Assembly: GCF_031181185.1 (NCBI RefSeq)
Contig: NZ_JAPSKZ010000013.1
Span: 1-37,226 of the forward strand
Direction: 5' to 3'
Origin: Phenylobacterium sp.
GTDB taxonomy: Bacteria; Pseudomonadota; Alphaproteobacteria; Caulobacterales; Caulobacteraceae
Length of the DNA stretch: 37,226 nucleotides
Part shown: piece by piece, positions 1 to 37,226 of the stretch
Position numbering within the stretch: the first letter of the stretch is position 1
Layout: every line of letters begins with the position of its first letter
Notes under the pieces: generated by a model
Told to the model about the DNA's origin: nothing
Seen by the model: the letters and a program-made list of their open reading frames with translations, nothing else
The model's database searches: none
Position numbers and translations under genes: made by a program

Positions 1-520
1 GCGACAGCTGGGCCGCCGCGCAGCGGCTCATGTGCACCACGGCCGCCTTGGCCGAGGAATAGGCCAGCGGCCCCCAGCCGGCCTGCAGGCCCGCGATCGA
101 GGCGGTGTTGATGATCGAGCCGCCCCCGCGCTCCAGCATCAAGGGCGTGGCGTGCTTGATGCCCAGCGCCGGGCCGCGGACCAGGATGTCGAACACCCAA
201 TTCCAGCGCTCGGGCTCGATGTCGGCGACCGTTCGCATCATGTCGGAGATGCCGGCGTTGTTGAACAGCACGTCGAGGCCGCCGAACTCCGACTTGGCCA
301 GCGTCACGGCGGCGGCGATCTCTTCCTCGGCCGTGACGTCGCAGTGCGCGTAGCGGACGGCGCCGGCGAAGCGCTGCTCCAGCATCCTGCCCTTCTCGTC
401 CTGGATGTCGGCCGCCACCACCTTCGCGCCCTCGGCGACGAAGAGCTCGACCGTGCCCAGCCCGATCCCCGACACGCCCCCGGTGATCACCGCGACCTTG
501 CCGTCCAGACGACCCCCCAT
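1..520 (-). CDS. SDR family NAD(P)-dependent oxidoreductase, partial (C-terminus beyond window start)
   Basis: Reverse-strand reading from ATG (cat 518-520) gives MGGRLDGKVAVITGGVSGIGLGTVELFVAEGAKVVAADI...NNAGISDM...INTASIAGLQAGWGPLAYSSAKAAVVHMSR: TGxxxGIG-type motif, NNAG and YxxxK. Not in ORF track because it runs off the edge. Confidence 0.95.
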   Translation of the reverse strand, partial: MGGRLDGKVAVITGGVSGIGLGTVELFVAEGAKVVAADIQDEKGRMLEQRFAGAVRYAHCDVTAEEEIAAAVTLAKSEFGGLDVLFNNAGISDMMRTVADIEPERWNWVFDILVRGPALGIKHATPLMLERGGGSIINTASIAGLQAGWGPLAYSSAKAAVVHMSRCAAAQLS

Positions 521-580
521 GGCGCCCTCCCTGATTGTTAGTTATCGCCGATCAGTAGAGGGGCCGGAGCGGCGCCGCAA

Positions 581-1597
581 CTAGTCGACGGTCACGACCA
601 CCTTGCCCATGGCCTTGCGGCTGGCCAGGTGCTTGATGGCGTCGGCCGCGCGCGCCAGCGGGAAGCGCTCCGAGACGAACGGCTTGATCTTGCCCTGCTC
701 GTACATAGCCATCAGCTCGGCCACGCTCTCGCGGTGCTTCTGCGGGTTCTTGCCGACCCAGGCGCCCCAGAAGACGCCGACGATGTCGCAGCCCTTCAGC
801 AGCGCCAGGTTCAGCGGGATCTTGGGGATCTCGCCCGCGGCGAAGCCCACCACCAGGTACTTGCCCTCCCAGGCGATCGAGCGCAGCGCCGGCTCGGCGT
901 AGGCGTCGCCGATGGCGTCGTAGATCACGTCGGCGCCGTTCGGGCCGGTGGCGTCCTTGAACAGGCCGGCCAGGGCCTTCTGGCCGTCCTTGTCGAAGGG
1001 GCCCCGCGGATAGACGACGCCCGACTCGGCCCCCTTCGAGATGCAGAGGTCGACCTTCTCCTGGCTCGAGGCCGCGGCGATCACGCGCGCGCCCATGGCC
1101 TTGCCGAGCTCGACGGCCGCCAGGCCCACGCCGCCGGCGGCGCCCAGCACCAGCATGGTCTGGCCGGCCTTCAGCTGGGCGCGGTCCTTCAGCGCATGCC
1201 AGCTGGTGCCGTAGGTCATGATGAAGGCGGCCGCCTCGTCGAAGGGCATGCTGTCGGGGATCTTCACCAGCCGGGCGGCTTCCAGCGCCAGCTCCTCGGC
1301 CATGCCGCCCCAGCCGGTGTTGCCCAGCACCCGGTCGCCCGGCTTCACGTGTGTCACGCCTTCGCCGACGCTCTTCACGACCCCGGCGATCTCGCCGCCT
1401 GGCGAGAACGGGCGCTCGGGCTTGAACTGGTACTTGTCCTCGATGATCAGCACGTCGGGGAAGTTGACGCCGATGGCCTTCACCTCGACCACGGCGAAGC
1501 CCGGCTTGGCCTCAGGCGCCGGAACGTCCTCGAGGACCAGGGTGTCCGGACCGCCGACTTCCTTGCTCAACAGGGCCTTCATGAGCGCCTCTCCCAT
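581..1597 (-). CDS. NADPH:quinone oxidoreductase family protein (zinc-free MDR)
   Basis: 338-aa ORF with MDR motifs (GGEIAGVVKSVGEGV, LVLGAAGGVGLAAVELGKAMGARVIAAASS). Likely start MKALLSKEVGGPDTL a few residues in. Confidence 0.93.
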   Translation of the reverse strand: MGEALMKALLSKEVGGPDTLVLEDVPAPEAKPGFAVVEVKAIGVNFPDVLIIEDKYQFKPERPFSPGGEIAGVVKSVGEGVTHVKPGDRVLGNTGWGGMAEELALEAARLVKIPDSMPFDEAAAFIMTYGTSWHALKDRAQLKAGQTMLVLGAAGGVGLAAVELGKAMGARVIAAASSQEKVDLCISKGAESGVVYPRGPFDKDGQKALAGLFKDATGPNGADVIYDAIGDAYAEPALRSIAWEGKYLVVGFAAGEIPKIPLNLALLKGCDIVGVFWGAWVGKNPQKHRESVAELMAMYEQGKIKPFVSERFPLARAADAIKHLASRKAMGKVVVTVD

Positions 1598-1704
1598 TCG
1601 TTGCAGGCGGCGACGCTAGCCAGTCGAACGGCTGTTTGAAAGCCCGGATTTGGTGAGAAGGCCCGCCTCACCTATATTCCGCGCCCTCGCACAAGGACCT
1701 TCCA

Positions 1705-2862
1705 GTGGGCGTGACCCTCGACCTCAGCCGCGCCGCGGCGCAGCCGCTTGCGGCCCAGAAGCCGAACCTCTCGGGCATGACCCGGGCGGAGCTGGCCGCC
1801 TGCCTGGTCGAGCTGGGCGTCGTGCGCCCCGAGAAGGCCAAGATGCGGGCCTCGCAGCTATGGCGCTGGATGCACCACTACGGCGTCGTCGAGTTCGAGA
1901 AGATGACCGACGTCGCCAAGGAGACCCGCGCGGCCCTGGCGGAGGTCTGCACGATCTCGCGGCCCGAGGTGGTCGAGCGCCAGGTCTCGAAGGACGGCAC
2001 CCGCAAGTGGCTGATCCGCATGGCCCCGGGCATCGAGGTCGAGACGGTCTACATCCCCGACGTCGGCCGGGCCGGCGCCCTCTGCGTCAGCTCGCAGGTC
2101 GGCTGCACCCTGAACTGCACCTTCTGCCACACCGGCACCCAGGCGCTGGTCCGCAACCTGACCGCCGCCGAGATCGTGGCCCAGGTCCAGGTGGCCCGCG
2201 ACGACCTCGGCGAGTGGCCCTCGCCGAAGGAGGACCGCCGTCTCTCGAACATCGTGTTCATGGGCATGGGCGAGCCCCTCTACAATCTGGACAATGTCGC
2301 AGCCGCCATCGACATCATCGCCGACAACGAAGGCATCGCCATCTCGCGCCGGCGGATCACGGTCTCGACCTCGGGCGTCGTTCCGCAGCTGAAGGACCTG
2401 GGCGAGCGCACCCAGGCGATGCTGGCCATCTCGCTGCACGCCACCAACGACGAGCTGCGCGAGAAGCTGGTCCCGCTGAACAGGAAGTATCCGATCGCCG
2501 AGCTGATGGACGCCATCCGCGCCTATCCGGGCCTCTCGAACTCCAAGCGGGTCACCTTCGAGTACGTGATGCTGAAGGGCGTCAACGACAGCCCGGCCGA
2601 GGCCAAGGCGCTGGTCCAGCTGCTGAAGGGCATCCCCGCCAAGATCAACCTGATCCCGTTCAACCCGTGGCCGGGCAGCGAGTACCAGTGCTCGGACTGG
2701 GGCACGATCGAGCGGTTCGCCGCCGTGCTGAACCGGGCGGGCTACGCCTCGCCGATCCGCACGCCGCGCGGCCGGGACATCCTGGCCGCCTGCGGCCAGC
2801 TGAAGAGCGAGAGCGAGAAGCTGCGGGCCAGCGCCCGCCGGAAGATCGAGCAGGCCGGCTGA
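1705..2862 (+). CDS. rlmN: 23S rRNA (adenine(2503)-C(2))-methyltransferase RlmN
   Basis: 385-aa ORF, GTG start; radical SAM motif [11 protein letters not shown], plus [10 protein letters not shown] and FNPWPGSEY typical of RlmN. Confidence 0.97.
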
Positions 2863-2919
2863 CCGCCGCCGCCGGCGCGTGCTAACGGTGGCGCTTCCGA
2901 GTTCGGGGGAGTTCGCCTG

Positions 2920-3342
2920 ATGCCTACGCCGTCGCCTGAGATCCAGGCCTTCGCCACCGGCTTCCCGATCACCCTGCTGCACATTGCGGTCACCATGCTG
3001 ATCCTCCTGGGGGCCGCGGCGCTGTACGTGCTGCTGACGCCGCACAAGGAGATCACCCTGATCCGCGAGGGCAATGCGGCCGCGGCCGTGTCGCTCGGTG
3101 GGGTGCTGCTGGGCCTGTCGATTCCGCTGGCGGTCTCGCTGCAGGCCTCCACCAACCTGCTGGAGATCGGCCTGTGGGGCGCAGCCACGGTGGTCGTCCA
3201 GCTGCTGGTGTTCCGGCTGGTGGACGTGCTGCTGCATGGCCTGCCCCGGCGCATCCAGGACGGCGAGATGTCGGCCGCCGCCATGCTGGTAGGCGCCAAG
3301 CTTTCCACCGCCGTCATCGTCGCCGCCGCGGTGACCGGCTGA
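2920..3342 (+). CDS. DUF350 domain-containing membrane protein
   Basis: 140-aa ORF with repeated TM segments; GNAAAAVSLGGVLLGLSIPLA and ...GEMSAAAMLVGAKLSTAVIVAAA are typical of DUF350. Confidence 0.85.
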   Translation: MPTPSPEIQAFATGFPITLLHIAVTMLILLGAAALYVLLTPHKEITLIREGNAAAAVSLGGVLLGLSIPLAVSLQASTNLLEIGLWGAATVVVQLLVFRLVDVLLHGLPRRIQDGEMSAAAMLVGAKLSTAVIVAAAVTG

Positions 3343-3346
3343 TCTG

Positions 3347-4177
3347 ATGCACTTCCCCAGGCTGCCGGACTGGGTCGTCTACGCCGCCGTCGTGCTCGCG
3401 CTGCTGTTCGCGGCGCTCGGGCGCGGCGAGCGGGCCGACGCGCCTGCGCCGCCGCCGGAGGTGGGCGAGCCGCTGGGCGACACCGTCGGCCCGGCCTCGC
3501 CCTTCGATCCGTCCGTCGTGGTCGACGTGCCCAACGAGAACGGTCCCGCCACGGGCACGGCGTTCTCCATCGCCCGTTCCGGCGTGTGGCTGACCGCCCG
3601 CCACGTGGTCGACGGGTGCGCCCGGGCGGCGCTGGTCGTGGGCGACGGCGTGGGCGTGGCGACCACGGTGCAGATCGATCCGCGCGGCGAGGCGGCCATG
3701 CTGCTGACCGAAGGCGGCGCCGAGCCGCTCCCGCTCGCGCTGGCCGAACCCCTGCGCCGGGGGCAGCGGGGCTATCATCCGGGCTTCCCACAGGGCGAGC
3801 CGGGCGAGGCGACCTCGCGCCTGCTGGGCCGCGAGACCCTGGTCGTGCGCGGCCGCGGCGCCCGGTCCGAGCCGGTGCTGGTCTGGGCCGAGGCCGGCCG
3901 GACCAAGGGCCTGGAGGGCACGCTGGGCGGCCTTTCCGGCGCGCCAGTGCTGGACGCCCAGGGCCGCGTCGTCGGCGTGACCATCGCCGAGAGCCCGCGC
4001 CGGGGCCGGATCTACACCACGGCGCCCGAGGTGGTGACGGCCACCCTCGCCGCGAGCGGGCGCCGCTTCGCGACCAACGCCGAGGGTCCGGCTCTGACGC
4101 CGCAGAACTACTTCTATGTGGCCGACGAGCTGCGCCGCGGCCTGCGCGTGGCGCAGGTGGTCTGCCTGACGGCCTAG
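3347..4177 (+). CDS. Trypsin-like serine protease, membrane-anchored
   Basis: 276-aa ORF; N-terminal hydrophobic anchor, GTAFSIARSGVWLTARHVVDGC (His region) and GTLGGLSGAPVLDAQGRVVGVTIAES (GxSGxP Ser region). Confidence 0.88.
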   Translation: MHFPRLPDWVVYAAVVLALLFAALGRGERADAPAPPPEVGEPLGDTVGPASPFDPSVVVDVPNENGPATGTAFSIARSGVWLTARHVVDGCARAALVVGDGVGVATTVQIDPRGEAAMLLTEGGAEPLPLALAEPLRRGQRGYHPGFPQGEPGEATSRLLGRETLVVRGRGARSEPVLVWAEAGRTKGLEGTLGGLSGAPVLDAQGRVVGVTIAESPRRGRIYTTAPEVVTATLAASGRRFATNAEGPALTPQNYFYVADELRRGLRVAQVVCLTA

Positions 4178-5880
4178 GGGACCGGATCCTCGGGCCGCAG
4201 CTCCGGCTGCTTCCGGGCGACGATAAAGGCCAGGATCACCGCGGCCACGCCGATCAGCGCCGAATAGAGGAAGAACATGACGTAGCCGGCGCCCAGTGCC
4301 GGCGGCGTCACCTGCGACTTCTCCATGGCGGTGGCGTAGGCCTCGGGCGGCAGGCGGACGAACAGGCCCTTCAGCGCGGCCAGCGGCCCCCCGGCGTCGG
4401 CGGCCGCGGCGGAGCCCTCGACGATCCGCCCGGACTGGGAGGCGATCAGCTTGCCGGGCAAGGCGTACAGCGACGAGAACAGCGCGTACTGGGTGGCGGT
4501 GAAGCCGGCGGACGTCAGGCTGGACATGTAGGCGATCAGGCAGGTCCCCGAGATGCCGCCGGCGACGTTGTCGATGCCGATCGCCACGAACAGGGCCCAG
4601 AGCTCGGGCCCCTGCAGCGCCAGCCAGGCGAACGCCAGGTTGCTCAAGGGGCCTGCGAAGGCGCCGACGACCAGCGCCCGCATCATGCCGAGCCTCGCCA
4701 CCAGGTATCCGCCCATGCCCACGCCGATCACGGTCATGACGACGCCGAACACCTTCCGCGCCTCGGCGATCTCGGTCTTGGAGAAGCCGAGGTCGGCGTA
4801 GAACGGGTTCATGATGTTCAGCACGAAGTCCGAGAGCCGGTAGAGGCAGATCAGCGCCAGGATCAGGCCCGCGACGCCGCGGTAGCGGCGCAGGAACACG
4901 ATCAGGGGCTCGCCTAGCGCGGCGAACAGATAGACGCCCGGCCGGGTGCGCACGCCGGGGATCGGGCAGACCGCCAGCACGATGACGATGAGGCCGGCCA
5001 GCACCGAGGCGAGCTGCACATAGACGCCCTCGGGCTTCATCTCCCAAGCGTTGCGCACCATGTCGGCTGCGTCCTTCGCCCCCTGGGCGCTGAACAGGGC
5101 CGAGAGCATGGAGGCGTCGGCGGCGAGACCCGAGCCGAGGAGCAGCGCGCCCAGCAGGAAGATCGCCATCCGGGTCACCCATTCCGGCAGTTCAAGCAGC
5201 GGCCGCTTCGGCACCCCCTCGGCGTGGATCGAGCGGATGACGTGTGCCTTCTCGCGGGGCGCGCCCAGCACGCCCAGCACGCCGGCGATCATCAGGCCCG
5301 ACATCACCGCGTACGAGAAATTCCAGTTGTAGGCTTCCGCCAGCAGCAGCGGCACGGCGCCGGACACCACCATGGCGACGCGGTAGCCCCACTGGTACGA
5401 GGCAGCCATCGCCCCCTGCTTCTCGACCTCGGCTGCCTCGATCCGCCAGGCGTCGATGACGATGTCCTGCGAGGCTGAGACGAAGGCCACGAACGCCGCG
5501 AAGGCGGCCATCAGCGCCAGGTTCTTCGCCGGGTCGACGCCGGAGATCATCCAGAGGCCGGCCATCACCAGCACCTGCAGCACCAGCATCCAGCTGCGCC
5601 GATGTCCCAGAAGCTTCGTGAGCCCGGGCACCGCGGTGCGGTCGATCAGCGGCGCCCACAGGAACTTCAGCGAATAGGACAGGGTCGCCAGGGCGAAGAT
5701 CGAGATGACCTTCAGCGACAGGCCGGAATCCCGCAGCCACAGCGAAAGCGTGTCGAAGATCAGCAGGTTCGGCAGACCGGAGGCGAACCCCAGGGCCAGC
5801 ATCACCAGCGACCGACGCTCCAGGAAGACGGCCAACGCCTGAACGGCGCCGCGTTTGGGTTCCGCAGCTTCGGCGGTCAT
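4174..5880 (-). CDS. AmpG-like MFS transporter/permease
   Basis: 568-aa multi-TM ORF; LMLALGFASGLPNLLIFDTLSLWLRDSGLSLKVISIFAL...YSLKFLWAPLIDR is characteristic of AmpG-family MFS. Confidence 0.92.
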   Translation of the reverse strand: MTAEAAEPKRGAVQALAVFLERRSLVMLALGFASGLPNLLIFDTLSLWLRDSGLSLKVISIFALATLSYSLKFLWAPLIDRTAVPGLTKLLGHRRSWMLVLQVLVMAGLWMISGVDPAKNLALMAAFAAFVAFVSASQDIVIDAWRIEAAEVEKQGAMAASYQWGYRVAMVVSGAVPLLLAEAYNWNFSYAVMSGLMIAGVLGVLGAPREKAHVIRSIHAEGVPKRPLLELPEWVTRMAIFLLGALLLGSGLAADASMLSALFSAQGAKDAADMVRNAWEMKPEGVYVQLASVLAGLIVIVLAVCPIPGVRTRPGVYLFAALGEPLIVFLRRYRGVAGLILALICLYRLSDFVLNIMNPFYADLGFSKTEIAEARKVFGVVMTVIGVGMGGYLVARLGMMRALVVGAFAGPLSNLAFAWLALQGPELWALFVAIGIDNVAGGISGTCLIAYMSSLTSAGFTATQYALFSSLYALPGKLIASQSGRIVEGSAAAADAGGPLAALKGLFVRLPPEAYATAMEKSQVTPPALGAGYVMFFLYSALIGVAAVILAFIVARKQPELRPEDPVP

Positions 5881-5917
5881 GGGGTCTCCGGCCTAGGAGG
5901 CGCCCCCCGGCGCCCGG

Positions 5918-7483
5918 TCAGCCGACCTTGGCGCGCGCCGCGGGCTTCGTCCAGCCGGCGGCGGGGCCGGTCCACCGCGTCAGGACAGCGCGCAGGGCGT
6001 CCGGCGACAGCGGCTTGACCAGGAAGTCGTTCATGCCCGCGGCCAGGCAGGCGCGCCGGTCGTCCTCGAAGGCGTTGGCGGTGAGCGCCACGATCGGGGC
6101 GGTGACCCCGGCGTCGCGCATGCGGCGGGCCGTCTCCTCGCCCGACAGGCCGGGCATCCGCATGTCCATCAGCACCAGGTCGAAGACGCCGACGCGGGCA
6201 GCGGCCAGCGCCTCCTCGCCGCCGACGGCGTGCTCCACGGTGCAGCCTTCGCGGGTCAGCAGCGCGCGGGCCAGCAGCGCGTTGATCGGGTTGTCCTCCA
6301 CCAGCAGCACGCGGGCGCCCGGCGCCGCGGCGGCGGCGATGCGTTCGTCGTCGCGCATGTCGGTGGGCGCGCTCTGGGCGCCGGCGGCGATCAGCACGCG
6401 CTCGGCCAGCGAGGCGCGCCGCAGCGGCTTGATCAGATAGCCGGCGAAGCCCGCGCGGCGCAGGCCGGGGATGCGTTCGCGCTCGTCGGGCGCCAGCAGC
6501 ACGATGGCGGTGCGGCCGGCCGGCGGCTCCAGGTGGGCGCCGTCGCCGGCAACGGCGGCGTCGATCAGCAACACGTCGGCGGCGCTGGTCTTGTCGAGCG
6601 CGTCGGCGATGTCGCCCGCGGCCACGGCGCGGCCGCCGCTGGCCCGCACCTGGCGGCGCGCCGCCTCACGCACGATGGGGTTCGGCGAGACGACGCCCAC
6701 GGTGCGACCCCTAAGGGTCGGCTGCCCGTGCGCCTCCGGCACGGACGTGAACGCAGCTTCGAACCAGAAGCAGGCGCCGCCCGTGCGGGCGGTTTCGACC
6801 CCGACCTCGCCGCCCATGGCCCGGGCGAGCCGCCGGGCGATGGCCAGTCCCAGGCCGGCGCCGCCCAGGTCGGCGTGGCTGGCCTCGGCCTGGGTGAAGG
6901 CCTCGAAGATGCGGTCGCGGGCCGAGGCCGAGACGCCGGGTCCGGTGTCTTCGACCGTGAAGCGCAGCCGGCCGGGTTCCGGCTCCGACACCGCCAGCAG
7001 CACGCCGCCGGTCTCGGTGAACTTCACGGCGTTGCCGGCGAAATTGAGCAGGATCTGGCGCAGCCGGCCTTCGTCGGCGCGGACCGAGCCCACCCCGGCC
7101 GGGGCGGCCCAGGCGATCTCCAATCCCTTCTCGCGAGCGCGAGGCGACAGGAGTTCGCTGACGCTCCGCAGCAGGCTCTCAACGTCCATCACGTCCGGGT
7201 GCAGCTCGACACGCCCAGCCCCCAGCTTGGCGAAGTCGAGCACGTCGTTCACTAGGGTCAGCAGGTGCTGGCCGCTCTCGCGCAGGGCCGCCACATAGGC
7301 GCGCTGCTCGGCGGTCAGCTTGGTCCCCTCCAGCAGCCGGGCCATGCCCAGGACGCCGTTGAGCGGCGTGCGGAATTCGTGACTCAGCGACGCCAGCTGT
7401 TCGGCGCTGATCTGGGCGCGCGTCGGGCGGCGCTCGGAAAGGGGTCTCAGCGGTTTGCGCATCCGGCGCAGGCTTAAGCGCAA
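5918..7483 (-). CDS. Hybrid sensor histidine kinase/response regulator without an N-terminal sensor domain; two REC-like domains
   Basis: H-box SLSHEFRTPLNGVLGM, N-box NFAGNAVKFTETGG, DTGPGV and GLGLAIARRL, a degenerate receiver (GVVSPNPIVREAARRQ...IKPLRR) and a canonical receiver (VLLVEDNPINALLA...LVLMDMRMPG...LVKPL). Confidence 0.93.
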   Translation of the reverse strand: MRLSLRRMRKPLRPLSERRPTRAQISAEQLASLSHEFRTPLNGVLGMARLLEGTKLTAEQRAYVAALRESGQHLLTLVNDVLDFAKLGAGRVELHPDVMDVESLLRSVSELLSPRAREKGLEIAWAAPAGVGSVRADEGRLRQILLNFAGNAVKFTETGGVLLAVSEPEPGRLRFTVEDTGPGVSASARDRIFEAFTQAEASHADLGGAGLGLAIARRLARAMGGEVGVETARTGGACFWFEAAFTSVPEAHGQPTLRGRTVGVVSPNPIVREAARRQVRASGGRAVAAGDIADALDKTSAADVLLIDAAVAGDGAHLEPPAGRTAIVLLAPDERERIPGLRRAGFAGYLIKPLRRASLAERVLIAAGAQSAPTDMRDDERIAAAAAPGARVLLVEDNPINALLARALLTREGCTVEHAVGGEEALAAARVGVFDLVLMDMRMPGLSGEETARRMRDAGVTAPIVALTANAFEDDRRACLAAGMNDFLVKPLSPDALRAVLTRWTGPAAGWTKPAARAKVG

Positions 7484-7596
7484 CGGCTTAACGGTCGGTC
7501 AAACCTGCGCCCGCATGCCGCAAAAGGACGCGAGGCGCTATCGCTCTTGGCGCTAAAGTAGACGCGGAACCAAAGCCGTCGTTTACTAGCGCTGTC

Positions 7597-8373
7597 ATGG
7601 CCCCGCGGACCGACGCCCCGACGAACCCCGCCGAGCTGCTCACGCAGCGCGAGCGCGAATGCCTGCGGCTCGTGGACCAGCATCTCAGCTCCAAGCAGAT
7701 CGCCCGCGAGCTCGGCATGTCCAAGACGTCGGTCGACACCTACTGCGACCGCGCCCGCCGCAAGCTGGGCGTGCCCGACCGGTACGAGGCGGCGCGGATG
7801 CTGCGGCGCTTCGATCCGGCGGCTGTCCTGACCGGATCAGGACAGGACGCGATCAGGACAGACAACCCGGCCGACCCTGGGCTGGATGACCCCGCAACCA
7901 ACGGGGGACCCCATGGGCGACTGGCAGAACTTCGACAATCGCGCGGTGATCGGCAAAGCGCTCCGCCTGCGCCGGGAGATCGACGACTTCGAGGCGAGGT
8001 GGCCGACCCCCGCGAAGCGGGAGGAGACGCTTCCGAGCTTCTCCTGGACGCAGCTCGAGCGGCAGCTCGTCGATCTCGCGGCGACGCCCGCCCAGGCGGA
8101 CATGGCCCGGCACCTGGTCTCCGCGACCCGCAAGCTGGCGCCGTTCAAGCCGCCGGAGATGGTGCTGCGCGAAATCCTGTGTCTGACCTGGGTTCTCCTG
8201 GACGAGAACTTCCGGCCGGACGCCGACTTGGGCGAGGGCTCGGCGCAAATGAGCTAGGCCCAGCTGCGCGGCTTGGTGCGATCGTGGCCGTGGCGATCCT
8301 GACCGCCCTCGCCTTCGGAGGGATGCTGGCGGGTCTCCACGCGCTGCAGAACCTGGCCGCGAACTTAACCTAA
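7597..8373 (+). CDS. LuxR-type HTH transcriptional regulator ORF with C-terminal TM helix; central third is out of its natural coding frame (likely interrupted)
   Basis: N-term LTQRERECLRLVDQHLSSKQIARELGMSKTSVDTYCDRARRKLGV (LuxR HTH); C-term NELGPAARLGAIVAVAILTALAFGGMLAGLHALQ (membrane helix). The middle translation is Arg/Gly/Pro-rich, typical of a wrong frame. Confidence 0.6.
   Translation: MAPRTDAPTNPAELLTQRERECLRLVDQHLSSKQIARELGMSKTSVDTYCDRARRKLGVPDRYEAARMLRRFDPAAVLTGSGQDAIRTDNPADPGLDDPATNGGPHGRLAELRQSRGDRQSAPPAPGDRRLRGEVADPREAGGDASELLLDAARAAARRSRGDARPGGHGPAPGLRDPQAGAVQAAGDGAARNPVSDLGSPGRELPAGRRLGRGLGANELGPAARLGAIVAVAILTALAFGGMLAGLHALQNLAANLT
7823..7845. repeat. Perfect inverted repeat CTGTCCTGA-CCGGA-TCAGGACAG
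   Basis: 9-bp arms, 5-nt loop read directly from sequence; GATCAGGACA also recurs as a direct repeat at 7835-7844 and 7851-7860. Confidence 0.85.
7914..8257 (+). CDS. Hypothetical protein, 114 aa, overlapping the LuxR ORF in another frame
   Basis: MGDWQNFDNRAVIGKALRLRREIDDFEARWPTP...LCLTWVLLDENFRPDADLGEGSAQMS; natural composition, strong G/C third positions, Shine-Dalgarno-like GGGGGA upstream. Confidence 0.7.
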
Positions 8374-8451
8374 GGCCTGAACGGCCACGTAATCCTGTTC
8401 TGCGAAACCTATAGGCGCGCCCTGCACCCCCGGCGCGCATGGAGATGACTC

Positions 8452-8811
8452 ATGCTTAAGCAACGTCGCATGGCCGCCGAGCAGATCGCCGGCGCCCTGT
8501 TCGAGGCCGAAGCCGCCATTGACGCGGCCCTGGCCAAGACCGCCCACCTCACCGGCGTCATGCCGTCCCTGCGCAAGATGGCGGGCGCCTCGGCCCTCGT
8601 CGGCCAGGACGCGGTCGAGCGCGCCAGCCAGGCGATCCTCGCGCTGGCCGAAGCCCGCCGGGCCATCGTCGAGACCCACAAGGAGCTCAGCGTCGCCCAA
8701 GGCCAGGTCGGCCTCGGCGCCGTGGCGCTCGGCGATCCGGGTGATAAGCCGCCCGCCACCGCCGCGCTGGACCGGGGCGGCCGCCGCCTGCGCGAAGTGC
8801 GCGTCGCGTAA
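8452..8811 (+). CDS. Conserved hypothetical protein, 119 aa, helical
   Basis: MLKQRRMAAEQIAGALFEAEAAIDAALAKTAHLTGVMPSLRKM...; ATG start preceded by ggagatgact; followed by a terminator-like hairpin. Confidence 0.8.
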   Translation: MLKQRRMAAEQIAGALFEAEAAIDAALAKTAHLTGVMPSLRKMAGASALVGQDAVERASQAILALAEARRAIVETHKELSVAQGQVGLGAVALGDPGDKPPATAALDRGGRRLREVRVA

Positions 8812-8844
8812 ACCATTCCTCCCACGCAGCGATTTTGCGATCTT

Positions 8845-8882
8845 AGGCCCTCGGCTACGCACCGGGGGCCTTCTTGCTTTCG
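8845..8882 (+). terminator. Rho-independent terminator-like hairpin
   Basis: AGGCCCTCGG-ctacgca-CCGGGGGCCT (10-bp stem with one G-T pair) followed by TCTTGCTTTCG. Confidence 0.65.
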
Positions 8883-9308
8883 CAGTTCTTCTCGCCCGCC
8901 CATCTGCCGTGGACCCTCGCCGTACTGGCCATGTTCGGCTTGACGGCACGGCGCGGCGGCGCCGACGAACGCTTGGCGGCCTACACCGTGGTCATCGCGT
9001 GGCTGCTCACCAAATTGCTCTACCGCTACCAGGGCGGTCAGACAGAGTGGGGCATCCTGGCGGTCGATCTGGGCGCGATGGCGGTGTTCGTGCAAATCGC
9101 GCTTCGAAGCCAACGACACTGGCCGATGTTTGCGGCGGGTTTCCACCTCCTCTCGCTCGTGACCCATCTCGCTCGTACAGTCGATCCTACAGTGGGCGGG
9201 TGGGCCTACATCACGGCACAGATCATCTGGGGTTACCTGCTGGTCTTCTCGATCGGCTACGGCGCCTGGACCGCGCCGAAGCGGTCTGCCGTCACCGGCC
9301 CAACCTGA
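8874..9308 (+). CDS. Small multi-TM hypothetical membrane protein
   Basis: 144-aa ORF with about four hydrophobic segments (HLPWTLAVLAMFGL, AAYTVVIAWLLTKLL, LAVDLGAMAVFVQIAL, ITAQIIWGYLLVFSIGYG). TTG start is uncertain. Confidence 0.75.
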   Translation: MLSQFFSPAHLPWTLAVLAMFGLTARRGGADERLAAYTVVIAWLLTKLLYRYQGGQTEWGILAVDLGAMAVFVQIALRSQRHWPMFAAGFHLLSLVTHLARTVDPTVGGWAYITAQIIWGYLLVFSIGYGAWTAPKRSAVTGPT

Positions 9309-9375
9309 AAGTTCCGTAATTTGGCGTGGCCGCCCGCGCCGCTAAGCTCGCCCGACGTTTGGGGGAGCTTCCGAC

Positions 9376-11226
9376 ATGACCACGCTTTCGCGCCGCGACG
9401 CGCTGTTCCTCGCCGCCGCCGTAGCCGCCGCGCCGGCGGCCCGCGCACAGGGCGGCGAGCCGCCGCTTTCCATGACCTGGGACCTGACCGACCTCTACGC
9501 GAGCGACGCGGCGTGGGAGGCCGAGCGCAAGGCCCTGATGGCCGAGCTGCCGAAAATCGCCCTGTACCGCGGCCGCCTGGGCGAAAGCGCCGCCACGCTG
9601 CGCACCGCCCTGCAGCTGGTGTCGGACCTCACCCGCCGGGGCGCCCGCCTGTTCGTCTACGCCAGCCTCAAGGCCGACGAGGATCTGCAGGTCGCGGCCA
9701 ACCAGGAGCGCCGCCAGGTGGCCGTGGGCCTGTTCGCCGAGTTCGGCGAGGCCACGTCCTGGATCAACCCCGAGGTCCTGGCCCTCGGCGCGGAGAAGAT
9801 CCGCGGCTTCGTGGCCGCCGACCCGGGCCTGGCGAAGTTCCGCTTCGGCCTGGAGGACACCCTGCGGCTCGCGCCCCACACGCTGGACGCCGCCGGCGAG
9901 GCGCTGATCGCCCAGGCGACGCAGACGCTGTCGGGACCCCAGCAGATCCGCCAGCAACTGGTCTCGTCCGATCTCCCGTGGCCCGAAGTCGAGCTGAAGC
10001 GCGGCAAGGTGCGCCTGGACCAGCAGGGCTATACCGCCGCCCGCTCCTCGCCCGACCGCACCGAGCGCAAGCTGGTGTTCGACCGCTTCTTCGGCGCGTT
10101 GAAGACCTATGAATCGACCCTGGGCGCCTCGCTCTCCACGCAGGTGCAGGGCGACATCTTCCAGGCCAAGGCCCGGAAGTACCCGAGCGCGCTGGCGGCG
10201 GCGCTGGGCGGGCCGAACATCCCCGAAGGCGTGTACCGCACGCTGGTGGCCGAGGCGAACCGCGGCCTGCCGATCCTGCACCGCTACTTCGACATCCGCC
10301 GCCGGATGCTGGGCCTGTCCGAGATGGCCTACTTCGACATCTACCCGCCGCTGACCAAGCTGGACCTGAAGTTCGACGTGCCGGCGTCGCGGCGGCTGAC
10401 TGTGGAGGCCGTACGTCCGCTGGGGCCCGAGTACGGCAAGCTCTTCGCCGAGGCCTCCGCGGCCAAGTGGGTCCACGTCTATCCGCAGAAGGGCAAGCGG
10501 ACCGGCGCCTACGTCAACGGCGGCGCCTACGACGTACATCCCTACATGCTGCTGAACCACACCGATGACTACGAGGGCCTGTCGACCTACGCCCACGAGT
10601 GGGGCCACGCCATGCACACGGTGCTGGCGGTGAAGCATCAGCCCTACGAACTCTACGGCTATCCGACCTTCACGGCCGAGGTCGCCTCGACGGTCAACGA
10701 GCAGCTGCTGGTCAGCCACATGCTGAAGGGCGTCAAGGGCCGGGACGAGCGGCTGTTCTACCTGGACCGGGTCTGCGAGATGATGCGCAGCACCTTCTTC
10801 CGTCAGACCATGTTCGCCGAGTTCGAGCTGACCATCCACGAGGTGGCCGAGAAGGGCGAGGCGCTGTCGGGCAAGCGGCTGACCGAGATCTACCTCGACC
10901 TGCTGAAGCGCTATCACGGCCCGCGCGTGACCATCGATCCGCTGTACGGGATCGAGTGGGCCTACATCCAGCACTTCTACCTGAACTTCTACGTCTACCA
11001 GTACGCCACCTCGGTGACGGCGGCTTCGGCGTTCGCCGAGAAGATCCTGGGCGGCGGCGCGCGCGAGCGGGACGCCTACCTGGGCGTGCTGAAGGCCGGC
11101 GGCTCGGATTATCCGGTGGCCGTGCTGCAGAAGGCCGGCGTGGACATGACCGGGCCGGAGCCCTACCGCGCCATGCTGACCAAGTTCAGCCGCACCCTGG
11201 ACGAGATGGAGCGCCTGATCGCCTAG
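9376..11226 (+). CDS. M3 family oligoendopeptidase F-type metallopeptidase with a predicted Tat signal
   Basis: 616-aa ORF; STYAHEWGHAMHTVL (HExxH), YPTFTAEVASTVNEQLL; N-term MTTLSRRDALFLAAAVAAAPAARAQ (Tat-like RR). Confidence 0.93.
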   Translation: MTTLSRRDALFLAAAVAAAPAARAQGGEPPLSMTWDLTDLYASDAAWEAERKALMAELPKIALYRGRLGESAATLRTALQLVSDLTRRGARLFVYASLKADEDLQVAANQERRQVAVGLFAEFGEATSWINPEVLALGAEKIRGFVAADPGLAKFRFGLEDTLRLAPHTLDAAGEALIAQATQTLSGPQQIRQQLVSSDLPWPEVELKRGKVRLDQQGYTAARSSPDRTERKLVFDRFFGALKTYESTLGASLSTQVQGDIFQAKARKYPSALAAALGGPNIPEGVYRTLVAEANRGLPILHRYFDIRRRMLGLSEMAYFDIYPPLTKLDLKFDVPASRRLTVEAVRPLGPEYGKLFAEASAAKWVHVYPQKGKRTGAYVNGGAYDVHPYMLLNHTDDYEGLSTYAHEWGHAMHTVLAVKHQPYELYGYPTFTAEVASTVNEQLLVSHMLKGVKGRDERLFYLDRVCEMMRSTFFRQTMFAEFELTIHEVAEKGEALSGKRLTEIYLDLLKRYHGPRVTIDPLYGIEWAYIQHFYLNFYVYQYATSVTAASAFAEKILGGGARERDAYLGVLKAGGSDYPVAVLQKAGVDMTGPEPYRAMLTKFSRTLDEMERLIA

Positions 11227-12740
11227 GCGAAGGCGCCGACGCCGGCGGGCGCGACCCGCCGGTAGATCAGCGCCTCGGCCACGTGCACGCGGCGCACGGC
11301 GTCCGAGCCTTCCAGGTCGGCGATGGTGCGGGCGAGCCTGAGCGTGCGCGTCCAGCCGCGGGCCGTGAGGCCGCCGCTCTCCGCCGCCCTGGTGAGCAGC
11401 GCGCGCGCGGGCTCGTCCAGCCCGGCCGCTACCTCGAGGAAGTCGCCCTCGGCCTGCGCGTTCAGGCCGCCGCCGCGTTCGATCTGCAATTGGCGGGCGC
11501 CGTGGACCCGCGACGCGGCCTCGGCGGTGCCTTCGGTGGGCGGCGGCAGCGCCAGGTCGGCGGCGGTCACCGGCGGAACCTCCACCTGCAGGTCGATGCG
11601 GTCCATCAGCGGGCCCGAGATGCGGCCCTGATAGTCGGTCTGGCAGCGCGGGGCGCGTCCGCAGGCGCCGCGGCCCGGGCCGCCCTGGCCGCAGCGGCAG
11701 GGATTCATCGCCGCCACCAGCTGGAAGCGGGCCGGATAGCGCACGTGGGCGTTGGCCCGGGCGACCACCACCTCGCCGGTCTCCAGCGGCTGGCGCAGGC
11801 TGTCCAGCGCCTGGGCGCCGAACTCGGGCAGCTCGTCCAGGAACAGCACCCCGTTGTGGGCCAGGCTGACCTCGCCGGGCTTGGCCTTCAGCCCGCCGCC
11901 GGTGAGCGCGGCCATGCTGGCCGAGTGGTGGGGCGCGCGGAAGGGCCGGGCGCGGGTGAGCTGGCCGCGGGCGATCAGCCCGGCGACGGAATGCACCATC
12001 GAGGTCTCGAGCAGCTCTTCCGAAGTCAGCGGCGGCAGGAGCCCCGGCAGCCGGGCCGCCATCATCGACTTGCCCGAGCCGGGCGGCCCCGAGAACAGCA
12101 GGTTGTGGCCCCCGGCCGCGGCGATCTCCAGCGCCCGCTTGGCGTTCTCCTGGCCCTTCACGTCGCGCAGGTCTGGAACGCGCTCGGCGTCCAGCATGGG
12201 CCCAGGCTTCGGGGCCGACAGCACCTGGGTTCCGCGGAAGTGGTTCACCAGGGCGATCAGCGACGGGGCCGCCAGCACCCGGGTGTCGCCGGCCCAGGCG
12301 GCCTCGGGCCCACAGGCCTCGGGACAGATCAGTCCCAGTCCCAGGCCGCCGGCGGCGACAGCCGCGGGCAGGGCGCCCGCGACCGGCGTGATCCGGCCGT
12401 CCAGGGCGAGTTCGCCCATGGCCGCCCAGCCGTCGAGCGCGTCCGGCGGCAGGATGCCCATGCCGGCCATGACCGCCAGCGCGATCGGCAGGTCATAGTG
12501 GCTGCCCATCTTCGGCAGGTCGGCGGGCGCGAGGTTCGCGACGATGCGGCGGCCGGGCATCGCGAGCCCCATGCCGGTGAAGGCGGCGATCACCCGCTCC
12601 CGGCTTTCGGCCACCGCCTTGTCGCCCAGGCCGACGACGATGAAGGCGAACGAACCGGCGGTGAACTGCACCTGGACGTCCACGCGCACGGCCTCGACGC
12701 CCGAGAACGCCAGGGTCACCACCCGCGCCGCCATCCTCAA
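11223..12740 (-). CDS. YifB/ComM family Mg chelatase-like AAA ATPase
   Basis: 505-aa ORF; VQFTAGSFAFIVVGLGDKAVAESRERV, Walker A FSGPPGSGKSMMA, FLDELPEF, NPCRCGQGG. Confidence 0.96.
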   Translation of the reverse strand: MRMAARVVTLAFSGVEAVRVDVQVQFTAGSFAFIVVGLGDKAVAESRERVIAAFTGMGLAMPGRRIVANLAPADLPKMGSHYDLPIALAVMAGMGILPPDALDGWAAMGELALDGRITPVAGALPAAVAAGGLGLGLICPEACGPEAAWAGDTRVLAAPSLIALVNHFRGTQVLSAPKPGPMLDAERVPDLRDVKGQENAKRALEIAAAGGHNLLFSGPPGSGKSMMAARLPGLLPPLTSEELLETSMVHSVAGLIARGQLTRARPFRAPHHSASMAALTGGGLKAKPGEVSLAHNGVLFLDELPEFGAQALDSLRQPLETGEVVVARANAHVRYPARFQLVAAMNPCRCGQGGPGRGACGRAPRCQTDYQGRISGPLMDRIDLQVEVPPVTAADLALPPPTEGTAEAASRVHGARQLQIERGGGLNAQAEGDFLEVAAGLDEPARALLTRAAESGGLTARGWTRTLRLARTIADLEGSDAVRRVHVAEALIYRRVAPAGVGAFA

Positions 12741-12761
12741 CCCCTTGTGTGTGTCCGCGAC

Positions 12762-12770
12762 TTATCCACA
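12762..12770 (+). promoter_or_regulatory. DnaA-box consensus TTATCCACA upstream of the yifB-like gene
   Basis: Exact 9-mer TTATCCACA in the intergenic region; function unproven. Confidence 0.4.
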
Positions 12771-12813
12771 AACAGCAGCACGAAGCTTGGCCTGGATCAA
12801 GAACAGAAATAGA

Positions 12814-12828
12814 ACTTTCTGAGAAAGT
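12814..12828. promoter_or_regulatory. Perfect 15-bp dyad ACTTTCT-G-AGAAAGT
   Basis: Directly visible palindrome in the AT-richer intergenic region between the yifB-like gene and gshB. Confidence 0.45.
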
Positions 12829-12904
12829 CAGCCATCTCCGCGGCTTGGCGGCCTCTTTTGATGGTGTCGGCTAGCCGACGCGGGCAAGCCGTTCAAACAC
12901 GGCG

Positions 12905-13846
12905 CTAGGCGCGTAGAGCCTCGATCCGCGCCCACATGGCCTCGGTGGCGTCGATCCCCGTGAACCGTTTGAGCGCCACCGCCCCGGTCGGGGAGGTGAC
13001 GTTGATCTCGGTCAGGTAGTCGCCGATCACGTCGATGCCGACGAAGATCAGGCCCCGCGCCTTCAGCTCCGGCCCGATGGTGGCGCAGATCTCCCGGTCG
13101 CGGGCGGTCAGCTCCACCGGCTCGGCCTTGCCGCCGACGGCCAGGTTCGAACGGATCTGCCCTTTCTCGGGCACGCGGTTGATCGCCCCCACGGGTTCGC
13201 CGTCGACGATCAGGATGCGCTTGTCCCCCTTGGTCACCGAGGGCAGGAACTTCTGCACGATCACCGGCTCGCGGCCGATTTGGGCGTGCAGCTCCAGCAT
13301 GGCGTCGATGTTCGGGTCGTCGGCCAGGTGCCGGGTGACGCCCGAACCGCCGCGGCCGTTCAGCGGCTTCATGACGATGTCGCCGTGCCGGGCGCGGAAG
13401 TCGTAGATCGCCTCCTTGTCCTGGGTGATCAGCGTCGGCGGCTGCAGGCCTGGGAACTTCGTCACGAACAGCTTCTCGGGCGCGTTGCGCACCTCCCGCG
13501 GGTCGTTGACCACGAGCACCTGCGGATGGACCGCCTCCAGGAAGAAGGTCGTGTCGATGTAGTGCATGTCGAACGGCGGGTCCTGCCGCAGCAGCACGAC
13601 GTCGAACTCGGTCAGCTCGGCCCGGCGCCAGGGGCCGAGGGCGGCATGCTCGCCGGCCACGCGCTGCACCCGCACGTCGCGGCCGCGGGCGAAGACGCGG
13701 CCGTCTTCCATCGCCAGCTTGTCGGTCGTGTAGACGAACAGGGCGTGCCCGCGCGCCTGCGCCGTCTCCATCATCAGGAAGGTCGTGTCGCCCTCGATGT
13801 TCACGCCCTCGATGGGATCCATCTGGACGGCGACTTTCAGAGACAT
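12905..13846 (-). CDS. gshB: Glutathione synthase
   Basis: Starts [92 protein letters not shown]. The track ORF extends upstream artificially to 14083. Confidence 0.97.
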
Positions 13847-13911
13847 GCGCTTCCCCGCGTGACGGCTCAGGTTCAGCGAGATAGGCGGTCGGACGCCCAA
13901 GCGCCAGCGGC

Positions 13912-14013
13912 TCAGCGGTTGCCGATGGTCCCGGAGCCCAGGCTTTCGGCCTTCACGCCGACGACGACGAGCCGTGCGCCGTCGATCTCGATGAGCGTGT
14001 CGGCGGGGTCCAG
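13912..14013 (-). pseudogene. Possible remnant of an RTX/calcium-binding-repeat protein C-terminus
   Basis: Reverse frame [33 protein letters not shown]; preceded in frame by a stop (14014-14016), no start codon. Resembles the tail following RTX repeats. Confidence 0.35.
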
Positions 14014-14024
14014 CTAAGGCAAGG

Positions 14025-14840
14025 CTAGTTGAGACGGAGCCTGACGCGCTCGCGCTGGGCGCGGGCGGCGAGCGCCGCCCCACCGTCGATCGAGGTCGCC
14101 CGCTGCAGAGCCTCCAGCGCCCCGGCCAGAGCGCCCTGGCCCTCGCGGGCCGCAGCGACGTCGAGCCACGGCCGGTGGTCGCCTGGATCCAGCAGCGCCC
14201 GGCGCAGGGCGGCGCGTTCGGCGCGGGGGTAGTCGCGCACGTTGCTGGCGCGCGCGTAGATGATGTTCTGCAGCCGCATCAGGACGGCCCGGTCGCTGAC
14301 CGGCGCCATCAGCCGGTCCAGCCGGTCGGCGACGTTGGGGGTCAGGCCCGCGTGCAGCGCCCGCCGGGTCAACTCCGACGGCAGGACCACCCGCCCCTCC
14401 GAGAACGGATCCAGCGCCAGCGGCCCCTCCTCGGTCTCGATCCGCAGCAGGAAGTGGCCGGGGAAGTCGACGCCCTGCACGGTCAGGCCGCAACGGCGGG
14501 CGGCGTGCAGGTAGAAGATGCCCAGGGTCACTGCCAATCCGCGGCGGGTCTCGGCCACGGTGATGATGTCGGCGTTGCCGAGCCCTTCGGTGGCGAACAG
14601 GTCGCCCGCCAGCCGCAGGTCGCCGGCCATAGCCTCGGCCAGGGCTTCCTCGGCGCTCTCGCGCTTCAGGCGGTCGGACAGGCGCTGGACGCCGGCCTGG
14701 GCCAGGTCGCGCACCACGCCCGCATCGCGCGCGGGATCCTCGTGCATGGCGCACGCGATCGCGGCGTCCAACAACGGGAATTCGCTCTCGGGAGCGGCCC
14801 CTGCTTCAAGCAGGATCGTCTCGGCCTCTTCACGGTCCAT
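14025..14840 (-). CDS. SirB1-family transglutaminase-like/TPR protein
   Basis: [39 protein letters not shown]...[47 protein letters not shown] is typical of SirB1. Confidence 0.9.
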
Positions 14841-14865
14841 GCGGCTAGAACTGAGAATCCGTCCC

Positions 14866-15237
14866 TCAGGCGCCCTTCCAGGCGTCGGGAATATGCATAG
14901 GAAGGCGTCCGGGCGCGAGGGCCAGCAGGTCGAGGCGAACCGACGCACCCTGAAGACCCGGCCGGCGGGCGGCCAGCGTGACCGCGGCCCGGCGCAGGCG
15001 ATCGCGCTGGTCGAAGCCCACCGCGTCCAGCGCCGCCTCGAGGCTGGCGCGGCGTTTCACCTCAACGACGGCCAGCACCCGGCCGCGCTTGGCCAGCAGG
15101 TCGATCTCGGCGCCCGGCGTCTTCAGCCGGAAGCCCAGGATGCGGTAGCCCTTGGCCATGAGCCACAGCGCCGCCAGCACCTCGCCGCGCCGGCCGGACA
15201 GCCGCGCCGCCGCGCCCCGGGCGGCCCGCGCCTTCAC
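14866..15237 (-). CDS. YraN family protein (UPF0102, endonuclease-like fold)
   Basis: GRRGEVLAALWLMAKGYRILGFRLKTPGAEIDLLAKRGRVLAVVEVKRRASLEAALDAV; GTGA start/stop overlap with rsmI. Confidence 0.93.
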   Translation of the reverse strand: MKARAARGAAARLSGRRGEVLAALWLMAKGYRILGFRLKTPGAEIDLLAKRGRVLAVVEVKRRASLEAALDAVGFDQRDRLRRAAVTLAARRPGLQGASVRLDLLALAPGRLPMHIPDAWKGA

Positions 15238-16097
15238 CGCTTCAGCTCCAACGCCCGGCGGTAGAGGTCGCGGCGGGGCAGGCCCAGCGCCTTGGCCACC
15301 TCGGCGGCGGCGTCGGCGGGCTTCAGCCGGCTGAGCGCCTCGGCGAGCGCGGCGTCGGCGTCGGCCGCGCTGGCCTCAGTTTCTCGGCCGGGCGCGACCA
15401 GCACGACGATCTCGCCCTTCGGCGCCTCGAACTGCGGGTCGGCCGCCAGCGCCGACAGCGGCCCGCGCACGATGGTTTCGTAGAGCTTGGTCAGTTCGCG
15501 GCAGACCACCGCCTCCCGGTCGCCCAGCACCTCGGCCATGTCGGCGAGGCTCGCCGCCAGCCGTGACCCGCCCTCGAAGAACACCAGCGTCGCCCGGAGG
15601 CCCGCAAGCTCGGTCAGGAAGGTGCGGCGCGCGGCCGACTTCGGCGGCGGGAAGCCGGCGAACAGGAAGCGGTCGGTCGGCAGTCCGGAGACGGACAGTC
15701 CCGCCAGCAGGGCCGAGGCGCCGGGGATCGGGATGACCGGATGACCCGCGGCCGCGGCCTCGCGCACCACGCGGTAGCCGGGGTCGGAGACCAGCGGCGT
15801 GCCGGCGTCCGACACCAGCGCCACCCGCTGTCCCGCCTCCAGGGCTGCCAGGGCGCGCGGGATCGCGCGGGCTTCGCCGTGCTCGTCGCAACGCTCGAGC
15901 TTGGCCGAGAGGCCGAACGCCTGCAGCAGCTTGCCGGCGACCCGGGTGTCCTCGGCCAGCACCAGCTCGGCCTGGGCCAGCACGTCCAGCGCCCGCAGGG
16001 TGATGTCGCGCAGGTTGCCGATCGGGGTGGCGACCACATAGAGCCCCGGCGCCAGGGGCGCGTCGTCCAGGGCGGGCGGGGGCAGGGTTCGTGCCAT
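15234..16097 (-). CDS. rsmI: 16S rRNA (cytidine(1402)-2'-O)-methyltransferase RsmI
   Basis: GLYVVATPIGNLRDITLRALDVLAQAELVLAEDTRVAGKLL, ALVSDAGTPLVSDPGYRVV. ATG at 16095-16097; the track ORF overextends to 16244. Confidence 0.97.
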   Translation of the reverse strand: MARTLPPPALDDAPLAPGLYVVATPIGNLRDITLRALDVLAQAELVLAEDTRVAGKLLQAFGLSAKLERCDEHGEARAIPRALAALEAGQRVALVSDAGTPLVSDPGYRVVREAAAAGHPVIPIPGASALLAGLSVSGLPTDRFLFAGFPPPKSAARRTFLTELAGLRATLVFFEGGSRLAASLADMAEVLGDREAVVCRELTKLYETIVRGPLSALAADPQFEAPKGEIVVLVAPGRETEASAADADAALAEALSRLKPADAAAEVAKALGLPRRDLYRRALELKR

Positions 16098-16267
16098 GGC
16101 CGAGGCTTCGCCGGTCCGGCCCTGGAAGGCAAGATGCGCAACCGCGATCAAGCGGACGGGCGGCGCCGGAACCCGCCGCCCGGTCTGTCTCGTTGACGGT
16201 CGGGCGGACAAGGCGCTCTGGAGTTGGCGGTGACGATGGCGCACGAGCTTTCCCGGCGGACGGCGCC

Positions 16268-17326
16268 ATGATCGGGATCATCGCCGCCGCCGCGGTGGCC
16301 ACGGCCGAGCCCCGCCTGATCTGGTCGGACCAGTTCGAGGGGCCCGGGCTGGACCCGGCCAAATGGTCCGCCGACGTGGACTGCTGGGGCGGCGGCAACA
16401 ACGAACGCCAGTGCTACACGGACCGGCCCGAAAACGTCGCGGTGTCCGACGGCCTGCTGCGGATCACTGCCCGGCGCGAGCGGATGACCGGGCCCGCGTT
16501 GCCGGCAAGGCTGGGTGGCGGAGGGCGCAGGACCCAGGCCTACACCTCGGCGCGCATCTCCACCCGCGGCAAGGCGTCGTTCTTGTATGGCCGCATCGAG
16601 GTGAGGTCGAAGCTGCCAGCGGGACAGGGGATGTGGCCCGCCATCTGGATGCTGCCCGAGCACGACAACTACGGGCCCTACCCGTTGTCGGGCGAGATCG
16701 ACATCGCCGAGGCCGTCAACCTCGGTGTCCGCTGCCGGGGCTGCCGCGACGAGGTGCACGGCGCTCTGCACCACGGCCGCTCGCTGGCGGCCACCCGCCA
16801 CTGGACCGGCAAGGCGCCGCTGCCGGACATCGACGCTTTCCACGTCTTCACCCTCGACTGGACGAGGGAACGGATGACCTGGTCGGTGGACGGGGAGCCC
16901 TATTTCCAGCAGCCCACGCGGCCGCCGTTCGACCAGCGCTTCCACCTGATCCTGAACCTCGCGGTCGGCGGCCGCTGGCCGGAAGGCGCCGGCCGCAAGG
17001 GCGTGGACGAGGCGGCTTTCCCAGCGACGATGCTTGTGGACTGGGTGAGGGTGTACGCTTCCGACTCGGCGGCGGTGATCAGCGCCGCCGTCAGGCTGTC
17101 CAGGACGCGCCGGCCGGCTCCGGTCGCGCGCAGTCGCGCGGGGTCGTCCACGAGGAGCTCCAGGCCGATCAGATCGCGCACGACGGCGCTGCGCGGCGAA
17201 AGGCCCAGCGCCGCCACCTCCTCGAAGCCGACGCCCTCGGCGATGCGCAGGCCGCCCAGCAGGCGCTCCTCGGCGGCTTCCTCGGGCGTCAGGGTTTCGC
17301 GCGCCCCGCCCACGCCCTGGATGTAG
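16268..17326 (+). CDS. Glycoside hydrolase family 16 (beta-glucanase/laminarinase-like) with secretion signal; C-terminal read-through into antisense of hemW
   Basis: GH16 signature GEIDIAEAVN within [54 protein letters not shown]; domain end DWVRVYAS near 17062, ORF continues to 17326. Confidence 0.88.
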   Translation: MIGIIAAAAVATAEPRLIWSDQFEGPGLDPAKWSADVDCWGGGNNERQCYTDRPENVAVSDGLLRITARRERMTGPALPARLGGGGRRTQAYTSARISTRGKASFLYGRIEVRSKLPAGQGMWPAIWMLPEHDNYGPYPLSGEIDIAEAVNLGVRCRGCRDEVHGALHHGRSLAATRHWTGKAPLPDIDAFHVFTLDWTRERMTWSVDGEPYFQQPTRPPFDQRFHLILNLAVGGRWPEGAGRKGVDEAAFPATMLVDWVRVYASDSAAVISAAVRLSRTRRPAPVARSRAGSSTRSSRPIRSRTTALRGERPSAATSSKPTPSAMRRPPSRRSSAASSGVRVSRAPPTPWM

Positions 17327-18204
17327 TCGGCCGGCCGCTCGGCGGCGTGGGTGGCGATGCGGGCGCCGTCCCGGGTGATGCGCCCGTGCGCCCCGGGGCC
17401 TGCGCCGACGTAATCATGGCCGCGCCAGTAGACGAGGTTGTGCCGCGAGCGCGCGGCCGGGCCGCGGGCGTGGTTGGAGACCTCGTAGGCTTCGAAGCCC
17501 GCGGCGTCGAGCACGGCCTGGGTCATCTCGTAGAGCTCGGCCGCGGGCTCCTCCGCGGGTGGAACCAGGGTCCCGCGCCGCACCGCGCGGTCGAACGCGG
17601 TGCCGGCCTCGATCGTCAGCTGGTAGGGCGAGACGTGCTCGGCGCCCAGGTCGATTGCGGCCTGCAGCTCCTCTGTCCAGGCTTCGGGCGTCTGGCCGGG
17701 TCGCGCATAGATCATGTCGATCGAGAGCCGCGGGAACACGCCGGCCGCGGTCTCGGCCGCCCGGCGCGCCTCGAGGGCGCCATGGTTGCGGCCGAGCAGC
17801 TTCAGGGCGGCGTCCTCCAGCGACTGTAGCCCCAGCGACAGCCGGTTCACGCCGGCGTCGCGGAACGCCTGGAAGCGGCCGGCTTCGGCGTCGGTGGGAT
17901 TGGCTTCCAGCGTCACCTCCAGGTCGGCGGCGGGCGTCCAGAGCCGGGCGGCGGTCTCGACGATCTGGGCCGCCCAGGCGGGCTCCATCAGCGAGGGCGT
18001 GCCGCCGCCGAAGAACACCGACACCAGTTCGCGCGGGCCGGTCAGCTCGCGCTGGGCCTGCAGGTCGAGCGTGATGGCGCGGGCGAGCGCTTCGGCCTCC
18101 GCCTCACGGCCCCGCGCTTTGAAGACGTTGAAGTCGCAGTAGGGACAGATCCGCGCGCAGTAGGGCCAGTGGACGTAGACGCCCAATGGCTCGGGGGTGG
18201 TCAC
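16900..18204 (-). CDS. hemW: HemW-like radical SAM protein (oxygen-independent coproporphyrinogen III oxidase-like); C-terminal read-through into antisense of the GH16 gene
   Basis: [19 protein letters not shown] (CxxxCxxC), [31 protein letters not shown]. Expected end near [13 protein letters not shown], then an atypical tail to 16900. Confidence 0.94.
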
Positions 18205-18800
18205 AACAGCGCCGCTTTCAGCTTCTCGAACGCCCGGGCGCGGTGGCTCATGCCGTCCTTGGCCGCTGGCTCCAGCTCGCCGAACGTGTGCGACAGCCCC
18301 TCGGGCCGGAAGATCGGGTCGTAGCCGAAGCCCCTGTCGCCGCGCGGCGGGAACACGAGCGTCCCGTCCACACGGCCTTCGACCACCACGGCCGGGCCGC
18401 CGGGCCAGGCCACCGCGAGCGCGGAGGTGAACCAGGCGGCGAAATCCTCGGCGCCCGCTTCCTCCAGCCGCTCCTCCACCTTGCGCATGGCCGCGGTGAA
18501 GTCCTTCGACGGTCCCGCCCAGCGCGCCGAATAGATGCCGGGGGCGCCGTCCAGCGCCGCCACCGACAGGCCCGAGTCGTCGGCCAGCGCGATCAGGCCC
18601 GACGCTTCGGCCGCCGCGCGGGCCTTCAAGAGGGCGTTGCCGACGAAGGTGGTCTCGGTCTCGTCGGGCTCGGGCAGACCCAGCTCTCCGGCCGTCACCA
18701 ACTCGAAGCGACCCTCGAGGATCTCGGCCAGTTCGCGCGCCTTCCCGGGGTTGTGGGTGGCGACCACCAGCTTGGTCCCGGGCTCCAGTCGCAAGGCCAT
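18201..18800 (-). CDS. rdgB: XTP/dITP diphosphatase (RdgB/HAM1 family)
   Basis: [62 protein letters not shown] at 18798-18800; GTGA overlap with hemW. Confidence 0.96.
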
Positions 18801-18868
18801 CGGCTTAACTCCGTCTTTACCAGCGGCGGACCATAGCGCGCCCCCGCCGCGCTGCATTGCAAAAGTTT

Positions 18869-18906
18869 AATATCGTTACTCGATATTCATTTGATCGAGA
18901 AACGAT
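18869..18906. promoter_or_regulatory. Nested dyads in AT-rich intergenic region (candidate operator)
   Basis: AATATCG-TTACT-CGATATT (18869-18887, perfect) overlapping ATCGTTACTCGAT-N9-ATCGAGAAACGAT (18872-18906; 12 of 13 paired). Confidence 0.6.
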
Positions 18907-18991
18907 GCGGCCATATCGATAATCACAACAAGTAAGCGTATCCGATCCACACAGATGCTGCAGCGCAGCATCAAAGCCAAGGAGAGTTCAG

Positions 18992-19093
18992 ATGTTCGCC
19001 AACGCCATGTCCTTCCTCGACCGCGCCGCCATGAGCTTCATCGTCGTGCTGGGCGCCTTCCCCATGCTGGCCATCGCCGCCGCGCAAATCTAG
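18992..19093 (+). CDS. Putative 33-aa hydrophobic small protein
   Basis: ATG with upstream AAGGAG; MFANAMSFLDRAAMSFIVVLGAFPMLAIAAAQI*. Below the ORF-track length cutoff. Confidence 0.55.
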   Translation: MFANAMSFLDRAAMSFIVVLGAFPMLAIAAAQI

Positions 19094-19177
19094 GTTCGGC
19101 GCGTGGGGTTCGTCCGACCCGCTGACGGCCAGGCTGATGTCGGCCGCAGCGGGTTCAGACGCAAAGCGGGGCTTAAT

Positions 19178-19708
19178 ATGCGCACCTTGGGTCCGGGATC
19201 GGTTTCCAGCTTCCTGAAGGTCATCCTGGACGTGGTGTTCGCCGCGCTCTGGGTGCTGCTGGCGCTCACCGGCCTGATCACGGTCGCCGCCGTGCTGCTC
19301 AGCTTCAATCCCGACCTTCTGGCCGGCGTCACCGTGGATCCGGAGGCCGACGAGGTCTTCCGCCGCGGACCGGTGCTCGCCACGGGCCTCCTGGCCTTCG
19401 CCATCTACCTGGCCGGCGTCCTCGTCATCGTGGGGTGCCTGCGCCGGATCTTCGCCACGCTCACCGCCGGCGATCCCTTCCACCCGGACAACGTCGCCCG
19501 CCTGCGCCTGATCGGCGCGATCCTCGCGGGCCTCGAGCTCGGCCGTTACGCCCTCTGGGCCGTGGGCGCCTGGGTGCTGCCCGACGTCACGGACGTGGAG
19601 CCCAACTTCAGCCTTACCGCCTGGTTCTCGGTCCTGGTCGTCTTCGTCCTGGCCGAGGTGTTCCGTGAAGGCGCGCGCCTGCGCCGCGAAGCCGAGCTGA
19701 CCATCTGA
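19178..19708 (+). CDS. DUF2975 domain-containing membrane protein
   Basis: MRTLGPGSVSSFLKVILDVVFAALWVLLALTG...GDPFHPDNVARLRLIGAILAGLELGRYA (DUF2975-type PFxxxNxxRLRxIG). Confidence 0.87.
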   Translation: MRTLGPGSVSSFLKVILDVVFAALWVLLALTGLITVAAVLLSFNPDLLAGVTVDPEADEVFRRGPVLATGLLAFAIYLAGVLVIVGCLRRIFATLTAGDPFHPDNVARLRLIGAILAGLELGRYALWAVGAWVLPDVTDVEPNFSLTAWFSVLVVFVLAEVFREGARLRREAELTI

Positions 19709-19709
19709 C

Positions 19710-19946
19710 ATGCCGATCCGCGTGAACCTCGACCGCGTCCTGCTGGACCGCCGCATGTCGCTCACCGAGCTGGCCGACCGGGTGGGCGTGACGATCGCCA
19801 ACCTGTCGATCCTGAAGACCGGCAAGGCGCGCGCCGTCCGCTTCTCGACCTTGGCCGCGCTCTGCCGCGAGCTCGATTGCCAGCCGGGTGACCTGCTGGT
19901 GTACGAGGCCGGCCCGGAGGACCCGCTGGAGGACGACGAGGCCTAG
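19710..19946 (+). CDS. XRE-family HTH regulator (YozG-like)
   Basis: [66 protein letters not shown]; immediately follows the DUF2975 gene. Confidence 0.92.
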
Positions 19947-20659
19947 CCGCCGGTCGCCGTCCGCTGCATGGCGCACAGCTCGCCGATGCCCTTGCGCGCC
20001 AGGCTGAACAGCGCCTCGAACTCGGCTTCCGAGAAGCCGCGCTTCTCGCCCGTCGCCTGGATCTCGACGATGTCGCCGTGGCCGGTCAGGACGAAGTTGG
20101 CGTCCGCTTCGGCGTTGGAATCCTCTTCGTAGTCCAGGTCCAGGACCGGCGTTCCGGCGAAGACCCCGCACGAGATCGCCGCCACCTGGTCCAGGATCGG
20201 GTCGGCCGCGATCACGCCCTCGTCCAGCAGGTACCGGGTGGCGAGCCGCAGGGCGACCCAGGCGCCGGTGATCGCCGCCGTGCGCGTGCCGCCGTCGGCC
20301 TGGATGACGTCGCAGTCCACGGTGATCTGCCGCTCGCCGAGCGCCTTCAGGTCGGTCACGGCGCGCAAGCTGCGGCCGATCAGGCGTTGGATCTCCTGGG
20401 TCCGGCCCGACTGCTTGCCGGCGGCGGCCTCGCGGCGGCCGCGCGTGTGGGTGGCTCGGGGCAGCATGCCGTACTCGGCCGTCACCCAGCCCTGGCCCTT
20501 GCCGCGCAGGAAGCCCGGCACGCCCTCTTCCAGGCTCGCCGTGACCAGCACCTTGGTGTGGCCGAAGCTGACCAGGCACGAGCCCTCGGCGTAGCGGCTG
20601 ACGCCGGTTTCCAGGGTCACCGGGCGGAGCAGGTCGGGGCGGCGTTCGGAGGGGCGCAT
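19943..20659 (-). CDS. rph: Ribonuclease PH
   Basis: [76 protein letters not shown] at 20657-20659. Confidence 0.98.
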
Positions 20660-20769
20660 GGCGTGGGAACTTCCAGTGGGGCTTCGGCGTCTTGCGCCGG
20701 TGGTGGCCGCGCTTATCCTAACCCGCAAGGCGCCGTCCATGGGGCGCCGCAACCCGTGCGCAAGCTGAC

Positions 20770-21837
20770 GTGACCAATCCGTTCCTCGCCCGCGGGCCCA
20801 CGCTCACCGAACTCGACGAGCGAGCCCGGGAGATTTTCCGCCGCATCGTCGAGAGCTACCTGGAAACAGGCGAGCCCGTGGGCTCGCGCACGCTGTCCAA
20901 GACCGGCCTGCCGCTGTCGCCGGCCTCGATCCGCAACACCATGCAGGACCTGACCCAGCTGGGCCTGCTGGGCGCGCCGCACGTCAGCGCCGGGCGGCTG
21001 CCGACGCACGCCGGTCTGCGCCTGTTCGTCGACGGTCTCTTGGAGGTGGGCGACGTCGCCGAGGAGGAGCGCCGCAACATCGAGGCCCGCCTGCGCGCCC
21101 ACGGCCGAAACTACGAAGACGCCCTCAACGAGGCCTCGAAGATCCTGTCTGGCCTGGCCGGCGGGGCGGGCGTGGTGGTCACGCCGATCCGCGACGCAGG
21201 CGTCACCCATGTCGAGTTCGTGCCGCTGTCGGGCGAGCGGACCCTGGCGATCATGGTCTTCGACGACGGCACGGTGGAGAACCGGCTGATCCGCCGTCCG
21301 GTCGGCGTGACGCCGTCCGCGTTGCAGGAGGCGTCGAACTTCCTGAACGCGCGCATGCGCGGCCGCACCCTGGCCGAGGCTAAGGTCGACCTCCGCACCG
21401 AGCTGGACCGGGCCAAGCGCGAGCTGGACGAGACCGCCGCCCGGCTGGTCGAGGACGGCCTGGCCGCCTGGAGCGGCGGCGACGGCGACGAGCGCGCCCT
21501 GATCGTCCGGGGACGTGCGAACCTGCTGGAGGACCGCGAGGCGATCGAGGACCTGGAGCGGGTCCGATCGCTGTTCGAGGACCTGGAGCAGAAGGAGCAG
21601 CTTATCCAGCTGCTGGACGGCGTGCGCGAGGGCCAGGGCGTGCGCATCTTCATCGGCGCCGAAACGCGGCTCTTCTCGCTTTCAGGTTCCGCGGTGATCG
21701 CGGCGCCCTATATGACGGGGTCGCAGCGGGTGGTGGGCGCGATCGGCGTGATCGGCCCCGCCCGGCTGAACTATGCCCGGGTCATTCCGTTGGTGGACTA
21801 CACCGCCCGCGTGCTTGGCCAGGTGATGAACGCGTAA
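20770..21837 (+). CDS. hrcA: Heat-inducible transcriptional repressor HrcA
   Basis: [81 protein letters not shown] start. Confidence 0.97.
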
Positions 21838-21850
21838 GACCAGGTAGGAC

Positions 21851-22483
21851 ATGTCCGAAGACAACACCCCGCCCGAGGGCGCCCCCGCTGGCGCGGAGGA
21901 CGGTTTCGATTTCGACGGCGCCGATCTCGAAGCGCTGAAGGCCGAGAACCAGGCGCTGAAGGAGCAGGTGCTCCGCTACGCGGCCGAGGCCGAGAACACG
22001 AAGCGGCGGGCCGAGCGCGAGGCCAACGACGCCCGCGCCTACGCCATCCAGAAGTTCGCCCGCGACCTTCTGGGCGTCGCCGACAACCTCGACCGTGCGA
22101 TGACGGCCGCCCCGGCGGACCACGCCGACGCGCCGGTGAAGAACTTCGTCGTCGGGGTCGAGATGACCGCCAAGGAGCTCCTGGCGGCGTTCGAGCGCAA
22201 CGGCCTGAAGAAGATCGACCCGGCCAAGGGCGAGAAATTCGATCCGCACAAGCACCAGGCGATGATGGAACAGCCCGGGACCGACGTGGCCCCCGGCGGG
22301 GTCGTCCAGGTGCTGCAGCCCGGCTACGAGCTGCTGGGCCGCCTCGTTCGTCCGGCCATGGTGGTGGTCGCGGCCAAGGGGGCCGCCGCGGCCTCGGGCG
22401 GCGCTGACGGCGGCGGTCAGCAGAACCCCTACGCCGCCAACGAGGACGGCGATCAGGGCGGCTCTGTGGATACCCGCGCCTAA
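21851..22483 (+). CDS. grpE: Nucleotide exchange factor GrpE
   Basis: YAAEAENTKRRAEREANDARAYAIQKFARDLLGVADNLDRAM...FDPHKHQAMMEQPGTDVAPGGVVQVLQPGYELLGRLVRPAMVVVAK-like C-terminus. Confidence 0.97.
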   Translation: MSEDNTPPEGAPAGAEDGFDFDGADLEALKAENQALKEQVLRYAAEAENTKRRAEREANDARAYAIQKFARDLLGVADNLDRAMTAAPADHADAPVKNFVVGVEMTAKELLAAFERNGLKKIDPAKGEKFDPHKHQAMMEQPGTDVAPGGVVQVLQPGYELLGRLVRPAMVVVAAKGAAAASGGADGGGQQNPYAANEDGDQGGSVDTRA

Positions 22484-22603
22484 ACAGGCTCCCGGCCCCT
22501 TCCCCCGAGGGGAAATCTGGCTAATGTCGCAAGTCCCTTCCTTTCGGGGGTTTGGGCCGCCCCGGCTGATTCGCGGGCGGCCGAGGCGAGCCGGGACCTA
22601 AGA

Positions 22604-23722
22604 ATGAAGCTGACGATCGAACGCGCCGCGCTGCTCCGGGCCCTCGGCCACGTGCAGAGCGCGGTGGAGCGCCGCAACACCATTCCGATCCTGTCGAACG
22701 TGCTGTTGTCGGCGGAACGCGATCGGCTGACGTTCTCGGCCACCGACCTCGACATGGAGATCGTGGACGAGGCGATGGCGCAGGTGGACCAGCCGGGCCA
22801 GATCACCGCGCCGGCCCACACCCTCTACGAGATCGTCCGCAAGCTGCCCGAAGGCGCGGACGTCTCACTGAGCTTCACGGGCGAGGACCCGCGGCTGACC
22901 GTCCAGGCGGGCCGTTCGCGGTTCAACCTGCCGGTCCTGCCGGCCGGCGACTTCCCGGTGATGTCGGCCGAGGGCTTCGGCGGCGCCATGGGCGTCGACG
23001 TCAACGACCTGATCCGGCTGATCGACAAGACGCGCTTCGCCATCTCGGCCGAGGAGACGCGCTACTATCTGAACGGCCTCTACCTCCACACCGTCATGAT
23101 CGACGGCTCGCCGCGCCTGCGGGCGGTGGCCACCGACGGCTCGCGACTGGCGCTGGCCGACATGCCGGCGCCCGAGGGCGCCGCCGGCGCGCCTGGCGTC
23201 ATCGTGCCCCGCAAGACGGTCGGCGAGGCCCGCCGCCTGCTGGAGGACGCCGGGGAGTCGGTCGAGCTGCAGGTCAGTCCGCAGAAGATTCGCTTCGAAC
23301 TGGGCGGCGCGGCGCTGACCTCGAAGGTCATCGACGGCAACTTCCCCGACTACGGCCGGGTGATCCCCAAGGACAACAACCGCGTCGTCATGGTCGACGC
23401 CAAGCTGTTCGCCCAGGCGGTCGACCGGGTCGCTACCATCTCGGCCGAGAAGAGCCGTTCGGTGCGCATGGCCATCGAACCCGGCCGCGTGGTGCTGACC
23501 GTCCGCAACATGGAAGCCGGCCAGGCCGTGGAAGAGCTCGAGATCGACTACGACGGCGAGCCCTTCGAACTGTCGTTCAACGCCCGCTACCTGCTGGACA
23601 TCACCGATCAGATCTCGGGCGAGCAGGCCGAGCTGCGCTTCGGCGGCCCGAACGATCCGGCCCTGGTGCTCGACCCGGCCGACGTCGACGTCCAGTACAT
23701 CCTGATGCCGCTGCGGGTGTGA
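22604..23722 (+). CDS. dnaN: DNA polymerase III subunit beta (sliding clamp)
   Basis: MKLTIERAALLRALGHVQSAVERRNTIPILSNVLLSAERDRLTFSATDLDMEI ... YILMPLRV. Confidence 0.98.
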   Translation: MKLTIERAALLRALGHVQSAVERRNTIPILSNVLLSAERDRLTFSATDLDMEIVDEAMAQVDQPGQITAPAHTLYEIVRKLPEGADVSLSFTGEDPRLTVQAGRSRFNLPVLPAGDFPVMSAEGFGGAMGVDVNDLIRLIDKTRFAISAEETRYYLNGLYLHTVMIDGSPRLRAVATDGSRLALADMPAPEGAAGAPGVIVPRKTVGEARRLLEDAGESVELQVSPQKIRFELGGAALTSKVIDGNFPDYGRVIPKDNNRVVMVDAKLFAQAVDRVATISAEKSRSVRMAIEPGRVVLTVRNMEAGQAVEELEIDYDGEPFELSFNARYLLDITDQISGEQAELRFGGPNDPALVLDPADVDVQYILMPLRV

Positions 23723-23750
23723 GGCGCGGCTTCCACTAAGGGACCAAACA

Positions 23751-25679
23751 ATGCTCCGTTGCGCAGCCGCCCTCGGGGCGCTCGTCCTGCTGTCGGTCGT
23801 CGGCGGCGCCCAGGCCCAGCCCGCCGTCGAGGTGCGGGAACAGGGGCAGATCGTCACCGAGAACGTGCCGGTCACGCCGCCCGAGGTGCGCGAGGCGCTG
23901 CGGCGCTACCAGAACACCCGCTCGGCGGGCTTCCTGGACTGGATGGCCGACGGCTCGATGCTGATCTCGACGCGGTTCGGGCAGACGGTCCAGGCGCACC
24001 GCGTCACCGCGCCGGCCGGCCAGCGCACGCAGCTGACCTTCTTCGACGAGCCGGTCGCGGGCGCAGCCGGCGTGCCGCACGCGCCTGAGCGCTATCTCCT
24101 CAGCCGGGACGTCGGCGGCGCCGAATACTACCAAGCCTACCTCATGGACCTTTCGGGTCGGGAGACGGCGATCACGGAGCCGAAGACCCGCAACAGCGGC
24201 TTCGTGTTCTCGCGCGACGGCAAGCGACTGGCGTGGAGCCGCACGACGCCAGGCTCGGGCGACTACGACATCATGGTGATGGACGGAGCCGACGTGGCCA
24301 CCCGCCGCGTTGCGCTGGAAGGCACGGGGGCGATGTCTCCGGTCGCCTTCTCGCCCGACGGCTCGAAGCTGCTCCTCGTCCGCCGCATCTCGGTGACCTC
24401 GTCCAAGATCTTCCTTCTGGACCTGGCGAGCGGTCAGGCGGTCGAGCTGAACCCGTCGAAGAAGCAGATCGCCTACGCCGGCGGCGAGTTCACACCTGAT
24501 GGCCGGGCCATCCTGCTGCTGTCGGACGAAGGGTCGGAGGTTTCGCGGCTGGTCAGCTATGACCTGGCGAGCAGGAAGTTCGCCGTCGTCGCCGACGGCG
24601 GCCGCTGGGACGTGGAGGCTTTCGACCTCTCGGACGACGGCCGCACCCTGGCCTACGCCGTCAACGAGGACGGCGCGTCCAAGGTTGTCGTCCGGGACTT
24701 CGTCACCCGCCGCGCGCTGCCTCAGCCGGAGCTGCCGCTCGGCGTGCTGACCGGCCTCGGCTTTTCCCCGGACAGCCAGCGGCTGGCCGTCGGCCTCGCC
24801 TCGGCGACCTCGCCGGCCGATGTCTGGGTCTGGGACCTGCAGCCCGCGAAGCTGACCCGCTGGACCTATTCCGAGATGGGCGGCCTGGATCCCGCGGCGA
24901 TGGTCGAGCCGACCCTTGCGCGCTTCAAATCGTTCGACGGCCTGGAGGTGCCCGCCTGGGTCTACAAGCCCAAGCGCGGCGGCAAGGCCCCCGTCATCAT
25001 CAGCATCCACGGCGGGCCAGAGGGCCAGTCACGGCCGCAGTTCTCGTCCGGCGTCCAATACTGGGTGAACGAGCTCGGGGCCGCGGTGATCGTCCCGAAC
25101 GTCCGCGGCTCGACCGGCTACGGCAAGACCTACGTCAGCCTCGACAACGGCTTCAAGCGTCGGGACTCGGTGAAGGACATCGGCGCGCTGCTGGACTGGA
25201 TCGCCACGCAGCCGGACCTCGATGCCAGCCGTGTCGTCGTCTATGGCGGCTCGTACGGCGGGTACATGACGCTGGCCAGCTTCGCCGACTACAACGACCG
25301 TCTTGCCGGCGCCGTCGACATCGTCGGCATCTCCAACTGGCTGACCTTCCTCGCCAACACCGAAGGCTATCGGCGCGATCTGCGGCGGGTCGAGTACGGC
25401 GACGAGCGGGATCCGAAGATGAGGGCGTTCCTCGAGAAGGACTCGCCCATCGGCCAAGTCGCCAAGATGAAGAAGCCGCTCTTCGTGATCGCCGGCTACA
25501 ACGATCCGCGCGTGCCCTGGACCGAGGGGCGCCAGATGACCGACGAGGCGCGGAAGAACGGCGTCGACGTCTGGTGGATGATGGCCAAGGACGAGGGTCA
25601 CGGCTTCCGCAAGAAGCAGAACGTCGACGCCCAGCGTGAGGCCGAGACGCTGTTCCTCAGGAAGGTGTTCGGCCGCTAG
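23751..25679 (+). CDS. S9 family peptidase (prolyl oligopeptidase-like), exported
   Basis: Signal peptide; beta-propeller region; C-term IISIHGGPEGQSRPQF, VYGGSYGGYMTLASF (GxSxGG), DEGHGF. Confidence 0.95.
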   Translation: MLRCAAALGALVLLSVVGGAQAQPAVEVREQGQIVTENVPVTPPEVREALRRYQNTRSAGFLDWMADGSMLISTRFGQTVQAHRVTAPAGQRTQLTFFDEPVAGAAGVPHAPERYLLSRDVGGAEYYQAYLMDLSGRETAITEPKTRNSGFVFSRDGKRLAWSRTTPGSGDYDIMVMDGADVATRRVALEGTGAMSPVAFSPDGSKLLLVRRISVTSSKIFLLDLASGQAVELNPSKKQIAYAGGEFTPDGRAILLLSDEGSEVSRLVSYDLASRKFAVVADGGRWDVEAFDLSDDGRTLAYAVNEDGASKVVVRDFVTRRALPQPELPLGVLTGLGFSPDSQRLAVGLASATSPADVWVWDLQPAKLTRWTYSEMGGLDPAAMVEPTLARFKSFDGLEVPAWVYKPKRGGKAPVIISIHGGPEGQSRPQFSSGVQYWVNELGAAVIVPNVRGSTGYGKTYVSLDNGFKRRDSVKDIGALLDWIATQPDLDASRVVVYGGSYGGYMTLASFADYNDRLAGAVDIVGISNWLTFLANTEGYRRDLRRVEYGDERDPKMRAFLEKDSPIGQVAKMKKPLFVIAGYNDPRVPWTEGRQMTDEARKNGVDVWWMMAKDEGHGFRKKQNVDAQREAETLFLRKVFGR

Positions 25680-25682
25680 GGC

Positions 25683-25988
25683 TCAGTGCCCGTGGCTGCC
25701 TTCGTACACGCCCGGCGCCAAGCGTTCGTCTTCGGCGCCGCTCGCACCGTCCGCCAGGACGAAGCGGCGATCGCAGTAGGTGCACTCGACGAAGTCGGCC
25801 TCGCCCATCTCGAGCCAGACGCGCGGGTGGCCCAGGGCGCCGCCGACGCCGTCACAGGCGACACGCTTCGAACGCACGCGCACCACTTCGGGCGGCGGCA
25901 GGTCGGGCGTGAGCGCCGGTTTTGCGGGCGCCGGCTCCGGCTTCTTCTGCACCTTGGCGCTTTTGGCGCTGACGAGTTTGCGGGCCAT
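25683..25988 (-). CDS. zf-CHCC zinc-finger protein (NDUFS6-like)
   Basis: VACDGVGGALGHPRVWLEMGEADFVECTYCDRRFVLADG: spaced C, H, CxxC as in the CHCC zinc finger. Confidence 0.88.
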   Translation of the reverse strand: MARKLVSAKSAKVQKKPEPAPAKPALTPDLPPPEVVRVRSKRVACDGVGGALGHPRVWLEMGEADFVECTYCDRRFVLADGASGAEDERLAPGVYEGSHGH

Positions 25989-26081
25989 CGAAAAACCAAC
26001 CTCTGAAGCCGCGTCCTTGGCTCAGGCGCGACGCGCGCCTAGGTATGCGACCGCGGCTTTCGCCGTCAACGACAGGTGATC

Positions 26082-27035
26082 ATGGACCTTCCGGAATACG
26101 CGATCGAGGCCAAGGGCCTGGTCAAGACCTACGCCGCCACCAAGACCACGCCTGAAATGCGGGCGCTGAAAGGCGTCGACCTCGCCATCCCGCGGGGTGC
26201 GATCTTCGGCCTGCTGGGTCCGAACGGCGCCGGCAAGTCCACCTTCATCAACATCCTGGCCGGCCTGACGCGGAAGACCTCTGGCTCGGTCGCCATCTGG
26301 GGCCGCGACATCGACGAGCGTCCGCGCGACGCCCGCGCCGCCATCGGGGTGGTGCCCCAGGAGATCGCCGCCGACCCCTTCTTCACGCCCCGGGAGGCGC
26401 TGGAGGTCGCGGCTGGCATGTACGCCGTGCCGAAGTCCGAGCGCCGCACCGACGAGTTGCTGGCCGCCCTCGGCCTCGCGGACAAGGCCGGCGCCTACGT
26501 CCGCCAACTGTCCGGCGGCATGAAGCGGCGCCTGATGGTCGCCAAGGCCATGGTCCACAACCCGCCGGTCCTGATCCTCGACGAGCCGACGGCCGGCGTC
26601 GACGTGGAGCTGCGCCGCCAGCTCTGGAACTATGTGCTGGAGCTGAACCGCAAGGGCGTGACCATCGTGCTCACGACCCACTACCTGGAAGAGGCCCAGG
26701 AGCTCTGCGACCAGATCGCCATCATCAACCGCGGTCAGGTGGTGGCCTGCGAGCCCACCACGACGCTGCTGCGCCGGATGGACACCCGCAACGTGCTGGT
26801 GACGCCCGAAGAGCCGCTGGCGGCCGCGCCGGCGCTGCCCGGGTTCGAGACCAAGCTCCTGAAATCCGGCGGCTTCTCGGTCAGCTACCGCACCGGCCAG
26901 TCCAGCGTGGAGCAGGTGCTGGCCGCAATCCGCGCGTCGGGCCTCCACATCAAGGACATCTCGACCGAGGACCCCGATCTCGAGGACGTCTTCGTGTCCC
27001 TGACCTATGCGGCCGAGGAGGCGGCGCAGGTCTAG
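26082..27035 (+). CDS. ABC transporter ATP-binding protein
   Basis: Walker [10 protein letters not shown], signature [10 protein letters not shown], Walker [13 protein letters not shown]-loop TTHYLEEAQ. Confidence 0.96.
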
Positions 27036-27436
27036 AGGTGGCGCGTCTCGGCGGGCGGCTCCCACCAGGCGTTGTCGCGGCCGTTCGCGTAGCTCACCGT
27101 CGTCTCGGCCAGCTCCGTGGGATCGGCGTCATCGAGGGCTCCCAGGTTGATCGAGACGTAATCGCCCCCGATCGCCTCGACGTGGCCGCGGCCGAACGGG
27201 CGCACCCCGCAGGTCCGGCAGAACAGGTGATGCCCCTGCTTCTCCCCGAACTGATAGTCCGAAAGGGCGTCTTCGCCGGCCAGCAGCCGGAAGGCGTCCG
27301 GCTTGATCAGCGCGCCCCAGTTGCGCGTCTTGGTGCAGATCGAGCAGTTGCACTTGCCCGTGCCGGCCGCGAGATCGATGTCGGCTTGGAAGCGCACCGC
27401 GCCGCAGTGGCAGCTGCCGTGATAGGTCTTCAGCAT
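27032..27436 (-). CDS. GFA family protein (CENP-V/GFA domain)
   Basis: [40 protein letters not shown] ... [13 protein letters not shown]. Confidence 0.94.
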
Positions 27437-27500
27437 GTCGGCCCTCCTTCGTTGAAGGACGGCTTAGCAGCGCCCTGCTGACAGCAGTCTGTCAGCAGCC

Positions 27501-28043
27501 TTACCCGACGACGGCGCGGATGTCCGGCCAGACGTAGGCCACCTCATACAACGGAGTCCCGCCGGGGCCAGGCTCGCGTCGCGCCGGTTCGGCGACGCCG
27601 CCCAGGTGCTCGTAGAAGCCGCGCGCGCCGAAGTTCTCGCGCAGCACCGAGATCATCAGCGAGGTCGCCCCCTGCGCCGCCAGCGCGCGGGCGGTCTCGG
27701 TCAGGAGCGCGCGCCCGAGCCCGCGGCCCTGCGCCTGCCGCAGCAGATAGAGCACGCTGATCTCGCCCTCGCCCGGAACGCCGCGCCGCGAGGGTCCCCC
27801 CTGGGCGTAGCCCACCAGGCCGAAGCGGTCGGCCACCGCGAGGGTCACGCCGGCCTCCCCGGCCAACTGTCGGCGAAAGCGCCGGGCGAAGCCCGCCTCG
27901 GACATCCGCGCCAGGAAGGCGTCCGGCAGCAGGCCCTTGTAGGTCTCGCGCCAGGTGGTCACGTGCACATAGGCCAGCGCCTCGGCGTCCGCCGGGCCGG
28001 CGGGGAAGATCACGTGCGGGTTCGCCACGGCGGGCTGCGGCAT
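27501..28043 (-). CDS. GNAT family N-acetyltransferase
   Basis: ISVLYLLRQAQGRGLGRALLTETARALAAQGATSLMISVLRENFGARGFYEHLGG. Confidence 0.9.
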   Translation of the reverse strand: MPQPAVANPHVIFPAGPADAEALAYVHVTTWRETYKGLLPDAFLARMSEAGFARRFRRQLAGEAGVTLAVADRFGLVGYAQGGPSRRGVPGEGEISVLYLLRQAQGRGLGRALLTETARALAAQGATSLMISVLRENFGARGFYEHLGGVAEPARREPGPGGTPLYEVAYVWPDIRAVVG

Positions 28044-28123
28044 CAATCCACAGCTTGGCGTTCTCTCGCGCGGGTTCAAGGGGGTGCGGGACTCACTTGC
28101 AACCGTTAACGTCCGGCGCTCGC

Positions 28124-30811
<2,688 letters not shown>

Positions 30812-31226
30812 GTCTTCGACCGCCTTCGCCGCACGACCGTCACCTTGAACGCCTGACGCCCCCCGGCCTTGAGCCGTTTGCGAGCCTTGTCCGCCATTCC
30901 CGACTTGCCGACGCTGGCGGCCGTCGTCGTGACGAGCGCGGGCTTGGCGGCCTTGCCCTGGGCCATGCCGTGGCGCTTTCGGGCGCGGGCGTCCTGCTCG
31001 GCCTGTTCGGCGCGGCTCTGGGCGGTCCGGGCGGTGAGGTCCTTGATCAGCGCCTTGCCCTTGCGGGTGCGGCCGGTCAGCCTGGGCGCCACGTAGAGGT
31101 TGGCGTTCCAGCCGACCGGCGTGGAGCCGCCCCTGTATGATCCTCTGCCCATCGGGCGGGCATAACGCCGGGCGGCCGCGGCGGGAAGGCTTGCAGGCAG
31201 GCTATGGGTCTCCTACTGCCCGGGAG

Positions 31227-32172
31227 ATGAGCCGGATCGTCTATCTCGCGTTCCCGGCCGGTCGTGTGGCCGGCGGCCACAAGATGATCCTGCGGCACGT
31301 GGAGACCCTGCGGGAGCTGGGCTTCGACGCGGTGCTCTGGCTCAACCAGTCGCCAGGGCTTCGCCTGGATCGAACACCGCTGCCCGGTCGAGGTGGGGAC
31401 GCCCTTCCGGCCCGACGACATCCTGGTGCTGCCGGAGGACGCGCCCAACGCCATCGCCCACGTCGCGGGGCTGCCCAACCGAGCGGTGATCTTCTGCCAG
31501 AACCAGTTCGGGCTCGCGAACGTGGGCGTCGCGGGTGTCGATAGGTTCTCGTCGGCGCGGGCGCCGGTGTTCATCACGCCGGGCCGGGTCTGCGCGGAGA
31601 CGGTGCGCCGGCTCTATCCTGGCGCCCAGGTGGAGGTGGTGCAGTCCTTCGCCGACGAGCGGGTCTTCCGCCCACGCGAGCCGCGACGCCTGCAGATCGC
31701 CCTGACGCCTCGCAAGCGGCCGGCCGAGGCGCAGATCATCCGCAACATGTTCCGGCGCATGCATCCCCGCCACGCCGAGATTCCCTGGTCGGAGCTCAAC
31801 GAGGCCCCCGAGGCGCAGGTGGCCGAGACTTTCGGAACCTCGGCCCTGTTCCTCTGCCTGAGCCGGCTGGAGGCCGCCCCGATGACCCCGCTGGAGGCCA
31901 TGGCCTCGGGGGCGATCTGCGCCGGCTTCCGTGGCGTGGGCGGACGCGAGCACTCGGACGCCAGCAACGGCTTCTGGGTGGAGGACGACGACTGCATGGC
32001 CGCGGCCGACGCGCTGGCCCAGGCGGCGGACCTCGTCGTCGGCGGCGGCCCCGCGCTGCAGCGGATGCGGGAGGCCGGCTTCTCCACCGCGAAAGCCTGG
32101 TCCTACGCAGCGTTCCGGCCGATGCTGGAGGAGGTCTGGACCCGCCTCGCACCGGAGGCGCGGACGCTCTAG
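31227..32172 (+). pseudogene. Glycosyltransferase-like gene with a frameshift (one extra G near 31356-31358)
   Basis: Frame A: MSRIVYLAFPAGRVAGGHKMILRHVETLRELGFDAVLWLNQSP; frame B: GFAWIEHRCPVEVGTPFRPDDILVLPEDAPNAIAHVAGL...LSRLEAAPMTPLEAMASGAICAGF. Deleting one G from CCAGGG joins them seamlessly. Confidence 0.75.
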
Positions 32173-32193
32173 ATCGCCTATATCTCCAAAACC

Positions 32194-35010
32194 ATGCCGC
32201 CGCGCCTCAAGCCCACCCACCTGGAATACGTCGTCGACGGCGTGAAGCTGCGGAGCCAGCTGTCGGCCGCGGCGCTGGAGCACGCGGGCAACGACCTCGC
32301 CCAACGCAAGGCGGCGCTGGAGATCCTAAAGGGCGCGCTGTTCCGCGGCCGGATGATCGCCAAGGAGCGGCTGGAGAACGGCGCCGGCGGCATCGAAACC
32401 GCCCGGCTGCTGTCGGGCGTCACCGACGAGGTGGTCTCGGCGCTCTACGACTTCACGACGGTCCACGTCTTCCGCGCCCGCAACCCGACCGAGGGCGAGC
32501 GTTTGGCGCTGATGGCGGTGGGCGGCTACGGCCGCGGCACCCTGGCCCCGTTCTCGGACATCGATCTCCTGTTCGTACGCCCCTACAAGCAGACGGCGCA
32601 CGCCGAGAGCGTGATCGAGTACATGCTCTACGCGCTGTGGGACCTGGGCTTCAAAGTCGGCCATGCCTCGCGCACCATCGAGGAGTGCGTGAAGCTCGCC
32701 CGCGAGGACTTCACCATCCGCACCTCCATTCTGGAGGGCCGCCGGCTCACCGGCGACGAGAAGCTGGCCGACGAGCTGGTCGGGCGCTTCCGCAAGGAGG
32801 TGGTGAAGGGCACCGGAGCCGAGTTCGTCGCCGCCAAGCTCAAGGAGCGCGACGACCGCCACGCCCGCGCCGGCGCCAGCCGCTACATGGTCGAGCCGAA
32901 CGTGAAGGAGGGGAAGGGCGGCCTGCGCGACCTGAACACCCTCTTCTGGATCGCCCAGTACCTGCATCCCGGCGAGAGCCTGGAGAAGGTGATGCAGCTC
33001 GCCATCTTCGAGCGGCGCGAGGTGTCGACGTTCATCCGGGCCCTGGACTTCCTGTGGGCGGTCCGATGCCACCTGCATTTCGCCACCGGCCGGCCGGAAG
33101 AGCGCCTGACCTTCGACCTGCAGCCCGAGATCGCGCGGCGGATGGGCTATGGCGACCGCGGCGACGCGCCGGCCGTCGAGCGGTTCATGCGCCGCTACTT
33201 CCTCTTCGCCAAGGACGTGGGCTCGCTCACCCGCGTGTTCGCCGCCAAGCTGGAAGCCGACCGGGTGAAGTCCGCGCCCAAGGGCATCAGCCGCTTCCTC
33301 CCGGGCCGCAACCAGAAGCGCAAACCCCTCGACGAGCCGGGCTTCCACGAAGTGGGCGGCCGTCTGGACGTCGATGCCGACGTCTTCGAGCGCGATCCGG
33401 TCAACCTGTTGCGCCTGTTCCGCATCGCCGACCAGCGCAACCTCGACCTGCACCCCGACGCCTTCACCGCCGCCTCGCGGGCGACCGGCCTGATCACCTC
33501 GGCCGTCCGACGCGACCGCCACGCCGCCAAGGTGTTCCTGGACATCCTGGCCCGGGGCCGTGATCCGCAGCGGACGCTGACGCTGATGAACGAGGCCGGC
33601 GTGCTGGGCCGGTTCATCCCCGAGTGGGGCCGCATCGTCGCCCAGATGCAGTTCAACATGTACCACTCGTACACGGTGGACGAGCACACCCTGCGGGCGG
33701 TCGGCGTCATCGCCGACATCGCGGCGGGCCGCCTGGCCGAGGACCATCCGCTGGCGGTCCAGATCATGCCGCTGATCGCCGACCGCGAGGCGCTGTTCCT
33801 GGCCATGCTGCTGCACGACACCGGCAAGGGCGGAGCCGGCGGCCAGGAGGTGGCGGGCGCTCGCGCCGCCCGACAGGCCGGCGAGCGTCTGGGTCTCGAG
33901 CGCTCCAAGATCGAGCTCGTGGCCTGGCTGGTCGAGCACCACCTGGTGATGAGCGACTACGCCCAGAAGCGCGACGTTTCCGATCCGCGCACGGTCGCCG
34001 ACTTCGCGCGCATCGTGCAGAGCCCCGAACGGCTGCGCCTCTTGCTGGTGCTGACGGTGGCCGACATCCGCGCGGTGGGCCCGGGCGTCTGGAACGGCTG
34101 GAAGGGCCAGCTGATGCGCGAGCTCTATACGGCCACGGAGGCGGTGTTCCGCGGCGGCCGCGGCTCGGACGCCGCCGCCGCGCTCAAACGGTATCAGGAG
34201 AACGCCGCCTACGACGCCCGCGTGGCCCTGGCCAAGGCCGACCCCGAGGCCGAGCCCTGGGCCGACGCCATGGAGGACGCCTACTTCACCGCCTTCTCGG
34301 AAGCCGAGGTGGCCGCGCACGCCCGGCTCGCCAAGGCCGCCCACCGCGGGGCCGCCGCCGAGGGCCGCATCCGGGTCGACCTGAACGCCGCCGAGGTGGT
34401 GGTCGCCGCCGCCGACCGGCCGCGGCTGTTCGTCGACTTGGCCGAAGAGCTCACCGCCGCGGGCGCCAACGTCGTGGGCGCCCGCGTCTTCACCTCGCGG
34501 GTGGGCCAGGCGCTGGACGTCTTCTATGTGCAGGACGCCACGGGCGCGCCGTTCGGGGCCCACGACCCCCGCGCCCTGCCGCGCCTAGCCGAGGCGCTGG
34601 CGGCCGCCGCCCGCGGCGAGCCGCAGGCCCGCGAGCCGCGCCGGCCGCAGGACCTGGGCCGCACCGCCGCCTTCGCCATCACCCCCACCGTCATGCTCGA
34701 CAACGAGGCCTCCGAAACGTCCACGGTGGTCGAGGCGTCGGGCCGTGACCGGCCGGGCTTGCTGGCCGCGCTGGCCCGGCGGATTTCCGACGCTGGCCTT
34801 TCGATCGTCTCCGCCCACATCGACGGATATGGCGAGCGCGCGGTGGACGCCTTCTATGTCGTCGATGCCGCAGGCGGAAAACTTACCGACGCGCGCAAGG
34901 GGAATGCGCTAAAGAGCGCCCTCCTCACCGCCCTGACCGACGCCGAGGCCGAGACGGCCCAGGCGCGCCGGGCCAATCTTCAGCGCGCGCGCGCCAGCGT
35001 CGCGCGTTAA
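32194..35010 (+). CDS. glnD: [Protein-PII] uridylyltransferase / uridylyl-removing enzyme
   Basis: 938-aa ORF; GGYGRGTLAPFSDIDLLF (NTase), HDTGKG (HD), two C-terminal ACT domains. Confidence 0.98.
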   Translation: MPPRLKPTHLEYVVDGVKLRSQLSAAALEHAGNDLAQRKAALEILKGALFRGRMIAKERLENGAGGIETARLLSGVTDEVVSALYDFTTVHVFRARNPTEGERLALMAVGGYGRGTLAPFSDIDLLFVRPYKQTAHAESVIEYMLYALWDLGFKVGHASRTIEECVKLAREDFTIRTSILEGRRLTGDEKLADELVGRFRKEVVKGTGAEFVAAKLKERDDRHARAGASRYMVEPNVKEGKGGLRDLNTLFWIAQYLHPGESLEKVMQLAIFERREVSTFIRALDFLWAVRCHLHFATGRPEERLTFDLQPEIARRMGYGDRGDAPAVERFMRRYFLFAKDVGSLTRVFAAKLEADRVKSAPKGISRFLPGRNQKRKPLDEPGFHEVGGRLDVDADVFERDPVNLLRLFRIADQRNLDLHPDAFTAASRATGLITSAVRRDRHAAKVFLDILARGRDPQRTLTLMNEAGVLGRFIPEWGRIVAQMQFNMYHSYTVDEHTLRAVGVIADIAAGRLAEDHPLAVQIMPLIADREALFLAMLLHDTGKGGAGGQEVAGARAARQAGERLGLERSKIELVAWLVEHHLVMSDYAQKRDVSDPRTVADFARIVQSPERLRLLLVLTVADIRAVGPGVWNGWKGQLMRELYTATEAVFRGGRGSDAAAALKRYQENAAYDARVALAKADPEAEPWADAMEDAYFTAFSEAEVAAHARLAKAAHRGAAAEGRIRVDLNAAEVVVAAADRPRLFVDLAEELTAAGANVVGARVFTSRVGQALDVFYVQDATGAPFGAHDPRALPRLAEALAAAARGEPQAREPRRPQDLGRTAAFAITPTVMLDNEASETSTVVEASGRDRPGLLAALARRISDAGLSIVSAHIDGYGERAVDAFYVVDAAGGKLTDARKGNALKSALLTALTDAEAETAQARRANLQRARASVAR

Positions 35011-35019
35011 AGGACCTGA

Positions 35020-36759
35020 ATGCCGTTCCCTGACACCCACCCGGCCCTCGCCCGGGCCCTCGCCGCACGCGGCTATGCCGAACCGACCCCCGTCCAGGCC
35101 GCCGTCCTGGAGGCCGAACCCGGCCGCGACCTGCTGGTCTCGGCCCAGACCGGGTCGGGCAAGACCGTCGCCTTCGGGCTCGCCGCCGCCCCGGTGCTGC
35201 TGGGCGCGGCCGAGCGGTTCGAGGCCGCCGCCGCTCCCCTGGCGCTCGCCATCGCGCCCACCCGCGAACTCGCCCTGCAGGTCGCCCGCGAGCTGGAGTG
35301 GCTGTACGCCGAGGCCGGCGCGCGGATCGCCACCTGCGTCGGCGGCATGGATGCGCGCCGCGAGCAACGCGCGCTGTCGGCCGGCGCCCACATCGTGGTC
35401 GGCACGCCTGGCCGCCTGCGCGATCACCTCGAACGGGGCAACCTGGACCTCTCGGCCCTGCGCGTCGTGGTGCTCGACGAGGCCGACGAGATGCTCGACC
35501 TGGGCTTTCGCGAGGACCTCGAGGAAATCCTCGACACCACGCCGGACACCCGCCGCACCTTCCTGTTCTCGGCGACGCTGGCCAAGGACATTGTCACCCT
35601 GGCGAAGCGGTACCAGACCGATGCCGTGCGCATCGACACGGTTCGCCGAGACGAGCCGCACGGCGACATCGAGTACCGGGCCGTCCGGGTCGCGCCGAAC
35701 GAGCTCGAGAACGCCGTCGTCAACATCCTCCGCTACTTCGAATCGCCCAGCGCCCTGATCTTCTGCGCGACGCGCGAGGCCGTGCGCCACCTCTATGGCG
35801 CGCTGCGCGAACGCGGCTTCCCGGTCGTCGCGTTGTCGGGGGAGATGGGCCAGAAGGAGCGCACCGACGCCCTGCAGTCGCTGCGCGACGGTCATGCGCG
35901 AGCCTGCGTCGCCACGGACGTCGCGGCCCGCGGCCTCGACCTGCCGGACCTGGGCCTGGTCATCCACGCCGAGCTGCCGGTGAACAAGGCGGCGCTGCTG
36001 CACCGTTCGGGCCGCACCGGCCGGGCGGGGCGCAAGGGCGTCTCGGTGCTGCTCGTGCCCTACACGCGCCGCCGCAAGGCCGAGATGCTGCTGGCGTCGG
36101 CCGGCGTCGACGCCCAGTGGTCCGGCGCGCCGACCGCCGAGGAGATCCGCGAGCGCGACCAGCAGCGGATGCTGGAAGACCCGATCCTGACCGAGGCGCC
36201 GTCCGACGAGGACCTCGCCCTGGCGCGCAAGGTGCTGGAAGGCCGCGCCCCGGAGGCCGTCGCCGCGGCGCTGGTGCGCCTCTACCGCGCCCGGCTGCCC
36301 GAGCCGGAGGAGATGTTCGAGGTCGTCCCCGATCGTCCCGCAGGCCCGCGCGAACGGCCGCCGCGGGAGGCCAATGTCACGGTCGGCGACGGCGTCTGGT
36401 TCCGCCTGCCCGTCGGCCGCAGCCAGAACGCCGACCCCAAGTGGCTGGTCCCGCTGATCTGCCGCCTCGGCCACGTGACCAAGAAGGACATCGGTCAGAT
36501 CCGCATCTTCGACCGGGAGACGAAGTTCGAGATCAGCCCCGACGTCGAGGCCCGCTTCCGCGAGGCGGTGGCCAACAACGACCGGGCCGAGATGCGCGTC
36601 GAACCGTCCGGTCCGCCCGGCGAGCGCCCGCCGCCTCGCCGCGGCCCACCGCGGAACGGCCCGCCGCACGCCAAGGGTCCGCCCCATCGCAAGGGCCCGC
36701 CGCCCCACCGCGGCCCCCCGCCGAAAGGCCGCAAGGGCCCCAAGCGCGAGCGCGCTTGA
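35020..36759 (+). CDS. DEAD/DEAH-box RNA helicase with C-terminal DbpA-like RNA-binding domain and Pro/Gly/basic tail
   Basis: TPVQAAVL, SAQTGSGKT, PTRELALQ, GTPGRL, LDEADEMLDLGF, SATL, HRSGRTGRAG; tail GPPRNGPPHAKGPPHRKGPPPHRGPPPKGRKGPKRERA. Confidence 0.96.
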   Translation: MPFPDTHPALARALAARGYAEPTPVQAAVLEAEPGRDLLVSAQTGSGKTVAFGLAAAPVLLGAAERFEAAAAPLALAIAPTRELALQVARELEWLYAEAGARIATCVGGMDARREQRALSAGAHIVVGTPGRLRDHLERGNLDLSALRVVVLDEADEMLDLGFREDLEEILDTTPDTRRTFLFSATLAKDIVTLAKRYQTDAVRIDTVRRDEPHGDIEYRAVRVAPNELENAVVNILRYFESPSALIFCATREAVRHLYGALRERGFPVVALSGEMGQKERTDALQSLRDGHARACVATDVAARGLDLPDLGLVIHAELPVNKAALLHRSGRTGRAGRKGVSVLLVPYTRRRKAEMLLASAGVDAQWSGAPTAEEIRERDQQRMLEDPILTEAPSDEDLALARKVLEGRAPEAVAAALVRLYRARLPEPEEMFEVVPDRPAGPRERPPREANVTVGDGVWFRLPVGRSQNADPKWLVPLICRLGHVTKKDIGQIRIFDRETKFEISPDVEARFREAVANNDRAEMRVEPSGPPGERPPPRRGPPRNGPPHAKGPPHRKGPPPHRGPPPKGRKGPKRERA

Positions 36760-36790
36760 CGGCCTTCCCGATGCAGCCGACCAACGGCCG

Positions 36791-37226
36791 GTGACCGAGA
36801 CCGTTCGCGACATCCCCCCGAAGAAGGGCGGCCTGATCCGCTCTTCGATGATCTATTCGGGCCTGACGCTGGTCAGCCGGTTCATGGGGCTGGCGCGCGA
36901 CCTGGTGATCGCCGCGAAGCTGGGCGCCAGCCAGACGATCGCCGCGGACGCCTACTACACCGCGCTGACCTTCCCGAACCTGTTCCGCCGGATGTTCGCC
37001 GAGGGCGCCTTCGCGGCCGCCTTCGTGCCGGACTACGCCAAGAAGCTCGAGGCTGAGGGCCAGGAAGCGGCGGACCGCTACGCCTCGGACGCCCTGGTGA
37101 CGGTCGCCGCCTTCACCGTCCTGCTGACGGTGGTCTGCCAACTGGCCATGCCCTGGCTGATGATGGTCTACAGCTACGGCTTCCTGGCGGATCCGGCGAA
37201 GTTCAAGCTGGCCGTGGTCCTGACCC
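36791..37226 (+). CDS. murJ: Murein biosynthesis integral membrane protein MurJ (lipid II flippase), partial
   Basis: From GTG: VTETVRDIPPKKGGLIRSSMIYSGLTLVSRFMGLARDLVIAAKLGASQTIAADAYYTALTFPNLFRRMFAEGAFAAAFVPDYAKKLE; runs off window. Confidence 0.95.
   Translation, partial: MTETVRDIPPKKGGLIRSSMIYSGLTLVSRFMGLARDLVIAAKLGASQTIAADAYYTALTFPNLFRRMFAEGAFAAAFVPDYAKKLEAEGQEAADRYASDALVTVAAFTVLLTVVCQLAMPWLMMVYSYGFLADPAKFKLAVVLT

Follow-up and report, generated by a model that had tools for sequence, protein, structure and literature searches.

The window analysed here, a 37,226-nucleotide stretch of a 3.9-Mb Phenylobacterium genome, is best explained as containing a nested overlapping gene pair, in which a tail-anchored helix-turn-helix (HTH) regulator with a disordered linker shares its DNA with a separately started orphan helical protein, called MID. 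This reading is held with high confidence. Nested dual coding is very likely, and the part of the reading that concerns the sequence itself is close to proven; the architecture, the phase, the avoidance of stops, a coding signature for each part in its own frame and the conserved inner start were all observed in the analysis. Translation of both the inner and the outer product would follow from nested coding at this level. The features of the locus are collected in Table 1.

Table 1. Positions of the nested pair and neighbouring features in the window.
Feature	Position	Strand	Basis or description
Outer gene	7597..8373	+	258-aa LuxR-type HTH / disordered linker / predicted C-terminal transmembrane (TM) helix, tail-anchored type
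LuxR-type (GerE) HTH, outer residues 14-68	7636..7800	+	PF00196; pLDDT ~90
Conserved nucleotide element TGTCCTGA-N5-TCAGGACA-N8-TCAGGACAGAC	7824..7863	+	One inverted and two direct half-sites
Shine-Dalgarno (SD)-like run 5' of the inner start	7899..7912	+	Conserved in relatives together with the start codon
Inner gene (MID), 114-aa orphan four-helix protein, +1 frame, wholly within the outer gene	7913..8257	+	Relatives, codon-position pattern, AlphaFold
Predicted outer C-terminal TM helix, residues 222-257	8260..8367	+	Hydrophobic tail in relatives, AlphaFold
Downstream gene (DOWN), 119-aa helical-looking protein	8452..8811	+	Conserved neighbour

An earlier note on this DNA had assigned the outer protein a LuxR-type HTH at its N-terminus and a hydrophobic tail at its C-terminus, and both assignments are confirmed: the PF00196 (GerE) match reaches 53.9 bits (cut-off 23.5), and the hydrophobic tail (NELGPAARLGAIVAVAILTALAFGGMLAGLHALQ) is modelled by AlphaFold as a single helix. 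Domain searches with the outer protein returned HTH-type matches only, with no receiver or autoinducer-binding domain, and it is therefore filed under LuxR-type HTH proteins and not with response regulators or quorum-sensing LuxR proteins. The region between the HTH and the tail is of low complexity and rich in Gly, Arg, Ala and Pro. In the AlphaFold model, which was built on only 10 sequences, the HTH and the tail are folded and residues ~81-216 mostly have a pLDDT below 50. Judged at the sequence level only, the outer protein thus combines an HTH and a single TM helix in one chain in the manner of membrane-tethered transcription factors, and the predicted C-terminal helix probably tethers it to the inner membrane. 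One-component regulators of the CadC/ToxR type are membrane-tethered, with an HTH, there an OmpR-type winged helix, and a single TM segment. The present protein resembles them in having an HTH and a single predicted TM segment, but differs in that its HTH is of the LuxR type, a periplasmic sensor domain is lacking and the TM segment lies at the extreme C-terminus.

The inner ORF extends from an ATG at 7913 to a stop at 8255-8257, or over 123 aa if counted from an upstream ATG at 7886, and lies entirely inside the outer gene in a different frame. The start is 316 nt inside the outer gene, and two further in-frame starts, at 7886 and 7946, are found in the present genome. GC contents at the three codon positions of the inner frame are 0.67/0.45/0.93, a gene-like signature that is missing from the outer frame over the same region. 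A purine-rich sequence, AACGGGGGACCCC, directly precedes the ATG at 7913. The SD-like run is weak in this genome (GGGGGA); among relatives, the inner start (ATG or GTG) is conserved along with an SD-like run, which takes the form AGGAGG or AAGGAG in several of them. The conserved start and the accompanying run suggest that translation of MID initiates internally at this position. An out-of-frame 114-aa gene with its own start, as the earlier note had proposed, is well supported by these features.

Based on 34 relatives, the AlphaFold model of MID has a mean pLDDT of 87.6 and contains helices at residues 4-29, 45-55, 59-78 and 81-96. No significant match to MID was obtained in domain libraries, PDB sequences or PDB folds. 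A profile search across 385 genomes of the class detected no homologues outside the Caulobacteraceae, none were found in other families of the order, and plasmid and phage records contained none either. As far as was searched, MID appears to be an orphan family limited to the Caulobacteraceae.

Sequence searches detected MID in 29 of the 60 relatives sampled, all members of the same genus, and in 124 of 249 sampled Caulobacteraceae genomes, representing 9 of 22 genera. The DNA around ~190 loci was read, and 141 distinct loci remained once duplicates had been removed. Of these, 137 share one arrangement, with a LuxR-type HTH on the 5' side of MID, MID in the same +1 phase relative to it, and an outer frame that is open past MID and ends in a hydrophobic segment in 136 of the 137. 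The distance from the inner stop to the aligned outer tail segment is 14 nt in 76 of 77 aligned loci. Among the 137 nested loci are diverged paralogues whose MID sequences are 30-40% identical, as well as diverged nested copies from two genomes that belong to other genera and had been scored as MID-less by a simple search. In some cases, including L030, the diverged paralogue is a second copy within one genome, with another hydrophobic tail and the same phase. An outer-tail profile run across the class returned weak short matches only, which were taken as noise.

This distribution bears on the possibility that the regulator gene was broken by a recent insertion or frameshift and now yields a truncated or defective HTH protein. 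The Arg/Gly/Pro-rich noise read in the middle of frame 1 is what such damage might look like, and the earlier note had accordingly pictured an intact regulator of 140-170 aa interrupted here by an inserted gene. That picture does not survive the comparison: the same nesting recurs at all but four of the distinct loci, in several genera of the Caulobacteraceae, and no relative was found in which HTH and TM are joined in an uninterrupted gene that lacks the inner one. A broken gene is extremely improbable.

The four non-conforming loci are L029, L172, L146 and L094. L029 and L172 each fit a single indel, as does L091, the one nested locus with its tail out of frame, and L146 is truncated by the end of its contig. 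The apparent indels in L029, L091 and L172 shift the frames relative to each other, and may be draft-assembly errors or signs of decaying copies. The remaining locus, L094, comes from another genus and contains a MID relative (1403-1729) with no HTH beside the gene, which may suggest that the inner protein has a role of its own. The outer-type frame of L094 happens to be open in the conserved part, so this locus is unusable as a control.

On the downstream side, DOWN is found on the same strand at a distance of ~200 nt or less in 123 of the 137 nested loci, making HTH-TM/MID/DOWN a conserved cluster; several genomes have more than one copy of the unit. DOWN, itself an orphan protein, is also present in family members where neither the HTH nor the inner gene was found.

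The outer frame had been described in the earlier note as kept open. From one genome this argument is weak, since ~60% of 342-nt windows in other ORFs of the analysed stretch are open in the equivalent frame, and a comparison of relatives is needed. For this comparison, synonymous codons were shuffled inside each MID, leaving protein and codon use unchanged. Over the 137 loci, 185 outer-frame stops were expected and none was observed. The third frame, with 404 stops observed against 373 expected, shows that there is no general avoidance of stops. With one locus taken per cluster at <70% DNA identity (28 loci), 33 outer stops were expected and none was observed (log10 P = -18.7); because the loci are related, P values are guides only, and the version with 28 clusters is the fairer one. 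A direct test gave the same picture. A T at MID codon position 3 creates an outer stop if the next codon starts with AA, AG or GA, and such a T was present in 0 of 1933 cases in MID, against 7.2% in the HTH and 6.2% in DOWN. Outer stops are also absent from the nine loci below 64% GC (GC 0.55-0.64), where 11.5 were expected. A chance open frame in GC-rich DNA was considered as a candidate explanation and is ruled out by the permutation and the low-GC loci.

Across relatives, then, the frame is indeed kept open, and the outcome of two nested products that the earlier note had listed is the one favoured by the common phase and the missing stops. Another of its outcomes, a 258-aa fusion with a junk linker, stands as well; what falls is the treatment of the two as alternatives, as they are one and the same thing. 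The same data weigh on a reading as three small genes, encoding a soluble HTH protein, MID and a separately started TM peptide, with the open outer frame as a by-product of high GC. The high GC of the genome and the frequent chance openness of the equivalent frame are in keeping with this reading, but it does not account for the deficit of outer stops under shuffling, which holds at low GC and is not shared by the third frame, and a separate TM peptide needs no open frame across MID. Three independent genes are therefore very improbable.

Substitution patterns provide further information about the two frames. Substitutions per codon position are 0.125/0.066/0.33 in the MID frame, and 0.18/0.09/0.47 for the tail in the outer frame, a normal coding pattern. 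For the overlap in the outer frame, the values are 0.33/0.13/0.07, with position 1 the most variable and position 3 the least, which is the reverse of a coding gene. Selection is thus visible on both frames, on the inner one by its codon-position pattern and on the outer one by the absence of stops and the coding pattern of the tail. The lower synonymous divergence that constraint on both amino-acid sequences would produce was not found in the overlap: the four-fold divergence of MID matches that of the HTH and DOWN, with a slight reduction confined to the very closest pairs. Because four-fold divergence is not reduced, and because the differences fall at MID position 3 and produce the reversed outer pattern, the outer linker is called free or nearly free in its residues over the overlap, with stops alone excluded, as judged from these sequence comparisons. 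The low pLDDT of this region in the outer model is in agreement. The earlier note had been prepared to abandon its reading if the outer middle proved conserved at the amino-acid level; only the open frame is conserved, and the residues drift.

The conserved element upstream of MID encodes VLTGSGQDAIRTD in the outer frame and sits between the HTH and the inner start. Of 61 Phenylobacterium loci, 60-61 retain its GGA, AGG and ACA codons, each of which has a background use of ~3%. The retention of such rare codons indicates that the element is conserved as DNA or RNA and not only for the peptide it encodes. The two arms co-vary at position 6 of arm 1, where T-A occurs in 37 distinct sequences, C-G in 8 and a C-A mismatch in 3, while the third copy of the repeat is fixed. 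The perfect repeat occurs once in the present genome, at this locus. The element was not seen in its present form in the aligned loci of the other large genus, and a search of Rfam gave no match. The element may act as an RNA hairpin and tune translation of MID, or alternatively serve as a binding site or operator.

A hairpin between the HTH and MID could also point to programmed frameshifting, in which ribosomes would leave the HTH frame for the inner one and make an HTH-MID fusion as an alternative to the HTH-linker-TM protein. L029, with its HTH and the C-terminal half of MID in one frame, would fit this possibility, but looks more like a single indel inside MID in a draft genome. Frameshifting into MID would be expected where the inner frame has no start of its own, and MID has a conserved ATG or GTG with an SD-like run, located 49 nt past the element in most of the Phenylobacterium loci checked. 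It is also common in Phenylobacterium for an in-frame stop to lie ~80 nt before the inner start. Frameshifting is unlikely, if slightly less so than the three-gene and broken-gene readings.

The preferred reading is therefore that of an old nested gene pair, with both genes on the same strand. The 258-aa protein would come from ribosomes that start at 7597, and would consist of an N-terminal LuxR-type DNA-binding domain, a linker of ~145 disordered residues and one C-terminal membrane helix, by which the regulator would be anchored at the inner membrane. Other ribosomes would initiate internally at the ATG at 7913, in the +1 frame, and produce a separate, soluble, all-helical protein of 114 aa. 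The MID coding sequence would double as the DNA for the outer linker, and selection would act on the residues of the inner protein and, over the overlap in the outer frame, on the absence of stops alone, because the linker need only connect the HTH to the TM helix.

The inner protein may be a co-produced partner or modulator of the regulator, made from the same mRNA. Given that MID is nearly always inside a regulator gene and that the regulator was not found without MID, a joint role is the most likely of those considered, though it is put forward tentatively. A more specific version, to which a similar, rather less than even, chance is given, is that MID antagonises its own regulator or serves as an anchor partner for it, comparable to anti-sigma or toxin-antitoxin systems, with the nesting setting the ratio of the two. 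HTH and MID co-occur in every locus but one, and their loss is apparently joint: at E 1e-8, 24 of the 27 genomes that lack a first-pass MID hit gave no match to the HTH. By analogy, the nested Rz/Rz1 genes of phages encode interacting partners (PMC6139136). Against this version stand the MID fold, which has no significant PDB match, and the lone MID-family copy in L094. As to origin, it is possible, if somewhat doubtful, that MID arose de novo by overprinting of the disordered linker in an ancestor of the Caulobacteraceae, then became an obligate partner and was duplicated as a nested unit, with the 7824-7863 repeat setting how much MID the shared mRNA yields.

Most long genes nested out of frame are viral or, in bacteria, claimed for single strains, and an old and consistently kept gene within a gene has rarely been documented in cellular genomes. 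In the lambda Rz/Rz1 pair, the membrane helix of the outer protein is N-terminal. In these embedded spanins, as in the present pair, a gene for a membrane protein contains the inner gene in its +1 frame, and annotation often misses the inner gene (PMC6139136). Unlike the present pair, they are phage lysis proteins without an HTH, and no sequence relation is implied. In Thermus, the starts of rnpA and rpmH are one nucleotide apart and share an SD sequence (Feltens et al. 2003, as outlined in PMC9841429). This, too, is a case of a bacterial gene wholly nested out of frame on the same strand, with both genes real; there both proteins are well known, whereas here the inner protein is an orphan, and its start lies 316 nt inside the outer gene and is preceded by a separate SD-like run. 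The overprinted genes pop and laoB of E. coli O157:H7 are antisense and are described as recent or narrowly distributed (PMC7103648, PMC5810103). Like the present pair, they overlap over a long distance in a cellular bacterium and fall outside the rules of annotation, but the present pair is on the sense strand and is spread over a family. The present pair departs from rnpA/rpmH and Rz/Rz1 in that the inner gene has a separate start and encodes an orphan protein, and also in its family-wide spread and its free but open linker. No description of the HTH-TM/MID pair was met with in the literature searched, a body that has most subscription journals outside its scope, and a term search of the main text of the Caulobacter ribosome-profiling paper found no discussion of out-of-frame nested genes there.

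One bacterial family keeps a nested pair across genera and paralogues, and the evidence is clean that one frame is constrained at each residue and the other only in having no stops. The pair offers a test case for the persistence of nested genes, in which the overlap falls on a disordered linker that tolerates nearly any sequence, and it is testable in ordinary laboratory Caulobacteraceae. Annotation standards reject long out-of-frame nested genes (PMC8665328), and single-frame pipelines would lose either the regulator or its nested neighbour in the Caulobacteraceae.

An imperfect inverted repeat, AGTAGACG-N15-CGTTTACT, is located just 5' of the HTH start, at 7557-7587. It is largely conserved in one Phenylobacterium clade, and may represent a promoter or operator.
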